The notes under the pieces were generated by a model. It made no database searches, had not been told where the DNA came from, and saw only the letters and a list, made by a program, of their open reading frames with translations. The translations under genes and the position numbers were made by a program. DNA of 64,000 nucleotides, from assembly GCA_016194975.1 (NCBI GenBank), contig JACQAM010000008.1, forward strand, positions 62,001 to 126,000. Direction: 5' to 3'. This DNA is from Bacteroidota bacterium (GTDB lineage Bacteria > Bacteroidota > Bacteroidia > Palsa-965). Positions 1-64,000 of the stretch are shown piece by piece. Within the stretch, counting starts at the first letter, position 1. The number at the start of each line of letters is the position of its first letter.

Positions 1-2
1 CT

Positions 3-2816
3 TCAATTGGAACAGGTGGGAGCACCGGAACATATTCTTCGATGAAAATTGTGAATGGTAATCCGGCAATTTCATATTACGATCAACAGCATTTTAACCT
101 GATGTACATGCGGGCGAATGATGCAACAGGTTCAACATGGGCGTCCCCCGTTTGTCTTGATCGGAAAGGGTATGTCGGCAAGTATAATTCCTTGAATATT
201 GTCAATGGAAATCCAGCTGTTTCTTTCTATGACTTTACCAATGGCAATTTAAAATTTGCACGTGCATTAGATATCAATGGAACAAACTGGAATTTGCCGG
301 TTGCAATTGATATAGGAGGAGATGTTGGCCAATATACTTCTCTGCTGATAGTAAATGGAAACCCTGCAATTTCTTATTACGATGTTACCAATGGCAATTT
401 AAAATACATCCGGGCTTCAGATCCTGATGGCAACAGTTGGAACGCTCCTGTTACAATTGATTTTACAGGAAATGTGGGAACCTATACCTCTATGCAGATT
501 GCAAATGGTGATCCGGCAATTTCATACAATGATGTGACAAACGGAAATTTGAAATATGTCCGATCCAGCGACGCATCTGGTGCAGTTTGGGCGGCACCCG
601 TTTCAGTTGATGTTGCGGGCATTGTTGGATCGTTTAATTCTCTTCAGATTGTAAATGGCAATCCGGCAATTTCCTATTACGATGCGACCAATTATAATTT
701 GAAATATGTTCACGCTTCTGATGCCAGCGGTTCTATATGGTCTGCCCCGATCAATATTGATAGCATGGGCGATGTAGGAGAATATTCATCATTGCAAATA
801 GTAAATGGTAATCCTGCGATTTCATATTATGATCCTACCAATTATAATTTAAAATATATAAGGGCAAACAATGCTTCTGGTACTTCATGGTCCGGAGCTG
901 CAGCGATAGATATTCCCGGAGATGTCGGACAATATACTTCGCTCATGATTGTAAATGGAAATCCTTCCATTTCCTATTACGATCTGACGAACGGAAATCT
1001 CAAGTATATAAGATCAAATGATGCAAATGGATCAACCTGGTCGCCGCCGCTTATGTTTGATGCTTCTGCGGATCTCGGAGCCTATACCTCTGCGCAAATC
1101 GTAAATGGTAATCCGGGAATCGCATATCAGGATTGGACCAATGGAGATTTGAAATTTGTAAGAGCGAATGACGCTTACGGTTCAGTATGGGGTACGCCGG
1201 TTACAATTGATGTTACAGGAAATGTAGGCTGGTTTATTTCTATGCAGATCGTCAATGGTAATCCGGCAATATCTTACTACGATATGACTTTAGGAAATTT
1301 AAATTACGTGAGAGCACTGGATGCTTCCGGGTTGACATGGCCAACGCCAACTACTGTTGATTTTTCCGGCGATGTAGGTGCTTATTCTTCACTTGAAGTC
1401 GTTAATGGTAATCCTGCAATTTCATATTATAATCAAACAAATTCAGATTTAAAATATGTTCGGGCATTGGATCCTTCCGGATCATCATGGGGTGCGCCAA
1501 TGTCCATTGATGTTACAGGAGCGATCGGAACTTATACTTCAATGAAAGTTGTAAACGGAAATCCTGCAATTAGTTATTATGATGTTACGTATGGTGATCT
1601 GAAATATATTCGCGCAACGAATCCTTCCGGAACAGCGTGGGCTGCTCCATTGTTACTGGATGTTACCGGAAACGTAGGAGAATTTTCTGCGCTTCAGATA
1701 GTAAAGGGCAATCCTGCGATTTCTTATTGGGATATTACCAATAAACAAGTAAAATACATTCGGGCTACTGATGCTTCGGGCACTACCTGGGGGCCGGCGG
1801 TCGTTGTCGATCCGGGTATATGGGAAGGACAAACTTCCTCTTTGCAAGTGGTGAATGGTTATCCCGCAGTTTCTTATTATGATTATAATATTTATGATCT
1901 GAAATATGTTCGCGCTTTGGATTCAACAGGAGTCTCCTGGGGTACGCCGGTGAAGCTGGATACAATTGAAGGTACCGGCGAATTTTCATCAATGGTACTA
2001 ATCGGCAATGATGTAGGAATCGGTTATTATAATCGCTCCGAAGGATTTCCATATTTTATTTTGGGCACTCAGTGTCTTAATCCAACAGTTCCTGTACTTT
2101 CTGCAAATCCTTCTTCAGTTTGTCCTGGTGGAAATACAACATTGACCGCAAATGGCACATTGAACGGCGCAACGAACTGGCAATGGTACAGCGATTCGTG
2201 TGGCGGAACTCCAATTGGAAGTGGCGTAATGATTTCTGTTTCTCCAACGGTAACAACAATTTATCACGCAAGGGGAGAAGGCGGTTGTGCATTTCCAGGA
2301 CTTTGCGGAAGTATTTCTGTAACCGTTAATACTGTTGATACTTCAGTTACAATTTCTTATTCAACTTTAATATCAAATGCTTCAAGCGCAACGTACCAAT
2401 GGATCGATTGCAATAACGGAAATGCCCCGATTCCAGGGGCAACAAACCAAAGTTACCTTGCAATAATAGATGGGAGCTACGCAGTGATCGTAACGCAGAA
2501 TTCATGTACTGATACTTCTACATGTTATGCCATGATCAATACAGGAATAATTCCAACAAGCAAAAAAACAGATTTAACAATCTATCCTAATCCAACAGAA
2601 GATAATATTTTCATCCAGTCAAAAAATCTTGAAGCAAGCCGTGCAGTGATTTCTGTAACGGATGTAACCGGCAGAATTTTATTCACGAAAAATTTTGAAT
2701 CTCCGAATGGAGAATTAAACACGCAGATAGACATGAGCAATTTCTCTTCGGGAATTTATTTTGTGCAATTGAAAGCGGGGGATAAAATTTATTCTGCAAA
2801 AGTGGTGCGGGAATAA
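3..2816 (+). CDS. Repeat-rich secreted protein with T9SS type A sorting domain (5' truncated by window edge)
   Basis: The reading frame is open to the left edge of the window. The first ATG (42) lies inside a repeat unit, so the true start is upstream and the signal peptide is not visible. The visible part has about 14 units of almost exactly 50 residues (150 bp). Each carries a core like IVNGNPAISYYD followed by NLKY.RA and W.APV.ID; cores begin at 42, 192, 342, 492, 642, 792, 942, 1092, 1242, 1392, 1542 and 1692, with two more diverged ones after that. The regular beta-rich period suggests a propeller or solenoid (inference). A cysteine-containing Ig-like stretch follows, and then a C-terminal T9SS sorting domain (LTIYPNPTEDNIFI ... 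SSGIYFVQLKAGDK). It is probably exported across the outer membrane by the type IX system and processed at the cell surface. The ligand or activity is unknown. Confidence 0.85.
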   Translation, partial: SIGTGGSTGTYSSMKIVNGNPAISYYDQQHFNLMYMRANDATGSTWASPVCLDRKGYVGKYNSLNIVNGNPAVSFYDFTNGNLKFARALDINGTNWNLPVAIDIGGDVGQYTSLLIVNGNPAISYYDVTNGNLKYIRASDPDGNSWNAPVTIDFTGNVGTYTSMQIANGDPAISYNDVTNGNLKYVRSSDASGAVWAAPVSVDVAGIVGSFNSLQIVNGNPAISYYDATNYNLKYVHASDASGSIWSAPINIDSMGDVGEYSSLQIVNGNPAISYYDPTNYNLKYIRANNASGTSWSGAAAIDIPGDVGQYTSLMIVNGNPSISYYDLTNGNLKYIRSNDANGSTWSPPLMFDASADLGAYTSAQIVNGNPGIAYQDWTNGDLKFVRANDAYGSVWGTPVTIDVTGNVGWFISMQIVNGNPAISYYDMTLGNLNYVRALDASGLTWPTPTTVDFSGDVGAYSSLEVVNGNPAISYYNQTNSDLKYVRALDPSGSSWGAPMSIDVTGAIGTYTSMKVVNGNPAISYYDVTYGDLKYIRATNPSGTAWAAPLLLDVTGNVGEFSALQIVKGNPAISYWDITNKQVKYIRATDASGTTWGPAVVVDPGIWEGQTSSLQVVNGYPAVSYYDYNIYDLKYVRALDSTGVSWGTPVKLDTIEGTGEFSSMVLIGNDVGIGYYNRSEGFPYFILGTQCLNPTVPVLSANPSSVCPGGNTTLTANGTLNGATNWQWYSDSCGGTPIGSGVMISVSPTVTTIYHARGEGGCAFPGLCGSISVTVNTVDTSVTISYSTLISNASSATYQWIDCNNGNAPIPGATNQSYLAIIDGSYAVIVTQNSCTDTSTCYAMINTGIIPTSKKTDLTIYPNPTEDNIFIQSKNLEASRAVISVTDVTGRILFTKNFESPNGELNTQIDMSNFSSGIYFVQLKAGDKIYSAKVVRE

Positions 2817-3035
2817 TCTACAGTCTTCACAAGTGTGGCAAATTAATTTATTGTTAATCTTCCCCAAATTCATTCTCATCTCTTAAGTAATTTTTAGAAT
2901 AGTAGGGAAACTATCGCGCGTGCATAAGCGTTACATCTCAAACACCCTGTATCTTTTTTCTTCCTGTGCGTTATTCACTCACCAGCTTAAAACCTATAAG
3001 CATGATGCAACGCTACTTTACCAACACCCTCCCGA

Positions 3036-4370
3036 ATGAAACGCTTCACCTGGTGTTTGCTCGCTGTCCTCTTTTTCTCGGGCTGCGATCGCAAATGGCA
3101 AAGCACGATCATCAAAAAAAGATTGTACATGGACGGATATTATGTGCACACCCCGTCGAAACGATTTTCGAAAAAATACGCTTACGTTAAACCTGCTCCT
3201 TACCCGACTGCCAATCTTATTTTCCGTGAATATGATCTGGCCATTGATTCGCTGAAACGCGATTCTGCTTTTGCCGATGTGCAACCCGATTCTGTGAATG
3301 TGAATTCACTCCCCGATTCTGTGATCACTTACCTTATTCCCGATTCGGTCGTGAATACAGTTTACACATATTTCATTCCGGTTCCTTTTCCTGATACGAT
3401 GCAAACCGGTTACGCTTCTTCATTCGGAGTTTACAGCAACAGCGTTCCGTACCCGTTTTATTTTGTGATCACCGACAGCATTCCGCGCCGCGATACCGTA
3501 CACGTGCATTACGCCATCGCATACATTCCCCCGCGCGACACGAGCGTGATGATGCAGCCCGATCGTGATTCTTTACTCGCACAGAATTTTCCAACTGACA
3601 GTTCCATTGCAGAAATTCCGTGTGATACCATTCTCATTCAGCCCGCGAAAAAAGATTCTGTTGTTGCAACTTATGTTCCCGACACTATTCACAATGTTTT
3701 ACTCTCATTGGTAAATCGTGCTTTCCCGACTCCGCGTTTGCGGAAAAATTATCCCGGTGGAATTCCGGGAGCGTATGCACAGGTGGGTTTGATCGGCGGG
3801 CCGGAATCGTACGGGCTTCCTGTTGCTTTCGGATCTTTCGATGCGGGATTCGGTTTTCGTTACGAATGGAAAGTAAAAAAGAAAACACATTTGATTTTCG
3901 ACGCGGGATATCGTTTTAATAAATTTAAAATCGATCAGAACAAACCGAAAATATTTCCGCTCACAGAAAATGTTCATCATAAAGAACATCTTTCGATCAG
4001 CGATCTCGGCGGCGCAATTTGCGCAAGGAGAATCATCAACACAGCAGACACTGCAAAAGTGAAATGGATCGATGTCGGATTTTACGGTGATATGACCGCA
4101 CGCAGCGCAAACACGTACACGGATGTAGAGTATAATCTTGTGACCGCCGATAAAAGTCATTCCAACACGCGCCTCACCGGGTTGCGTTTTCTCGATCCGT
4201 TCGATTACGGTGTAACCGCAAGAGTGGGCAATGATAATTTCGCAGTTGTCGCTACGTACCGGATCAGCGGATTAATAAAAAATTCATTTGTGAATGGAAA
4301 CGGCGCCGATCTTCCGCGATTCATGATCGGGATTGAGATACATACTTTTTGTGGAGATGAGGAGCAGTAG
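3036..4370 (+). CDS. Putative outer-membrane-associated lipoprotein
   Basis: 444 aa. The N-terminus is a lipoprotein signal (MKRFTWCLLAVLFFSGC) with the lipobox ending at Cys17. The next 200 residues are rich in Pro, Asp and Ser with repeated D-S-V motifs (PDSVNVNSLPDSV, LIPDSVV) and look extended. The C-terminal half alternates short hydrophobic strands with aromatic ends (GFGFRYEWKVKKKTHLIFDAGYRF), which is compatible with a small beta-barrel or beta-sandwich (inference). No family is recognised. The gene is convergent with the T9SS-cargo gene ending at 4402. The 219 bp in front of it carry no clear TAnnTTTG element. Confidence 0.75.
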   Translation: MKRFTWCLLAVLFFSGCDRKWQSTIIKKRLYMDGYYVHTPSKRFSKKYAYVKPAPYPTANLIFREYDLAIDSLKRDSAFADVQPDSVNVNSLPDSVITYLIPDSVVNTVYTYFIPVPFPDTMQTGYASSFGVYSNSVPYPFYFVITDSIPRRDTVHVHYAIAYIPPRDTSVMMQPDRDSLLAQNFPTDSSIAEIPCDTILIQPAKKDSVVATYVPDTIHNVLLSLVNRAFPTPRLRKNYPGGIPGAYAQVGLIGGPESYGLPVAFGSFDAGFGFRYEWKVKKKTHLIFDAGYRFNKFKIDQNKPKIFPLTENVHHKEHLSISDLGGAICARRIINTADTAKVKWIDVGFYGDMTARSANTYTDVEYNLVTADKSHSNTRLTGLRFLDPFDYGVTARVGNDNFAVVATYRISGLIKNSFVNGNGADLPRFMIGIEIHTFCGDEEQ

Positions 4371-4401
4371 GAGAAGGCAGTAAGCAGAAGGCAGGAGCCG
4401 A

Positions 4402-5709
4402 TCAGTTCACCACCAGTTTCCCATTGGAGAGAACAACAGTGCCGGAAGTAATGCGATAGAGATAACTTCCATCAGCAAGTTCGTTCCGGTTCACATGGAA
4501 TGTTCCGTCAATAGAACTTTGCGTACGAATCAGTTTCCCCGTAAGATCGAAAATGTTCAATTGCAAGGGTTGTGTTATAGCATAACCACTCACCGTGATC
4601 GTGGTCGCTTCACTAAATGGATTTGGAACAGCAGAAACAATTGCATTCTCCACGGAATTATTTTTTATTCCCACGCTTCCGGCATACACAAACATCCCGT
4701 CGGTAGTCGGGCTCACGTTCCAGCCGCCTGACCAACCCGTTGAAGAATTCAGGAACATCACTGCGCCGTGATCAACGAGATCATCAAAATCATTCCACGT
4801 TACGCCATTGTCAAGCGAATAAGCAGACCCACCTTGTCCGCCGAAAAATTCTGTGGTCACATAAAATCCATTCCCACCGGGAGGCGCATAACACATCCAT
4901 CCGTCGCGGAGATTCCCGGTAAAGTTCACATTGTTCCATGTAGCGCCGCCGTCGGTGGTACTCATGAGAACTCCGCCATCTTCCACTAAGCCGTTGTTTG
5001 CATCTTTAAATGCCATGCTTGTAATTCCCTGCAAACCGGTAGAAGCAACGGTCCAGTTCATTCCTTTGTCAATGGATTTGTAAACTCTTCCGGAATCTGT
5101 TGCGAACCAAATTGTATTTCCCACAACAGAAAAAACATTATCGAGTCCATATTCCAATTGCAGATTCGCCGGAATATTTCCTTGCGGCACGCGCGACCAG
5201 TTTGTTCCACCATCGACCGTTGTATAAAATTCCCAATAGCCGGTATTCGAATCACCGAGGCAAACTCCTTCGTTCGCATTCCAGAAATGAATTGCATCCA
5301 CCCAACCGTTCGGCAGAATGAATGCGCCGTTATTCTGCTGTGTCCAGTTTGCACCACCATCCACTGTTTTATAAATTCTTCCGCCACCATTATTCCAGTC
5401 GGCCACCGCAACAAATGCAGTGCTTGCATCCACGCCGGAAATATTTGAGATGTTGAAATTTGCATTGGGGCCGCTTACTGTACCGGCGGTCCACGTGGTT
5501 CCTCCATTCACTGTCATCGTAAAATCGAGTGAAGGATTATTGTAAGAAGAATCGAATGCGGCGGCCCAAACTGTATTTGCATCTACGATGGAAATACAAT
5601 TGATGCCTGTTGCTGTATTGGGGAAACTGGAGTTCTGAATATTCCATTGGGCATTCAAAGCACAAACAGAAAAAGAAATTCCGTAAAGGAGGGTAATTGT
5701 TTTTTTCAT
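4402..5709 (-). CDS. Ycf48/BNR-like repeat protein with T9SS type A sorting domain
   Basis: 435 aa. It has a signal peptide (MKKTITLLYGISFSVCALNAQ). Repeated blades of the type TVDGGTNW, SIDKGMNW and TTDGGATW are Asp-box-like motifs typical of Ycf48/BNR/sialidase-fold beta-propellers. The last 80 residues form a T9SS sorting domain (VSAVPNPFSEATTITV ... GSYLYRITSG). It is predicted to be a secreted surface propeller; the partner or substrate is unknown. It carries no catalytic sialidase signature that I can see. The gene lies downstream of the 5815-6291 gene on the same strand, across a 105-bp spacer that holds an imperfect inverted repeat. Confidence 0.85.
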   Translation of the reverse strand: MKKTITLLYGISFSVCALNAQWNIQNSSFPNTATGINCISIVDANTVWAAAFDSSYNNPSLDFTMTVNGGTTWTAGTVSGPNANFNISNISGVDASTAFVAVADWNNGGGRIYKTVDGGANWTQQNNGAFILPNGWVDAIHFWNANEGVCLGDSNTGYWEFYTTVDGGTNWSRVPQGNIPANLQLEYGLDNVFSVVGNTIWFATDSGRVYKSIDKGMNWTVASTGLQGITSMAFKDANNGLVEDGGVLMSTTDGGATWNNVNFTGNLRDGWMCYAPPGGNGFYVTTEFFGGQGGSAYSLDNGVTWNDFDDLVDHGAVMFLNSSTGWSGGWNVSPTTDGMFVYAGSVGIKNNSVENAIVSAVPNPFSEATTITVSGYAITQPLQLNIFDLTGKLIRTQSSIDGTFHVNRNELADGSYLYRITSGTVVLSNGKLVVN

Positions 5710-5710
5710 G

Positions 5711-5814
5711 AGGGAAGATTAATGATAATACAGATATACCAATTACAAATGTACGAATAGCAAGACAGCCAATAAAAGTAATCATCCGTAATCTGTATAT
5801 CTGTAATCTTCCCT
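5711..5814. repeat. Imperfect inverted repeat in intergenic spacer
   Basis: The left arm begins GGGAAGATTA and the right arm ends TAATCTTCCC. Further in, ACAGATATAC on the left faces GTATATCTGT on the right, so most of the spacer can fold back on itself. A similar string (TATATCAG ... AATCTGTAAT) recurs around 33750-33775, so this may be a dispersed intergenic family. No coding content was seen. Confidence 0.5.
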
Positions 5815-6291
5815 TTACTTGTCTTCCTTCACTTCTTTTCCTCTCACCTGGCGGAAATAATCGCGGTCGTTGAGAAATTCATTCGAGTAGGTATCGTATT
5901 CTACAATTGCAACCGGAAGATCGCCGATGGTATTGCCGTGGTCTTTGAGCGAAACCAATTCGATCTCAAAATCGAAAGTATGTTTCATGAACGATTCTCC
6001 TTCGGGAACATGCGTGTCAATAAGTACCACGCGGTCGAGAAAACCTTCTTTTGTATAACGGATGCAGTAGTTGCAATCGTAATTGAGCATCACGAAAGTT
6101 TTGTTTTCTTCCGTAACGATGAACGTGTCAACCGGAATTCCTTCTTCGTAAACGATCATGGAATAATCGCTCACTTTTTCCCCATTGTAAGTGAGAAAAG
6201 AAGAGATCTCAAGATTTTTTTCTTTGCGTGCGGCGTTCGCACTGAGCAGGGTGATGCTGAACAGGAAGGTGAAGAGGAGTTTTGTTTTCAT
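5815..6291 (-). CDS. Hypothetical secreted protein
   Basis: 158 aa. It has a signal peptide (MKTKLLFTFLFSITLLSANA). The mature part is acidic and probably all-beta, ending in a charged tail (RQVRGKEVKEDK). It resembles small single-domain Bacteroidetes periplasmic proteins with a carboxypeptidase-regulatory-like beta-sandwich (ISSFLTYNGEKVSDYSMIVY), but that is only an impression. A TAGTTTTG -7 element lies 20 bp upstream of the ATG (6312-6319), so it probably has its own promoter. Confidence 0.65.
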   Translation of the reverse strand: MKTKLLFTFLFSITLLSANAARKEKNLEISSFLTYNGEKVSDYSMIVYEEGIPVDTFIVTEENKTFVMLNYDCNYCIRYTKEGFLDRVVLIDTHVPEGESFMKHTFDFEIELVSLKDHGNTIGDLPVAIVEYDTYSNEFLNDRDYFRQVRGKEVKEDK

Positions 6292-6311
6292 GGCGGTTGG
6301 GTTTGATGAAA

Positions 6312-6319
6312 CAAAACTA
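6312..6319 (-). promoter_or_regulatory. Bacteroidetes -7 element (TAGTTTTG) for the 158-aa secreted protein gene
   Basis: On the minus strand this reads TAGTTTTG and matches the TAnnTTTG consensus known for Bacteroidetes sigma-A promoters. It lies 20 bp before the ATG at 6291. No convincing -33 TTG was found. Confidence 0.5.
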
Positions 6320-6409
6320 TTTCACTGCTGCGCCATGGTAAAACCCGCTGCAGGAAAAGATTTACGGATGTAAGGTTTCGGATGGTTTTGTAAAGGGAGG
6401 AGATATTAT

Positions 6410-7093
6410 TTACCGCCGGCCTTTCCCTTCTTCACTCTCATCTTCTTTTTCCACTTCATGTGTCTTTTTATTTTCCAGGTTCACATAATATTCTTCAGTT
6501 CCTTTTTTCACGTGCGCTTCTCCATTGGTGCATGACCATGCAAGATCATATTCAAACGGAATAATCGTTTTACCGGTGATGTCAATGAATCCCCATTTTC
6601 CGTTGAGCTTCACCGAAGCCAGTTGTTCTGAAAAAGAATTTGCCGCTGCATATTGAATGGGAATAACAACTTCTCCTGCCGGATTGATGAAACCATAAAG
6701 CCCGTTTTTTTGTACCCATGCAAGTCCGCATGAAAAATCATCGGCCTGATCGTAATCTGCAGCGATCACAAATTTTCCTGTCGTGTCGATGAAGCCGTAT
6801 TTTCCCGAAACGGAAACGCGTGCAATTCCATTGGAGAATAGTGACGCGTCATCAAACTGAAGGGGGATGGAAATATTTCCTGAGAAATTGATGAATCCTC
6901 TTTTATTTTCAGACACGACAATTGCAAATCCATCTTTGAATTCACTGCCGGCTTCATACTTTGCATCCACAATAATTTTTCCCGTGGAATTCTTATAACC
7001 GCATTTTCCATTCACGTAAAATCGCTGCGGCTGCTGTGCTTCCATTTCAAATGAAGCGAAAAATAAAAACAGGAAACAGAAAATAGTTTTCAT
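6410..7093 (-). CDS. WG-repeat-containing secreted protein
   Basis: 227 aa from the ATG at 7093. A TTG 18 bases upstream is also possible, but the ATG gives a clean signal peptide (MKTIFCFLFLFFASFEMEAQ). The body consists of five to six WG-type repeats (KCGYKNSTGKIIV, KYGFIDTTGKFVI, LYGFINPAGEVVI, KWGFIDITGKTII), each about 33 residues, which form beta-rich tandem modules of unknown ligand. The tail is very acidic (EVEKEDESEEGKGRR). The gene begins 10 bp after the stop of the PorP/SprF gene, so the two, together with the 8173-10911 gene, probably form one transcript. Confidence 0.8.
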   Translation of the reverse strand: MKTIFCFLFLFFASFEMEAQQPQRFYVNGKCGYKNSTGKIIVDAKYEAGSEFKDGFAIVVSENKRGFINFSGNISIPLQFDDASLFSNGIARVSVSGKYGFIDTTGKFVIAADYDQADDFSCGLAWVQKNGLYGFINPAGEVVIPIQYAAANSFSEQLASVKLNGKWGFIDITGKTIIPFEYDLAWSCTNGEAHVKKGTEEYYVNLENKKTHEVEKEDESEEGKGRR

Positions 7094-7103
7094 GAAATTC
7101 TTT

Positions 7104-8171
7104 TTAATCAATGATGGGACTCGATATTTGCCGATAGAACTGTTGGTACAGGAACGGATTCGGATTCACGAAACGAAGTGTGATCTCGATGCCGCCTCTG
7201 GCGCTGCTTGCTGCACGCAGTGGGGAAATATTCACATCGTAACTCACACCGATCGCGTATTTGGAATATTCAAGCAGCGAGCAAACTGCAATGGCATCTT
7301 TCGCACGATAAAAAGCGCCGAGTGAAAATGCCGCACCCTTTTCAAAACCCGTGTACTTACTGTCCTGTTTTAATTTGTAACGCACCAGCCATCCTGCAAA
7401 AATTTCCTGCGCGGGCCCCTGCCGGTAATACATGAATCCCGGGAGAACAGCAATGTTCGAATTCGGAATACTGATGACCGCGTTGCCATGCACCACGTAT
7501 TTCATGTAAAGATTTTCAGGATTGCCATAAAAAGAATAAGCGGAATGCTGCGGATGAAAAAATGCAACTCCTCCTGTGAAGCGCAGGTCATGATTGTCTG
7601 TCACTTTGATATCGCCGGAAGTATTATTGAAATTATATACGACACCACCACTGAGATCAAAGCGTGAAAAAGTTGTTCCGCCATTGGGCTCACCATTGGG
7701 AAGTGATCCGTCGTAATTGCTTCCGTTGAATTGGTTTCCCCACGTAAGATCGGAATAACTGATACTGCGCTGAAAAAATCCGGCTTGCAATCCACCGCCA
7801 ATCGTGTTATACTTATTGAGGAAAACATGATAAGCAAAAGTAAAATTTGCCTGCGTGGTTGTCATTTTTGAATCGCCCGATTTGTCGCTGAAAAAATTCA
7901 CACCGGCAGCACAGAAACCTTTTTTTGCTTTTTTCTTATTCAGCCGCATGTCGTAGGAGAAAGCCATCGTGCGATAAGGAGAATTGCTTACACTCTGCCA
8001 CTGATCTTTGTAATTCACGATCGCCTGCATGTCGTGATGCAATCCTGCGAGCGAAGGATTCTGCGTGAGCGGTGTGAGGTAGAATTGCGAGAAATGAATA
8101 TCCTGTGCAAAAGAAAACAGCGGCAGAATAAAAGCTGCAGCGGCAGTAAAAAATATTTGTTTCATTTTCAT
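7104..8171 (-). CDS. PorP/SprF family type IX secretion outer-membrane protein
   Basis: 355 aa. It has a signal peptide (FILPLFSFAQ) followed by the family's diagnostic start DIHFSQFYLTPLTQNPSLAG. The rest alternates beta-strands ending in aromatics, as expected for a 14-strand-type outer-membrane barrel (GGVAFFHPQHSAYSF, LPGFMYYRQGP). SprF of Flavobacterium johnsoniae is needed for export of its neighbour SprB, and SprF-like proteins are commonly paired with type B (CHU_C) cargo. Here the gene starts one base after the stop of exactly such a cargo gene (8173-10911), which argues for a dedicated pair. Confidence 0.92.
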   Translation of the reverse strand: MKMKQIFFTAAAAFILPLFSFAQDIHFSQFYLTPLTQNPSLAGLHHDMQAIVNYKDQWQSVSNSPYRTMAFSYDMRLNKKKAKKGFCAAGVNFFSDKSGDSKMTTTQANFTFAYHVFLNKYNTIGGGLQAGFFQRSISYSDLTWGNQFNGSNYDGSLPNGEPNGGTTFSRFDLSGGVVYNFNNTSGDIKVTDNHDLRFTGGVAFFHPQHSAYSFYGNPENLYMKYVVHGNAVISIPNSNIAVLPGFMYYRQGPAQEIFAGWLVRYKLKQDSKYTGFEKGAAFSLGAFYRAKDAIAVCSLLEYSKYAIGVSYDVNISPLRAASSARGGIEITLRFVNPNPFLYQQFYRQISSPIID

Positions 8172-8172
8172 T

Positions 8173-10911
8173 TCAGCGGATGAGTGAAATATTTCCCTGT
8201 TTAGTGACTGTTTCGCCGGTAAGTAATGTTGCCTGCAGGTAATAGACGAATACGGCAGTGTTCATGGGTTCACCGCGGAAAGTTCCGTCCCAGCATTTTC
8301 CCGGCTGATCGGTTTCAAAAACTTTTTCTCCCCAGCGATCGTAAATGGAAAAGTCGAGTGTCTGAATGCATCTTCCATAAACACATTCGTAATCATTCTG
8401 CCCGTCCCCATTGGGAGAAAATGCCTTTGGCACAAAAACTTCCCCGCAATTTTCATTTACATAAACCGTTACGCTGTCCACACTCGTGCATCCATTCGCA
8501 TCAGTGGTGGTCACATAATAAGTCGTGGTCTGCACCGGACTTGCGGTTGTGTTCTGGCACAACGTGCAACTCAACCCTGTTGGCGGACTCCAGGAATAAG
8601 AATTTCCATTGCCCGAAGCGCTGAGTATCGTTGAATTCCCGATGAGAATAGTATCGTCAATTCCTGCATTCACCGTTGGAAGCGGAAGAACGATCACGTG
8701 AATAGAATCGGAAACAGGACAGGGGCCGTTGAAAACATTCACGACATAAGTGGAATCGAAAGGAGGATGAACGAGAATGGCGGCAGTGTTCTGCCCGTTG
8801 TTCCAGGTATAATTTGTTCCCCCGGCTGCTGTGAGCAATGTTGCCTCGCCAATGCAAATGACCGTATCACCGGTGATGGATGGAACCGGGGACTGGAAAA
8901 CGGATACATTGAAGAAGGTTGTATCAGAACACAACCCGTTCGAAACGATCACCGAAAATACAGAATTGGCAGCCGGAGTCACATTCACCGAAGAAGAAGT
9001 GGATCCTGTACTCCACGTGTACGTTCCGCCTCCCGTTGCGGTGAGCGTGGTCGATCCCCCGACACAAATACTGTCTGTGCCGGTAATGTTTGCGACAGGA
9101 GAAGGATTTACGACGATACTCATGAAAGCAGTATCGGTGCAATTTCCATTGGAGACTACAACAGAATAAGTGGTGTTCACCAACGGTGATACAGTGACCG
9201 GCGCAGTGGTAGCGCCCGTGCTCCATGCGTACGTGCCCCCGCCCGAAGCCGTGAGCGTGGTCGCGCTGCCCGCGCAAATGGTATCATTGCCCGTGATGCC
9301 CGCAGTGGGAACAGGAAAAACAGTGAGTGTGAAATAAGAAGTGTCTGAAGTTGTGCTGTTCGATGCGATGAGTGTAACGGTGTAAGTTCCCGGTGTGTTG
9401 TAAGTGTGAGATGGATTTGTTTGTGTTGAAGTTTGTGTGTCGCCGAAATCCCATGAATAACTTGTAGCGCCCGTACTTGTATTAATAAAATTTGAAATGA
9501 ACGGTGCGCATCCATTCGCCGCACTGAAAGAAGAAACAAGTGCGAGCGAGCACGTATTTGGTGTGCAACCGGTTGTGTCGGGAACAAAACGCCAGAGATC
9601 ATTGTAAGCCGTGGGGCCAAAAACTCCGCTGCCACCGAATAACCAGAGTTCTCCATTGAGCGCTTTGAATGCAACAGATCCTGCGCGCGCGTTCGGATGA
9701 TTGGCAGCAGCGGCAACGGTTTGTGTTCCCCATACGCCGACTGAATTCGGAGTAGAAACTCCACTCACAAATGCCCACTGATTTGTTTGCACATTGTAAT
9801 ACCACATGTCGCCGAAGGTGGTGGAGAAACTTCCGCCCTGCGCGCCACCATACAACCAGAAATTTCCGCAGCGGTCAGTCCAGCATGCGCGCGTTTCATT
9901 GCGCGAATCAGGATCGTTCGACGCGGCCTGCACACATTGCGCACTTAAACTTCCTGCTGCGTTCGCTGTATTCGATCCGTGCATCCATGTCCATTCATTC
10001 GCAGCAACATTGTATCGCCAAAGATCATTGAACGTATTCGTGTTCACATCCGATCCGCCGAAGAACCAGAGATCTCCATTTGCATCTTTCCATTTTGAAT
10101 AAGCAGATCGCGCAGGAGGATCATTCGTTGGAGCAGCAACACCAATGCTTCCATAATTTCCGGGAGAGCTCACCACATTTGCACCGCGCATCCAAGTCCA
10201 CATATTCGTACTCACATTGTATCTCCACATATCATTTAAATTTCCGAACGAGGGAGAAAAAGTAATTCCGCCGAAGAGAAAAAGATCTCCGTTGTTGTCG
10301 GTCCACGTTGCTGCAGTTTCATAACGGCTCGGCGGAACATTTGCAGCAGCAGCTACGAGTTGTGTTCCGTAAACTCCGGGTTGATTATTTATGTTCGGCC
10401 CGTTCATCCACGTCCACATATTCGTAGTGATGTCGTATTTCCACAGATCATTCATGTTGCCGAAATTTCCTGCACCGTCGTAACCTTGACCGCCGAGGAG
10501 CCACAAATTATTCTGCGCATCCACCCACGTTGCCATTCCCCAACTTCTTGCGCCGGGAAAATTTCCTGGTGCAGGTATGCCTTGCGTTCCGTACACGCCG
10601 GCGTTGAGTGCAGCTTGCGGGCCTTTCATCCACGTCCACATTCCGGAAGCGTAATTGTATTTCCACAACGCGCCATGTTCGTTGTGGCCATTGTCGAGTC
10701 CGCCGAAGAGCCAGAAATTTCCCTGCTGATCGGTCCATTCTCCCGCTTCATACAAAGCAGGAGGATCATTGGCAGGTGCAGCCACACCTATAGTTCCGAA
10801 ATTTCCGGGAGAGCCACTCGAGTTGGTTCCGTGCATCCACGTCCACCATCCTTGCTGCGAATACAGCGAGTTGCAAAAAAGAATTGATATGAACAGGAGC
10901 CGTATGTTCAT
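8173..10911 (-). CDS. Kelch/PKD/Ig-like surface protein with T9SS type B (CHU_C) sorting domain
   Basis: 912 aa. After a signal peptide (MNIRLLFISILFCNSLYSQ), residues of roughly 20-440 contain about six Kelch-type units (NDLWKYN ... MWTWM, LWLLGG), which should form a beta-propeller. A PKD domain follows (SYSWDFGDTQ). Then come three to four Ig-like repeats with CAGSATTLTASGGGTY-type cores, which resemble SprB repeats. The last 90 residues are the gliding-motility-associated type B sorting domain (FVPKAFSPNGDGQND ... FSIYDRWGEKVFET). Such cargo is exported by T9SS and anchored at the surface, often as an adhesin. A TACTTTTG element ends exactly 4 bp before the ATG, so the mRNA may be leaderless. 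The partner PorP/SprF gene follows after 1 bp. Confidence 0.9.
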   Translation of the reverse strand: MNIRLLFISILFCNSLYSQQGWWTWMHGTNSSGSPGNFGTIGVAAPANDPPALYEAGEWTDQQGNFWLFGGLDNGHNEHGALWKYNYASGMWTWMKGPQAALNAGVYGTQGIPAPGNFPGARSWGMATWVDAQNNLWLLGGQGYDGAGNFGNMNDLWKYDITTNMWTWMNGPNINNQPGVYGTQLVAAAANVPPSRYETAATWTDNNGDLFLFGGITFSPSFGNLNDMWRYNVSTNMWTWMRGANVVSSPGNYGSIGVAAPTNDPPARSAYSKWKDANGDLWFFGGSDVNTNTFNDLWRYNVAANEWTWMHGSNTANAAGSLSAQCVQAASNDPDSRNETRACWTDRCGNFWLYGGAQGGSFSTTFGDMWYYNVQTNQWAFVSGVSTPNSVGVWGTQTVAAAANHPNARAGSVAFKALNGELWLFGGSGVFGPTAYNDLWRFVPDTTGCTPNTCSLALVSSFSAANGCAPFISNFINTSTGATSYSWDFGDTQTSTQTNPSHTYNTPGTYTVTLIASNSTTSDTSYFTLTVFPVPTAGITGNDTICAGSATTLTASGGGTYAWSTGATTAPVTVSPLVNTTYSVVVSNGNCTDTAFMSIVVNPSPVANITGTDSICVGGSTTLTATGGGTYTWSTGSTSSSVNVTPAANSVFSVIVSNGLCSDTTFFNVSVFQSPVPSITGDTVICIGEATLLTAAGGTNYTWNNGQNTAAILVHPPFDSTYVVNVFNGPCPVSDSIHVIVLPLPTVNAGIDDTILIGNSTILSASGNGNSYSWSPPTGLSCTLCQNTTASPVQTTTYYVTTTDANGCTSVDSVTVYVNENCGEVFVPKAFSPNGDGQNDYECVYGRCIQTLDFSIYDRWGEKVFETDQPGKCWDGTFRGEPMNTAVFVYYLQATLLTGETVTKQGNISLIR

Positions 10912-10915
10912 GCCG

Positions 10916-10923
10916 CAAAAGTA
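10916..10923 (-). promoter_or_regulatory. -7 element TACTTTTG, 4 bp before ATG (leaderless candidate)
   Basis: The minus strand reads TACTTTTG, then CGGC, then ATG at 10911. The -7 element matches TAnnTTTG. With the usual start-point spacing, the transcript would begin at or next to the A of the start codon. Confidence 0.6.
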
Positions 10924-11068
10924 TTTCTGCGGGCTATGCGGGCTGGGGAATTAAGGTTTTATTATTGGACATTGAAAAAGCATGATTTATACAAAAAATA
11001 AAAATATACCAATGAATTACCCAACGTTTAATAATTAATTATTGGATATTGATCTTGATAAATTCACC

Positions 11069-12517
11069 TTATTTCCAGGTTGAAAAAACAGTTTCCTCTA
11101 TTTCTTTCCATTCCCCGTTCTCAAAATATTTATTGGTGAAGGTTTTGTGATCAGGATGGTAGATGAATTCATATTCGAGGGTTCCATCGCGATACAACAC
11201 ACGCAGCGAGTCATAAGGGAATCCGAATTTATTATAATCAGATTCACTCAACGCATCGATCATACTGTTGTGATAAGTGTTGCTGTCGCCCGGAGGTTTG
11301 TAAAATCCTTCCGAATGCAAATGTCCGTCGTCATACCATTCGCAGACATGGCCGTAAAAAATTCCATCGGAAACATCGGCTTCGAATTCTTTGATGGAAT
11401 CATTGTACCATTCAGTAAGATGGCCTTTTCCTTTTGTCACTACGTGTTCACCTCTGGTGTTGATGTATTCATTCACATAAAGTATTTCCTCATTCCATCG
11501 GACAGGTGAATGTTCGATTCGGATATCGCCTTGCATGTAAACCGAACTGTCGCTTCTGAATAGTTGAATGGATCCGCTTCCGTCATTGTAGCGCTTGCGT
11601 AATTGCTGCAAACTTCCTCCCGGCCCTTCATAATTATAATAAGAAGTGACCGAGTCGTTAAATTCTGTTCGGTAAAATAATGATCCGTTATTTTCATATT
11701 GCAGGGAAATTTTTCTTTTACCGGTGCTGTCGTAGTAATCACGCGACCTGATATGTCCGTTCAAATAATCGTCCTGCCAGCCAGATTCTGCATTATTCCT
11801 GTAGCGTGAAATTTCTTTCAGCGTTTTTCCGTCTTCACTAAACATATACATGCTGTCGAGATTCCCATTATGATAAAAATCAGATTCATAAATCGTCCTC
11901 GGAGTTTTTACAGTATCGGGATCAACAGAAAAAGAGATCTCATCATAATAAAAATCAATGCGGCCTTCCAATTTCCCATTCACAAAATTCTGTTTCGATC
12001 CATAATATGCATAAAGCGAACCGTGTTTTTTCTCGTATGCAGCCATCTCATCAAGTAAAGCGTCATACTGAAAATTCTCAACATACGTTTTCAGTTTCTT
12101 TTTGAGATGTGCATCTTTTTCGTAAATCCCGATTGGACGGCAGCGATCGCAGAGGTAAGAACTTCCGTAAGTGCAGATGAAATAATATTCGCCGGGAGAA
12201 AAAGAAGAGCCGCAGGGATCTTCGGGAGCGCACGTAACCGAAAATGTTGCATCGCTGTCGGGAACTCCTTTGTAAATTTTATAAGCCACGAATTTTGCAA
12301 GATGCGAATCGTGGGATTCCGATTTCTCACGATCGATCTCCGTAAATGAAATGCACTTGCCTATGAAAATATATTTCTGTCCGTCGAACTCCGATTTTGA
12401 AAAATAAGAAGGCCCGCTGCAGGAACAGGCAACAGAGTTTTGCATTTGAAAAAAAACTGCAAGGAACAAACAGATCCAATGGTAATTTTCAGTGGAAGAA
12501 AAAGATCGTAGGCGCAT
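11069..12517 (-). CDS. Secreted protein with N-terminal TIMP/NTR-like Cys region and C-terminal MORN-like repeats
   Basis: 482 aa. A hydrophobic segment (ICLFLAVFFQMQNSVA) is followed at once by CSCSGP. It continues with ADATF-like beta-strands and further cysteines (SVTCAPEDPCGSSFSPGEYY, YLCDRC), the pattern seen in TIMP/NTR-like domains, whose N-terminal Cys becomes the mature N-terminus. From about residue 190 the protein turns into MORN/YwqK-like units with Y.DG...EF.YHPD-type strands. The combination suggests a surface or periplasmic protein; the partner is unknown. The 157 bp between this gene and the 10911 gene contain a short direct repeat (TATTGGACATTGA and TATTGGATATTGA). Confidence 0.7.
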   Translation of the reverse strand: MRLRSFSSTENYHWICLFLAVFFQMQNSVACSCSGPSYFSKSEFDGQKYIFIGKCISFTEIDREKSESHDSHLAKFVAYKIYKGVPDSDATFSVTCAPEDPCGSSFSPGEYYFICTYGSSYLCDRCRPIGIYEKDAHLKKKLKTYVENFQYDALLDEMAAYEKKHGSLYAYYGSKQNFVNGKLEGRIDFYYDEISFSVDPDTVKTPRTIYESDFYHNGNLDSMYMFSEDGKTLKEISRYRNNAESGWQDDYLNGHIRSRDYYDSTGKRKISLQYENNGSLFYRTEFNDSVTSYYNYEGPGGSLQQLRKRYNDGSGSIQLFRSDSSVYMQGDIRIEHSPVRWNEEILYVNEYINTRGEHVVTKGKGHLTEWYNDSIKEFEADVSDGIFYGHVCEWYDDGHLHSEGFYKPPGDSNTYHNSMIDALSESDYNKFGFPYDSLRVLYRDGTLEYEFIYHPDHKTFTNKYFENGEWKEIEETVFSTWK

Positions 12518-12582
12518 TGCAACCGGATTAGGGTGTAACTAAGTTATGATTTCCGCTGGAAAGATCTTTGTGACCGATGAAC

Positions 12583-12590
12583 TATCTTTG
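12583..12590 (+). promoter_or_regulatory. -7 element TATCTTTG
   Basis: This is a perfect TAnnTTTG match 16 bp before the ATG at 12607. It gives a leader of about 10 nt. No clear -33 TTG at 19-21 bp. Confidence 0.5.
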
Positions 12591-12606
12591 CTAGCGACTT
12601 CAGTCC

Positions 12607-13473
12607 ATGAAATATTTTTCTTTTTTATTTTTTTTTCTCTGCTGTGGAATGAAATTTCCGCAGGAAAAATATCTTTCTGTTTGCCCTATGGAAGAAAGTG
12701 ATCTGCACCGGCTGGGATTGAAAGGAAAAATTATCAGCATCCGGGAGATCGAATACATCACGTTCGACACCGGCCAGCTTGCGCGGAGAAATTATAACGG
12801 AGACATTACGGATGACCGCATCACGTATTACGATTCACTCGGCTATGAAACAGGCGGGCGGGAATTTGAAAAAACAGGACTGATAAAATCGGAATCAAAA
12901 ATTACACGGAACGAGAGGATGTACAAAACAGAAGATAAAAAAACAGATGTGAAGGGGCGGATTCTCGATCTGTGGACTTCTGTATATGATGATAGTTGCC
13001 GTCTTGGAATGCAAAAGGAATTCGGCCCGGGAAATATTCTACTGAAGAGTTATGCCCGCTTGTACCCGGATTCAAATAAAATATTCGATACTGAATTTGA
13101 TTCGAAAGGAAATATCACGGGTGTTTCTGTTTATGAATATGATACCCCGCATCTGAAAAGTGATACGAAAATTTACGATTCAAAAATGAAGATAACTGAT
13201 TCAGCTTATTTCATTGGCAGCAATGACAAGCGGACCGATCGTGGCTATTTTTATTACGTTGACAGCACGCGGAATTTTACGCTGTTCGATTCCACCAATG
13301 TGCGAGGGGATGAAGTGGTAAAGAATTTTTACCATTCCAATGGAACGCTTGAGTACGGGTATGTGTACGTGTACGTGTATGACACGCGCGGGAACTGGAT
13401 CAAAAAAACGGAGATCCGCAATGTGGATAAATCGGTTTTTGTAACGCGGAGAATTATCGTTTACGGGGAATAG
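12607..13473 (+). CDS. Hypothetical YD-repeat-like secreted protein
   Basis: 288 aa. The N-terminus is a hydrophobic signal (MKYFSFLFFFLCCGMKF); Cys residues at 12 and 13 make a lipoprotein possible, though the lipobox is poor. The body has repeated Y-D-S-x-G and Y-D-T-R-G motifs (YYDSLGYETGG, VYVYVYDTRGNWIKK), like the short RHS/YD-type beta-hairpin modules. The genes at 30318-31040 and 52246-53178 look alike in composition and motif use and may be distant paralogues. It is convergent with the DUF1697 gene, with a gap of only 6 bp. Confidence 0.65.
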   Translation: MKYFSFLFFFLCCGMKFPQEKYLSVCPMEESDLHRLGLKGKIISIREIEYITFDTGQLARRNYNGDITDDRITYYDSLGYETGGREFEKTGLIKSESKITRNERMYKTEDKKTDVKGRILDLWTSVYDDSCRLGMQKEFGPGNILLKSYARLYPDSNKIFDTEFDSKGNITGVSVYEYDTPHLKSDTKIYDSKMKITDSAYFIGSNDKRTDRGYFYYVDSTRNFTLFDSTNVRGDEVVKNFYHSNGTLEYGYVYVYVYDTRGNWIKKTEIRNVDKSVFVTRRIIVYGE

Positions 13474-13479
13474 GAAATT

Positions 13480-14007
13480 TTACAGCGCAATGATCTTATT
13501 CATCGTATTCCAGTTCCGCGTTGTAGATTGAACTTTTAATTTTTTCTCAATCGTGGAGTTTGACAATTTTGTCTGGCCATAGGTTTTCGGAGGAAAAAGC
13601 AGGTAAGCGGTTGTCCCTTTTATTTCAAAGCATTCTTCCTTTGCACGGTAAGCATCGAGCAAAGAAATATTTTCTTTCGACGGAATTCCCGACAGCATGG
13701 AAACATACAAGTGCATTCCCTCCATTTTTTTTGTGAATGGATTTTCACCAATGATTTTTTTTATTTCAGGAATGGTTTTTAAAAACACGAGTACTTCGTA
13801 GCTGAGATTTTTCTTCAGCGCAGTTTCTGTTTTTTTCTTCAGTTTTGTTACATCAGTTTCATTCGTTTCGAAGATCACATTCCCGCTCTGGATATAAGTG
13901 GAAATATTTTTTAAGCCGGGTAATGCGAAGATCTTTTTCAGTTCTTCCATTTTCACCACGCGCCCGCCCACATTCACCGCGCGCAGGAAAGCAATGTATT
14001 TTGTCAT
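13480..14007 (-). CDS. DUF1697 family protein
   Basis: 175 aa from the ATG at 14007; a GTG directly in front is an alternative. It opens with MTKYIAFLRAVNVGGRVVKM and continues with STYIQSGNVIFET, which are the hallmarks of DUF1697, a widespread family of cytoplasmic proteins about 175 aa long with no settled function. The length is normal. The gene begins 3 bp after the stop of the upstream 1124-aa T9SS cargo gene, so read-through transcription is likely although the functions appear unrelated. Confidence 0.88.
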   Translation of the reverse strand: MTKYIAFLRAVNVGGRVVKMEELKKIFALPGLKNISTYIQSGNVIFETNETDVTKLKKKTETALKKNLSYEVLVFLKTIPEIKKIIGENPFTKKMEGMHLYVSMLSGIPSKENISLLDAYRAKEECFEIKGTTAYLLFPPKTYGQTKLSNSTIEKKLKVQSTTRNWNTMNKIIAL

Positions 14008-14010
14008 CAC

Positions 14011-17000
14011 CTAACGTATTACCGAAATTTTCTTTGTTGTCATTGTTCCATCCTGCAGCACTTTCACAAAATAAATCCCGTCGCTCAACGCAGAAACATC
14101 GAGCGAAAAATAATTCATTCCTTCATTCGCAGAAAAGTTTTTTTCCTGAACTGTTTTTCCGGTTACATCGCACACATGAATTTCCACTTTACTTTCCGAA
14201 GAAGAGTGCAATTGAATATTTATTTCACCGGAAGAAGGATTCGGATAAATGTTCAGCGAAGAATTATTTTCATAAGGTGCAATTCCCACCATGTTCCCGG
14301 TTAGATTAATGTTGTCGATGTAAAGATCATTTCCATAACCGCTGATGGCGAGGAAACGTATTTCCATTGGCAAATGCCCGGCAAGTGAATCGAGATTCAG
14401 CGTATCGCTTCTCCATTGGGAAATGTTCGGAACAAAAACTCCGCCGGTGAGTCCTGCGGTGTTCATCTGGAAACTCGACTTCGTGTAAATGCGTTCTCCT
14501 ATTCCCGAACAATCGGAATAAAGATCGATGGCGAATGTGTCGATGTAAACTGAATCATAAGGTGCATAAGCAAGATCAAAACGCAAACGTATCGGTGGCA
14601 TTACATTGGTAAAATCGATGTACGGTGAGATCATCTTGTCGTTCCCGGCTGCTATATTGTAAAAATCGGCAAACATGGAAGCAGAAGATAATCCGTAAGC
14701 GCCCACAGCAGTTGATCGTGCGAGGAGATTGGTTGAATTCTCGATCGTCCAGTTTGCAGGAGGAAATAAAGTGGTTTCAAATCCTTCCACTACCGGCGGA
14801 AGAACAGATCCTGCGGGAGTGGGAGAGATGAGTGTGAATGTTCTTGAAAGTGTATCGTTATAATTATTCATGTCTGTTCCGCCATTCGGATTCGCAGTGA
14901 AAACATCGAACGTATGCGCGCCCGCAGTGAGCGTGTATGCGGGAAGAGAAACATTTGCAGTAGCAAGCGTTGCAAGATTTCCATACCACATCATCATCTG
15001 CCACGATTGTGCATCCATTCTCCAATGAATTTCCACTGAATCAAGCGCCGTCATTCCCGCGTTGCGTATGCGCACGAGCGGCGCGATAACGGAATCGCAT
15101 AATGAAAGCGGGGGATACAAAATGGAATAGGCGCTGGCGTCGAGCGTGAGTACGGTGGAAGTTTGCAGATCACTTTCCCACATTCCTCGTCCGTAAGTAG
15201 CGGCGCGCAATTTACTCGTGCCATAATTTATTTCCAGTTCATCAATGATCACATTCGGTAAACCGGTGTTGTACGGCAACCAGTCGCTCATGGAAGCATC
15301 ACGATAAAAAACGCCGAGATCTGTTCCGAGGTACAATAAATTATTACTTCCATTCTGAAATTCTATGCAATTCGCAGGAACATCAGGCAGCGTTCCGGAA
15401 AAATTACTCCAGTTCGTTCCGCCATTGTTGGTGTAATAAACTTTATTTCCATTGGAGAATCCGGAAAAAGTAATCCACGCCGCATCCGGATTCACATCGC
15501 TGATCGTGATCCCTGAAATAGCCGCACTTGAAACCGGAAGTGTTCCGGTAATATTCGTCCAGGTAATTCCGCCGTCTGTTGTGCGATAAAGATTTCCGAA
15601 CGTAGCAGCGTAAATATAATTCGGATAAGAACTGCAGATCTCCAATGAGTAAACACAACTTCCGTCGAGTCCGCCAAAGGTGAGATTCGACCACGTGTTT
15701 CCATTGTCGGTCGATTCGTAAATATCATTTCCTCCTGCATACATTTTGTTGTGATCATTCGGATCCATGATCATAGGCGAAGTCCAGTCGCAACCGGTAA
15801 CAGGAATGGAATTGAAAGTTACTCCGCCATCTGTCGATTTGAAAAACGCGCCATTCTCCTGCGAGGAAAAAACAATATTATCATTGGTAAAATCAACGAG
15901 ACATTCCATTCCTTCCGAACTATTCACTCGTGTTGCGGTATTCACCGCCGTGATGCGATCCGTTCCGTTGTTGGATGCGCCGGCGTAAATTAAATTCGGC
16001 GTGAGTGCAGAAGAACCGAGACGATAATATTGTTTGATCGCAAGGCCATTGCTGAGATCACTCCAGTTTGTTCCGCGATTTATTGTTTTAAAAATTCCTC
16101 CGTCGTTGCAGGAGAAAACAGTAGAATCACTTCCTGCCGCGAATAAAAGCGCGTGTTCATTCGAGTGCACATAATTCGGCGCTGTAAAAGTTGTTGCGTT
16201 CGAAACCGTCGCCCAGTTCGTTCCGCCATTGATGGATCGGGCAATGAGCATTCCGCCAACGAAGATCACATTCGCATTCACAGGAGAAACTTCGAGCACT
16301 TTATCTTCATAACCATAGGGCTGCGCTGCAAAAGAAGGATCGGATTTCGGCACGAAGGAAGCGCCGGAAGTAGTTGAAAAATAAAATCCGCCTCCCACAC
16401 TCCACACATACACATCATTTGCATTCGCAGGAGTTACAGCGATGGAAATTCTTCCATTGGAAAAAAGTCCGCTGATCACATTCCACGTTGTACCTCCGTC
16501 TGTGGAGCGAATGAATGTAAGACTGTCGCCGCTGTAAATAATCTGATCATTCGACGGATTCATTTCTATGTCGTAATAATTTCCGTTGCGGATAATATTC
16601 CATGTTGTTCCTCCATCAGTCGTTTTGAAAATTCCGGAATTAGTAGCAGCGAAAAGAATATTCGTGTTCGACGGATCGATGATGAGGCGCTGAATGATAG
16701 CGTTATTGAAAAGAGAATAATTCATTCCAGTTGTATTCCACGTAGCACCACCATCTGTCGATTTTAATATTCCCGCAGAATATTGTCCCCATGTTTGTTC
16801 GGAAAAATAAATTCCATACTTGTCCCCGGTTGCGAGATACATGACCTGTGTATTCGCGGGATCAATGGCAATATCAGAAATACTTATTGCAGGAAGAAGA
16901 TCGGTATTCGAAGACCAGGTTGCGCCGCCATCTATAGATTTCCACAATCCGCCGCACGCTGCACCCACAAAAATATTCTGCGCATTCGCAGGATCGATGG

Positions 17001-17385
17001 CCATACAATTTATTCTTCCTGCGCCTCCGCCATTTGCAGGAACAACATCGGGCCCGAGAAAGATCCAGTTCGCCGTCTGCGTGTGTGTATCGCCCGTGCG
17101 TGTTTGCGCGAGCGTGTTGCGGTAATTCCGGTATTCACGAATGAGAATTTCCGGATCGGGAAAAGTTCCGCCGGGAAAAGTGCGTTGCTCATTGAACCAT
17201 TCCCATTCTTTGTAACGGAGATATTCTTCATTCGAAGAATTGCCGGTATTCTGATCCGTGAATTTTTTTTCATAAGAATGCTGCACTTCGCGGAAAGTTG
17301 TTTTCTTCGAAGAAGCAGAGGATTGAGCAGAACCTGATGCGCAGAAAAAAACTGCGGCGATGATGAGCGGGTAAAATTTTTTCAA
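14011..17385 (-). CDS. Large sortilin/BNR-repeat secreted protein with T9SS type A sorting domain (TTG start)
   Basis: 1124 aa. The only start that preserves the signal peptide (KKFYPLIIAAVFFCASGSAQ) is the TTG at 17385. After a charged propeptide-like stretch, residues of about 110-720 hold many Asp-box/VPS10-type blades (GGLWKSIDGGATW, GIFKTTDGGTTW, NLYRTTDGGITW) interleaved with I.IDP.N...Y.GT strands, giving one or two beta-propellers. A jelly-roll-like module at about 860-1030 (PPANWTIENSTN) precedes the T9SS domain (LNIYPNPSSGEINI ... SDGIYFVKVL). It is probably a secreted binding protein or structural adhesin; GH74-like catalysis is possible but no catalytic residues can be assigned. 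It is similar in plan to the 53335-55887 protein. Confidence 0.85.
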   Translation of the reverse strand: MKKFYPLIIAAVFFCASGSAQSSASSKKTTFREVQHSYEKKFTDQNTGNSSNEEYLRYKEWEWFNEQRTFPGGTFPDPEILIREYRNYRNTLAQTRTGDTHTQTANWIFLGPDVVPANGGGAGRINCMAIDPANAQNIFVGAACGGLWKSIDGGATWSSNTDLLPAISISDIAIDPANTQVMYLATGDKYGIYFSEQTWGQYSAGILKSTDGGATWNTTGMNYSLFNNAIIQRLIIDPSNTNILFAATNSGIFKTTDGGTTWNIIRNGNYYDIEMNPSNDQIIYSGDSLTFIRSTDGGTTWNVISGLFSNGRISIAVTPANANDVYVWSVGGGFYFSTTSGASFVPKSDPSFAAQPYGYEDKVLEVSPVNANVIFVGGMLIARSINGGTNWATVSNATTFTAPNYVHSNEHALLFAAGSDSTVFSCNDGGIFKTINRGTNWSDLSNGLAIKQYYRLGSSALTPNLIYAGASNNGTDRITAVNTATRVNSSEGMECLVDFTNDNIVFSSQENGAFFKSTDGGVTFNSIPVTGCDWTSPMIMDPNDHNKMYAGGNDIYESTDNGNTWSNLTFGGLDGSCVYSLEICSSYPNYIYAATFGNLYRTTDGGITWTNITGTLPVSSAAISGITISDVNPDAAWITFSGFSNGNKVYYTNNGGTNWSNFSGTLPDVPANCIEFQNGSNNLLYLGTDLGVFYRDASMSDWLPYNTGLPNVIIDELEINYGTSKLRAATYGRGMWESDLQTSTVLTLDASAYSILYPPLSLCDSVIAPLVRIRNAGMTALDSVEIHWRMDAQSWQMMMWYGNLATLATANVSLPAYTLTAGAHTFDVFTANPNGGTDMNNYNDTLSRTFTLISPTPAGSVLPPVVEGFETTLFPPANWTIENSTNLLARSTAVGAYGLSSASMFADFYNIAAGNDKMISPYIDFTNVMPPIRLRFDLAYAPYDSVYIDTFAIDLYSDCSGIGERIYTKSSFQMNTAGLTGGVFVPNISQWRSDTLNLDSLAGHLPMEIRFLAISGYGNDLYIDNINLTGNMVGIAPYENNSSLNIYPNPSSGEINIQLHSSSESKVEIHVCDVTGKTVQEKNFSANEGMNYFSLDVSALSDGIYFVKVLQDGTMTTKKISVIR

Positions 17386-17577
17386 GAGCGGAGGTTTAGA
17401 GAAGTGAATTTAGGGAAAATCCCAGAGACAAAAGATAAATCCAAAACTCAAACAGGTGGTAAAATAATTTCATTACCTACAACTGCAAACCTTTGTTTTA
17501 TGTTTAACGGCATTGTTTCTATTTATTTCGTTTTAGTTGCTGTCACTGTTTGTTTATTTTTTAGATTCAAGGCATAT

Positions 17578-19188
17578 TTACTTTCCCCTATTCAGTCTCC
17601 TGTAAGAAAGTTTTTTCCAAATGTTATGTGCCAACTTTATTTCTTTTTGTGTCAAACCGAAATGCTCTTTCAAAATTATTTGGTTTGTGATTTTCAAAAC
17701 GTCTTCAATGTCGGTTTTGTTGCGAATGAGTTTGTCAATCTGTGGAAGCAAAGCAGCATTGTCCAAATGATAAGGAAGCAAAATTCTTTCTGCTTCGTTT
17801 GGCATTAACTCTAACACACCGCCTCCGTGACTTCTTCCCGAAACTTCTGTGAATGCAAGTGAAAGTGAGTTGTAATAACTTGCTGTCATTGCCTTAATAT
17901 TTGTGTTCGGTCGCACAAAAACTCTGTGCATTGTATCGGTTGTATATGCTTCCGCTTGGTTAATTATCAATCTCGGATAAAGATTGTTTCGTCTGATGAA
18001 TAGGGCATCCGAAATTTTTAAAGAAGGAACTACAAACCAATCATCACGAATTCCAGTTTTATATCCTTTGTGAATTCCTAAACTTTCACCGTGTGCAATA
18101 TATTTTACTGCTCCGTTTTTCTTGTTTAAATTTTTTCGGTCAGAAAAAACAAGCAAGTGTGCTTTTGCTTTTGAGTGTTTGTTTTTCTCCCAATCTTTTT
18201 CGGTGAAGATTACTGAGTTCACTTGAACACTTCTTCCAACCATTGGTCTTGCGTAATCTTGCAAGTCATATTCTTCAACTGTTGTCAATGGAACTGTAAA
18301 GAAGTCGTTTGAACCTGTTGTAATTCCAACTTCAACTCTTGCGAATTTTTCAAGCGTTGGAATATTTCTACGCTTTGCAATATTTTCTAAAAAATCAATT
18401 TCGCCTTGCTCTAAAAAGTAGAAAGTCCATTTGTTGCTCTTAAAATCAATTTTCTTTTGTGGGCTTTTTAACCGTGCTACATCAAGCGTTTTCAATTCGC
18501 TTGCATCACGCAACTCAATGTGTTCAATGTTGTGTTCTTTAGAATTATTCTTTTCGCAAAGAAGTAAAACAACTTCCTGTTGAATGTTTGGGAAAACTAA
18601 TTTCTCAAATGAAATGATGTTGATTTTGTTGTAGAAATGTGCAAGAAAATTTCTCAACTGTTGTGCAAACGAAACTTGTAAAATTTCTGCTGGCAAAACG
18701 AAACCGATTTTTCCACCTTTGTCTTTGAGCAGAAGCGATGAACCCACGACAAACGAAACCCAAGCGTTTGTAAGTTTGGAATAAGTCAAACCTGCTTTGA
18801 TAAAAATATCTCCTGCCTCAACTTGTTGTTCTCTGTCAAAAAACTGGTATCGTATGTAAGGCGGATTACCAACAACTAAATCAAATCTTTTTTCTGTGTG
18901 GTTGCAATAAGTATGGAAATCATCATTTATGATTTGTTTGTTCTTTAAATTTATTTGCTCTGCTTTTTCTGCTTCTTCTTGGTCAAGTTCAATTGCTGTG
19001 ATTGATTTGTATTTGAACTTTTGCTTTTGCAGTTGTTCTAAAAAAACACCATCACCGCAACTTGGTTCAAGTATGTCAAAGTCAGTGGTGCCATTGATGC
19101 CCCAACGCAAAACAAATTCTGCAATTGGTTCGGGAGTGTAAAAACCGCCTCTTAATTTTTCGGCTGATGCTTCTGTAATTAATTTCAT
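17578..19188 (-). CDS. N6-adenine DNA methyltransferase of a type II-like R-M system
   Basis: 536 aa. Motif X-like FYTPEPIAEFVLRW is followed by SAM-binding motif I (LEPSCGDGVFL, about residues 40-50) and the catalytic motif IV N108-P-P-Y111. About 300 residues of likely target-recognition domain come after. The order X-I-IV-TRD is that of gamma-class enzymes such as M.TaqI. It should methylate adenine in the host's recognition site and protect it from the nuclease at 19599-20780. Its ATG overlaps the controller stop by 4 bp (ATGA), so C and M are translationally coupled. A sample of 60 bases here (18001-18060) has 21 G+C against 30 in 15001-15060, which fits recent acquisition. Confidence 0.9.
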   Translation of the reverse strand: MKLITEASAEKLRGGFYTPEPIAEFVLRWGINGTTDFDILEPSCGDGVFLEQLQKQKFKYKSITAIELDQEEAEKAEQINLKNKQIINDDFHTYCNHTEKRFDLVVGNPPYIRYQFFDREQQVEAGDIFIKAGLTYSKLTNAWVSFVVGSSLLLKDKGGKIGFVLPAEILQVSFAQQLRNFLAHFYNKINIISFEKLVFPNIQQEVVLLLCEKNNSKEHNIEHIELRDASELKTLDVARLKSPQKKIDFKSNKWTFYFLEQGEIDFLENIAKRRNIPTLEKFARVEVGITTGSNDFFTVPLTTVEEYDLQDYARPMVGRSVQVNSVIFTEKDWEKNKHSKAKAHLLVFSDRKNLNKKNGAVKYIAHGESLGIHKGYKTGIRDDWFVVPSLKISDALFIRRNNLYPRLIINQAEAYTTDTMHRVFVRPNTNIKAMTASYYNSLSLAFTEVSGRSHGGGVLELMPNEAERILLPYHLDNAALLPQIDKLIRNKTDIEDVLKITNQIILKEHFGLTQKEIKLAHNIWKKLSYRRLNRGK

Positions 19189-19505
19189 TGGTCGGTTTTT
19201 TTTGTTTTCAAATATTTTACTTTTTTTTCTGCTACTTTAAATACTTCATTAGACAAATCTTCTTCGTCCATTATCTGATAAGCAACTGCATCACTCAAAA
19301 AAGTTATCAGTAAATCTTTGTCGCTTACTTTGAAATATTTTGCAAACTTTTCTATCAGTTGTTTGGTCGGCTTGCGATTGTTCTTCTCAATCTTACCCAA
19401 CATTGAAGTATCAATACTCAATGCTTTCGCAACTTCACGCAAAGGAAGATTCTGCTCCTCACGAAGTTTCTTTACTGTTTCGCCGAATGTTTTTTCTAAT
19501 TTCAT
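19185..19505 (-). CDS. XRE-family controller (C) protein of the R-M system
   Basis: 106 aa. Residues of about 8-63 form an XRE helix-turn-helix (PLREVAKALSIDTSMLGKIE is the recognition core). The C-terminal 40 residues are charged and may form a helix. C proteins dimerise on palindromic C-boxes and time the appearance of nuclease relative to methylase. An 8-bp-arm palindrome lies just before the start (19506-19526), overlapping a TACCTTTG -7 element, as expected for autoregulation. The gene is coupled to the methylase by an ATGA overlap. The nuclease gene ends 93 bp upstream. Confidence 0.85.
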   Translation of the reverse strand: MKLEKTFGETVKKLREEQNLPLREVAKALSIDTSMLGKIEKNNRKPTKQLIEKFAKYFKVSDKDLLITFLSDAVAYQIMDEEDLSNEVFKVAEKKVKYLKTKKTDQ

Positions 19506-19526
19506 TTTGGACTACTTCAGTCCAAA
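19506..19526 (-). promoter_or_regulatory. Candidate C-box operator of the R-M controller
   Basis: This is a perfect inverted repeat, TTTGGACT-ACTTC-AGTCCAAA. The core GACT-N5-AGTC resembles the GACT-N3-AGTC C-boxes described for other controller proteins, though with a longer spacer. It lies between the -7 element and the ATG, and overlaps the predicted transcription start. Only one clear palindrome is present, whereas many C systems have two. Confidence 0.6.
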
Positions 19527-19530
19527 GGTA
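19523..19530 (-). promoter_or_regulatory. -7 element TACCTTTG of the C-M operon
   Basis: The minus strand reads TACCTTTG, 17 bp before the controller ATG. It shares bases 19523-19526 with the C-box, so a bound C dimer would interfere with polymerase. Confidence 0.55.
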
Positions 19531-19598
19531 GTTACTTACAAATGAGCCACAAAAATATTTCCGAAAAGAGTTTTCAACAAGATTGAGCTGAAAGATAT

Positions 19599-20780
19599 TT
19601 ACTTGATTTCTAAAGTAAACTCACTTTTCTTTTTGGTCTTATATAGAGTGGCATTCTTACCAATGAGGTTATCTTTTGCAATCACTTTCTTGGCTTCTCC
19701 CCAACTTATTGAAGTCATTGAGTTTTTCTGTTCGTAGGAGCGGGTATCGGTTCGAGGGTTATGTGTGAGCGTAAGTTTAAAACTGCCTGACGGCTTGCCG
19801 TCAATTACAATATTGAAAGTTCCTTCTGCTCTTTCAAGATGTGATGTTTCTGGCTTTGTATCTCTCTTCCATTTGAGAGAAGTAAAAACGGCGTCCCTGA
19901 AATAATGGCGTTGGTCAATGCCTTTAGTCTTGCCTTTTTTGAAAAGCATTGAACCAGTCGGGTTCGTGTTTGACCCTTTCGGAATATTCAAATCTCTTTC
20001 GGTGAGTTTACCGCTTTCCCAAAGCAACTCACCTTTCTTGGAAATACTACCAACAACAACAGCAGCAGATGATGTTATGGTTACTGTTTTTTTTGTTCCT
20101 CTGAATTCGGTCGGGATTTTTGCGATTGCTCTCTTCGGAAATATTTTTGAAATGATGTTTTCAGTTTCTGTCCTTTTCGATTTCTCTGCTTTGTCCTGTG
20201 CTGCTTTTCGTTCTGCTTCTGTCGGAACAACTTTAGCTTTCACCAAGTCAGCAATAATTTTCTTTGAGAGTTTTTTCAGGTTCGGGTCGGTGAAATCAAA
20301 AATGCCTTTGAAATAATCTTTTAGTTGCTCAACAATTTTTCTGTCTGACTCAACTGAATTGTCAATGCTTACAAGTAACGATGCTTCAACATTTGTGAAT
20401 AGTCCTTGCGATGTGAGATTGGAAGAACCGATTATGAGTTCTGATTTGTAGTCACCTTCAAACAAATAAATTTTCGGGTGAAAGATTGTGAATGAAGGTT
20501 GGTAAAAAACAAAAGCGTTTATGTCCAAATTGAGAAGTGCTAATAATGCTTCTTGTGAAGTTCCCTTTTGGTCAACGCCTGTAACGATTGTAATAATGTT
20601 GAGATGCTTTTTAGCTGCTGCAATATGTTTTGAAAGTCCGTTTACACCTGCCTGACTTGCAAATGCAGATATACCTGTGAAGGTGCGAAAGTTATTGTCT
20701 GCAAAGAATTTGATTAGCTGTTTACCAACTGAATGTTCTGATGCGGCCTCAAATCCTTGTCCTAAAAGTGTAATGTTCAT
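19599..20780 (-). CDS. PLD-superfamily restriction endonuclease
   Basis: 393 aa. H101-P-K103 followed by G118-S-S-N121 is the single HxK...GSxN motif of the phospholipase-D nuclease superfamily. One motif per chain implies a dimeric active site, as in BfiI or Nuc. The arrangement resembles the NgoFVII-type restriction endonuclease PLD domain. The C-terminal half (about 200-393), with IAKIPTEFRGTKKTV and YFRDAVF, is probably the DNA-recognition part. It is the likely R component of the R-M set with the downstream C and M genes. It has its own -7 element (TACATTTG, 20808-20815) and is AT-rich like M. Confidence 0.82.
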   Translation of the reverse strand: MNITLLGQGFEAASEHSVGKQLIKFFADNNFRTFTGISAFASQAGVNGLSKHIAAAKKHLNIITIVTGVDQKGTSQEALLALLNLDINAFVFYQPSFTIFHPKIYLFEGDYKSELIIGSSNLTSQGLFTNVEASLLVSIDNSVESDRKIVEQLKDYFKGIFDFTDPNLKKLSKKIIADLVKAKVVPTEAERKAAQDKAEKSKRTETENIISKIFPKRAIAKIPTEFRGTKKTVTITSSAAVVVGSISKKGELLWESGKLTERDLNIPKGSNTNPTGSMLFKKGKTKGIDQRHYFRDAVFTSLKWKRDTKPETSHLERAEGTFNIVIDGKPSGSFKLTLTHNPRTDTRSYEQKNSMTSISWGEAKKVIAKDNLIGKNATLYKTKKKSEFTLEIK

Positions 20781-20807
20781 ACTCTATACTATGCGATAAA
20801 ATTTCAA

Positions 20808-20815
20808 CAAATGTA
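20808..20815 (-). promoter_or_regulatory. -7 element TACATTTG of the nuclease gene
   Basis: The minus strand matches TAnnTTTG, 27 bp before the ATG at 20780. It suggests that the nuclease is transcribed separately from the C-M pair. No matching C-box was found here. Confidence 0.45.
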
Positions 20816-20847
20816 GGAATAAAGTGTTGGGAAATTTGGCTACTATC

Positions 20848-20879
20848 CCCGCCCGAACGTACCGTTCGGTACGGGCGGG
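20848..20879. repeat. Strong GC-rich hairpin between R-M locus and tRNA-Arg
   Basis: An outer stem CCCGCCC/GGGCGGG encloses a second stem GTACCG-TT-CGGTAC, with a four-base GAAC bulge on one side. It stands out as GC-rich in an AT-rich stretch. It could act as the tRNA transcript's terminator stem, although no T-run follows on the minus strand, or be a REP-like dispersed repeat at the edge of the acquired segment. Confidence 0.7.
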
Positions 20880-20907
20880 CATTGAACTACCTCATTGAGA
20901 AAAATTG

Positions 20908-20979
20908 TGGTCCTACCAGGAATCGAACCTGGATTTAAAGTTTAGGAAACTTCCGTTCTATCCATTGAACTACAGGACC
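20908..20979 (-). tRNA. tRNA-Arg (anticodon CCT)
   Basis: The 72-nt minus-strand gene folds as a full cloverleaf. The acceptor GGTCCTG pairs with TAGGACC plus discriminator A. The D-stem is GTTC/GAAC, the anticodon stem GAAGT/ACTTT has loop TTCCTAA, and the T-arm is CCAGG-TTCGATT-CCTGG. The anticodon CCT (plus-strand AGG at 20944-20946) reads codon AGG. CCA is not encoded. Its 3' end faces the R-M system, the usual geometry for islands at tRNA genes. Confidence 0.95.
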
Positions 20980-21030
20980 TGAAATTCATCTTCAAAATTA
21001 GCACATTATCAAATTGGCAATATCGCCACA

Positions 21031-23193
21031 TTATTTTACCATTCCGCCATTACCAATATTCTTTTCCGTCGGCGCAACAAAACTCAATTCTCCTTTTTCA
21101 TTTTCCGCCATCAATATCATTCCGTTCGATTCGACGCCCATCATTTTGCGCGGAGCAAGATTTACAAGAATGGTGACTTGTTGCCCGATAATATTTTCAG
21201 GCGAATAATATTTTGCAATACCACTCAACACCGTGCGCTGGTCGATGCCGGTGTCCACAATTAATTTCAGCAGCTTGTCGCTCTTCGGCATTTTCTCTGC
21301 AGCGATAATTGTTCCGATACGAATATCCTGTTTCGAAAAATCTTCGAAGGTAGTCTCGGGTTTTTGCACTGGAATTTTCGGTTTTGAATTTTGAATGTTC
21401 AATTTTGAATCAGCGTCTGCCGCCTTTTTTATTTCCGCTAATTTATTCAATTGCACTTTCAATAATTCAGGGTCCACTTTCGCGAACAGCATCACCGGTT
21501 GATTCAGCTGATGTCCTACCGTCAACAGATTCGTATTCTTTGCGCTCGACCAATTCATTCCGGAAATATTCAGCATGCTGCGCAGTTTTTCTGCTGTGAA
21601 GGGAAGAAACGGCTGACATAAAATGGAAAGATTCGCGCAGATCTGCAATGAAACATTGAGAATTGTTTTCACCCGCTCGGCATCCGGATTTTTCCACGGC
21701 TCGTTATCCGACAGATATTTATTTCCAACGCGCGCAAGATTCATCAGTTCCTGCTGTGCTTCACGGAATTTAAAATTTTCTATTGCCGCGCCTGTTTTTT
21801 CCGGAAATCTTGAAATTTCACCAAGCACATGAAGATCTTCTTTCGTGTACTGTTTTGCTTCGGGAACTTTTCCGTTATAATTTTTTTGTGTGAGCACCAT
21901 CGTGCGGTGCACAAAATTGCTGAACACCGCAGCCAGTTCATTGTTCACACGCGCTTCGTAATCCGCCCAGGTAAAATCGCCGTCGCTTGTTTCGGGAGCA
22001 ATTGCCGTAAGCACATAACGCAATTCATCCTGCTTACACGGCATTTCATTTAAATATTCATGCAGCCAGATCGCCCAGTTGCGCGAAGTGGAAATTTTTT
22101 GTCCTTCGAGATTTAAAAATTCATTCGCGGGAACATTGTCGGGCAAAATAAATTTTTCTTCGGGCGACAAATTTTCGTTGTAAGCCATGAGCATCGCCGG
22201 GAAAATCAAACAATGAAAAACAATATTGTCTTTGCCGATGAAGTGAATGAGTTTTGTTTCTTCCAGTTCATCCGAAGTTTTTCCTTTCACGCTCACCGGT
22301 GGAACTTTCCAGTATTTTTTCCAGTTATCACTTTTCGGTTTTCCACCGTAAGAAATTTTATTTCTTGTTTCCGGTTGTTCAAACCATTCTTTGCTCGCAG
22401 TGATGTAGCCGATGGGCGCATCGAACCACACGTACAACACTTTTCCGAAAGCTTCCGGCAGCGGAACTTTCACGCCCCAGTCGAGATCGCGTGTCATCGC
22501 GCGCGGATGCAAACCATCTTTCAGCCACGATTGACATTGGCCGGAAACATTTGCTTTCCATTCTTTGTGACTGTCAATATATTTTTGAAGTTGCGGCTGA
22601 AGTTTGTCGAGCGGCAGAAACCAGTTTTTAGTCGGGCGTTTAGTTGGTTTCGAACCGGACAATGTTGAATGCGGATTGATCAATTCTTCAGGAGAAAGTG
22701 AAGTGCCGCATTTTTCACACTGATCGCCATACGCATTTTCATTTTTACAATTCGGGCATGTACCAACGATGTAACGATCGGCGAGAAATTGTTTCGCCTC
22801 TTCGTCGTAATACTGTTCAGTGGTCTGCTCAGTAAAAATGTTTTTATCGTAAAGCGTTTTGAAAAAATCGCCGGCAACTTTGTGATGGATCGGGCGTGAA
22901 GTGCGTGAATAAATATCGAATTCAATTCCGAGATCATGGAAAGAATTTTTTATCACGCTGTAATATTTGTCAACGATCTGTTGCGGAGTCAAACCTTCCT
23001 TGCGCGCACGCAGCGTAATGGGAACACCATGTTCATCTGTTCCGCTCACAAACAAAACATCTTCACCTTTCGCGCGCAGGTAGCGCACGTAAATGTCCGA
23101 AGGCAGGTAGCATCCCGCAAGATGGCCAATGTGAATGGGGCCATTCGCATAAATGAGCGCGGCGGTTACGGTGTATCGTTTGGGTGAATTCAT
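21031..23193 (-). CDS. metG: Methionyl-tRNA synthetase
   Basis: 720 aa. It charges tRNA-Met with methionine in the cytoplasm. The class I HIGH motif is in [12 protein letters not shown]. The KMSKS loop appears as KISTSRN. The zinc-knuckle CPNC...CEKC sits in the connective peptide at about residues 145-160. The last 110 residues are a tRNA-binding OB-fold domain ([18 protein letters not shown] ... [12 protein letters not shown]) found in many bacterial MetRS. The length is normal for the type with this extension. A perfect 10-bp inverted repeat overlaps the start codon (see 23192-23220), which may bear on its regulation. Confidence 0.97.
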
Positions 23194-23220
23194 AAATGAG
23201 TGACGAAATTACTCATTTAT
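23192..23220 (-). promoter_or_regulatory. Perfect inverted repeat at the metG start, around a TAATTTCG -7 element
   Basis: The arms ATAAATGAGT and ACTCATTTAT (10 bp, perfect) are separated by 9 bp. The left arm includes two bases of the metG start codon. A minus-strand TAATTTCG (23204-23211), close to the TAnnTTTG consensus, lies in the spacer, so the palindrome surrounds the core promoter. It could be an operator or a start-codon-masking hairpin. Confidence 0.55.
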
Positions 23221-23246
23221 AAAATGTGTATGCGAAGCTCAATAAA

Positions 23247-23861
23247 TTACCATTCATACGGCAATGGTTCAAATTTTATAATAGCAGCGTTGATCGAATA
23301 GAGGTGTGAGGATTCAGTCGATATACTGCTCACAATATGATAGTTTTTCCCGGTACAGGAATTTCCTTCAGGATCAAAAACCTCCAATGTCCATCCTGAA
23401 CCATCTAAAATAGCTCTACCGCGAGACTCCTCTGAATTCATTGTCCAAAAGCATGAATCTGAGATCATCTTTTTTATCGCTTCCCCATCTTTTTCAGGTA
23501 TTGCTTTCTGTCGAATATTTGACAATGAATCGTTGTCACTCTGATATTTAATATCAAATTGCTTGGTAAACAACATCCATTGGTCATTGACTTGTTCGAG
23601 ACGATAAACTTTCCCATAACCGAACGAGCTTGAAAAAATAAACCTTACGCAATAATGATCTTCATCGACGAGTGGTAACTCATTGAAACGTTTGAGATAA
23701 TCCGCATACTTACTTTTTCCAGCCTGAATACTTGAATCATATCTGACCTCTGCCAGTTCATTCGAATTACAATTGCACTGCTCTTTAGGAGCGCAACTTG
23801 ATGAGATCAGATAGAAGAAAAAGGCACCCAACAAATTTCGCTGAATGAACGGGAATTTCAT
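23247..23861 (-). CDS. Hypothetical lipoprotein
   Basis: 204 aa. The N-terminus (FFFYLISSSCAPKEQCNC) has a lipobox-like SSSC, so it is probably lipidated and kept in a membrane. The mature part begins with a short Cys-rich stretch and then a mixed alpha/beta fold with no recognised motif. It lies downstream of nothing on its strand: the upstream neighbour is the divergent LD-carboxypeptidase gene, only 30 bp away, so the two promoters must overlap. Confidence 0.65.
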   Translation of the reverse strand: MKFPFIQRNLLGAFFFYLISSSCAPKEQCNCNSNELAEVRYDSSIQAGKSKYADYLKRFNELPLVDEDHYCVRFIFSSSFGYGKVYRLEQVNDQWMLFTKQFDIKYQSDNDSLSNIRQKAIPEKDGEAIKKMISDSCFWTMNSEESRGRAILDGSGWTLEVFDPEGNSCTGKNYHIVSSISTESSHLYSINAAIIKFEPLPYEW

Positions 23862-23891
23862 TCCAGAAAGTTACTTTTATTTCCTCTAACC

Positions 23892-24815
23892 ATGCCTGCA
23901 ACTATCATTCCTCCTTTCTTATCACCCGGCGACACGATCGGAATTTGTGCAGTGGCGCGGAAAATTTCGCGCGAAGAAATAGAATCTGCCATAAAAAAAA
24001 TTGAAGCTGAGGGATATTATGTGGCGCTCGGAAAAAATCTTTTCGGCAATCACAACCAATTTTCGGGAACAGATGAAGAACGTACCGAAGATCTCCAGAA
24101 TTTTCTTGATGATCCGGAAATCAAAGCGGTGATCAGTGCGCGCGGCGGATACGGAACATTGCGCATCATTGACAAAATTGATTTCAAAAAATTTCAGAAG
24201 AGTCCCAAGTGGATCATCGGTTACAGCGACATTACCGTTTTGCATTCGCACATTCATACAAATTTTCACATTGCAACTTTGCATGCGACCATGCCGATCA
24301 ATTTTCATCTCGATGAATTTTCGACGCGCACGCTCTTCCACGCGCTCGCCGGGCGTACGCTCGCGTACCGGTGCGAGAATAAAACGCCGGTGAAGAATCG
24401 CGAAGGAATTTGCGAAGGGGAAATTGTGGGGGGAAATCTTTCTTTGCTGTATGCTTTGCAGAATTCCGTTTCAGATATTGACACGAACGGAAAAATTCTT
24501 TTCATTGAAGATCTCGACGAATATCTTTATCACATTGATCGCATGATGCTGAGTTTAAAACGCGCAGGAAAATTTGCAGGACTGAAAGGATTGATCGTCG
24601 GCGGAATGAGCGAAATGAAAGACAACGCCATTCCATTCGGAAAAAGTGCAGAAGAAATAATTGAAGAGCACGTTGCGGAATATAATTTCCCTGTGTGTTA
24701 CGGATTTCCTGCGGGGCACGATAAGGAGAATTATTCAATGATCTTCGGAGAAAAAATTAAACTGGATATCGGCAGTAATATTTCCAATATTGAATTTGAA
24801 GATTCGAAGATTTGA
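23892..24815 (+). CDS. ldcA: Muramoyltetrapeptide LD-carboxypeptidase (peptidase S66)
   Basis: 307 aa. It removes the terminal D-Ala from murein tetrapeptides during cytoplasmic peptidoglycan recycling. The family landmarks are present: the nucleophile Ser112 in GYSDIT, preceded by ARGGYG (83-88), Glu206 in LFIEDLDE, and His276 in FPAGHDKEN. They match the Ser-Glu-His triad of Pseudomonas LdcA in order and spacing. No signal peptide is seen, as expected for a cytoplasmic enzyme. It is transcribed divergently from the 204-aa lipoprotein gene. Confidence 0.93.
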   Translation: MPATIIPPFLSPGDTIGICAVARKISREEIESAIKKIEAEGYYVALGKNLFGNHNQFSGTDEERTEDLQNFLDDPEIKAVISARGGYGTLRIIDKIDFKKFQKSPKWIIGYSDITVLHSHIHTNFHIATLHATMPINFHLDEFSTRTLFHALAGRTLAYRCENKTPVKNREGICEGEIVGGNLSLLYALQNSVSDIDTNGKILFIEDLDEYLYHIDRMMLSLKRAGKFAGLKGLIVGGMSEMKDNAIPFGKSAEEIIEEHVAEYNFPVCYGFPAGHDKENYSMIFGEKIKLDIGSNISNIEFEDSKI

Positions 24816-24881
24816 TCCTTACGCGCAAGATTGCTTCACGTTGTTCGCAATGACCCTCGCACTATTTTTAAAAATTTCAAA

Positions 24882-25619
24882 TTATTTCTCCGTAAACTTT
24901 CCATCCCGCAATTGAAGAACAATTGTTTTCCCGATTGGTTGAGGAGATACGGAGTCAATAATTTCTATACATTCTGTGTAACTGATCTCATTGGTAAGCG
25001 GATCGAAATTCAGTTTTAAATTATAAGCTCTCGGGTATTCGATCACCAGGTCGCTGTCATTTGCAAAACAGGAAGTGCAATCTGTGAGTTTGGGCCCGGT
25101 AACCTGGAAAACACGAACGATGCTGTGCTGCATTCCCGCGCCGTGAGTTCCCCAGCCGAAAGTGAGATAAGAAGTTTTTCCATTGATCGTGACCACGTGC
25201 ACTTCGTAAATTCCGCTGTCGGTATAAAGATCTTTTTCTCCTTCGTTCCCGGAATTCAATTGTTGTACAATTACTTTTCCGTTCTCCGATCTGAATTGCG
25301 TAACACAATTGATGTTGTGCCAGGTTCCGCCGGTGTAATCATCCCAGCTGTAAAATTTTATCTGGTTGTCGGCAGAATATTTTATTTCCACCCACTTCGA
25401 TAAACTGTCGAGCGAACCGGTGAATGTGACGGGATCTGCCAGATCTTTCAGAAGTAATTTTTGAAATACAGTCGCTAAACTATCGCGGATACCTTCATCA
25501 GAAGTAATTTCTTTTTTTATGGAAGCAGTCAGTTCATTATCAATTTTGCGCAACGCATTCACTTGCCCGAAAGCAATGAAGCCGCAAAACAAGAAGATGG
25601 TTATAATAAAAAATTTCAT
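24882..25619 (-). CDS. Hypothetical secreted protein
   Basis: 245 aa from the ATG at 25619; a TTG 18 bases earlier is rejected because the ATG starts a clean signal peptide (MKFFIITIFLFCGFIAFGQ). The N-terminal third is helical and charged. The rest is beta-rich, with a Gly/His motif (FGWGTHGAGMQHSIVRVF) and a cysteine pair (DCTSCF). No family is recognised. The upstream spacer (25620-25700) carries short inverted ATTCAAAAATTCAATGATTC-type strings. Confidence 0.65.
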   Translation of the reverse strand: MKFFIITIFLFCGFIAFGQVNALRKIDNELTASIKKEITSDEGIRDSLATVFQKLLLKDLADPVTFTGSLDSLSKWVEIKYSADNQIKFYSWDDYTGGTWHNINCVTQFRSENGKVIVQQLNSGNEGEKDLYTDSGIYEVHVVTINGKTSYLTFGWGTHGAGMQHSIVRVFQVTGPKLTDCTSCFANDSDLVIEYPRAYNLKLNFDPLTNEISYTECIEIIDSVSPQPIGKTIVLQLRDGKFTEK

Positions 25620-25700
25620 TCCTGATTTGAAATTCAAAAATTCAATGATTCAAAAAATGAATTCCATACTCCGGAATTTTTGAATCATTGAATCCTTGAA

Positions 25701-26339
25701 TTATTCCACCTTCGTATAATCCTTCGGCACGTCGAACATATTATCGGCAATGGCTTTTGCTTCGAGGCGGGTCACTTCCAGTCTTCCTCTTTCTACGCCA
25801 TTGAGATTAGATTCAATAGCGAGCAAAGGCATGGAGCCGGCTTTCAGGTTGGCGATCGCGAGATAGTAAGTAGAAAAATTTTCCTGGCGGTTAATCAGTT
25901 TCAGCATAGGAAGGAAGAAATTGAATTTTCCGGGAGCGATCCAGAAACTGATCTGCGTAGTATCGGCCGCACATTTCACAACTTGCTCGGCACATTTATA
26001 ACCGAAAAGATCTTTTGTTTTTTTCGTTGCCGTTACCACCGCACCTGCAGGCGCAGCGATCCCGCTCTTGGAAGTGCGCGTTCCCCACATTTTCCGGTCG
26101 GGGAGCAAATAGATCATCGTCATCGCTTTTGTATCGACAATAAAACTTCCGGATACGATGCGTGAGTCCGGCGCAAATTCGTCAATGCGCACTTTGTCGC
26201 CTTTGATGTAATAAACATAATTGGTGACTTCCTTGCCGGATTGTTTTTTGAATTCCATCAGTCCTTCGAATGTCTGTGCATGAAGGAAATTTGTGAATGG
26301 AAGGATTGCAAGCAGGGACAGGAGAATTCGACGGAGCAT
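25701..26339 (-). CDS. DUF4412-like periplasmic protein
   Basis: 212 aa. It has a signal peptide (LLSLLAILPFTNFLHAQ). The body shows the DUF4412 pattern of beta-strands: FEGLMEFKK, YYIKGDKVRID, SFIVDTKAMTMIYLLPDRKMW, and the conserved GYKCAEQV...TQISFWIAPG. Family members are secreted and of unknown role. The fold is probably a lipoprotein-carrier-like half-barrel (inference). It is divergent from yraN with about 90 bp between the start codons. Confidence 0.8.
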   Translation of the reverse strand: MLRRILLSLLAILPFTNFLHAQTFEGLMEFKKQSGKEVTNYVYYIKGDKVRIDEFAPDSRIVSGSFIVDTKAMTMIYLLPDRKMWGTRTSKSGIAAPAGAVVTATKKTKDLFGYKCAEQVVKCAADTTQISFWIAPGKFNFFLPMLKLINRQENFSTYYLAIANLKAGSMPLLAIESNLNGVERGRLEVTRLEAKAIADNMFDVPKDYTKVE

Positions 26340-26419
26340 AGGTGTGTGGTTTGTGACAATAAAGTTACGAAAAAGGGAGGATTACACATTTACAAACGAA
26401 TACTGTGCCAATCTCTGCT

Positions 26420-26427
26420 TAGTTTCG
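26420..26427 (+). promoter_or_regulatory. -7 element TAGTTTCG, 4 bp before yraN ATG (leaderless candidate)
   Basis: It reads TAGTTTCG, then CGGC, then ATG at 26432. It deviates from TAnnTTTG at one base (T to C). Confidence 0.5.
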
Positions 26428-26431
26428 CGGC

Positions 26432-26797
26432 ATGGAAGAAAAAATTTCTATTGGTAAATGGGGCGAACTCGAAGCGGTGCGTTTGCTGCGAAGTAAAGGA
26501 TATCATATTCTCGATGTAAACTGGATCTTTCTTCATCTTGAAATTGACATCGTGGCAATGGATGGAGAACAACTCGTGATCGTGGAAGTGAAAACGCGTT
26601 CTACCAACAGGCACGGTGAACCGGAAATGTTCGTGAATAAAAAAAAACAATCGCGTCTTGTCCGCGCGGCGAATCTTTATTTGCAGCACAAGCATCTCAC
26701 GAATGAAGTTCGTTTTGATGTGGTGGGAATTGTGAGAGCGAATAATAGATTGACGACGCAGCATATTGCCGGGGCTTTTTCGCCTTACGGAGGATGA
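26432..26797 (+). CDS. yraN: YraN/UPF0102 family endonuclease-like protein
   Basis: 121 aa, the usual length. It has the family signature GKWGELEAVRLLRSKGY near the N-terminus, then LEIDIVAMDG (E37, D39) and VIVEVKTRS (E52, K54). Together these give the E...D...ExK arrangement of a PD-(D/E)XK nuclease fold. YraN proteins are cytoplasmic, and their cellular role is not settled. A -7 element ends 4 bp before the ATG. The gene is convergent with metF across a palindromic spacer. Confidence 0.93.
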   Translation: MEEKISIGKWGELEAVRLLRSKGYHILDVNWIFLHLEIDIVAMDGEQLVIVEVKTRSTNRHGEPEMFVNKKKQSRLVRAANLYLQHKHLTNEVRFDVVGIVRANNRLTTQHIAGAFSPYGG

Positions 26798-26843
26798 TTT
26801 CCCGCACTTGGGAACGAACTCCGAAATCCCGCAGAAAAAGCGG

Positions 26844-26933
26844 GTACGAAAATGCGAAACTCAAATGTGCGAATTTCGAATTTCGCAAGTTCGTTCTTCG
26901 CACTTCGCATTTTCGCACTTCGCATTTTCGTAC
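26844..26933. repeat. TTCG-rich palindromic spacer between convergent genes
   Basis: The arms GTACGAAAATGCG (26844-26856) and CGCATTTTCGTAC (26921-26933) are perfect inverse complements. Between them are repeats of TTCGCACTTCGCATT-type strings and CGAATTTCG palindromes. The position between the yraN and metF stops suggests a bidirectional terminator or dispersed palindrome. Compare 55893-55988. Confidence 0.6.
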
Positions 26934-26969
26934 GACGGTCTTTCACCGTCGAGTTCGCAATTCGTTCCC

Positions 26970-27923
26970 CTAGAAAACTTTTTCCGCCACTCTTCTTGTC
27001 GCTTCACTCGTTCCCATCGTGTAGAAATGCAAACACGGAACATTCGCTTTCACTAATTCTTTCGATTGCTGAATGCACCATTCGATCCCGAGCTCCTTCA
27101 CTTTTTTTTCATCCTCACATTTTTCCACTTCTTCATAAAGTTCCTGCGGAATATCGATCTTGAAAATTTTAGAGAGCGAAAGGATCTGTTTTCTGCCGGT
27201 GAGAATTTTCAAACCCGGAATGATAGGAACGGTAATTCCCATTTTACGGCACTGATCCACGAACTCAAAATATTTTTTATTGTCGAAGAACATTTGTGTT
27301 ACAATGTAATCGGCGCCGGCGTCCACTTTTGCTTTCAGGTGTTTCAGATCGGCAACCATATTCGGCGCTTCAAAATGTTTTTCGGGATAACCCGCAACGC
27401 CAATGCAGAATTGCGTAGCCGCCATGTCCACCACATCTTCGTGCATATATTTTCCGCTGTTCATTTCCACCACCTGCTGCACAAGATCGATCGCGTACTG
27501 ATGCCCGTTCGGCTCAGGAACAAAAGTCGGTTCAGTTTTTATCGCATCACCGCGCAACAGCAGAACATTTTCTATTCCTAAAAACTGCAGATCGATGAGC
27601 GCACTTTCTGTTTCTTCTTTTGTGAATCCGCCGCAGATAATATGCGGAACCGCATCCACATGATAACGGTTCATGATCGCCGCGCAGATTCCCACCGTGC
27701 CCGGGCGCTTGCGAATGGAAACTTTTTCGAGATAACCGCCGTCGCGTTTTTTATAAACGTATTCCTCGCGGTGATACGTCACATCCACGAACGAAGGTTT
27801 GAATTCCATCAGCGGATCGATGCCTTCGTAAATAGAGTTGATGCTCTTCCCTTTTAATGGAGGAAGAATTTCAATAGAGAAAAGTGTGGACTGCGCAGCT
27901 TTGAATTGATCGGTGACTTTCAT
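26970..27923 (-). CDS. metF: 5,10-Methylenetetrahydrofolate reductase
   Basis: 317 aa from the ATG at 27923; a TTG three codons upstream is not needed. It reduces methylene-THF to methyl-THF with FAD, supplying methionine synthesis. It has the FSIEILPP start (family Glu near the flavin), VDVTYH, LLLRGD (folate/FAD loop) and VAGYPEKH, and ends CLHFYTMG. The length is normal for MetF. A TATTTTTG element lies 6 bp before the ATG (27930-27937). The first 91 codons recur as a truncated copy at 29338-29610. Confidence 0.95.
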   Translation of the reverse strand: MKVTDQFKAAQSTLFSIEILPPLKGKSINSIYEGIDPLMEFKPSFVDVTYHREEYVYKKRDGGYLEKVSIRKRPGTVGICAAIMNRYHVDAVPHIICGGFTKEETESALIDLQFLGIENVLLLRGDAIKTEPTFVPEPNGHQYAIDLVQQVVEMNSGKYMHEDVVDMAATQFCIGVAGYPEKHFEAPNMVADLKHLKAKVDAGADYIVTQMFFDNKKYFEFVDQCRKMGITVPIIPGLKILTGRKQILSLSKIFKIDIPQELYEEVEKCEDEKKVKELGIEWCIQQSKELVKANVPCLHFYTMGTSEATRRVAEKVF

Positions 27924-27929
27924 GGGATG

Positions 27930-27937
27930 CAAAAATA
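27930..27937 (-). promoter_or_regulatory. -7 element TATTTTTG of metF
   Basis: The minus strand matches TAnnTTTG, 6 bp before the ATG at 27923, and predicts an extremely short or absent leader. Confidence 0.45.
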
Positions 27938-28039
27938 GACATTAGACATGAGATGGGAGAGAAATGAGAACTGAGAAATTTGAGCTTGGAATATTAGCGA
28001 TTATCAGGAATTCAAAAGTCAGTCGCATGGTAATTCTTA

Positions 28040-28202
28040 GAGGCTGTTTAAAATTCATTTTTTGGAATTGTTATGATGCCATTTTTGTTCAGCCGAGGCG
28101 CATTTTGCAGGCCATAGTGGAGCGACTACGGCCAAGAAATGCAACGAAGGATGAATAAAAATGGCGCATAACAAAACAGAAGGATGAAATTTAGACAGCC
28201 TC
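28040..28202. mobile_element. MITE-like palindromic element (163 bp) with TTA flanks
   Basis: The ends are inverted repeats: GAGGCTGTTTAAAATTCAT at the left and, on the other strand from the right end, GAGGCTGTCTAAATTTCAT. TTA occurs directly outside both ends (28037-28039 and 28203-28205), consistent with a 3-bp target duplication. Internally GTTATGATGCCATTTTTGTT faces the complement of AAAAATGGCGCATAAC, and GGCCATAGT faces ACTACGGCC, so nearly the whole unit folds as one long hairpin. It encodes no transposase and would need one in trans; the ends recall IS5-type termini (inference). The other parts of the 379-bp spacer show only the promoter region of the next gene. Confidence 0.75.
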
Positions 28203-28302
28203 TTAGTCCGCACATTCCGAACTCCGTTCCCTGACTGCTGATGTGGCCCATTGTATCATACTCTTTCTTATTCGTACTTTTACCTAAACAAAAAAAACTC
28301 CA

Positions 28303-29247
28303 ATGAAAAAAACGCTACTCTCTATTTCTTCTTTTTTATTCTGTGCATCTGCATTTGCACAAATTTCCAATCCCGGTTTTGAAACCTGGGTGAATAACAA
28401 TGAAAGCCCGCATACCTATTTGGTTCCGCAGGGATGGATCACCACCGATGTGATTCAGTCCTACTTCAATAACCTTTTCGGGAATCCAACTTATGTTGTA
28501 AACACTACTGCACAAACTACCAACTCACATAGTGGCACGTATGCTGTGCAGATGTCTGTTGCTGTAAGCAATGCCGGAGACACGGTGATGGGCGCAGTAA
28601 TTTCTGATCCTTCTGCAACCAATGTCGTAAATGTTGCATTAGGCGGTGGCGGGGCAATGGGTTATGCCTTCAACCAGCGTCCTGCAAATCTTACCGGTTT
28701 CCGTAAACTGGCTATTGCAGGCGGCGATTCCGCAGCTGTTGCAGTTATATTTACAAAATGGAATTCCGTTACCGGCACGCGCGACACGATCGTGAATCTG
28801 CAGAACTATTATTTCGGAACAGCGGCAGCAGCATGGACCTCTTTCAGTATTCCGCTTCCTTATCTCTCCGGACTTACTCCGGATACAGCAGTGATCTTTG
28901 CAGGTGTTTATTCCACTAACACAGCCGGACATGTCGGAACCGTTTTCACGATCGATGATCTTGCTTTCACCGGAGTTGCAGGAGTGGAAGAACAAACGGC
29001 AAATTCTTCCGTGAATATTTTTCCGAATCCATTCAGCGATCAAACCACATTTCATTTCAATGACATGCAATTGAAAAATGCAACGCTCATCATTTATGAC
29101 GCCACCGGAAATAAAGTACGCGAGGTGGAACAACTCAATGGCGATACGTTTGTAATGGATCGCGAAGGACTCGCCGGCGGAATGTATTTTTATAATATCA
29201 CCAGCGAAAATGCAGTGATCGCAAAAGGAAAATTATCGGTAGAATAA
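28303..29247 (+). CDS. Secreted protein with T9SS type A sorting domain
   Basis: 314 aa. It has a signal peptide (LLSISSFLFCASAFAQ). Residues of about 20-230 form a jelly-roll-like module (ISNPGFETWVNNNE ... GFRKLAIAGGDSAAVAVIF ... DTAVIFAGVY) that resembles PCMD/carbohydrate-binding modules found in Bacteroidetes. The T9SS domain follows (SVNIFPNPFSDQTTF ... AGGMYFYNI). It is a likely secreted or surface glycan-binding protein; the substrate is unknown. A hairpin terminator follows at 29266-29300. The gene sits between the MITE-like element and the metF fragment. Confidence 0.82.
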   Translation: MKKTLLSISSFLFCASAFAQISNPGFETWVNNNESPHTYLVPQGWITTDVIQSYFNNLFGNPTYVVNTTAQTTNSHSGTYAVQMSVAVSNAGDTVMGAVISDPSATNVVNVALGGGGAMGYAFNQRPANLTGFRKLAIAGGDSAAVAVIFTKWNSVTGTRDTIVNLQNYYFGTAAAAWTSFSIPLPYLSGLTPDTAVIFAGVYSTNTAGHVGTVFTIDDLAFTGVAGVEEQTANSSVNIFPNPFSDQTTFHFNDMQLKNATLIIYDATGNKVREVEQLNGDTFVMDREGLAGGMYFYNITSENAVIAKGKLSVE

Positions 29248-29265
29248 AAAAATATTTTTCTGTGT

Positions 29266-29300
29266 AACGCCTTCTTCATTCCGAAGAGGGCGTTTTTTTT
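29266..29300 (+). terminator. Rho-independent terminator
   Basis: The 12-bp stem AACGCCTTCTTC/GAAGAGGGCGTT (one G-T pair) has a 5-base loop and is followed by a run of T, 19 bp after the stop codon of the T9SS cargo gene. Confidence 0.85.
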
Positions 29301-29322
29301 GGAGCGGCACTTCGTCACTTCT

Positions 29323-29610
29323 TCATCGCTCTGTTCCCGCATCCACATGATAACGGTTCATGATCGCTGCGCAAATTCCCACCGTGCCCGGGCGCTTTCG
29401 TATGGAAACTTTTTCGAGATAACCGCCGTCACGTTTTTTGTAAACGTATTCTTCGCGATGATACGTCACATCCACGAACGATGGTTTGAACTCCATCAAC
29501 GGATCGATGCCTTCGTAAATAGAACTGATGCTCTTCCCTTTCAAAGGAGGAAGAATTTCTATAGAGAATAAAGTGGAGTTCGCAGATTTGAAATGGTCGG
29601 TGACTTTCAT
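29323..29610 (-). pseudogene. Truncated metF duplicate (first 91 codons)
   Basis: Bases 29338-29610 align without gaps to 27651-27923, the first 91 codons of metF. I count about 24 differences in 273 bases (roughly 91% identity), but only four amino-acid changes (Q6H, A9S, Q11N, N29S). After codon 91 the similarity ends abruptly and the frame stops after four more residues (GTER). The remnant lacks most of the barrel, so it cannot be a working reductase. It keeps an ATG and an upstream TACTTTTG (29639-29646) and may still be transcribed. Confidence 0.9.
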
Positions 29611-29668
29611 GGTTTTCCTTCTTGAGCAATGCGGGAAGCAAAAGTACATAATCTCTGAAAAGAGTGAT

Positions 29669-30307
29669 TTACCAATCGAGCCTGCTTACTTTCATACGAT
29701 CCTTTTTCTCGTCATACATAATCTTCCGGAAATTTTTCTCTTTCAATTCAATATTCAAAGTCGATTCAATTTCGCTGAATAATTTCATTTCCCGGTCCCC
29801 GATCTCCGTGAATGGAAAATTCATATTGATCCAAAATGCCTGGATGCTTGTCAGTACAAAGAAAAAGTTATTATTCCTGAGTAGCCTTTCATTTTTCAAG
29901 ACCTCAGCGTACGGTTTCAAGAATTTACATGATGGGGTGAAAGTGAAATCAGCTTGTATTTTTATTAATAGCAAATGTTTTTCCAGCTCCAGGTATTTCT
30001 CCAGCAATTCCACTGCCTTTCCAAAATCCGCTGAAGCAATTTCCCATTCTGGTCCGGCACCACTTATATTCCCGTGCGATGCTATGATCGTTAGTTTATT
30101 TTCAATATCAGCAATGGCATTCTGATAATTTACACTCGGTGGATTCAGAGTAACAGCGGTAATGCTGAATGAATGGACTTTTTTTTCGTTAGTGTATTTT
30201 TCAAAGAAGTCATTGATCAGGGACATGTAAATCTTCCGATCTCTTCTTCTGAAAGCTTGATGTTTTCTTGGAGGTGTTCCGTATGAAATGAATTCCATCT
30301 TCTTCAT
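29669..30307 (-). CDS. Hypothetical cytoplasmic protein
   Basis: 212 aa from the ATG at 30307, 10 bp after the stop of the upstream gene (30318). An open frame runs further upstream, but that would overlap the neighbour. There is no signal peptide. The sequence is charged and largely helical, with long Leu/Lys/Glu stretches (AVELLEKYLELEKHLLLIKI) and a basic start (RKHQAFRRRDRKIYM). No family is recognised. It probably shares a transcript with 30318-31040. Confidence 0.6.
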   Translation of the reverse strand: MKKMEFISYGTPPRKHQAFRRRDRKIYMSLINDFFEKYTNEKKVHSFSITAVTLNPPSVNYQNAIADIENKLTIIASHGNISGAGPEWEIASADFGKAVELLEKYLELEKHLLLIKIQADFTFTPSCKFLKPYAEVLKNERLLRNNNFFFVLTSIQAFWINMNFPFTEIGDREMKLFSEIESTLNIELKEKNFRKIMYDEKKDRMKVSRLDW

Positions 30308-30317
30308 CGTTCTGTTT

Positions 30318-31040
30318 TCAGTTCTTATATCCACTAATACGGTAAATAACCCAATAATCAGGGCCGCGATCCATCCATTCCGGTGATTCCAACTGGCGGA
30401 CTTCTGTAATTCGCCCTTTATCATCATACACGAAACGGAATTTCTCACCATTGACAAAACATTCCTTTATTCTTGAATTTTTATCATAAACGATATCCGT
30501 GACTTCATCTGTTCCATATTGTAAAGAGATCAGTTTCCCTTCCGGATCATAGGAATAATATTCGTCTGCATAGTGACAGGCTATTCGGATGTCATCATTG
30601 AAATAGTGAAACAATCCCGACGGGCCTTCATCTGAAAAATGTGAAGAGTAATAGTACAGCAATGTTGTGCCACTTTTCGTTGAAGTATCAATTCGATCCA
30701 GCTGACTCCGATAATCATTGAACGCAAATGGAACTGTTCTGAAAAAACTGTCCACCGTAATATTTCTCAGTTTATCTACCCGGTGAAAACAAGTGTCATG
30801 GATCACAACGGCCTGCTCTCTTGTAAAAGTTGGAACAGTGTCAATACAGTACAATTTCCAGAGCATTTCAAACGGAGCATTTGCGGAGTCAGGCGATGTT
30901 ATCGTTTTCACCTCCCTGAATTCTGTTCTCGCCAACCATCTCGCGTTCCTCATGTACAATGTGACTTTAAGATTCTGCGATTGAGACCAGCATGAAATTG
31001 ATGACAGAACCGACACGAAGAATAGAAAAGCCCTTTTCAT
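30318..31040 (-). CDS. Hypothetical secreted YD-repeat-like protein
   Basis: 240 aa from the ATG at 31040, which opens a signal peptide (MKRAFLFFVSVLSSISCWSQ). An in-frame extension 13 codons upstream is rejected. The C-terminal third contains YD-type hairpin units (YYSYDPEGKLISLQY, DIVYDKNSRIKECFV, FRFVYDDKGRITEV). The N-terminal part is unique. The role is unknown. It forms a likely two-gene operon with 29669-30307 and is divergent from lepA. Confidence 0.7.
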   Translation of the reverse strand: MKRAFLFFVSVLSSISCWSQSQNLKVTLYMRNARWLARTEFREVKTITSPDSANAPFEMLWKLYCIDTVPTFTREQAVVIHDTCFHRVDKLRNITVDSFFRTVPFAFNDYRSQLDRIDTSTKSGTTLLYYYSSHFSDEGPSGLFHYFNDDIRIACHYADEYYSYDPEGKLISLQYGTDEVTDIVYDKNSRIKECFVNGEKFRFVYDDKGRITEVRQLESPEWMDRGPDYWVIYRISGYKN

Positions 31041-31158
31041 TTGCTCCAAAATAACGTGAAAAGAGAGATTGGTTACCACAAGTGCATTAATTAAAAATCA
31101 TTTAGCGGTCGACTGCTTACCGTCTACTGATTTCTGCTTACTTATCCGTACTTTCGCA

Positions 31159-31174
31159 CCCCGACAATTCGGGG
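31159..31174 (+). promoter_or_regulatory. Small hairpin in the lepA leader
   Basis: CCCCGA-CAAT-TCGGGG, 12 bp before the lepA ATG and shortly after a TACTTTC element. It may affect translation or be incidental. Confidence 0.35.
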
Positions 31175-31185
31175 GCATTTCCCAA

Positions 31186-32973
31186 ATGAAAAACATCCGC
31201 AATTTCTGTATCATCGCGCACATCGACCACGGTAAATCCACGCTGGCGGATCGTCTTTTGGAATTCACAAAGACGATCTCGGCGCGCGATATGGAAGCAC
31301 AAGTGCTGGATGATATGGATCTGGAAAAAGAGCGCGGCATCACCATCAAGAGTCACGCGATACAGATGGATTACGAATACAAGGAAGAAAAATTCGTGTT
31401 GAATCTCATTGACACTCCCGGTCACGTTGATTTCTCCTATGAAGTTTCCCGCTCGATCGCATCATGCGAGGGCGCGCTCCTGATCGTGGACGCCGCGCAG
31501 GGCATACAGGCGCAAACGATTTCTAATTTATATCTCGCGCTTGAAAATGATCTCACCATCATTCCCATTCTCAATAAAATAGATCTTCCCAGTGCAGAAC
31601 CCGAAGTGGTGAAAGACCAGATCGTGGATCTGCTCGGCTGCAGGCGCGATGAAATTCTTTCTGCATCCGGAAAAACAGGAATAGGAATTTCAGAAATTCT
31701 CACTGCTATCTGCGATCGTATTCCGGAACCGAAAGGAGATCCCAATGCTCCGCTGCAGGCACTCATCTTCGATTCCGTTTTCAATTCTTTCCGCGGCATC
31801 ATTGCCTATTTTAAAATTCTGAACGGAGAGATCCGTAAAGGAGAAAAAGTAAAATTCATCAATACGGGAATGGAATATGGCGCTGATGAAGTTGGAGTAT
31901 TGCGATTGAAAATGGAACCACGAGATGTGGTGAAGACAGGCGATGTCGGGTATATTATTTCCGGAATAAAAGATGCGCGTGAAGTGAAAGTGGGTGATAC
32001 CATCACGAGTGTTGCAAATCCGAGCACCACTTCCATCAAAGGTTTTGAAGATGTGAAGCCCATGGTGTTCGCAGGAATTTATCCGGTGGACACGGACGAT
32101 TTCGAAGAGTTGCGTTACTCGATGGAAAAATTACAACTGAATGATGCGGCGCTTACCTGGGAACCGGAAGCATCTGCAGCGCTGGGCTTTGGTTTTCGCT
32201 GCGGATTTCTCGGAATGCTGCACATGGAAATTGTGCAGGAACGTCTCGAGCGTGAATTCAATATGACAGTGATCACCACGGTGCCAAACGTTTCCTATAT
32301 CGCGCATACTACCTCGGGTGAAGTAACGCACATGAATAATCCGAGCGATATGCCCGATCCCGGAAAAATAGATTTCATTGAAGAACCCTACATCAAAGCA
32401 AATATTATTTCTAAATCGGAATTCGTGGGCACCATCATGAAATTGTGTCTCGAGAAAAGAGGACTGATCATCAATCAAACCTATCTCACCACCGATCGCG
32501 TGGAATTGGTTTTCGAAATGCCATTGGGAGAAATTGTTTTTGATTTTTACGACAAACTGAAAACAATTTCCAAAGGATACGCATCGTTCGATTATCACCA
32601 GATCGGTTATCGCCAGAGTGATCTTGTGAAACTCGACATTCTCATCAACGGCGATCAGGTCGATGCTTTGTCGGCGCTCATTCACCGTTCCAAAGCGCAC
32701 GAGTTCGGAAAAAAGATCTGCGAAAAATTAAAAGAACTTATTCCGCGCCAGCAATTCCAGATCGCATTACAGGCAGCCATTGGTGCGAAGATCGTGGCGA
32801 GAGAAAATATTTCTGCGCTCCGGAAAGATGTAACAGCAAAATGTTACGGAGGAGATATTTCGCGGAAAAGAAAATTACTGGAGAAACAGAAAGAAGGAAA
32901 GAAACGCATGCGGCAGATAGGAAGTGTGGAAATTCCCCAGAGCGCGTTCATGGCGGTGTTGAAGTTAGATTAG
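31186..32973 (+). CDS. lepA: Elongation factor 4 (LepA), translational GTPase
   Basis: 595 aa from the ATG at 31186, the normal LepA length; the open frame upstream would add 39 unrelated residues. The GTP-binding motifs are G1 AHIDHGKST (11-19), G2 RGITI, G3 DTPGH and G4 NKID. Domains II and III, the EF-G-like domain V, and the LepA-specific C-terminal domain ([20 protein letters not shown]) are all intact. LepA acts on ribosomes during stress and initiation. The last 64 bp up to the stop recur exactly at 33651-33714, beyond the toxin-antitoxin pair. Confidence 0.97.
32908..32971 (+). repeat. 64-bp direct repeat, copy 1 (lepA 3' end)
   Basis: By eye this is identical in all 64 positions to 33651-33714. 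It covers the final codons of lepA up to two bases short of the stop's end. Bases before (C versus A) and after (A versus G) differ, which sets the limits. Confidence 0.95.
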
Positions 32974-33045
32974 AGTCGTTTATTTTTTCGCAACTCTTTC
33001 GGACCATAGCACTTCAATCCATTCGGAAATCCCCTTCTGAAACTG

Positions 33046-33053
33046 TATATTTG
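33046..33053 (+). promoter_or_regulatory. -7 element TATATTTG, 4 bp before the antitoxin ATG (leaderless candidate)
   Basis: A perfect TAnnTTTG, then TAAT, then ATG at 33058. Confidence 0.6.
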
Positions 33054-33057
33054 TAAT

Positions 33058-33297
33058 ATGAAATGGCAGGATCATATTTCTTCCGAAAAAGATGTTCTTC
33101 TTGGTAAACCAACTATTACGGGAACAAGAATTTCAGTTGACCATATCGTTGGATTGCTTGCGCAGGGATGGACAGAGAAAGAATTGCTCGAAAATTATCC
33201 GCGACTTTCTAAAGAACATCTCAAGGCGATTTTCGCTTACATTCATGAGTGTATCAAGGACGGTTTGCTTTATGCTCAGATCAAAAAGTCCACATAA
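33058..33297 (+). CDS. DUF433 family antitoxin-like protein
   Basis: 79 aa, the typical length. The sequence HISSEKDVLLGKPTITGTRISVDHIVGLLAQGWTEKELLENYP is the DUF433 pattern (GKP.I.GTRI.V..I). DUF433 proteins have a winged or helix-turn-helix-like fold and commonly accompany PIN-like DUF5615 proteins. It probably neutralises the next gene's product and represses the pair (inference from family context). It overlaps that gene in TAATG and has its own promoter 4 bp upstream. Confidence 0.85.
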   Translation: MKWQDHISSEKDVLLGKPTITGTRISVDHIVGLLAQGWTEKELLENYPRLSKEHLKAIFAYIHECIKDGLLYAQIKKST

Positions 33298-33650
33298 TGC
33301 GATTGCTTGCCAATGAAAATTTTCCACTTGCCAGTACTATTTTTCTTCGCGGAAAAGGTCACGACGTGATCGCGATCGGTTCTGATTTTCTTGGATTTAC
33401 TGATGTAGCTATCATCACTCTTGCAAATGCAGACCAGCGTACGATCCTGACTTTCGATGCTGATTATGGTGAACTTATTTTCAAGCTTGGTTTGAAACCT
33501 GCCAAAGGTGTGATCTACCTGCGTCTCCAAGAATTTTCTCCTTCTGAACCAGGCGAGATCATTCATACAATTATCGCGGATCCGGATTTCAATGCCGAAA
33601 ACACACTTACAGTTATTGAACGTGACGGAATAAGACAAAGGAAATATTAA
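33297..33650 (+). CDS. DUF5615 PIN-like toxin
   Basis: 117 aa from the ATG at 33297, which overlaps the DUF433 stop by one base. It has the PIN-like acidic residues of DUF5615: LANENFPL near the N-terminus (N/E), GHDVIAIG, and the central LTFDADYGEL (FDxDYG). This suggests a VapC-like metal-dependent RNase fold, although activity is not established for the whole family. The stop TAA is followed immediately by the second copy of the lepA 3' end. Confidence 0.85.
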   Translation: MRLLANENFPLASTIFLRGKGHDVIAIGSDFLGFTDVAIITLANADQRTILTFDADYGELIFKLGLKPAKGVIYLRLQEFSPSEPGEIIHTIIADPDFNAENTLTVIERDGIRQRKY

Positions 33651-33714
33651 ATGCGGCAGATAGGAAGTGTGGAAATTCCCCAGAGCGCGTTCATGGCGGT
33701 GTTGAAGTTAGATT
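33651..33714 (+). repeat. 64-bp direct repeat, copy 2 (displaced lepA 3' end)
   Basis: It begins directly after the DUF5615 stop and ends in an alternate stop (GATTGA). Read in the lepA frame it encodes [20 protein letters not shown] plus Asp, so it would restore a lepA 3' end if the 743-bp unit were excised. Confidence 0.95.
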
Positions 33715-33813
33715 GACGATCCGACGATTCGCATATTCACACCTACTCGCAATTTGTATATCAGTAAAATCTGTAATCCTCCCCCGTGTGCAAGCATGTG
33801 CGCAGACGCAAAG

Positions 33814-33836
33814 AAGCCACCTCCTTTTGAGAGATG
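33814..33836. terminator. Weak hairpin between convergent genes
   Basis: GCCACCTC and GAGATGGC pair with one mismatch around a 7-base loop. There is no T-run. It lies between the toxin-antitoxin unit and the T9SS cargo gene on the other strand. Confidence 0.3.
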
Positions 33837-33862
33837 GCCTCCTACCGTTCACCATGGGTTGG

Positions 33863-35251
33863 CTATTGCAAAACGATTTTCTTTGTTCCGGTTTTTCCGC
33901 TGATCTTATCCTTCACCTGTATGAAATAAATTCCCGTTGGATCTCCCGAGAGATCGATCCTCAGTGAATTTCCGGTGAGTTCCTGCGAAGAAATTATTTC
34001 ACCGAGTGTATTCATCACCGTGATCAGTTTCTCAGAATTATCGCGCGTGGTGATGATAAATTCTCCGTTCGTGGGATTAGGCATTACCTGGAATGAAAGC
34101 GGCATTGGTGCGACCATTCCGGTGGTGAGCATGACCATTACCGTGTGATAAATTGTATCCGAACATCCGCCGGTAGAAATAACTACATAAGCATTCATCG
34201 GCCCTGGTGTCAGGTACTGATGAGTAACAACCGCACCGCTTGCTGTTCCTGCATCACCGAAATTCCAGGAATAGGATGAATTCGGAGAATTTGAATTTAC
34301 CGTAAATGTTGCAGTGAAACTTGTCCACGTAGTATCCGGCATCATTGCATTTCCCATCAGCACGAAGGTTGAGTTTAAATACAACGCGAGATTTCCGTTG
34401 CTCATGTTCACCGTATTTGTTCCGAAACACCAGATCCCATCTGAATCGAAAGTGGTATCAACCGAATTGCCTGAAGTAAAATTATATTCCACCAATGCAT
34501 TCACTCCTGTTGCAAGATTATTCGGAATAATAGTTCCCCAATGAAAATTCAGTGAATCGACACGGTTGCGGTAAAACGGTGCTGTGCTTACAAATTGCCG
34601 GAGATAAAGTGAATCATCTTCTACGATCGCAAAACTCTGTGGACGTCCGCCTGCATTGATATTATCATAAACGCCAATGAAATTTTTTGGCGCCGCATTG
34701 AGGGAATCCCAAAGTGCAGAACCTTGTGTAGCGCTCATTGATGTTGTTCCGAAAGCAAGCGACTTTACCTGGAAAGCATTTCCAACAAGACGGTTCGCCA
34801 CCGTAGTTCCGCCGGCCCCGTTATTGATCATCACTTTCACGTAAAGAATATTTCCTGGAAAAAATCTTCCGTTCGCTGTTGGCTCCACGCCAAACCATCC
34901 TGAATAATTTCCTCCTGCATCTGTCATGAGCGAATCGAACCCGGTATTGGAAGTCATCGACGGATTCTGAATTCTTCGGATGACGCGTGTATTTTTATTT
35001 ACAACGATGGGAAGACCTGCTCCATTGGAGGCCATCGACATGGTGGTATCCATCATGGTGAAATAATGATAAGTTGAATTCGGATTGAGCCCCGTTAAAT
35101 TCAACCAGCACCAGAACGGAACGCGTGTATTATTTGATGCGGCTGACGATCCTTCAATGACCTGCGGCACTTTTCCCCCGTTTATCATGGGTACTTGTGC
35201 ATAAAGTCCGGAAGTGATCAGGATTAAATAAGGAAGTATTAGTTTTTTCAT
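33863..35251 (-). CDS. PKD-containing secreted protein with T9SS type A sorting domain
   Basis: 462 aa. It has a signal peptide (LILPYLILITSGLYAQ). Residues of about 20-300 form a beta-rich module with no recognised family (VPFWCWLNLTGLNPNSTYHY, SGWFGVEPTANGRF). A PKD-like domain follows (SSYSWNFGDAG ... VTHQYLTPGPMNAYV), and then the T9SS domain (FQVMPNPTNGEFIIT ... PTGIYFIQV). Exported by T9SS; the function is unknown. A TAATTTTG element lies about 24 bp upstream of the ATG. Confidence 0.82.
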   Translation of the reverse strand: MKKLILPYLILITSGLYAQVPMINGGKVPQVIEGSSAASNNTRVPFWCWLNLTGLNPNSTYHYFTMMDTTMSMASNGAGLPIVVNKNTRVIRRIQNPSMTSNTGFDSLMTDAGGNYSGWFGVEPTANGRFFPGNILYVKVMINNGAGGTTVANRLVGNAFQVKSLAFGTTSMSATQGSALWDSLNAAPKNFIGVYDNINAGGRPQSFAIVEDDSLYLRQFVSTAPFYRNRVDSLNFHWGTIIPNNLATGVNALVEYNFTSGNSVDTTFDSDGIWCFGTNTVNMSNGNLALYLNSTFVLMGNAMMPDTTWTSFTATFTVNSNSPNSSYSWNFGDAGTASGAVVTHQYLTPGPMNAYVVISTGGCSDTIYHTVMVMLTTGMVAPMPLSFQVMPNPTNGEFIITTRDNSEKLITVMNTLGEIISSQELTGNSLRIDLSGDPTGIYFIQVKDKISGKTGTKKIVLQ

Positions 35252-35391
35252 TTAGCAGTTGTTTTCCGACCACAAAATTAGCCGCAAAGGATTTCCACTT
35301 CGAAAAAATCCAATTGTTTTGTTAAGATGTAAATGTTGATTTCTTGTCAAAAACCCTGTATTGGCAGGGGTTTCAGCGCATTAGCGAATGT

Positions 35392-37368
35392 TCATTCAGC
35401 CGGAATTTTTTCTTCCACCCAATCCCCGTTTTCACGGATAAGGTCAATAAGCGCATCCACAGCTTCGGCTTCGGGAACATTCCGTTTCACTACTGTTTTG
35501 CCTTTGTAAAGTGTAATTTTTCCGGGACCGGTTCCTACATAACCATAATCTGCATCTGCCATTTCTCCCGGGCCGTTTACGATGCATCCCATGATCCCGA
35601 TCTTCACTCCTTTGAGGTGAGAAGTGCGCTGGCGGATCTTATTTGTAGTGATCTGCAGATCGAAAAGAGTGCGGCCGCACGACGGACAGGAAATGTATTC
35701 TGTTTTCGAGATGCGTGTGCGCGTGGCCTGCAGAATTCCGAAAGCGGTGGAATTGATAACCCGGAGCGGAGTTGTGTTGGAAGACAACCATACGCCGTCG
35801 CCAATCCCGTCGAGCAGCAGAAAGCCGCAATCGGTGGAGGCGCTGAGCCGGAAGTGTTCTTCGTCAATACCGGAATAATTTCTGCAGATGATGATCGGAA
35901 GAGTCTTGCAATTTCCAATCGAAAAATTATTTTTAATTGAAATAAATGCTCTTCTCATTTCCGCAGCCGCATGCGCATTCGCACTGTTCAGCACAAGCAC
36001 AATATTTTTTTGCGATCTTATTTTCGCCAGGAAATTTTCATCCAAAGTTTTTATGTCAATGGCAATGAAATTCAGTTCCCCCGATCTTCTTTCCGATTCA
36101 AAAAATTCATTGCCACAGAACAGCGGGTAGCAACGGGAAGTTTCCTTCAGCGATTTCCATTTTTCTGAATTGTAAATTATTCCAAGTGTTCCCGGGATTT
36201 CAAAATTCACATCGTTGTTGCCCGTGTACACGTAGTCGCAGGCGAGATCCGTGATGTTCCATTTATCAGTCGAAACAAAATAATTATAACCGACAGCAAA
36301 AAGTGATGCAGGAGTAATTTCATTTTGGCCTGAAAAGTCTGCAATGACACGCGGAACATTCGCACTTCCGATATTTGCAACATTCAAACAATTTTCGCGC
36401 TCATATTCATAGGGAGAATAAGGAAGAATTATTTTTTCATCATCACTTTTGATTTCCGGAATTTCTACATGATCTTTTCTTTTCGCATAGCGCTCCACCA
36501 GCATTTTCGCAACCGGAATTTCAAATTCAGGCTCTTCTGTCAATGAAACACGAACGGTATCGCCCAATCCGTCTTCCAACAAAGTTCCTATTCCCGCCGC
36601 CGATTTTATTCTGCCGTCTTCACCATCGCCCGCTTCCGTAACACCCAGATGCAACGGATAATTCATTCCCGCGCGCATCATCTGCTGCACAAGCAGGCGA
36701 TACGCCTGCACCATCACCTGCGCGTTACTCGCCTTCATGGAAAGAACAATGTTGAAATAATTTTCATCTTCACATATCCGTAAAAATTCCATCGCACTTT
36801 CCACCATTCCCAGCGGAGTATCGCCGTAGCGCGAAAGAATTCTGTCGCTCAGAGAACCGTGATTGGTGCCGATACGCATCGCAGTTCCGTATTCTTTGCA
36901 GACTTTTACCAATGGAATAAAACGCTCTCGTATGCGCGCGAGTTCCGCATCATAAGTTGCATCGGAATATTCAATGTGTTCGAATTTTTTTTTGTCGGCG
37001 TAGTTGCCCGGATTCACTCTTACTTTTTCTACAATGCGAGCTGCAAGTTCTGCGGCATTGGGCGTGAAATGAATATCGGCGACCAGAGGAGTTTTGTATC
37101 CGCGTGCGCGCAATTCTTTTTTTATCGCTTCTAAATTCTGCGCTTCTTTCAGACTCGGTGCGGTAATGCGAACATATTCACATCCCGCTTCTATCATGCG
37201 TATCGATTGCTCCACCGTCGCTTTTGTGTCGAGCGTATCGGTGGTGGTCATCGATTGCAGGCGAATGGGATTTTCTCCGCCCATTGGAGCATCGCCGATC
37301 GTTACAACACGCGTTTTCCATCGGGAATATTCTGTCAATGAATTGCAGTATGGAAGAAGGGAATTCAC
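35392..37368 (-). CDS. ispG: 4-hydroxy-3-methylbut-2-enyl diphosphate synthase, long form
   Basis: 658 aa. It reductively opens MEcPP in the MEP isoprenoid pathway using a 4Fe-4S cluster. The N-terminal TIM barrel starts YCNSLTEYSRWKTRVV and includes VADIHFTPNAA. The C-terminal cluster ligands are CPSC and then GCIVNGPGE, with Glu exactly seven residues after the third Cys as in E. coli. An extra domain of about 260 residues between barrel and cluster domain marks the plant/Bacteroidetes/Chlamydia long form. The start is GTG, supported by a TATCTTTG ending 4 bp before it. Confidence 0.95.
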   Translation of the reverse strand: MNSLLPYCNSLTEYSRWKTRVVTIGDAPMGGENPIRLQSMTTTDTLDTKATVEQSIRMIEAGCEYVRITAPSLKEAQNLEAIKKELRARGYKTPLVADIHFTPNAAELAARIVEKVRVNPGNYADKKKFEHIEYSDATYDAELARIRERFIPLVKVCKEYGTAMRIGTNHGSLSDRILSRYGDTPLGMVESAMEFLRICEDENYFNIVLSMKASNAQVMVQAYRLLVQQMMRAGMNYPLHLGVTEAGDGEDGRIKSAAGIGTLLEDGLGDTVRVSLTEEPEFEIPVAKMLVERYAKRKDHVEIPEIKSDDEKIILPYSPYEYERENCLNVANIGSANVPRVIADFSGQNEITPASLFAVGYNYFVSTDKWNITDLACDYVYTGNNDVNFEIPGTLGIIYNSEKWKSLKETSRCYPLFCGNEFFESERRSGELNFIAIDIKTLDENFLAKIRSQKNIVLVLNSANAHAAAEMRRAFISIKNNFSIGNCKTLPIIICRNYSGIDEEHFRLSASTDCGFLLLDGIGDGVWLSSNTTPLRVINSTAFGILQATRTRISKTEYISCPSCGRTLFDLQITTNKIRQRTSHLKGVKIGIMGCIVNGPGEMADADYGYVGTGPGKITLYKGKTVVKRNVPEAEAVDALIDLIRENGDWVEEKIPAE

Positions 37369-37372
37369 AGTA

Positions 37373-37380
37373 CAAAGATA
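37373..37380 (-). promoter_or_regulatory. -7 element TATCTTTG, 4 bp before ispG GTG (leaderless candidate)
   Basis: The minus strand reads TATCTTTG, then TACT, then GTG. A TTCG sits 19 bp upstream of the -7 element, in the -33 position. Confidence 0.6.
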
Positions 37381-37447
37381 AGGCGCTAAGCCGGGTGTAC
37401 GAAAAACGAAATGTTACGAAACGTTATTCGCTTTGGTAAGAAGCAAC

Positions 37448-38320
37448 TCACTTCCTCATCTTGATCCATCCATTCAGAAAAACGGTGGAAAGAATGATGG
37501 CCGCGCCAATGTAAAAATAGCCGGTGAGTTGTTTGTCCTCATGAAAAATAAAGTAAGCGAAAATAATTCCGTAAAACGTTTCGAGATTAAGGGTGAGTGA
37601 AACCGTGTAAGCGCTCACTGTTCTCAGAATGTAAAGACTGATGAGAAACGGAACCGTAGTGCAGGCAATGCTCAGTATGATGAGATAAAAAAGATCTTCG
37701 TGCGACATCGTGATCCACGTTCCGTTCCAGGGTTTGAAGAGGAGAACGAAAATGCTCATCGCAATAAATCCGCCGAGAATTTCATACAGCGACATTTTTG
37801 TTCCGTCGTGTCCTTTCTGCACGAGAAAAGCATTCATCACTGCGAGGAGGGAAGAAGTGAGTGCAGCAAAAATTCCCAAAACAATTCCAAGTGCGTATTG
37901 CCTTTCCACCCCGAAGATCATAATGAGTGCGCCCACCACCATTAAACCAAAAATAATTTCATAGGCACGGACTTTTCTTTTCATGAAGATCGGTTCGATG
38001 AGTGCAGTGAAAAGTGAGCCGGTGGAAAATACGGCGAGTGTTACGGAAACGTTGCTCACTTTTATGGCTTCATAAAAACAGATCCAGTGAACGGCGAGAT
38101 CGAGTCCAACGAAGAAGTAAATGAGCATTTGCCGGGAGGAAACAAGGATACTTTTACGACGGATGAGCAGGTAAGCAAAAATACCGGCAAGAGCGATGGG
38201 CAGCCGCAGCCACACTAATTTGTAGGAAGGAAGCGTGATTTGTTTTCCGAGGATCGCTGTCCATCCCCAAATGAAAACCGTGAGGTGAAGCAGGAAATAG
38301 TTGCGGCGGCTTTCAGACAC
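37448..38320 (-). CDS. EamA/DMT-family inner-membrane transporter
   Basis: 290 aa with about ten hydrophobic helices in two repeated EamA halves; the first half contains GWTAILGKQITLPS and the second ALTSSLLAVMNAFLVQKG. The DMT superfamily includes metabolite exporters, and the substrate cannot be read from the sequence. The start is GTG (38320). It reads toward ispG, with 79 bp between its stop and the ispG start. Confidence 0.88.
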   Translation of the reverse strand: MSESRRNYFLLHLTVFIWGWTAILGKQITLPSYKLVWLRLPIALAGIFAYLLIRRKSILVSSRQMLIYFFVGLDLAVHWICFYEAIKVSNVSVTLAVFSTGSLFTALIEPIFMKRKVRAYEIIFGLMVVGALIMIFGVERQYALGIVLGIFAALTSSLLAVMNAFLVQKGHDGTKMSLYEILGGFIAMSIFVLLFKPWNGTWITMSHEDLFYLIILSIACTTVPFLISLYILRTVSAYTVSLTLNLETFYGIIFAYFIFHEDKQLTGYFYIGAAIILSTVFLNGWIKMRK

Positions 38321-38467
38321 AGATCGGATTTTTTGCGGCAGTAAATGTAAGCGTTTGTGGCGGCGGGGTTGTGCAGGAAATTGAATACGTAAGATAATTT
38401 CAAATCATTTTGCAGGCATTGTGAATGTGCAGCATCTTTGTATCGCAAACAATAGTAGAAAGCGAAC

Positions 38468-39556
38468 ATGAATTTTTTCAGAAACATACTCATCATCGGA
38501 ATGCTCCTCGGCCTGTTGCTGATAGGGGCTTCTACTTCGAGGGCGCAGGCGATATGTACCGGAAATTATACGTTTACCACGAGTGGGCTTACCGTTAATT
38601 TTTCCGGAAGTACTTCTGCCAACATCACCAATGTGGTTTGGGATTTCGGCGATGGCAATTTTGATAATTCGAATCAGTTGAATGTATCACACACGTATGC
38701 TTCGCCGGGAATTTACACGGCGTGTATTCAATATTACGATTCAACCATTTGCGGCGACAGTACTTGTCATCCCATTATGCTGAGTTCCTGTTACGGAACG
38801 ATTTCTTTTAATGTGAATGGAATGACGGGAATTTTTTATGGCACTGCAAATGGCGCCGGCCCCAATGTAATTTACGCATGGAATTTCGGAGATGCAACTA
38901 CTTCCAATTTGCAGAATCCTTCTCACACGTATGCGAATACGGGCGTGTACACCGTGTGCTTCGCCTACTATGATACCTCCAATGGGTGTTCCGATTCGGT
39001 TTGCACGCAAGTGAGCATTACCGGAAGCTGCTACGCCGATTTTACGTGGATCGATTCGCTCGGATATTGTTTCTTCATCAATCAATCTTCGACGGGAAAT
39101 ACTGGAAATTATTTCTGGGATTTTGGTGACTCTTCTACGGGAAATACTTTCAATCCATCGCACACGTATGCGAATCCCGGAATGTACCTGGTTTGCCTCA
39201 CGGCGTATGATTCCATGATGAATTTCTGCGATTCAACCTGTCATTGGGTGACCGTCAATAATGTGCAGGGAATTCACGAGCGCACATCTTCAACGGATGA
39301 AATTAATATTTATCCAAACCCATCCAGCGGCACATTTACTGCGTATTTCACTTTAGAAAAAAATTCAGAAGTGCGATTTGCACTCTACGATCTTTCCGGC
39401 CGGCAGGTTCAATTGCTGGAGAAAAAAGAATTCACAACCGGAAAACATAATGAAGATTTCAATACCGACGGACTGCCTTCAGGAACTTATATCCTTCGGA
39501 TCAATTCAAATACACAAACGATCAATTCACGAATAATAATTACAACGAAGCTTTAA
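38468..39556 (+). CDS. Triple-PKD secreted protein with T9SS type A sorting domain
   Basis: 362 aa. It has a signal peptide (LGLLLIGASTSRAQ). Three PKD-type domains follow in tandem, each with a W-D-F-G-D motif (VVWDFGDGNF, YAWNFGDATT, YFWDFGDSST) and H-T-Y-A before the last strand. The domains carry regularly placed cysteines that may form disulfides. The T9SS domain ends the protein (INIYPNPSSGTFTAY ... PSGTYILRI). Probably a secreted adhesive or structural protein. Confidence 0.85.
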   Translation: MNFFRNILIIGMLLGLLLIGASTSRAQAICTGNYTFTTSGLTVNFSGSTSANITNVVWDFGDGNFDNSNQLNVSHTYASPGIYTACIQYYDSTICGDSTCHPIMLSSCYGTISFNVNGMTGIFYGTANGAGPNVIYAWNFGDATTSNLQNPSHTYANTGVYTVCFAYYDTSNGCSDSVCTQVSITGSCYADFTWIDSLGYCFFINQSSTGNTGNYFWDFGDSSTGNTFNPSHTYANPGMYLVCLTAYDSMMNFCDSTCHWVTVNNVQGIHERTSSTDEINIYPNPSSGTFTAYFTLEKNSEVRFALYDLSGRQVQLLEKKEFTTGKHNEDFNTDGLPSGTYILRINSNTQTINSRIIITTKL

Positions 39557-39599
39557 CACAGCAACAATCAATACCAGGCCGAATATTTTTCTTAATGGC

Positions 39600-39800
39600 C
39601 TGCATTACTCCTCCGATTTCGTGTGTTTTTCGGAGGAAAACCCGGGAGGGCGCTGACGGGAGACGGCGCCCTCCATTTTTTTAAAAAGCTGACGCGTCAC
39701 ACAGAGCTTGCCGAAGTGCGGCGCCCTCCATTTTTTTAAAATTATTTCATTCGAGACAGCTTGCCCTGAGCGAAGCCGAAGGGCCCTGCAATTTTTTTTA
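39600..39800. repeat. Intergenic direct repeats and REP-like strings
   Basis: This lies within a 318-bp gene-free spacer. CGGCGCCCTCCATTTTTTTA with following AAA occurs at 39664-39686 and 39719-39741. A third, degenerate version (GGGCCCTGCAATTTTTTTTA) follows near 39781. The GGAGGGCGC at 39645 pairs with GCGCCCTCC, so alternative hairpins ending in T-runs are possible. CCCTGAGCGAAGCCGAAGGG (about 39764-39783) resembles a REP string common in environmental genomes. No gene was found; a short minus-strand ORF across it has no coding character. Confidence 0.65.
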
Positions 39801-39862
39801 ACGCGCTGAAGCAAACAAAAAATTGTACATCGCGAATGGTAAATCGTACATCATTCCATGTC

Positions 39863-39870
39863 TAACTTTG
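39863..39870 (+). promoter_or_regulatory. -7 element TAACTTTG, 4 bp before ATG (leaderless candidate)
   Basis: It reads TAACTTTG, then TTCC, then ATG at 39875 of the cysteine desulfurase gene. Confidence 0.6.
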
Positions 39871-39874
39871 TTCC

Positions 39875-41020
39875 ATGCATTCTCCCGTTTATCTCGATCA
39901 TAATGCAACAACACCTGTCGATGCGCGTGTACTCGATGCCATGCTTCCTTTCTTCACAAAGAATTTCGGCAATGCATCCAGTCGCACGCACGCATACGGG
40001 TGGGTGGCTGCAGATGCGGTAGAAGAAGCAAGGAAGAAAGTGGCTGAACTTATTTCTGCAGAAGCGCAGGAAATTATTTTTACTTCCGGCGCAACAGAGT
40101 CCATCAATCTCGCGATCAAAGGTGTTTTTGAGAATTATTCCGCGAAAGGAAAACACATCATCACGACAAAAACAGAACACACAACCGTACTGGACTGCTG
40201 TGCTAAACTGAAAAATTCAGGTGCTGAGATCACTTATCTCGGTGTTGATCACGAAGGAAAAATAAATCCCGGCGAATTGAAAAATGCTTTGCGGAAAGAT
40301 ACGATCCTGGTTTGCGTGATGCTGGCGAATAATGAAACAGGAACCATCCAGCCCATTGGTGAAATCGCTGAACTTGTTCATGCCAACGGAAGTCTGTTGT
40401 GTTCTGACACAACCCAGGCCATAGGTAAGATGCGTGTGGATGTGAATGAAATGGAAATTGATCTCGCCTGTATTTCTGCTCACAAAATTTACGGACCCAA
40501 AGGCAGCGGGGCGCTTTTCATTCGCAGGAAAGATCCGCGCGTTACGATCACAGCGCAGGTGCACGGGGGCGGGCACGAGCGGGCACTCCGTTCAGGTACG
40601 CTCAATGTTCCGGGAATAGTTGGCCTTGGCAAAGCAGCAGAAATTGCCAATGAAGAATGGTGGAATGATGCGCAGCGTATTTCGTTGCTTCGCACAAAAC
40701 TCGAACAACAGATACAGGATTGTGGAAATGTGGTGATCAACGGTTGCATCAAAGACCGGCTTGCCAACACTAGTAATATTTCTATACTGGGAATAAAAGC
40801 AGACCAACTCATTCCGATGATCCCGAACATTGCAATCGCTACGGGCTCCGCATGCACTTCCGCAATTCCAGAACCTTCTCATGTGCTAAGGGCGATGGGA
40901 ATTGATGAGGAAACAGCATTTTCCTCCATTCGCATTTCATTGGGGAAAACAACTTCGGAAGAAGAAATAAGTTTTGCCGGCAAAGAGATCTGTAACCAAA
41001 TAAAGGAATTGCGTTATTGA
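39875..41020 (+). CDS. Cysteine desulfurase (IscS/NifS-like)
   Basis: 381 aa. This PLP enzyme transfers sulfur from cysteine for Fe-S clusters and thio-modifications. It starts MHSPVYLDHNATTPVD as NifS/IscS proteins do. His102 (TEHTTV) stacks on PLP, Lys204 (SAHKIYGPKG) forms the Schiff base, and Cys327 (ATGSACTS) is the active-site cysteine. The long loop around Cys places it in group I. No iscU is adjacent, so it may serve as a stand-alone sulfur donor. A -7 element ends 4 bp before the start. Confidence 0.93.
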   Translation: MHSPVYLDHNATTPVDARVLDAMLPFFTKNFGNASSRTHAYGWVAADAVEEARKKVAELISAEAQEIIFTSGATESINLAIKGVFENYSAKGKHIITTKTEHTTVLDCCAKLKNSGAEITYLGVDHEGKINPGELKNALRKDTILVCVMLANNETGTIQPIGEIAELVHANGSLLCSDTTQAIGKMRVDVNEMEIDLACISAHKIYGPKGSGALFIRRKDPRVTITAQVHGGGHERALRSGTLNVPGIVGLGKAAEIANEEWWNDAQRISLLRTKLEQQIQDCGNVVINGCIKDRLANTSNISILGIKADQLIPMIPNIAIATGSACTSAIPEPSHVLRAMGIDEETAFSSIRISLGKTTSEEEISFAGKEICNQIKELRY

Positions 41021-41102
41021 TAAAAGGTTTGTTAACAAACATTCTTCCTTTTCCTGTTCATTACTTGGTCCCTTACGCTTTATTACCAATGAGCATTTAA
41101 CA

Positions 41103-41110
41103 TAGTTTTG
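41103..41110 (+). promoter_or_regulatory. -7 element TAGTTTTG
   Basis: A TAnnTTTG match 35 bp before the ATG of the MORN-repeat gene (41146). Confidence 0.45.
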
Positions 41111-41145
41111 AAAACTAAAAACACACATCGTACGTTATTCTTACA

Positions 41146-43017
41146 ATGAAACGTTTTCTCCCCGCAGTTTTTTTCCTCGCCGCTTTTATATTTTCCCATG
41201 CGCAGTCCACGGTTCCGCTCGGGCCGAAAAATAAAAAAGGAAGCAATGGAAATACAGCGCATCTTTCCGGCAAGCCCATTAAGCAAACGGAATTCTATGA
41301 TGAGGAAAACAAGCACAAGAAAAGTGAGATCTATTATCTCGGCGATATCAAACAGGGCAAATGCACTTATTATTATTACACCGGCAAGATCGAACACACC
41401 GGCGCTTACAAATATAATCTCGAGGACAGCACGTGGAATTATTATTTCGAAGACGGAGAAAAAAAATCAGTTGAGAATTATTACAACGGAAAAAAGAACG
41501 GCACTGCTAAGTATTGGTACAAAACCGGGCAGGCAGCACTCCTCTGCAAATATGTCGGTGATCTTCCCGATAGCACGTGGACCACTTATTATGAAAATGG
41601 GAAAGTAAAAAGCATTGAACAGTTCAAAGCTTACGAAGGAGATTTCAATTACATCTCGCACAAGAACGGACATTTTCAGTATTGGGACGAGAATGGAAAT
41701 ATTCAGAACGACGGTTATTTTGTGAACGATACGCTGGAAGGAAAATATACGGCGTGGTTTCCCAATGGAAAAAAGCAACAGGAAGGAAATTATTCCAAAG
41801 GACAAAAAACGGGCGACTGGAATGAATGGTTCCGCGACGGAACTCCGCTTCAGCATTTGAACTATGAGAACGGAAATGAATTACTCATGGATTTCTGGAG
41901 TGAAGGCGGAAAGCAGGTTATTAAAAACGGGTACGGAAAAATGTTGCTCGTGTATGATAACGGAAAAAAAAGAGGAGAAGGAATTTATCGCGATGGATTG
42001 CGCGACAGCACGTGGACGTTTTACACACAGGGAGGAAAACCCGATTTTAAAGATGAATTCAAACAGGGAAAGAAAAACGGAAAAACAATTCACTGGTATG
42101 AGAGCGGTCAAAAGAGCATTGAGGGAGAATACGCCAACGATCTGAAAACAGGAACGTGGACGTGGTATAAAGAGGACGGAACAAAATATCAGCAGGGAGA
42201 ATTTGCCGATGATAAACGAAATGGCCATTGGCAATTCTGGTATGACAAGCAGAACCAGATGCAGATGGATGGCTATTACAAGAATGATAAAGAAGATGGC
42301 AACTGGACATTCTGGTATCCCGCAGGGCAGAAATATAAAGAAGGGCCATTCGCAAATGGAATGAAAAACGGGCAATGGACATTTTATTTCGAGAACGGAC
42401 AAATGCTGCAACAGGGAGTTTATGTAAATAATATGAATGACGGCGCGTGGACATCGTGGTACGATAACGGGCAGATGAAAGACCAGGGCTCATTTAGAAA
42501 AGATTCGCTCATTGGCAAATGGGATGGATGGTATTACAATGGGAAACAGAATTATTCAGGCCAATATGATGATGGAAAAAAAACAGGGGAATGGACTTTC
42601 TGGTGGGACAATGGAAAATTGCACGAGAAAGGAAAATATACCGATGGTGTGAAATCAGGAAAATGGATTACGAATTATGATACGGGTTTACCCGATGAGA
42701 TCGGAACTTACAAAGAAGGAAAGACCAATGGCAAATGGAAATTCTATTATGAAACCGGGGCGCTTAAAACAAAAGCGAACTACAAGCAGGGAAAAATTTA
42801 CGGGAAGACAATTAATTATTACGACAACACAAAGATTCAAAGCATCACCCGAAATAAATTATACATAGAGAAACAATATGTGCTCACGAAGAAGAACGGG
42901 AAAAAAGTGTACAAGAAATTATTGGTGAGCAAACCAAACGGCACCTGGATCTATTACGACGAGAAAGGAACGGAGATGAGCCGCATGAAATATAAAAAAG
43001 GATTGAAAGTGAAATAA
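41146..43017 (+). CDS. Long MORN/YwqK-type repeat protein
   Basis: 623 aa. It has a signal peptide (LPAVFFLAAFIFSHAQ). Nearly all of the rest is tandem units of about 23 residues of the form G.Y.NG.K.G.W..Y...GQ (GNWTFWYPAGQKYKEG, GQWTFYFENGQMLQQG, GAWTSWYDNGQMKDQG), roughly 20 in all. These MORN-like beta-hairpins also define the family annotated as YwqK antitoxin, but there is no toxin beside it, and a secreted surface or periplasmic scaffold is more likely here. The C-terminus is very basic. It ends before a strong symmetrical hairpin. Confidence 0.85.
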   Translation: MKRFLPAVFFLAAFIFSHAQSTVPLGPKNKKGSNGNTAHLSGKPIKQTEFYDEENKHKKSEIYYLGDIKQGKCTYYYYTGKIEHTGAYKYNLEDSTWNYYFEDGEKKSVENYYNGKKNGTAKYWYKTGQAALLCKYVGDLPDSTWTTYYENGKVKSIEQFKAYEGDFNYISHKNGHFQYWDENGNIQNDGYFVNDTLEGKYTAWFPNGKKQQEGNYSKGQKTGDWNEWFRDGTPLQHLNYENGNELLMDFWSEGGKQVIKNGYGKMLLVYDNGKKRGEGIYRDGLRDSTWTFYTQGGKPDFKDEFKQGKKNGKTIHWYESGQKSIEGEYANDLKTGTWTWYKEDGTKYQQGEFADDKRNGHWQFWYDKQNQMQMDGYYKNDKEDGNWTFWYPAGQKYKEGPFANGMKNGQWTFYFENGQMLQQGVYVNNMNDGAWTSWYDNGQMKDQGSFRKDSLIGKWDGWYYNGKQNYSGQYDDGKKTGEWTFWWDNGKLHEKGKYTDGVKSGKWITNYDTGLPDEIGTYKEGKTNGKWKFYYETGALKTKANYKQGKIYGKTINYYDNTKIQSITRNKLYIEKQYVLTKKNGKKVYKKLLVSKPNGTWIYYDEKGTEMSRMKYKKGLKVK

Positions 43018-43025
43018 AAAAAATT

Positions 43026-43047
43026 GCCCGGGCGAAATTGCCCGGGC
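43026..43047. terminator. Symmetrical hairpin between convergent genes
   Basis: GCCCGGGC occurs twice (43026-43033 and 43040-43047) around GAAATT and can pair as an 8-bp all-GC stem. It lies between the stops of the MORN gene and the 106-aa gene, flanked by A-rich and T-containing sequence, and so may terminate from both sides. Confidence 0.7.
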
Positions 43048-43068
43048 GGATGTTATTTCATGGGATGT

Positions 43069-43389
43069 TCAGGATGTTTTTCTTCTGACCTTTCTGAAGT
43101 GAGGATCATTCGGGTGATCGAAATGGCGCCTCGTGTGAATGTGGGGATGCTCATCATCGACTGAATTCTTTTTCGATTGCCCTGAGCCGAAGAACCAGGC
43201 AACGAGGATGAGGAATACGATACCGGAAATAAGCAGTATCACCTCAAGCGAACTGAAACTGTTGTTCGAAATGTCCTTTCCGGGAGCATTTGTTGCCAGT
43301 GCTGCTTTTGCATTCGCAAGCATCAGTAATAGGAAAACTGCGATCCATTTCAGTTTTCTCTGTCCCAGGTTGTTTTTTAAGGTTTTCAT
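43069..43389 (-). CDS. Small membrane protein with His-rich tail
   Basis: 106 aa. A signal-peptide-like start (WIAVFLLLMLANAKAALA) is followed by a 20-residue linker and one transmembrane helix (LEVILLISGIVFLILVAWFF). The soluble tail is rich in His and charged residues (DDEHPHIHTRRHFDHPNDPH). The topology is probably one spanning helix with the tail in the cytoplasm. The His clusters could bind metal (inference). No family is recognised. It lies opposite the rimP promoter region. Confidence 0.6.
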   Translation of the reverse strand: MKTLKNNLGQRKLKWIAVFLLLMLANAKAALATNAPGKDISNNSFSSLEVILLISGIVFLILVAWFFGSGQSKKNSVDDEHPHIHTRRHFDHPNDPHFRKVRRKTS

Positions 43390-43527
43390 AACGTTACGGG
43401 TTTAAGTTGAACGTATGCCCTTGGGAGGTTGAATAAGGCAATTCAAGCAAAGAACTTTATCGTTGATCTGATCTTACTTATCAGTCGATTCTACGTATCA
43501 GACGAATCATGGTTTCAGGGGTTGCCC

Positions 43528-43558
43528 TTGCTTTTAACAAAATTCTGTCTTATATTTG
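43528..43558 (+). promoter_or_regulatory. Promoter of the rimP-nusA-infB operon
   Basis: TTG (43528-43530), a 20-bp spacer, then TATATTTG (43551-43558) gives a good match to the Bacteroidetes -33/-7 pair. Transcription should begin near 43565, which puts the hairpin at 43585-43611 into the mRNA leader. Confidence 0.7.
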
Positions 43559-43584
43559 CCTCCTGTTTTTAGTAGAAGAAAGAT

Positions 43585-43611
43585 CAGGGGACGTGAGTCC
43601 CCTGTTTTTTT
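43585..43611 (+). terminator. Terminator-like leader hairpin immediately before rimP (attenuator candidate)
   Basis: A perfect 8-bp stem CAGGGGAC/GTCCCCTG with a GTGA tetraloop (GNRA class) is followed by seven T. The rimP ATG comes 3 bases after the T-run. It has the form of an intrinsic terminator but lies between promoter and first gene. Confidence 0.8.
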
Positions 43612-43614
43612 GCC

Positions 43615-44085
43615 ATGATCAGTACAACATTCATACGCGAACTCGCCGAACAGAAAATTCAGTCAGATCAATCCGGGAATTTTCTGGTGGATGTGACGGT
43701 GAGCGCTGCAAACAGGATTCGTGTAACGCTCGATAATTTCAACGGCGTGCGTATCGATTATTGTGTGAGCATGAGCCGGTTCATTGAAAAAAGTCTCGAT
43801 CGTGATGCAGAAGATTTTGAATTGGAAGTTACTTCCGCCGGACTCGATCAGCCATTCCGCGTTTTCAGGCAATACCAGAAAAATCTTGGAAAAATAGTGG
43901 ATGTGAAACTGGCAGACGGAACAAAACTCGAAGGACGTTTGCTTTCTGCCGATGAATTGCAGATCGAGATCGAACAGGAAACAAAAGAAAAAACCGGAGG
44001 CGGAAAAGGAAAACAACTCGTAACAAAAAAAATAAGTATTCCACTTCTCGAAGTAAAAGAAACAAAAGCTGTAATTAAATTCTGA
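43615..44085 (+). CDS. rimP: Ribosome maturation factor RimP
   Basis: 156 aa. It assists 30S subunit maturation. The N-terminal alpha/beta domain includes FLVDVTVSAANRIRVTLDN and the family signature YELEVTSAGLD-like FELEVTSAGLDQPF. The C-terminal SH3-like barrel (GKIVDVKLADGTKLEGRLL) is intact. A Lys/Gly-rich insertion (ETKEKTGGGKGKQ) sits in the barrel, as in related Bacteroidetes. It is the first gene of the rimP-nusA-infB operon; nusA begins 62 bp later. Confidence 0.95.
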   Translation: MISTTFIRELAEQKIQSDQSGNFLVDVTVSAANRIRVTLDNFNGVRIDYCVSMSRFIEKSLDRDAEDFELEVTSAGLDQPFRVFRQYQKNLGKIVDVKLADGTKLEGRLLSADELQIEIEQETKEKTGGGKGKQLVTKKISIPLLEVKETKAVIKF

Positions 44086-44147
44086 AACTACATACTTAAC
44101 CAAAAACCAGATCACGGAAAACAAAAACGATCACAATCACAATTAAA

Positions 44148-45398
44148 ATGGAAAACATCAACCTTATTGAATCCTTTTCGGAATTCAAAGAAACCAAGAA
44201 CATAGACAGGGCTACGCTCATGAGCATTCTCGAAGATGTGTTCAGAAGCCTCATCCGTAAAAAATACGGAAGCGACGAAAATTTCGATTTCATCGTGAAT
44301 CCTGAACGGGGCGATCTCGAAATATGGCGTAACCGTGAGATCGTGGACAATGAATTTGCGGAAGATAGTTTCGATTACGATCCTAATAAGCACATCAGTC
44401 TTTCCGAAGCAAAAAAAATAGAACCCGATTTCGAAATTGGTGAACAGGTTACCGACCGCATTGTTCTCGATGATTTCGGACGCCGTGCTGTTCTCTCCAT
44501 TCGTCAGAATCTTGTTTCGCGTGTACTCGATCTTGAAAAAGATTCACTCTATAAAAAATACAAGGAACGTGTGGGCGATGTAATTACCGGCGAAGTCTAT
44601 CAGGTTTGGAAAAAAGAAACACTCGTGCTTGATGATGAAGGCAACGAACTCATCCTTCCTAAAACAGAACAGATCCCGGGAGATTTTTTCAAAAAAGGAG
44701 ATACGGTGCGAGCCGTTGTTTCCAAAGTTGATCTGCGAAATAATTCACCGGTCATCATTCTTTCACGTACTTCACCTTCCTTCCTCGAAAAATTATTCGA
44801 AATGGAAGTTCCCGAAATTTATGACGGACTCATTACCATCAAGAAGATCGTTCGTGAACCCGGTGAACGCGCTAAAGTTGCAGTGGAATCCTATGACGAT
44901 CGCATTGATCCGGTTGGCGCGTGCGTGGGAATGAAGGGTTCACGCATTCATGGCATCGTGAGAGAATTGCGCAATGAGAATATTGACGTGATCAATTTCA
45001 CAACGAATTCTACACTGCTCATCCAACGTGCTCTTTCTCCTGCAAAGATCACTTCTGTAAAACTCGATGACGAGAGTAAACGTGCAGAAGTTTACCTGAA
45101 ACCCGACCAGGTTTCACTCGCTATCGGAAAAGGCGGCCACAATATCCGCCTCGCAGGACGTCTCACCGGTTACGAGATCGATGTTTATCGCGATACGGAT
45201 GAAGATGTGGAAGACGTTACACTCGATGAATTTTCGGATGAGATCGAACAGTGGATCATTGACGAATTCAAATCCATTGGTTGCGATACTGCAAAAGCCG
45301 TTCTGGAACTTTCTGATGAAGAGCTGGTGAAACGCACCGATCTCGAAGAAGAAACAGTGAAAGAAGTGAAACGAATATTAAAATCAGAATTCGAATAA
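44148..45398 (+). CDS. nusA: Transcription termination/antitermination factor NusA
   Basis: 416 aa. It binds RNA polymerase and nascent RNA to control pausing, termination and antitermination. The order is: N-terminal polymerase-binding domain (1-130), S1 domain (about 137-205, VGDVITGEVYQVWKKE), KH1 with VGACVGMKGSRIHGIVREL, KH2 with LAIGKGGHNIRLAGRLTG, and a short acidic helical C-terminus (DTAKAVLELSDEELVKR). It lacks the long duplicated acidic repeats of the E. coli protein, which is usual for this phylum. It starts about 60 bp after rimP. Confidence 0.96.
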   Translation: MENINLIESFSEFKETKNIDRATLMSILEDVFRSLIRKKYGSDENFDFIVNPERGDLEIWRNREIVDNEFAEDSFDYDPNKHISLSEAKKIEPDFEIGEQVTDRIVLDDFGRRAVLSIRQNLVSRVLDLEKDSLYKKYKERVGDVITGEVYQVWKKETLVLDDEGNELILPKTEQIPGDFFKKGDTVRAVVSKVDLRNNSPVIILSRTSPSFLEKLFEMEVPEIYDGLITIKKIVREPGERAKVAVESYDDRIDPVGACVGMKGSRIHGIVRELRNENIDVINFTTNSTLLIQRALSPAKITSVKLDDESKRAEVYLKPDQVSLAIGKGGHNIRLAGRLTGYEIDVYRDTDEDVEDVTLDEFSDEIEQWIIDEFKSIGCDTAKAVLELSDEELVKRTDLEEETVKEVKRILKSEFE

Positions 45399-45426
45399 TA
45401 AACAAGAAAATACAATAGAATCGCCT

Positions 45427-45431
45427 GGAGG
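45427..45431 (+). promoter_or_regulatory. Canonical Shine-Dalgarno GGAGG before infB
   Basis: GGAGG is placed 6 bases before the infB ATG, ideal spacing for 16S rRNA pairing. I found no comparable site before the other starts I inspected in this window. Confidence 0.75.
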
Positions 45432-45437
45432 CACTTT

Positions 45438-48215
45438 ATGTCAGAACCAGAAAAAACGATCCGGCTCAGTAAGGTAAAAGGGGAACTCAACGTTTCCCTC
45501 GACCGGATATTTGAATTTCTCGAAGAGAAAGGATTCAAACTTGACCGTAATCCTAACCAGAAAATTTCTGAAGAGCATTATCGTTTGCTCACCAAGGAAT
45601 TTGCGCAGGACCGCGAAGAGAAAGAAGAATCAAAACTCGTCGGGCTTTCTTCTAAAGTGAAGAAGGAATCCATTATCCTTAATGAAGAACTCACCAAATC
45701 GGATCGCCGCGCCCGCGAGCGTGACCAGGAAGAGATCATCATCAAGGACATGAATAATCCTTCAACGAAAACTGTAGAACCAAAAGAAGCAAAGGAGAAA
45801 AAAGAAAAGAAAGAAGAGATTACGCGTGTTGTTCCTGAAAAAACAGTTGCAGTAAAAGTGATCTCTAAGATCGAACTCGGCGCCGATAAAGGAAAAGAGA
45901 AAAAGAAAAAAGATGCTGCTGCCGAAAAAGAGACGAAAGACAAAACAAAAAAAACCACTAAAAAGAAAAAAGAGGAAGAAGCACCACCGGTAGAAAATAT
46001 TGAAGAGGTAGTTACTGAAACACCGGTCACCACCGAAGAAGTTGCTCCGCCGGAAGAAGTGATCTTCCGCCGCTCCGTTGAAAAACTGGAAGGCCCCAAG
46101 ATCATGGGCAAGATCGATCTTCCTGTGAAAGAAGAAAAGAAAAAACCGGTCGCTTCTTCCAGCGCACAATTCGAATCGGATAAAAAGAAAAAAAGAAAAC
46201 GCATTCGTAAAGAAGGCGGGCCTGTTAACCTACAGCCGGGACAAGAAGGTGGCGGCCGCGGACAAGGCCGTGGAAAAGGACAGCAACGCCAGTCACGTGA
46301 AGCTCGTCCTGAACTCACAGAAGAAGAAGTACAGAAACAGATCAAAGAAACGCTTGCACGACTCAGCGGACAGGGAAAATCAAAAGCATCAAAATATCGC
46401 CGCGATAAACGCGAACAGATCTCGCAGCGGATTGAAAAAGAACAGGCAGAAGCCGAAGCACAGAAAGGTGTTTTGAAAGTAACGGAATTCGTAACCGCAA
46501 ATCAACTTGCAACAATGATGAACGTTCCTGTTACGCAAATCATTTCTACCTGCATGACCATCGGTTTGTTCGTTTCCATCAATCAGCGTCTTGATGCGGA
46601 AACCATTTCACTTCTTGCACAGGAATTCGGTTACAAAGTTGAATTCGTGAGCGTAGAAGTGCAGGAAGCAATTCGTGAAGAAGAAGATAAACCGGAAGAA
46701 TTAAAAGATCGCCCTCCCATTGTTACTGTGATGGGCCACGTCGATCATGGAAAAACTTCTTTGCTCGATTACATTCGTAAATCGAATGTGATTGCAGGTG
46801 AAGCCGGCGGGATCACGCAGCACATCGGCGCTTACTCGGTGGGACTGGAAAATGGAAAACACATCACGTTCCTCGATACACCGGGACACGAAGCGTTCAC
46901 CGCAATGCGCGCGCGTGGTGCGCAGGTCACCGACGTTGCGATCATCGTTATTGCTGCTGACGATAGTGTGATGCCGCAAACAACAGAAGCGATCAATCAC
47001 GCACAAGCTGCCGGAGTGCCCATTGTTTTTGCGATCAATAAAATTGATAAGCCCGGTGCAAATGCTGATAAGATTCGCGAAGCACTTGCGAATATGAATA
47101 TTCTCGTTGAAGAGTGGGGTGGAAAATATCAGTGCCAGGAAATTTCTGCTAAGAAAGGATTGAGCATTGATACGCTGCTTGAAAAAGTTCTGCTCGAAGC
47201 GGAATTGTTACAACTGAAAGCAAATCCTGAAAAACGCGCAACGGGTGTGATCATCGAATCTACTCTCGACAAAGGACGCGGCTACACTGCAACTGTTCTC
47301 GTGGAGAATGGAACTATGCGTGTTGGCGATGTAGTGCTTGCAGGATGTTACAGCGGCCGTGTGAAAGCGATGCATAATGAACGCGGACTCGATGTGATAG
47401 ATGCCGGACCTGCGACACCCGTGCAGATTCTCGGATTAAGCGGCGCGCCGCAAGCGGGCGATCAGTTCAACATCATGGCAGATGAGCGTGAAGCGCGCGA
47501 GATCGCAACACGTCGTTTGCAATTGCAACGCGAACAACAGATCCGCACCACAAAACATATTACGCTCGATGAGATCGGCCGTCGTCTTGCTATTGGTGAT
47601 TTCCAGGAATTGAATGTGATCATCAAAGGTGATGTGGACGGTTCCATAGAAGCGCTCGCCGATTCATTGCTGAAACTTTCCACCGAAAAAATCCAGATCC
47701 GCATTGTGCACAAAGGTGTCGGTGCGATTTCAGAATCGGATGTGCTGCTTGCTTCTGCATCGAACGCGATCATTGTGGGATTCCAGGTTCGTCCGTCGGT
47801 GAGTGCAAGAAAATTGGCAGAGACCGAACAGATCGACATCCGTTTGTATTCCATCATTTACAAAGCTATCGAAGAGATCAAAGCGGCGATGGAAGGAATG
47901 CTTGCGCCGGAATTCGAAGAGAAGATCACGGGCAATATCGAAGTGCGGGAAGTTTTTAAAATTTCAAAAGTGGGAACAGTCGCAGGATGTTATGTGCTCG
48001 ACGGAAAAGTGAATCGCCAGACCAAAGTGCGTATCATCCGCAATGGAATTGTGTTGCACGACGGAGCTCTCGGTTCGCTCAAGCGTTTCAAAGACGATGT
48101 GAAAGAAGTTGCTTCCGGTTACGAATGCGGACTGAACATCGACAAGTTCGACAACATTGAAGTGGGCGATATTATTGAAGGATACGAGATGGTGGAGATA
48201 AAAGGAAAGCTTTAG
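45438..48215 (+). CDS. infB: Translation initiation factor IF-2
   Basis: 925 aa. This GTPase brings initiator tRNA to the 30S subunit. An IF2-N-like start ([20 protein letters not shown]) is followed by a Lys/Glu-rich, low-complexity linker (about 70-330). A second small N-domain follows. The G domain has [15 protein letters not shown] (G1), [10 protein letters not shown] (switch I), DTPGHEAF (G3) and NKID (G4). Domains II, III and the fMet-tRNA-binding C-domain are complete. The gene ends the rimP operon and is followed by a terminator. Its GGAGG is unusual here. Confidence 0.97.
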
Positions 48216-48245
48216 AAATTTTCCCAAAATAAAATAACAAATTCC

Positions 48246-48272
48246 AAAGGATGCCGTTGTGCAGCCTTTTTT
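48246..48272 (+). terminator. Probable Rho-independent terminator after infB
   Basis: AAAGG pairs with CCTTT and TGC with GCA across one A-G mismatch around a 6-base loop, followed by T-rich sequence, 31 bp after the infB stop. Confidence 0.65.
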
Positions 48273-48366
48273 ATATAGCCCGCTTTAAAAAGTTCAGGAA
48301 AATATTTTTAAAACGAAAACAGGAACACATTGCTGCATTCCTGTTTTCTGAAAAGAAAAAATATTT

Positions 48367-49209
48367 TTACGGAAGTAAAACTCCAATCGTGAAACTGAGT
48401 TTGTAAGCGATCGGGAAATTCTGTCCGCCACTGCTATGGCTGTAATAGAATCTCGGAAGATTTGCATAGTCAAAAGTAGAATTCGGGATCGATGTGTGCG
48501 ATTCAACTCCGTATCCCAATCCGCCTGAAAGATCGAGCGTGAGCATATCTCCAAACACCATTTGCCTTCCGATGTTCAGAAGAAATGCGCCCGAATTAAA
48601 AGTTGCTTTTGTCGTTGTGGTGGTGTAAGTAAGATTATTGTAATAAGAAATGTCTTTTGTAAAATTCGAATACATCACTTCCGGTTCTAGATAAAATCCA
48701 CCGAGCGCGTAACTCCATTGCATGTCTTTCGTCACCACTTCAGGAACACGTTTGAAACGCATTCCTGCTTTGAGGTAAAATCCTGCTGCGTTCTGATCCA
48801 TCATCGTTCCCACTTTCGGCCCGATGAATCCCACATCAGAAACTACTGCACGCGTAGGCGTGAGCGCCTGCTGGTAACCGATCGAAACAAATCCGAGAAG
48901 CGGGGAGAACGGTCGCGTGGTGATTGCACGTTTTCTCATTCTTAAAGTACTGTTGGGCGTAACGGACATCTGATCCTGCGTCATCATTTCTACACTTCCG
49001 TTTTCATAAACGATCTTGATCACTTCTGTTTTGGCAATGACATAAACGGGGCCGTCCATATTATCCCATTTTTTGTACTTGATCTCGGATGTTCCTACTT
49101 CCGTTACTTTAGCAGCGATGATGTCGCCACCGACTTTGTAAATTTTATCCTGCGCAAAAGCAAAGGAAACGGCGAAGATGAACAGGAGAGAAAGAAAATA
49201 TTTTTTCAT
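48367..49209 (-). CDS. Outer-membrane beta-barrel-like protein
   Basis: 280 aa from the ATG at 49209, which opens a signal peptide (YFLSLLFIFAVSFAFAQ). An in-frame extension of 33 residues upstream is rejected. The first 70 mature residues (GGDIIAAKVTEVGTSEIKYK ... KTEVIKIVYENG) match a small beta domain common in Bacteroidetes. The remainder alternates amphipathic strands and ends in TIGVLLP, typical of outer-membrane barrels. The specific role is unknown. Confidence 0.72.
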   Translation of the reverse strand: MKKYFLSLLFIFAVSFAFAQDKIYKVGGDIIAAKVTEVGTSEIKYKKWDNMDGPVYVIAKTEVIKIVYENGSVEMMTQDQMSVTPNSTLRMRKRAITTRPFSPLLGFVSIGYQQALTPTRAVVSDVGFIGPKVGTMMDQNAAGFYLKAGMRFKRVPEVVTKDMQWSYALGGFYLEPEVMYSNFTKDISYYNNLTYTTTTTKATFNSGAFLLNIGRQMVFGDMLTLDLSGGLGYGVESHTSIPNSTFDYANLPRFYYSHSSGGQNFPIAYKLSFTIGVLLP

Positions 49210-49341
49210 GAGGTTGGATTTTTGAGTAATAAATGTATGAAAAATCGGGAAGGTGGGCAAGTGATATCCGTCACTTGGTTTCAACGCTATCTCCTTCGCT
49301 GTTTCCACAATCCGCTCATTTACAAAAACAAGCCAAATTCT

Positions 49342-49349
49342 TATCTTCG
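49342..49349 (+). promoter_or_regulatory. -7 element TATCTTCG, 4 bp before MNT ATG (leaderless candidate)
   Basis: It reads TATCTTCG, then TGTT, then ATG at 49354. One base differs from TAnnTTTG. Confidence 0.5.
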
Positions 49350-49353
49350 TGTT

Positions 49354-49662
49354 ATGATTGATTTGATAAATAGCAATGTGAACGAATTAAGGAAAATTTG
49401 TGTGAACCACAATGTAAGTTCCTTGTGTCTTTTTGGTTCAGCTGCAAAGGGAAACTTCAAATCGGACAGCGATCTGGATTTTCTTGTGCGGTTCAATGAT
49501 AAAATCAATCTGCTTGATTATGCCGACAATTTTTTTTCAATGATAGAGGAACTCGAAAAGTTGTTCAACAGGAAGGTGGATCTTTTGACGGTTTCCTCTT
49601 TGAAAAACCCGATTCTAAAAAAAGAAATTGAAAATACTCAAATAGCGCTCTATGCTGCCTGA
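49354..49662 (+). CDS. MNT-type nucleotidyltransferase antitoxin (MntA-like)
   Basis: 102 aa from the ATG at 49354; the longer open frame upstream is rejected. It has the minimal nucleotidyltransferase motif GS-x10-DxD exactly (G28-S29 ... D40-L-D42), then RKVDLLTVSSL with the third acidic position. In HEPN/MNT systems such as Shewanella MntA/HepT, the MNT protein AMPylates a tyrosine of the HEPN toxin and so inactivates it. The gene overlaps the HEPN gene by 11 bp. Both are AT-rich compared with neighbouring genes. Confidence 0.9.
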   Translation: MIDLINSNVNELRKICVNHNVSSLCLFGSAAKGNFKSDSDLDFLVRFNDKINLLDYADNFFSMIEELEKLFNRKVDLLTVSSLKNPILKKEIENTQIALYAA

Positions 49663-49990
49663 TAGAATACTCAAATATATTCTTGATATAGAAGCTATCA
49701 TTGAGGAAATTGAACTATTAAAAAAATCCGTTGCGAATGATTTTAATAAATTTAAGGATGATTTTAAATCAACCAGAGCTGTTGAGCGACAGCTTGAAAT
49801 TATTGGAGAAGCTGCTAATAAAATAAATCAACTTGATCCAACAATAGAGATCACCGGAATAAAAAGTATTATTTCACTGAGAAATTTTATCGTTCACGCT
49901 TACGATTCCGTTGATCATGAAATACTTTGGGGAATTATTCAAAAAGATATACCGGTTCTAAAAAATGACATTCAAAACATGAAAAAATAA
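49652..49990 (+). CDS. HEPN-domain toxin (HepT-like, DUF86)
   Basis: 112 aa. This all-helical protein has the HEPN RNase motif R77-x4-H82 extended to R-x4-H-x-Y84 (RNFIVHAY). That tyrosine is the residue modified by MntA in the characterised pair. The N-terminus (YILDIEAIIEEIELLKK) and VERQLEIIGEAANKI are typical of DUF86. It is predicted to cut RNA when unmodified. It is convergent with dxs at a distance of 10 bp. A 60-base sample (49681-49740) has 18 G+C, indicating an AT-rich origin. Confidence 0.92.
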   Translation: MLPDRILKYILDIEAIIEEIELLKKSVANDFNKFKDDFKSTRAVERQLEIIGEAANKINQLDPTIEITGIKSIISLRNFIVHAYDSVDHEILWGIIQKDIPVLKNDIQNMKK

Positions 49991-50000
49991 CATTTGAAAA

Positions 50001-51950
50001 TTACCGCAACACCTTCTTGCCTTCCAACACCATCTCCTTCGCCGTCTCCACAATAGCATCCGCATCAAATCCACATTCCTTCCACAACTCCGTTTGTTCA
50101 CCGTGCTCAATGAATGAATCGGGAATTCCCAAACGTTTTATTTCTGCGTGATAATTATGATCTGCCATGAATTCGATTACCGCGCTTCCGAATCCACCTT
50201 GTATGCAACCATCTTCAACAGTAATTATTTTATCGAAAGTTGAAAAAACTTCATGCAGCATTTCTTCGTCAATAGGTTTTGCAAAACGCATATCGTAATG
50301 GGCCGCATTCACTCCGGCTTTTTTCAATGAGGCACATGCTTCTACTGCGAAATTTCCGGGATGACCGATCGTGAGAATCGCAACATCCTTTCCATCACAT
50401 ATCTTCCTTCCTTTGCCGATCTGAATTTCTTCGAATGGCGTTTTCCATTCGGTAAGCACACCTTGTCCGCGCGGATAACGGATGCTCATCGGAAAATTAT
50501 TTTTTTCCAGTTGCGCCGTGTACATCAGATTTCTCAATTCACTTTCATTCATCGGCGCACTCACCACCATATTCGGAATACAGCGGAAATATGCAATGTC
50601 GAACGCACCGTGATGCGTAGGCCCGTCTGCGCCCGCGAGTCCGCCGCGATCGAGACAGAAAACAACATGAAGATTCTGCAAAGCAACATCGTGCACGACT
50701 TGATCGTACGCACGCTGCATGAACGAAGAATAAATATTACAGAACGGGATCATGCCTTGTGTGGCGAGTCCTGCGGAAAAAGTTACTGCATGTTGTTCGG
50801 CAATTCCCACATCGATCGCACGATCGGGCATTGCTTTCATCATGATGTTGAGTGAACTTCCCGTTGGCATAGCAGGCGTGATGCCCATAATCTTTTTATT
50901 TTTTTCCGCAAGTTCAACAATAGTATTTCCGAAAACATCCTGGTATTTCGGTGGCTGCGGTTCATTGGTGACGGGCTTCACAATTTTTCCGGTGGTCTTA
51001 TCGAACAACCCGGGGGCATGCCACACCGTTGGATTTCCTTCTTCAGAAAATTTAAATCCTTTTCCTTTCGTGGTAAGTACGTGAAGAATCTTCGGGCCGG
51101 GAATATCTTTCAAATCTTTCATCACACTCACAAGTCGATCCACATCGTGCCCGTCAACAGGGCCGAAATAACGGAATTGAAGTGATTCAAAAAGATTACT
51201 CTGTTTAAGCAGCGCAGATTTCAAAGTATCACTGATCTTCTTCGCCACGTATTGCGCATCAGGGCCGAATTTGGAAATTTTTCCGAGCAGCTTCCACACT
51301 TCATCTTTCACTTTATTGTAAGTGTGTGAAGTGGTAATGTCATTTAAATATTCTTTGAGCGCACCCACATTCGGATCGATGCTCATGCAGTTGTCATTTA
51401 ACACAACCAGCAGATTGCTCTTTTCAATTCCTGCGTGATTCAGTCCTTCGAATGCAATTCCCGCCGTCATCGCGCCATCGCCGATCACCGCGACAACATT
51501 TCTGTCTTTTTCATTTTTACGATTCGCAGCAACAGCCATTCCGAGTGCAGCAGAAATAGAGGTGGAAGAATGTCCTACACCGAATGCATCGTATTCACTT
51601 TCGCTCCGTTTCGGAAAACCGGAGATCCCTTTGTAAAGACGATTCGTATGAAAAATATTTCTGCGTCCCGTGAGAATTTTATGTCCGTATGCCTGGTGGC
51701 CTACATCCCACACGAGCTGATCGTAAGGCGTATTGAAAACGTAATGAAGAGCAACCGTCAATTCTACTACACCAAGACTTGCGCCGAAGTGTCCGCCTTT
51801 TTTGGAAACAAGGTCGATGATGTACTGGCGAAGTTCTTTGCTCACTTCCGGCAACTGGTCTTCGCGCAACTTTCTCAGATCGGAAGGAACATGAATCTGT
51901 GAGAGTAATTTTCCTGCTTTGAATTCGTCGGAATGGGGGTGCGTGCTCAT
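50001..51950 (-). CDS. dxs: 1-deoxy-D-xylulose-5-phosphate synthase
   Basis: 649 aa. This thiamine-diphosphate enzyme condenses pyruvate and glyceraldehyde 3-phosphate at the head of the MEP pathway. The TPP/Mg motif is VIGDGAMTAGIAFEGLNHAG, with KGGHFGASLG and HQAYGHKILTGRR before it. The middle domain has the DRGGLAGADGPTHHG region (DRAG variant with Gly). The C-terminal domain ends in ITVEDGCIQGGFGSAV. The length is typical. A TATATTTG element (51964-51971) stands 13 bp before the ATG. Confidence 0.96.
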   Translation of the reverse strand: MSTHPHSDEFKAGKLLSQIHVPSDLRKLREDQLPEVSKELRQYIIDLVSKKGGHFGASLGVVELTVALHYVFNTPYDQLVWDVGHQAYGHKILTGRRNIFHTNRLYKGISGFPKRSESEYDAFGVGHSSTSISAALGMAVAANRKNEKDRNVVAVIGDGAMTAGIAFEGLNHAGIEKSNLLVVLNDNCMSIDPNVGALKEYLNDITTSHTYNKVKDEVWKLLGKISKFGPDAQYVAKKISDTLKSALLKQSNLFESLQFRYFGPVDGHDVDRLVSVMKDLKDIPGPKILHVLTTKGKGFKFSEEGNPTVWHAPGLFDKTTGKIVKPVTNEPQPPKYQDVFGNTIVELAEKNKKIMGITPAMPTGSSLNIMMKAMPDRAIDVGIAEQHAVTFSAGLATQGMIPFCNIYSSFMQRAYDQVVHDVALQNLHVVFCLDRGGLAGADGPTHHGAFDIAYFRCIPNMVVSAPMNESELRNLMYTAQLEKNNFPMSIRYPRGQGVLTEWKTPFEEIQIGKGRKICDGKDVAILTIGHPGNFAVEACASLKKAGVNAAHYDMRFAKPIDEEMLHEVFSTFDKIITVEDGCIQGGFGSAVIEFMADHNYHAEIKRLGIPDSFIEHGEQTELWKECGFDADAIVETAKEMVLEGKKVLR

Positions 51951-51963
51951 TGGTTTGCTGTTA

Positions 51964-51971
51964 CAAATATA
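51964..51971 (-). promoter_or_regulatory. -7 element TATATTTG of dxs
   Basis: A perfect TAnnTTTG match on the minus strand, 13 bp before the ATG, predicting a leader of only a few nucleotides. Confidence 0.55.
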
Positions 51972-52245
51972 CTAAGAAAAAAAGTTCGATTTCCGAAGGA
52001 AAACGCCGGTATTAACTTGTTGTTGTTGATATACGATCGAATGTTGGTTAAGGGATGTTAATGGCTACGAATTACGAATGGGAAGATGGACATGGATTTA
52101 GTAAGCGAGAAACGAATTATTCCCTTCAGCTGCCTCAGTCCATTTTCAATTCGTAAAAAAAGAAACATATTTACCAAAGAATTCCCGTAATAAAATGCAC
52201 CATTACTGGCAGAATTTTTGTGGCAATAGTTAAAACCATTTTCCG

Positions 52246-53178
52246 TTGAAATTAAAATACAATTGTTTTCCCTTCTTGTTATTTTTCTGTGCAGCGATCT
52301 TTGATTTTTCGTTTGTTCGTGCCGATGATCATTTTGAGGGATATTCATTCGAAGAAACGTATTCAGCAAAAAGAGACGAGTCGTTTTTGAAATATCAGTT
52401 TCATCGCGACAGCACTTATCTGTTTACCGATTCAACAAAAAGTGTTGTTACAAAAACTTCAGGCATTTATCTTTTCATCAACGAGGAACTGAATCTTTTC
52501 AAAGATGATCGCAAGACGATAGCCGGTTCTTTCTTTATGTGTGATCCGCACTTCGAAAAACCAGAAAGCGGATTTGTGATGCATGGCTATTCCCCCGGAA
52601 TAATTTTTTACGCGCGATTGGTTGACAAATCCAATTTGTATGATTACTCACGATCAACGGAATTTCCATTGAGCAAAAAAAATAAATTGATGAAGTTTGA
52701 ATGGAATGATACGGAATACGGCAAACAAGTCAGGCAACTCCCTGTACGCACGATCTCAGAAAATGCAATTCCGTTCGTGAGTGTAGAATACATTCTGCGC
52801 AATGTGGATTTTGTGTGGCACGGAACTTTTTTTGTGGATACTCTGCATTGCGGAAAGCCGGTTGATGTGGCAAAAAAAGTTCACGCAAAAGATTCAATGG
52901 CCGTTGCGCAATTCAACATGAATGGATATTACAGCAATTATTCGTACGACTCTCTCCGAAGATTGACTCATTACAGTTTTGGCGGGCCAAGTTGCAATTC
53001 CTGTTTCGACGGATTCAGTTTTGATATTACCTATGCGGGAAATTCAGGTAAACCTGTTGATATCGGAGATAGGGATTATCTGAATTATAAAATTTTCTAC
53101 GACGAAAACGGAAGTGTAAGCAGGATAGAAATGTGGAATTATAAAAATATACTGACGACGCTCACTGTTTCGGAATAG
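52246..53178 (+). CDS. Hypothetical secreted protein (TTG start)
   Basis: 310 aa. An in-frame stop at 52231 and the signal peptide (KYNCFPFLLFFCAAIFDFSF) leave TTG at 52246 as the only sensible start. The mature part is beta-rich with a cysteine pair (CNSCFDGF) and YD-like hairpins (YYSNYSYDSLRRLTHY, IFYDENGSVSRIEM). It may be distantly related to the 12607-13473 and 30318-31040 proteins. No family is recognised. The 295 bp upstream show no other gene. Confidence 0.65.
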   Translation: MKLKYNCFPFLLFFCAAIFDFSFVRADDHFEGYSFEETYSAKRDESFLKYQFHRDSTYLFTDSTKSVVTKTSGIYLFINEELNLFKDDRKTIAGSFFMCDPHFEKPESGFVMHGYSPGIIFYARLVDKSNLYDYSRSTEFPLSKKNKLMKFEWNDTEYGKQVRQLPVRTISENAIPFVSVEYILRNVDFVWHGTFFVDTLHCGKPVDVAKKVHAKDSMAVAQFNMNGYYSNYSYDSLRRLTHYSFGGPSCNSCFDGFSFDITYAGNSGKPVDIGDRDYLNYKIFYDENGSVSRIEMWNYKNILTTLTVSE

Positions 53179-53232
53179 AGTCGTGGAGAGTAGAAACAAT
53201 TTGATTATGGCCTCCTCACTTTCCATTGCTGA

Positions 53233-53307
53233 TTTTCGTATTTCGTACTCCCTTTCGTATTTCGTAACTTTAAGTACACTTTTCGTATTTCGTACTCCCT
53301 TTCGTAT
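53233..53307 (+). repeat. Two 28-bp direct repeats upstream of the T9SS gene
   Basis: TTTTCGTATTTCGTACTCCC plus TTTCGTAT occurs at 53233-53260 and again, identical, at 53280-53307 (period 47 bp). Each copy contains TATTTCG, and the second runs into TATCTTTC, both close to the -7 consensus, so tandem promoters are possible. Confidence 0.75.
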
Positions 53308-53334
53308 CTTTCATCTTCCTAAAAAATTCTCTTC

Positions 53335-55887
53335 ATGAAAAAAGCCGTACTCGCTTCCATCGTTGCCTTCGCTGCAGGAATATTATTTTTCACCTGGAAT
53401 AATTTTCTCCATCAAAATAATTCTGAAAAATCTTCTGCAAATAAAATTTCTGTTCCCGCGAAAGAAAACGATGAAAAAGATAATGATGCGCTTGATGCTT
53501 TGCAATGGCTGAGCAAAACACGTGCCTATCCGAATGCGGATATTCCCAATGACGCGTATGTGAATGCGTGGAAAATGCAGAATTCGCGTTATGCAAATCC
53601 GAATACAACTACAGTTGGAACGTGGACAAGTATCGGTCCGAATAATGTGGGTGGAAGAACATTGTGTGTTGCGCTCGATCCGCTTGACACCAATACAGTT
53701 TGGCTTGGAAGTGCAAGCGGCGGTTTGTGGAAATCTACAGTGGGCGGACTCGGCGTGAATGCGTGGACGTATGTGAATACCGGATTTCCTGTTCTTGGTG
53801 TTGCAACTATTGCCATCAATCCTGCGAATCATCTCGAGATGTACATTGGCACAGGAGAAGCTTACAATTATGGAATGCCACTCAACGGACTTACCGATCG
53901 CACAACGCGCGGTTCTGTAGGAATGGGAATTTTAAAATCTACTGATGGTGGAGCAACGTGGTCTTATTCGCTGAACTGGACCTACCAGCAAATGCGCGGC
54001 GTGTGGGAAATTTCCATCAATCCTCTAAAACCATCTTCTGTCATTGCAGCGACTACAGAAGGAATTTACAAAAGCACAAACAGCGGAACTACGTGGACAC
54101 AAGTTCAGAATGCAACAATGGCAATGGACATTGCGTGGTTTCCTTCCGATACAACAATTGTTTTGTGCGGAACAGGAAACATGAACAGCACGAATAAAGG
54201 TTTGTATCGTTCTACCGATGGAGGTTCTACATGGGCGCTCGCCGGTGGTGGATTTCCGAATGCAACTGCGCACGCGGGAAGAACGCAGATCGCATTCGAT
54301 CCCAACAACAACAATGCAGCGCTCGTTCAGATGAGTGATATTTACAACACGATCGGATTTTACAAAACGACGGATAAAGGTGCAACGTGGTCAACAATCG
54401 GATCTCAGGATGTAACCGGTTACCAGGGATGGTACTGCGAAGGAATGGCGATCGAACAGGGAAATTCAAATAATATTCTTGCAGGCGGAGTGAACATGAT
54501 GTTGTCGAATGACAATGCAGCTTCATTCAACCAGGTTTCAAATAATTTCTGGACCACAGATTATATGCATTCCGATGTACACGACATCGTGGTGAATCCG
54601 CAAAATGCGAATAGTATTTTCATTGCAACTGACGGCGGACTTTTCCGCTCGTGGGATTTCGGAGTTTCCTATACCGAGTGTACCGATGGTTATGTTACTT
54701 CACAACATTACATTGGTTCCTGTTCGCAAACGAATGCAAATTATCTTCTTTCCGGTTTGCAGGATAATTACACGCAGATGTACACCGGTTCTGTTTACTG
54801 GACTCCGGTTGTTGGTGGTGATGGATGTTACAATGCAATTGATCCGACTAATGACCAGATCGCTTATGGCGCTTCGCAATATCTGAATGTTGAACAAACT
54901 TTTGATCAGTGGTTCAGTTCAAACACGATCATCAGCACGCCATCAAGCGCCACCGGTGGAAATCCTGCAGCATTCCTTGCACCATACATTCTTGCCCCGA
55001 ATAATAACAATCGCATTTACGCAGCCGGAACAGGATTACAGCGCAGCGATGACCAGGGATTTACTTTCAATACCGTGAGTGCCGATCCGATCGATGCAGG
55101 AAATTATATTCTGAGTATCGGATGTTCTTACACGCAGTCCGATTCAGTTTACATTGCTACCGCTCCTGATTTTGGTCCGATGCATTTTATGATCAGCATA
55201 AATGCAGGAGTAACTTTTACAGATCGCTCTACCGGTTTACCGGATCGTTATCCAAGAAGAATTACTGTTGATCCGCGAAATAGTAAAATTGTTTACGTTG
55301 TTTTCTCCGGATTCGGAACCGGACATATTTATAAAACAACAGATGCAGGAATAACGTGGGCCGATATGAGTTCTGTTTTGCCTGATGCTCCTTTCCATTG
55401 CCTGATGTGTGATCCGCAGTTCCCGGATATTATTTATGCAGGATGCGATGTGGGAATGTATGTGAGTACGAATGGAGGACAAACATGGATCACGCACAAT
55501 ACCGGCTTTCCCGATTACACCATGGTGTTCGATATTGTTCCGTCGAATTCCGATCGCGGATTGCTCGCGTTCACGCACGGGCACGGTGTGTACAAGCGCA
55601 GCATGAATGATATTTCCGGAATCAGCGATCCGTCTTCGGTGAACCTGTCTGTGAATATTTTCCCGAACCCCGCCAGCGATGTTGCCACTATTTCTTATGG
55701 TGAGTTGTATTCCAATACAACCATGAAGATCTATGACCTGGAAGGAAAACTCATGGAAGAACAGCAGTTGCAGAAGAACAGTTCGTACACGCACGTGGAT
55801 GTGAGCGCATGGGTGAAGGGAGTTTATCTCGTGAATATCTCTTCAGGAAAGGCGACAGTGACGAAGAAGATGATAGTGACCAAGTAG
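53335..55887 (+). CDS. Sortilin/BNR-repeat secreted protein with T9SS type A sorting domain
   Basis: 850 aa. It has a signal sequence or N-terminal helix (AVLASIVAFAAGILFF) and then a charged linker. Two beta-propellers of Asp-box/VPS10 type follow (GGLWKSTVGG, GLYRSTDGGSTW, GFYKTTDKGATW, HIYKTTDAGITW), opened by WTSIGPNNVGGRTLCVALDP. The T9SS domain closes the chain (SVNIFPNPASDVATIS ... VKGVYLVNI). It shares plan and motifs with the 14011-17385 protein and is probably a paralogue lacking that protein's jelly-roll part. Confidence 0.85.
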   Translation: MKKAVLASIVAFAAGILFFTWNNFLHQNNSEKSSANKISVPAKENDEKDNDALDALQWLSKTRAYPNADIPNDAYVNAWKMQNSRYANPNTTTVGTWTSIGPNNVGGRTLCVALDPLDTNTVWLGSASGGLWKSTVGGLGVNAWTYVNTGFPVLGVATIAINPANHLEMYIGTGEAYNYGMPLNGLTDRTTRGSVGMGILKSTDGGATWSYSLNWTYQQMRGVWEISINPLKPSSVIAATTEGIYKSTNSGTTWTQVQNATMAMDIAWFPSDTTIVLCGTGNMNSTNKGLYRSTDGGSTWALAGGGFPNATAHAGRTQIAFDPNNNNAALVQMSDIYNTIGFYKTTDKGATWSTIGSQDVTGYQGWYCEGMAIEQGNSNNILAGGVNMMLSNDNAASFNQVSNNFWTTDYMHSDVHDIVVNPQNANSIFIATDGGLFRSWDFGVSYTECTDGYVTSQHYIGSCSQTNANYLLSGLQDNYTQMYTGSVYWTPVVGGDGCYNAIDPTNDQIAYGASQYLNVEQTFDQWFSSNTIISTPSSATGGNPAAFLAPYILAPNNNNRIYAAGTGLQRSDDQGFTFNTVSADPIDAGNYILSIGCSYTQSDSVYIATAPDFGPMHFMISINAGVTFTDRSTGLPDRYPRRITVDPRNSKIVYVVFSGFGTGHIYKTTDAGITWADMSSVLPDAPFHCLMCDPQFPDIIYAGCDVGMYVSTNGGQTWITHNTGFPDYTMVFDIVPSNSDRGLLAFTHGHGVYKRSMNDISGISDPSSVNLSVNIFPNPASDVATISYGELYSNTTMKIYDLEGKLMEEQQLQKNSSYTHVDVSAWVKGVYLVNISSGKATVTKKMIVTK

Positions 55888-55892
55888 ACTTG

Positions 55893-55988
55893 CTTTTGTA
55901 CGAACTGCGAAATTGACGTATTACGAACTACGTAATATTCGCGAATCCGTATTTCGCGTATTCGCCGATTTCGTAGTTCGTACAAAAG
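55893..55988. repeat. Palindromic TTCGTA-rich element between convergent genes
   Basis: The arms of 21 bp at 55893-55913 and 55968-55988 are inverse complements with a single mismatch. Inside lie smaller palindromes (ATTACGAACTACGTAAT and ATTCGCGAAT). It starts 6 bp after one stop and ends 2 bp before the next gene's stop. It probably serves both genes as a terminator and is similar in wording to 26844-26933. Confidence 0.75.
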
Positions 55989-55989
55989 T

Positions 55990-56661
55990 TCACACTACCT
56001 CCCCATCATGCAGCCTGATCGTGCGATCGGTTTGCTCGGCGAGATTCATATCGTGCGTAACGACTAAGATGGTCTGGTTGTATTTTGTTTTTAATTCTTT
56101 GAAAATATCAAAAACAGTTTGCGCATTTTTTGAATCGAGATTTCCGGTCGGCTCGTCGCAGAAAATAATGTCCGGATCGTTGATGAGTGCGCGCGCGACC
56201 GCAACACGCTGCTGTTGTCCGCCCGAAAGTTTGTTTGCTCTTTTTTCCGCCTGGTCGGTGAGTCCGAGCATCTCCAGTTTTTCCATTGCGCGCTCTTTCA
56301 CTTTTTCTTCCGGATATTTCGAGAGCTTCAATGCAGGCAACATCACATTTTCCAGAACAGTGAATTCGGGAAGCAGATAATGGAATTGAAAAACAAACCC
56401 GATCTTCTCATTGCGGATCTCTGCCAGTTGATTTTTATTTTTTTTGCTGAGATCTTCCCCGTCAAGATAGATCTGTCCTTCGTAATCGGTATCGAGCGTT
56501 GATAAAACATAAAGCAACGTTGACTTCCCGCTGCCCGAGGATCCAATAATGGAAACAAATTCTCCTTTCCGCACAGCAATAGAAACTTTCTTCAGCGCCT
56601 GGAAATCTACCGGGTCACGGAAAAATTTGTCGAGATCTTTTGTTTCTAAAATATTGGCCAC
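55990..56661 (-). CDS. LolD/MacB-type ABC transporter ATP-binding protein
   Basis: 223 aa from a GTG start. Walker A is GSSGSGKSTLL, the Q-loop region is FVFQFHYLLPEFTVLENVMLP, the signature is LSGGQQQRVAVARAL, and Walker B is DIIFCDEPTGNLD, followed by the H-loop THD. Length and motifs fit the LolD/MacB/FtsE subgroup, which powers FtsX-type permeases. It belongs with the permease at 56717-57982, 55 bp upstream. Lipoprotein release and substrate efflux are both possible, and the MacA-like adaptor upstream favours efflux. Confidence 0.9.
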   Translation of the reverse strand: MANILETKDLDKFFRDPVDFQALKKVSIAVRKGEFVSIIGSSGSGKSTLLYVLSTLDTDYEGQIYLDGEDLSKKNKNQLAEIRNEKIGFVFQFHYLLPEFTVLENVMLPALKLSKYPEEKVKERAMEKLEMLGLTDQAEKRANKLSGGQQQRVAVARALINDPDIIFCDEPTGNLDSKNAQTVFDIFKELKTKYNQTILVVTHDMNLAEQTDRTIRLHDGEVV

Positions 56662-56716
56662 GGATCAGCGCGAATTAATGCGGATTTTTTTCTAAGTTCT
56701 AAGTTATTGGGATTTG

Positions 56717-57982
56717 TTATTTACTTCTTATTATATCTATCGCATCTATCTTCGATGCTTTACGCGCAGGTATGTATCCTGCGAGCGCGGTTGCGAGTAA
56801 TCCGAACGCGTAAGCGAAAATGAAAAATACCGGCGATTGGTTGAAGCGAAGATGTTCTATGGAAATAAATCCGCGCACATCAAGCTTCAGACTTCCCACG
56901 ATCCTTTGTATGGTGAATCCGAGAAGAAGGCCGAGTGCACCGCCGAGAATTCCGATCACGAGCGATTCGGTAAGAAATATTTTACGAATGTCCCTGTCTT
57001 TAAAACCGGTTGCTTTGAGAATGGCGATGTCGGGCATTTTTTCATAAATGATCATCATAAGAATATTGAAGATTCCGAAACCGGAGACGATAAGAATAGA
57101 AGAGATGACGAGGTACGTGATCAGGTTCTGAATTTTGAAAATGCCAAAAATATTTTCATTCGCCGATTTCCAGTCCTGCGCTTTGTAACCGTACTTGTCG
57201 TGATATTTTTTTGCGATCACTTCTGCTTTGTTGATGTCTTTCAATTTAATATTGAGATCAGTGATGTAGGATCCGTCAACACCAAGAAGTTTCTGCGCAT
57301 TGCGGATGTTGATGTAAGCTCTCGAATTATCCAGGTCGGTAATTCCTGACTTGTGAATTCCAACCACACGCATCTCCAGTGAAATTCCCTGCGGGGAAAT
57401 GATGAGCATGTTGTCTCCATTCTTGGCGCCGAGTTTCATGGCCAGCCCTTCGCCGAGAATAATTCCATTGGGAGAAGTTTCAAGATCGAGAATATCTCCT
57501 TCCTTCATGTGTTTCTGCACATTGAAAATTGCATTCTCTTTTTCGATGTCAACTCCGGCAATGCGCCCGCTCGCCTGCGCAAGCCCGAGACGGAATAAGG
57601 CCTGCGTACCAATGAAAGGAGACACGCCACTCACTTCCGGATCTTTTTCAATGAGCTGCATGATCTGCCGCCCGTTCTTTACTTTCGGATCTTCATCTTT
57701 CGGTTTTTGATTGTGAACAAGAAACCATTTATGATCGCCGGGATGAAAAGTTTCCAGAATACTGGTACGCACTTTCTGCACATCATTATAAATTCTCACG
57801 TTCGCAGTAGTGTTCACCGTTTCTTCAATGAATGTGGACTGGAATCCCGACATGAGCCCCGCCTGGAAAATGAACATCGCAATTCCGAATGTAACACCGA
57901 GCATGGCCACAATGGTTTGCCTCTTCTTCGAGAGAAGATGAGTGAGCGCAATGCGGAATACGGGACTTTTGAGAATATTCAT
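56717..57982 (-). CDS. FtsX/MacB-like ABC transporter permease
   Basis: 421 aa from the ATG at 57982, 20 codons inside the longest open frame, chosen because MNILKSPVFRIALTHLLSKKRQT is a typical family start. Four transmembrane helices: one N-terminal (IVAMLGVTFGIAMFIFQAGL), then a large periplasmic domain (about 50-290), and three C-terminal ones (LVISSILIVSGFGIFNILMM, IGILGGALGLLLGFTIQ, FAYAFGLLATALAGYIPA). The FtsX signature ends in IDAIDIIR. It pairs with the ATPase downstream and an adaptor upstream, a split MacAB-like unit. Confidence 0.88.
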   Translation of the reverse strand: MNILKSPVFRIALTHLLSKKRQTIVAMLGVTFGIAMFIFQAGLMSGFQSTFIEETVNTTANVRIYNDVQKVRTSILETFHPGDHKWFLVHNQKPKDEDPKVKNGRQIMQLIEKDPEVSGVSPFIGTQALFRLGLAQASGRIAGVDIEKENAIFNVQKHMKEGDILDLETSPNGIILGEGLAMKLGAKNGDNMLIISPQGISLEMRVVGIHKSGITDLDNSRAYINIRNAQKLLGVDGSYITDLNIKLKDINKAEVIAKKYHDKYGYKAQDWKSANENIFGIFKIQNLITYLVISSILIVSGFGIFNILMMIIYEKMPDIAILKATGFKDRDIRKIFLTESLVIGILGGALGLLLGFTIQRIVGSLKLDVRGFISIEHLRFNQSPVFFIFAYAFGLLATALAGYIPARKASKIDAIDIIRSK

Positions 57983-58004
57983 TCGGTAGATTGGTCGTTT
58001 TTTT

Positions 58005-58053
58005 GTTGGTGGCAGGTGGTCAGCAATAAGTGAATAGACCACCTGTTACCAAC
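58005..58053. repeat. Long hairpin in the adaptor-permease gap
   Basis: The 17-bp arms GTTGGTGGCAGGTGGTC (58005-58021) and GACCACCTGTTACCAAC (58037-58053) pair with two mismatches around a 15-base loop. It lies in the 89-bp gap between two genes of the transporter array. On the transcribed strand it is followed by A's, not U's, so it is not an ordinary terminator. Confidence 0.7.
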
Positions 58054-58071
58054 AAAACAACCACCAACTTT

Positions 58072-59160
58072 TTACTCTTTAATAATTTCATCCTGCTCGG
58101 TCAGTCCGCTTAAAATTTCCACGTACTGCAGATCGAATGCGCCGATAGTGACTTTTACATTTTCATCCTTGCCTTTTACTTTTACTGTCTTATCGGGCAA
58201 AAGATATTCGCGTGGAATAACAAGAATATTTTTCTTTTCAGCGATGATGATATTTGCTTCGATAGACATTGCAGAAAAGACTTTTACATCGGCAGGAATT
58301 TCAATCGTTGCAATTACTTTGGAAGTTTTATTTCCCAAACTGATGCGCGGATATTCTTCTTCCACCACACCTTTGAATTCGCGGTCCTTGTAAGCATCCA
58401 CGGCATAAATGATCTGCTGGCCTTTTTCAACTCTTGCAATATCCGTTTCATCCACGCTCAGTTCTACTTCAAATGCATTGGCATCGCCCAATTCACAAAC
58501 CGGGAGTTGCGGCCCCACGAGTTCTCCTTTTTTTGGAATGATGTCGTAAACTCTTCCGCTCACCGCTGCTGAAATAGTATAGTCGCTGTTGTTCGATGAT
58601 TGTGCATCGTATTGAAGTTTTGCATTCTCCAATTCTGTTTTCAAACGATCGCGTGTGCCCGTGTAATTGCTCAGCGCGCGCTGGTACGTAGCGTGAGAAT
58701 TTTCCATCAGCACTTTCGACTGATCGAATTGCAATTGAGAACTTGCATTCTGTTTCAGCAAAGCATACGTTCGCGCATAGTCGAGTGAATCAAGATCGTA
58801 TTTTGCTTTTGTAGAAGTCACATCCTGTTTCAGCGCGAGAATAAGTGCACCATTGTCATCTGCATTTTTTTGAGCAAGCGCGAGTTGATTTTTCGCTGCA
58901 TCCACGTTGATCGCACTCACTTCACTCCTGATAGTAAGCAAAGGTTGTCCCACTTTCACCGTATCGCCTATGTGCACATGAATTTCTTCCACGTATCCCG
59001 CGAGTTTTGCAAAAACTTTGTAATCATTGAGCGGATAAATTTTCCCGGAAGCATAAACCGCTTCAGTAAGATCCCGCCGTTCCGGGTGAGTCGTCGGATT
59101 CTTTGATCCGCAACTCAGCAGAAAAAAAACGAATGGGAAAAGGAAAAGTATTTTTTTCAT
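58072..59160 (-). CDS. MacA/HlyD-like periplasmic adaptor lipoprotein
   Basis: 362 aa. It has a lipoprotein signal (FLFPFVFFLLSCGSK, Cys17). The split lipoyl-like domain (KLAGYVEEIHVHIGDTVKVG ... TISAAVSGRVYDIIPKKG) flanks a long coiled-coil hairpin (about 85-190). It is followed by a beta-barrel and a membrane-proximal domain (VIPREYLLPDKTVKV). It should link an inner-membrane pump to TolC. It lies between the RND pump and the MacB-like permease, so it could serve either; the order favours the permease/ATPase pair downstream. Confidence 0.87.
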   Translation of the reverse strand: MKKILFLFPFVFFLLSCGSKNPTTHPERRDLTEAVYASGKIYPLNDYKVFAKLAGYVEEIHVHIGDTVKVGQPLLTIRSEVSAINVDAAKNQLALAQKNADDNGALILALKQDVTSTKAKYDLDSLDYARTYALLKQNASSQLQFDQSKVLMENSHATYQRALSNYTGTRDRLKTELENAKLQYDAQSSNNSDYTISAAVSGRVYDIIPKKGELVGPQLPVCELGDANAFEVELSVDETDIARVEKGQQIIYAVDAYKDREFKGVVEEEYPRISLGNKTSKVIATIEIPADVKVFSAMSIEANIIIAEKKNILVIPREYLLPDKTVKVKGKDENVKVTIGAFDLQYVEILSGLTEQDEIIKE

Positions 59161-59197
59161 ACGTTATCAGTATTGATTCGTAATCCGTACATCCTAT

Positions 59198-62100
59198 TTA
59201 TTTTCCGATTAATCTTTTAAATTTTATTCCTGCTCTTTCGGCAAGAAGATACATTACCGGCAGCACAACCAAAGTTAAGATTGTTGCGAAACCGAGTCCA
59301 TAGATCATTGTCCACGAAAGCGGCCCCCAGAATGCAACACTATCTCCGCCGAAAAAAATGTGTGGTTGAAAATCCGTGAACAGGGTTGCGAAATCAATAT
59401 TGAATCCGACTGCAAGCGGGATCAATCCGAGAATGGTTGCTGTGGCAGTGAGTAACACCGGCGTCATTCTTGTTTTTCCTGCTTCAATGATCGCATCGCG
59501 CGTGTTCATTCCACGCTCTTTGAGAATGTCAGTGAATTCCACAATGAGAATTCCATTCCGAACTACGATGCCGGCAAGCGCCACAATTCCAACACCGGTC
59601 ATTACGATGGAAACATTCATTCCGAAAATTGCGAGTCCGAGAAAAACACCGATAACGCTGAAAAGAATTTCACTGATAATGATGATCGTTTTTCCGACGG
59701 AGTTGAATTGCGTAACAAGAATTAGAATGATCAGCCCGATGGAAGTCAGCAGCGCGCCACCGAGAAAAGATGCCGTCTCCGCCTGTTCCTGCTGTTGCCC
59801 GCCCATGTCGATCGTCACACCCGGAGTTTTGTGTTTGTTCTTCCAGAGTTCCACCTGCGCTTTCACATTTTCCGCCACTTCATTCGGATTAAAATCGGCA
59901 AGCACATTCGACTCAAGCGTAATTATTTTTTTCTGCGCTTTGCGTTTGATGCCGCCGAAACTCGTGGTGTCTTTCACCGTTGCAAATGCAGAGAGCGGAA
60001 CATTGCGTATCTGTCCGCCCATATTCATATCGCGATAAGTGATCTTGAGATTCTGTAATGCAGTTAAATTATTCCGCTGTTCCGGTTTGTAACGAACCAT
60101 GATCGGGTACTCATCAGTCAGGTCGCGGAATTTTGAAACTTCTGTTCCGAAAACCCCGCCGCGTATTTCCATTCCTATTTGTCCCGTAGAAATTCCTTCG
60201 CGATTAGCACGCTCCCGGTTTATTTCAAAAACAATTTCAGGTTTGCTGGTTTGAAAATCACTTTTAAGATTCTCCACGCCGTTGATCGCTTCACTGTCGA
60301 GAAATTCTTTCAGATCTTTTGCAGCGGCTATCAATAATTCAGGACGATCGCCGGAGAGCTCTATGCTGATCGCTTTTCCAACCGGCGGGCCCGCCTGTTC
60401 CTGTTCAACAACGATCTGCGCTCCGGTAATAGGATGTTCATGAAAAGACCGTTGCATACGCTGCAGAATACTCCGCGTCGATTTTCCTTTCCGGTCGGAA
60501 AATTTTTTGAATGCAACTCCTACTTTCGCTTTGTGCGGCTGAATCGATTGATCATTCTGTGCAGGATCGCTTGCGCCGAAAGCAACGTTGGCAATCGTGG
60601 AAGTAACAATATCCGTATCGGCACCGAGAACATTTTTCACACGTTTTTCTACAATGCGCGTAATGGAATCTGTTTTCGCCTGATCTGTTCCCACCGGCAT
60701 TTCGATATACGTGTAAATAAAATTCGGTTGTCCTATCGGGAAGAAATCAACTTTCGGTTGCCGGATGCCCAACAATACAAATGACAAAATAAAAAGTACG
60801 ATCGTGGAAAAGAGAATTGTTTTCGGATGATCTATTGCCCACGTTAATTTTCTTCCGTACCAGTTACGCACACGCGGCCACACATTTTCCTGGAAACCAA
60901 AAATAAGACGACGCAATGCAAAATGATGAAGCAGCACGAGCAGCACCAGCACCACAGAAAAATTTGCAAGGCCTTTGGAATGTTGCGAATAAAAAATAAC
61001 AATGAGCAATCCCATCACGATCATAAAACGTTTCATCCATCTGGGAATGGAATTATCTTTTGCAGATGCAGGTTCGTAATGACGCATGAAACGTACGGCG
61101 AAAACAGGATTGAAAATGTAAGCGACCACAAGCGATGCAAGCAAAGTAATAATGAGTGTGATCGGAAGGTAGATCATGAATTGCCCGATCATTCCATCCC
61201 AGAACGCCAGTGGAACAAACGGCGCGAGCGTGGTGAGTGTTCCCGAAAGCACGGGAAGAAAAACTTCTCCCGCAGCAAGCTTTGCCGATTTTATTATTCC
61301 CAGGTCGCGGTTCTGCAAAAATATCCGGTGCGTGTTTTCAATAACCACAATCGCATCATCCACCACAATTCCCAATGCAAGAAGGAAAGAAAAAAGTACG
61401 ATCATGTTCATCGACCATCCGAGAGAATGCAGCACGATGAATGCAATGGCCATTGACAATGGAACGGACAATGCAACGAAAAAAGAATTCGTTGCGCCCA
61501 TGAAGAACATGAGAACGATCACCACGAGAATGAAACCGATGATGATGGTGTTGATGAGATCGTGCAGTGTAACGCGCGTTTGATCCGACTGATCGCCGGT
61601 GATCGTAACCGTGATATCGTCCGGCAAAGATTTATCGGCGCGCATGTCTTTAATGATCTGGTGAATTCCGTCGGAAGCATTAATGAGATTTTCACCTGCG
61701 CGTTTAATCACATTCAGTGTGATCACATCTTTTCCGTCGAGGCGCGCATAACTGTCTTTCTCTTTGAAGCCATCGCGCACATCGGCCACATCTTTCAGAT
61801 AAATTTTTGCACCCGCTTGCGAACCGACCACTATATTCTCCAGTTCGTCCACAGTTTTGAATTCACTTTTTATGGCGAGTGTATTTTTTATTCCATCTAC
61901 AGTAACTGTTCCTCCCGACATGTTCAGGTTTTCCGATTGTATGGCGCGTTGAATATCCCCGAGTGTTAATGTTGCTGCCTGCATTTTAAACATGTCCACA
62001 TCCACCTGGATCTCGCGCACGGGAGCGCCCACCATTTCCACGCGCGTGATCTCGTGCATGGATTCTATCCTGTCTTTTAAATCGTCGGCAAATTTTTTAA

Positions 62101-62575
62101 TTCGTTTCAAATCATTGCCCGCAACGTTCACACCCATGATCGGGAATTCGGAAAAATTTATTTCCTGCGCATTCGGCCCGGCATCGAGTTTTGCAGGAAG
62201 ATCGCGTTTCGCTTTATCGATCGCATCTTTTACTTTCTGCAATGCTACTTCTGTTTTCACATTCGTGTTGAACTCCACGATCACGTTACAGAAATCCTGG
62301 ATGGAATTGCTCGTGATCTTTTTGACGCCCGAAAGAGATTTGAATTGTTTCTCGAGTGGTTTCGCCACAAGATTTTCCATATCGGTCGGCGAAGTGCCGA
62401 AATACATGGTGGTTACGTAAATGGTCGGAACTTTTACTTCCGGAAAACTTTCCTTCGGAAGTTTATTGTAATAGATCATTCCCGCAACGGAAAGAAAAAT
62501 GCACAACAGGAAGATCGTCGTGCGATTATTGATCGACCAGCTTGTAGGTTTGAATTCTTTTATTTTTTCAAGCAT
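59198..62575 (-). CDS. RND efflux pump, inner-membrane permease (AcrB/HAE-type)
   Basis: 1125 aa. It is a proton-driven trimeric exporter. TM1 is followed by the porter start LPKESFPEVKVPTIYVTTMY. The TM4 proton-relay motif is GIVVDDAIVVIENTHRIF with the Asp pair. The second half repeats the plan, including QFNSVGKTIIIISEILFSVIGVFLG and LLTATATILGLIPLAVG. It is slightly longer than AcrB because of a hydrophobic loop around 525-560. It forms a tripartite system with the adaptor upstream (62610-63743) and TolC (63922 onwards). The substrate is not evident. Confidence 0.95.
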   Translation of the reverse strand: MLEKIKEFKPTSWSINNRTTIFLLCIFLSVAGMIYYNKLPKESFPEVKVPTIYVTTMYFGTSPTDMENLVAKPLEKQFKSLSGVKKITSNSIQDFCNVIVEFNTNVKTEVALQKVKDAIDKAKRDLPAKLDAGPNAQEINFSEFPIMGVNVAGNDLKRIKKFADDLKDRIESMHEITRVEMVGAPVREIQVDVDMFKMQAATLTLGDIQRAIQSENLNMSGGTVTVDGIKNTLAIKSEFKTVDELENIVVGSQAGAKIYLKDVADVRDGFKEKDSYARLDGKDVITLNVIKRAGENLINASDGIHQIIKDMRADKSLPDDITVTITGDQSDQTRVTLHDLINTIIIGFILVVIVLMFFMGATNSFFVALSVPLSMAIAFIVLHSLGWSMNMIVLFSFLLALGIVVDDAIVVIENTHRIFLQNRDLGIIKSAKLAAGEVFLPVLSGTLTTLAPFVPLAFWDGMIGQFMIYLPITLIITLLASLVVAYIFNPVFAVRFMRHYEPASAKDNSIPRWMKRFMIVMGLLIVIFYSQHSKGLANFSVVLVLLVLLHHFALRRLIFGFQENVWPRVRNWYGRKLTWAIDHPKTILFSTIVLFILSFVLLGIRQPKVDFFPIGQPNFIYTYIEMPVGTDQAKTDSITRIVEKRVKNVLGADTDIVTSTIANVAFGASDPAQNDQSIQPHKAKVGVAFKKFSDRKGKSTRSILQRMQRSFHEHPITGAQIVVEQEQAGPPVGKAISIELSGDRPELLIAAAKDLKEFLDSEAINGVENLKSDFQTSKPEIVFEINRERANREGISTGQIGMEIRGGVFGTEVSKFRDLTDEYPIMVRYKPEQRNNLTALQNLKITYRDMNMGGQIRNVPLSAFATVKDTTSFGGIKRKAQKKIITLESNVLADFNPNEVAENVKAQVELWKNKHKTPGVTIDMGGQQQEQAETASFLGGALLTSIGLIILILVTQFNSVGKTIIIISEILFSVIGVFLGLAIFGMNVSIVMTGVGIVALAGIVVRNGILIVEFTDILKERGMNTRDAIIEAGKTRMTPVLLTATATILGLIPLAVGFNIDFATLFTDFQPHIFFGGDSVAFWGPLSWTMIYGLGFATILTLVVLPVMYLLAERAGIKFKRLIGK

Positions 62576-62609
62576 AAATTTGGAATGAAAAAGAAAAATA
62601 TTGTCAGGT

Positions 62610-63743
62610 TCAGTTCGACATCACGGCATCGCCGTTATTCAGGTCGGCATATCCGTCGGTGATGAGCTGATCGCCGTTTATGAGGCCGGAAGTGATGAGC
62701 GCCATTCCATTGTAATTTTTTTCATAGGTGACTTCGCGTTTTTCCGCCGTGAGTTTTCCGCCGTTATTTTTTGCAACGAAAACAAAATATTTTCCGTCTG
62801 ATGTTTGCTGGATCGCGCTGAGTGGAGCCACAATAGAATTATCCTGGCTGTAATCATTGATCTTCATCACTGCGATCATATTCGGCAACACATCTTTTTC
62901 ATTGGCAGGAACGGCAACTTCCACGTTGAATGTGCGATTCATTTTATTCACGACCTGTCCGGAATAAGTGACTGTTGCCTCAATTGTTTTATCCGCATCG
63001 GGAATAAAAATGCTCACTGCACTTCCGATCTTCACTTGCGCAATGTAAGCTTCAGCCACTTCTCCTTTCACGCGCAGCTTCGTTGTATTCACGATCACGA
63101 TCCCTGAAAATCCTGCAGCCGCAATTTCTCCCGTGCGTATGTTCACCTGATCGACAGTTCCGGACATCGGCGCTTTAATTCTTGTCATGTCGATCTGCTC
63201 ACTCATTGCCAATACTTGTTTGTCAAGTGCATCGTATTGTGTTTTTGACTGGAGAAATTGCATTTCGGTTCCTATTTTCTGATCCCATAAATTTTTCTGG
63301 CGATCGTAAACTTCTTTCGCCATGTCGCGTTGTGTTTTGAGTGCATTCATCTGCTGTATCATCGCATCGGCATCTATCTCTGCAAGGACTTCTCCTGCAT
63401 TCACTTTATCGCCCGGCTGTACATTCACGCGCTTCACGAGCCCGGGCATCTGCGGGCTCACCGTCACGCTCTCTTCCGCATCCACGCGCCCCTGTATGTC
63501 TATGTTGTGGACGAAGCGCGTAGGCGCGATCGCAAGAATTTTCACCGGCTTTCCGTCATTCGCTTTCGACGTATCGAATTTCGCAAGTTGGAGTTCGATC
63601 TCGGCAATATCCTTCCGCAGTTTTTCGAATTCTTCTTTTTTCGATTTCAGATCGCTGCGGAGTTTTTCTTCTTCTTTTTGCCCGCCCCCGCAGGAAGAGA
63701 AGAAGATCCCCATTGTAAAAAGTAGTGTTGCAATTTTTTTCAT
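62610..63743 (-). CDS. RND efflux periplasmic adaptor lipoprotein
   Basis: 377 aa from the ATG at 63743; 19 upstream in-frame codons are rejected. The lipoprotein signal is MKKIATLLFTMGIFFSSCGG (Cys18). A charged coiled coil (EEEKLRSDLKSKKEEFEKLR) precedes the lipoyl-like half (MPGLVKRVNVQPGDKVNAG), an alpha-hairpin and the second lipoyl half (IKAPMSGTVDQVNIRTGE). The beta-barrel and membrane-proximal domains follow (SIFIPDADKTIEATV). It connects the RND pump gene, 34 bp downstream, to TolC, encoded just upstream. Confidence 0.93.
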   Translation of the reverse strand: MKKIATLLFTMGIFFSSCGGGQKEEEKLRSDLKSKKEEFEKLRKDIAEIELQLAKFDTSKANDGKPVKILAIAPTRFVHNIDIQGRVDAEESVTVSPQMPGLVKRVNVQPGDKVNAGEVLAEIDADAMIQQMNALKTQRDMAKEVYDRQKNLWDQKIGTEMQFLQSKTQYDALDKQVLAMSEQIDMTRIKAPMSGTVDQVNIRTGEIAAAGFSGIVIVNTTKLRVKGEVAEAYIAQVKIGSAVSIFIPDADKTIEATVTYSGQVVNKMNRTFNVEVAVPANEKDVLPNMIAVMKINDYSQDNSIVAPLSAIQQTSDGKYFVFVAKNNGGKLTAEKREVTYEKNYNGMALITSGLINGDQLITDGYADLNNGDAVMSN

Positions 63744-63921
63744 AGAAAAATATTTTGAGCGATGTGGTTTGTTAGCAGTTATCTTAAAATTGACAGGCAT
63801 CCGGGAAACTCAAAAAAGGAAATCCCAAATCCCGGGAACGACAAATAATAATTTTCGATTTTGTTTTTGGAATTTGTCATTTGGAATTTTTTGGAATGTT
63901 TGTTTAGTTTAGAGATAGCTT

Positions 63922-64000
63922 CTATTTAGTTAGCGTTCCCATTGATTTATCGTATTCCACTTTTGCAATGACGGCATCGTAAAGTGCATTGAAATAATTT
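63922..64000 (-). CDS. TolC-family outer-membrane efflux protein, C-terminal end only
   Basis: The window contains the last 25 codons and stop (TAG, plus-strand CTA at 63922-63924), reading YFNALYDAVIAKVEYDKSMG and then TLTK. The YxxAlxdYi.Ak..yd...Gtl pattern is the usual end of TolC-family proteins, and the position ahead of an adaptor and RND pump fits. The rest lies beyond the right edge. Confidence 0.8.
   Translation of the reverse strand, partial: NYFNALYDAVIAKVEYDKSMGTLTK

Follow-up and report, generated by a model that had tools for sequence, protein, structure and literature searches.

The analysed window, a stretch of 64,000 nucleotides from a Bacteroidota bacterium (contig JACQAM010000008.1, positions 62,001 to 126,000), contains three minus-strand genes that are read in the order nuclease, controller, methylase, as the preliminary description had stated. 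The first gene, R (19599-20780, 393 aa), encodes a PLD-fold nuclease that is a probable restriction endonuclease similar to BfiI and NgoAVII; the second, C (19185-19505, 106 aa), encodes a controller protein of the XRE/HTH_3 type whose C-terminal helix is long; and the third, M (17578-19188, 536 aa), encodes a predicted N6-adenine DNA methyltransferase with an M.Eco57I-type C-terminal domain and an NPPY motif. R lies upstream of C with its own -7 box, and the gene that follows C is M, not R, the two being joined by the 4-nt ATGA overlap that had also been described. Since no terminator-like site was found on the minus strand in the 93-nt gap between R and C, transcription of R may continue into C-M. 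A GC-rich hairpin at 20848-20879 was considered as a member of a repeat family and was rejected, being present as a single copy in the genome.

Profile searches, to which the preliminary description had submitted its reading of R, relate the protein to known restriction enzymes: R matches Pfam PLDc_2 (E 2.9e-8), scores 23.6 bits against Pfam RE_NgoFVII (cut-off 23.8), and has BfiI (E 7e-4) and SauUSI as relatives by phmmer. Foldseek with the structure model of R ranks BfiI first (E 1.6e-11), and VIA gives Z 15.2, rmsd 3.3 and 177 aligned positions for BfiI, and Z 17.6, rmsd 2.2 and 164 aligned positions for SauUSI, placing the latter among the nearest folds. The VIA rows cover mainly residues 1-228, while the Foldseek alignments to BfiI and NgoAVII extend over 414-451 columns, with the C-terminal part of the model partly at pLDDT <50. 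Residues H101, K103, N121, and E132 of R are invariant in 12 sequences and line up with BfiI by phmmer; this H, K, N, E set we take to be the catalytic residues of BfiI. By sequence and modelled structure, R groups with the PLD-fold restriction enzymes BfiI, SauUSI, and NgoAVII, and would be expected to cleave DNA. With BfiI and NgoFVII/NgoAVII it has in common the nuclease fold and the H-K-N-E motif line; its C-terminal part may likewise be a B3-like domain that reads DNA. It differs from them by low identity (12-16% in structural alignments). No relatives of R were confirmed in viral contigs.

The order R-C-M, and with it the pairing of R with M, was found in 10 of 11 genome-contig loci from several Bacteroidota orders, and in addition at L053 and L129; L012 lacks C, as its contig stops right behind R. 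Loci L127 and L128, which apparently come from the same genomes as L010 and L011 (equal identity figures), were not counted as new. The flanks differ among the 11 loci compared, indicating that the three genes move as a cassette, and a GC content of 36.0%, versus 43.3% in the window, together with the unrelated flanks supports transfer as a unit. A comparison with empty sites gave no clean site; metG with tRNA-Arg(CCT) next downstream in the same orientation was present in L106, L107, L108, and L110, versus none of the five same-genus loci (L100-L104).

The product of M matches Pfam M_Eco57I_C (E 1.1e-34) and Eco57I (E 6.9e-14), both above cut-off, as well as PADLOC MTase_II PDLC03267 over its full length (E 5.2e-201), and is a predicted Eco57I-type N6-adenine methylase, a family known in R-M systems. 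R and M occur together in every R-C-M locus where the contig allows, and they also stand side by side without C on Roseobacter and Yoonia plasmids, which argues that they are cognate; if so, one recognition site would presumably be common to both. R diverges much faster than M (49% versus 86% identity in L016, 40% versus 92% in L129), and SauUSI, a Type IV enzyme, is one of its close folds, as might be expected if C-M were a methylase unit of its own and the PLD protein an independent nuclease, perhaps a modification-dependent one, that merely accompanies it. However, the constant pairing of the two genes, with or without C, the finding of no helicase domain in R by the Pfam scan, unlike SauUSI, and the same nuclease fold in the Type II enzymes BfiI and NgoAVII make such a non-cognate R quite improbable.

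Directly in front of C lies a perfect 21-bp palindrome, the putative C operator TTTGGACT-GAAGT-AGTCCAAA (19506-19526, minus strand), of the form TTTGGACT-N5-AGTCCAAA, whose end abuts the C start codon. With up to three mismatches allowed, the palindrome itself (no mismatches) is the sole match in the window, where shuffled sequences average 0.43 matches, and it is a single exact copy in the 4.1-Mb genome, the next-best sites having two mismatches. Two of these 2-mismatch copies were considered as extra operators and set aside, as they fall within sequence that L019 and L020 have as a repeat and appear unrelated. In viral contigs the exact operator pattern has seven matches, and neither C, M, nor R accompanies any of them in the stretch examined; we judge this number to be near chance expectation for 16 fixed bases. 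The palindrome is kept in 12 further distinct R-C-M loci, exactly in 10 and with one inner mismatch in two (13/13 including the window, exact in 11), while the spacer shows no conservation outside it.

The palindrome had been described as overlapping the -7 element, and this is borne out: the -7 box of the C-M promoter, TACCTTTG (19523-19530, minus strand), shares its TTTG with the left end of the operator. The Bacteroidota -7 box has the consensus TAnnTTTG in the available parts of two reports (PMC9723704, PMC7366714), the first of which, in the part available, places it at -12 to -5 in F. psychrophilum; with this placement the C-M start is predicted at 19518. As the left TTTG is the end of the -7 box, the palindrome spans approximately -8 to +13, covering the predicted start point and ending directly before the C ATG. 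The -33 TTG of this promoter (19550-19552, minus strand) is separated from the -7 box by 19 nt. A TAnnTTTG box precedes C in all 11 loci, 17-18 nt from the ATG, and a TTG with a spacer of 17-21 nt was found in 8 of the 11, with 19 nt in all eight.

R, by comparison, has the separate promoter without a C-box that had been proposed for it. Its -7 box TACATTTG (20808-20815, minus strand) is accompanied by neither a -33 TTG nor a dyad; among 12 loci, the window and 11 relatives, 8 have TAnnTTTG before R, 2 have a correctly spaced TTG, and none has a comparable dyad within 150 nt upstream of R. The R promoter may be weaker than the C-M promoter because the -33 element is missing, yet it has a TAnnTTTG box, and this ranking could be wrong.

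C matches Pfam HTH_3 (E 1.4e-11) and PADLOC Control_protein (E 3.5e-6), and its structure model, which has six helices, matches C.AhdI and C.BclI (Z ~10); a C.Csp231I chain was found neither among the phmmer matches (E 0.1) nor among the 50 structural matches listed. C is a small XRE/HTH_3 protein inside an R-M operon, with a dyad at its own promoter. Ten C-box motifs were reportedly described for such proteins by Sorokin et al. 2009. Literature searches found no paper on a Bacteroidota-wide controller family; one Bacteroidota C-R fusion, in Niabella, appears in the available part of PMC3850674 (BMC Evol Biol).

Relatives of C were examined as 40 regions and then 66 loci, taken out of longer listings. 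From the 40 regions, L069 was dropped (it ends within C and the ORF search did not recover it), leaving 39, and from the 66 loci the R-C-M group L127-L129 was excluded, leaving 63 held-out relatives, two of whose C proteins are identical to another one over the first 60 residues. As the first 39 loci had served to define the dyad pattern, its test is confined to the 63 later ones: TAnnTTTG was found in 59/63, the dyad in 45/63, and a dyad overlapping the -7 box in 42/63. For comparison, a dyad occurs in 207 of 39,000 random 60-mers and in 3 of 202 other ORFs. The dyad as defined is absent in 15 of the 39 first-set relatives and 18 of the 63 held-out ones. The predicted design, in which a dyad overlaps the -7 box, is general in the controller family. 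A methylase is the next gene after C in 26 of 36 family members (L075, L076, and L080, of HTH-Fic length, were left out, having no following gene).

Of the 106 positions in C, number 34, where the recognition helix begins, is tied most strongly to the type of operator (TTTGGAC or TTTGAC), with 0 of 1000 permutations in a test of 33 proteins below 70% identity, in which shared ancestry remains. This tie bears on an alternative in which the palindrome acts as RNA, as a hairpin by the C start codon that would tune translation of a read-through R-C-M message or slow the polymerase. An 8-bp stem does form in the predicted R-C spacer RNA, and the gap without a terminator-like site would permit such a message. 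On the other side, a message from the predicted start at 19518 carries the right half only, across the family the left half stays tied to the -7 box, and the arm sequence tracks the recognition helix, which a hairpin does not need; we consider a role as RNA very improbable.

A controller of the C.PvuII or C.AhdI kind would activate its own promoter from an upstream site at low level and repress it at high level, with R raised indirectly. The matches of C to the Control_protein models and to the C.AhdI and C.BclI structures would fit this, as would a second dyad found 38 bp upstream in L054, L058, and other C5-methylase relatives and in L133, L134, L138, and L141, so that some family members could also activate. 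At the R-C-M loci, however, the features of classical activators, a two-site C-box whose distal site activates and C upstream of R in an operon, are not found: the window and its 10 nearest relatives carry a single dyad within 150 nt upstream of C (11/11), this one covers the -7 box and start, the C-M promoter is already near-consensus at -33 and -7, and C precedes M rather than R. An activator-repressor is unlikely here.

The closest known systems, compared through the available parts of the cited papers, share single traits with the cassette. In Kpn2I (PMC6237814), as far as covered there, the R promoter is weak, constitutive, and C-independent, and C both represses a strong M promoter and keeps its own amount in check, which resembles the logic proposed here; it has three separate transcription units with a C site inside the C gene (roadblock), whereas here a C-M operon has a single site over its promoter. 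The long controllers C.Csp231I and C.EcoO109I (PMC4321490, PMC4824078) resemble C in length (~100 aa), C-terminal helical extension, and a 5-bp half-site gap, and in Csp231I R is described in these parts as partly or largely independent of C; its two CTAAG-N5-CTTAG sites and linkage of C to R differ from the one GGACT-N5-AGTCC site and C-M operon here. HsdC of Mycoplasma gallisepticum (PMC5282649) is an apparent autorepressor before hsd genes, with direct repeats, Type I genes, and, in the part available, no separate R promoter, unlike the R-C-M cassette. In Ecl18kI and similar systems (PMC3874152, available part), M represses itself via an N-terminal HTH at an operator overlapping the promoter; there the HTH is part of M, while here it is a separate overlapping gene. 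The rarity suggested in the preliminary description is weaker than claimed, given the 26 of 36 relatives with a methylase next and the precedents for the regulatory logic in Kpn2I and Mycoplasma HsdC.

Taking together the computed genes, families, gene order, conserved operator, promoter boxes, lack of a second site, and recognition helix-operator tie, this anatomy is best read as C acting on its own gene and on M, with R set apart. We hold with fair confidence that this is a mobile Type II-like R-C-M cassette in which C serves as a dedicated autorepressor of the C-M operon and R is constitutive. In a new host, the near-consensus Bacteroidota C-M promoter would be read immediately, giving an early methylase burst; C from the same short-leader message would dimerise on the single 21-bp palindrome, which holds the -7 TTTG and the start point; bound C would exclude RNA polymerase, repressing rather than activating, and hold both C and M at a low, steady level; R would be expressed constitutively from its separate, weaker-looking promoter without an operator. 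Against this explanation, a delay of R is not accounted for by the anatomy, and the timing above is what we infer from it.

The controller thus described probably silences both itself and the protective methylase through binding to their promoter, a design that recurs at many Bacteroidota defence loci. We lean slightly towards the broader view that one Bacteroidota-wide controller family governs many defence systems that are otherwise unrelated (Type I, II, and III R-M, BREX, and others) by a common promoter code, with the -7 box TAnnTTTG as the left half of the operator. If this is true, binding and promoter strength would be unable to evolve apart, and a defence cassette with this module would arrive switched on and then silence itself, methylase first. 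Incoming Bacteroidota defence genes would spare a new host by a simple, transferable rule, the promoter being its own repressor site. An operator code of TTTG(G)AC-N5-7-GTC(C)AA readable from sequence would make many uncharacterised controllers predictable, and cross-talk between co-resident systems could be forecast from it, as for the two such systems in this bacterium's own genome, which have the half-sites GGACT and GGACA.

The restriction-modification locus consists of three minus-strand genes read in the order R, C and M. R (19599-20780) encodes a PLD-fold nuclease of 393 aa, C (19185-19505) an XRE/HTH_3 controller of 106 aa, the model of which has six helices, and M (17578-19188) an N6-adenine methylase of 536 aa with an M.Eco57I-type C-terminal domain, which is covered end to end by one PADLOC Type II methylase model (E 5.2e-201). 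R matched PLDc_2 of Pfam (E 2.9e-8), while its score against RE_NgoFVII (23.6 bits) was slightly below the cut-off of 23.8. The same-strand trio of the preliminary description is borne out by these reading frames and their Pfam and PADLOC families, and so is the kinship of the nuclease to restriction enzymes, with BfiI and SauUSI as phmmer matches. The predicted structure of R (mean pLDDT 72) retrieved BfiI as the top Foldseek match, followed by SauUSI and NgoAVII; in VIA-align, the best matches were SauUSI (Z 17.6, rmsd 2.2, 164 aligned) and BfiI (Z 15.2, rmsd 3.3, 177 aligned). Residues H101, K103, N121, and E132 showed no variation in a 12-sequence alignment and align with BfiI in phmmer.

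The predicted operator, TTTGGACT-GAAGT-AGTCCAAA, is located at 19506-19526 on the minus strand, and its end adjoins the start codon of C. Within the window it is the sole match at up to three mismatches (shuffle mean 0.43), and it has a single exact copy in the 4.1-Mb genome from which the window comes. As previously proposed, this palindrome overlaps the -7 element before C, the TTTG being common to the operator and the -7 box TACCTTTG, which it completes; a TTG is found 19 nt upstream of this box. The -7 box consensus of Bacteroidota is described as TAnnTTTG (PMC7366714, PMC9723704), and the box is reported at -12 to -5 in F. psychrophilum (PMC9723704), from which the C-M start is predicted at 19518 and the palindrome would span -8 to +13. 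The half-site GACT/AGTC is that described for classical C-boxes (PMC4321490), but the half-sites are spaced by 5 bp, as in the Csp231I class, and the second, activating site of classical C-boxes is missing here. The operator with a GAATT spacer, as in several R-C-M loci, is also present in a viral contig (L123, 5361-5381), upstream of a small unknown ORF, which could be chance. In addition, a 21-nt inverted repeat, 95% complementary, pairs 19550-19570 (R-C spacer, at the -33 element) with 20129-20149 (inside R); its length appears above chance, and the arm in the R-C spacer shows no conservation among relatives.

One scan of genome contigs yielded 11 relatives of R, ten of which are followed by C and M, while the contig of the eleventh (L012) stops just past R. 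The same R-C-M order was found in two loci from later searches (L053 and L129). Exact copies of the palindrome are present in the window, in nine of the ten loci and in L129, and in L007 and L053 one inner pair is mismatched; the remaining R-C spacer lacks conservation among relatives. Eight of 11 loci have a 4-nt overlap between C and M; in the other three, the genes are separated by 2-3 nt. Compared with the window, R is 49% identical in L016 and 40% in L129, and M is 86% and 92% identical, respectively; either R changes far faster than M in these loci, or it has been replaced by a relative.

R was described earlier as having no visible C-box, which holds across relatives: the dyad search found none in the 150 nt before R in 12/12 loci, against one site in the 150 nt before C in 11/11. 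TAnnTTTG precedes R in 8/12 loci, and a -33 TTG at the right spacing was present in 2/12 loci before R versus 8/11 before the -7 box of C. On the minus strand, the gap between R and C has no terminator-like site.

Of 395 Bacteroidota genomes, 55 contained relatives of C in a profile search at an E-value of 1e-15 or lower; 40 regions were fetched, and C was intact in 39. TAnnTTTG occurs within 60 nt before C in 32 of these 39 loci, compared with 19/202 other ORFs. A dyad, defined as (T/G)GAC-N5-7-GTC(A/C) or close variants within the same distance, is present in 24/39, overlapping or abutting the -7 box in 21/39, against a background of 3/202 other ORFs and 207/39,000 random 60-mers. This pattern was written after the first 39 loci had been viewed, then frozen and tested on 63 loci from a search of the class, in which 72 of 395 genomes had relatives at an E-value of 1e-20 or lower. 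Among these 63, which are related to each other and to the first set and are not independent events, 59 have TAnnTTTG, 45 the dyad, and 42 a dyad overlapping the -7 box. The dyad as defined is absent from 15/39 first-set and 18/63 held-out relatives. Two operator types, TTTGGAC and TTTGAC, occur in the family, and position 34 of C, where the recognition helix begins, showed the strongest link to operator type among the 106 positions (0/1000 permutations reached it with 33 C proteins of <70% identity, kinship ignored). This residue is Ser in 14/15 GG types, and Ala (10), Ser (7), or Thr (1) in the 18 G types. From these sequence patterns, the dyad is predicted to be read by C. The same HTH lies at the N-terminus of 349-aa proteins in three loci (L075, L076, and L080), all with a TGAC-type dyad upstream; a Fic domain was present in the one scanned (L075).

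The preliminary description presented the linkage of C to M as a departure from the usual linkage of C to R, yet within this controller family a DNA methylase is the usual next gene (26/36 in the first set); the remaining next genes encode Type I and III restriction subunits, BrxA, HepT, and unknowns, among others. Next-gene families in the 63 held-out loci, where one protein may match several, were DNA_methylase (18), N6_N4_Mtase (10), Eco57I (10), D12 (2), HepT-like (6), BanI (2), AccI (1), Thoeris TIR (1), and others. In L084 (4511-5477), a family member stands directly before BrxA (BREX). A second system in the same genome (L017, 6144-8965 of contig C23) has the order C-M-R with a BsuBI/PstI-type nuclease; it is preceded by TAATTTTGGACAGTAAATGTC, with a promoter of the same build and a GGACA half-site, and its C is 43% identical to that of the window. 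C before M is therefore usual here and not peculiar to this locus.

Since the single site covers both the -7 box and the start point, bound C should exclude polymerase and is thus probably a repressor of both its own gene and M. On entry into a new host, synthesis of M at full rate would come first, followed by throttling by C, while R would be driven by its own, weaker-looking promoter. Repression and timing, like the cognacy of R and M and the recognition sequence, are what we infer. The same logic, in a different layout, has been shown for Kpn2I, as described in PMC6237814, and the proposed autorepression resembles what is described for HsdC of Mycoplasma (PMC5282649) and for self-repressing methylases (PMC3874152). 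Two dyads, the second exactly 38 bp upstream, were found in five relatives with C5 methylases (L054, L058, L133, L134, and L138) and, outside that count, in L141; this spacing is similar to that of the EcoO109I class, and the upstream dyad is possibly an activating site in addition to the repressing one. One-site and two-site forms so exist side by side in the controller family.

R-C-M is a mobile cassette. Its GC content (36.0% versus 43.3% for the window) is the lowest of all 3.4-kb windows, and the flanks of the loci share almost no similarity, a tblastx comparison of all pairs yielding two short matches. In M, loci from other families and orders share 84-92% identity with the window; for the housekeeping protein MetG, identity between this genome and those of other families in its class is 55-66%. 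A tRNA-Arg gene has its 3' end about 130 nt before the start of R. Between the two lies a long GC-rich hairpin (20848-20879), the only copy in the genome, which may terminate the tRNA unit or mark the insertion boundary. Plasmids of Roseobacter litoralis and Yoonia sp. carry R and M without C (34-35% identity), convergent with a 4-nt overlap, and a Lysinibacillus plasmid carries M (38% identity) next to a C-terminal fragment of R. These arrangements suggest that R and M are an old pair, which C probably joined in Bacteroidota.
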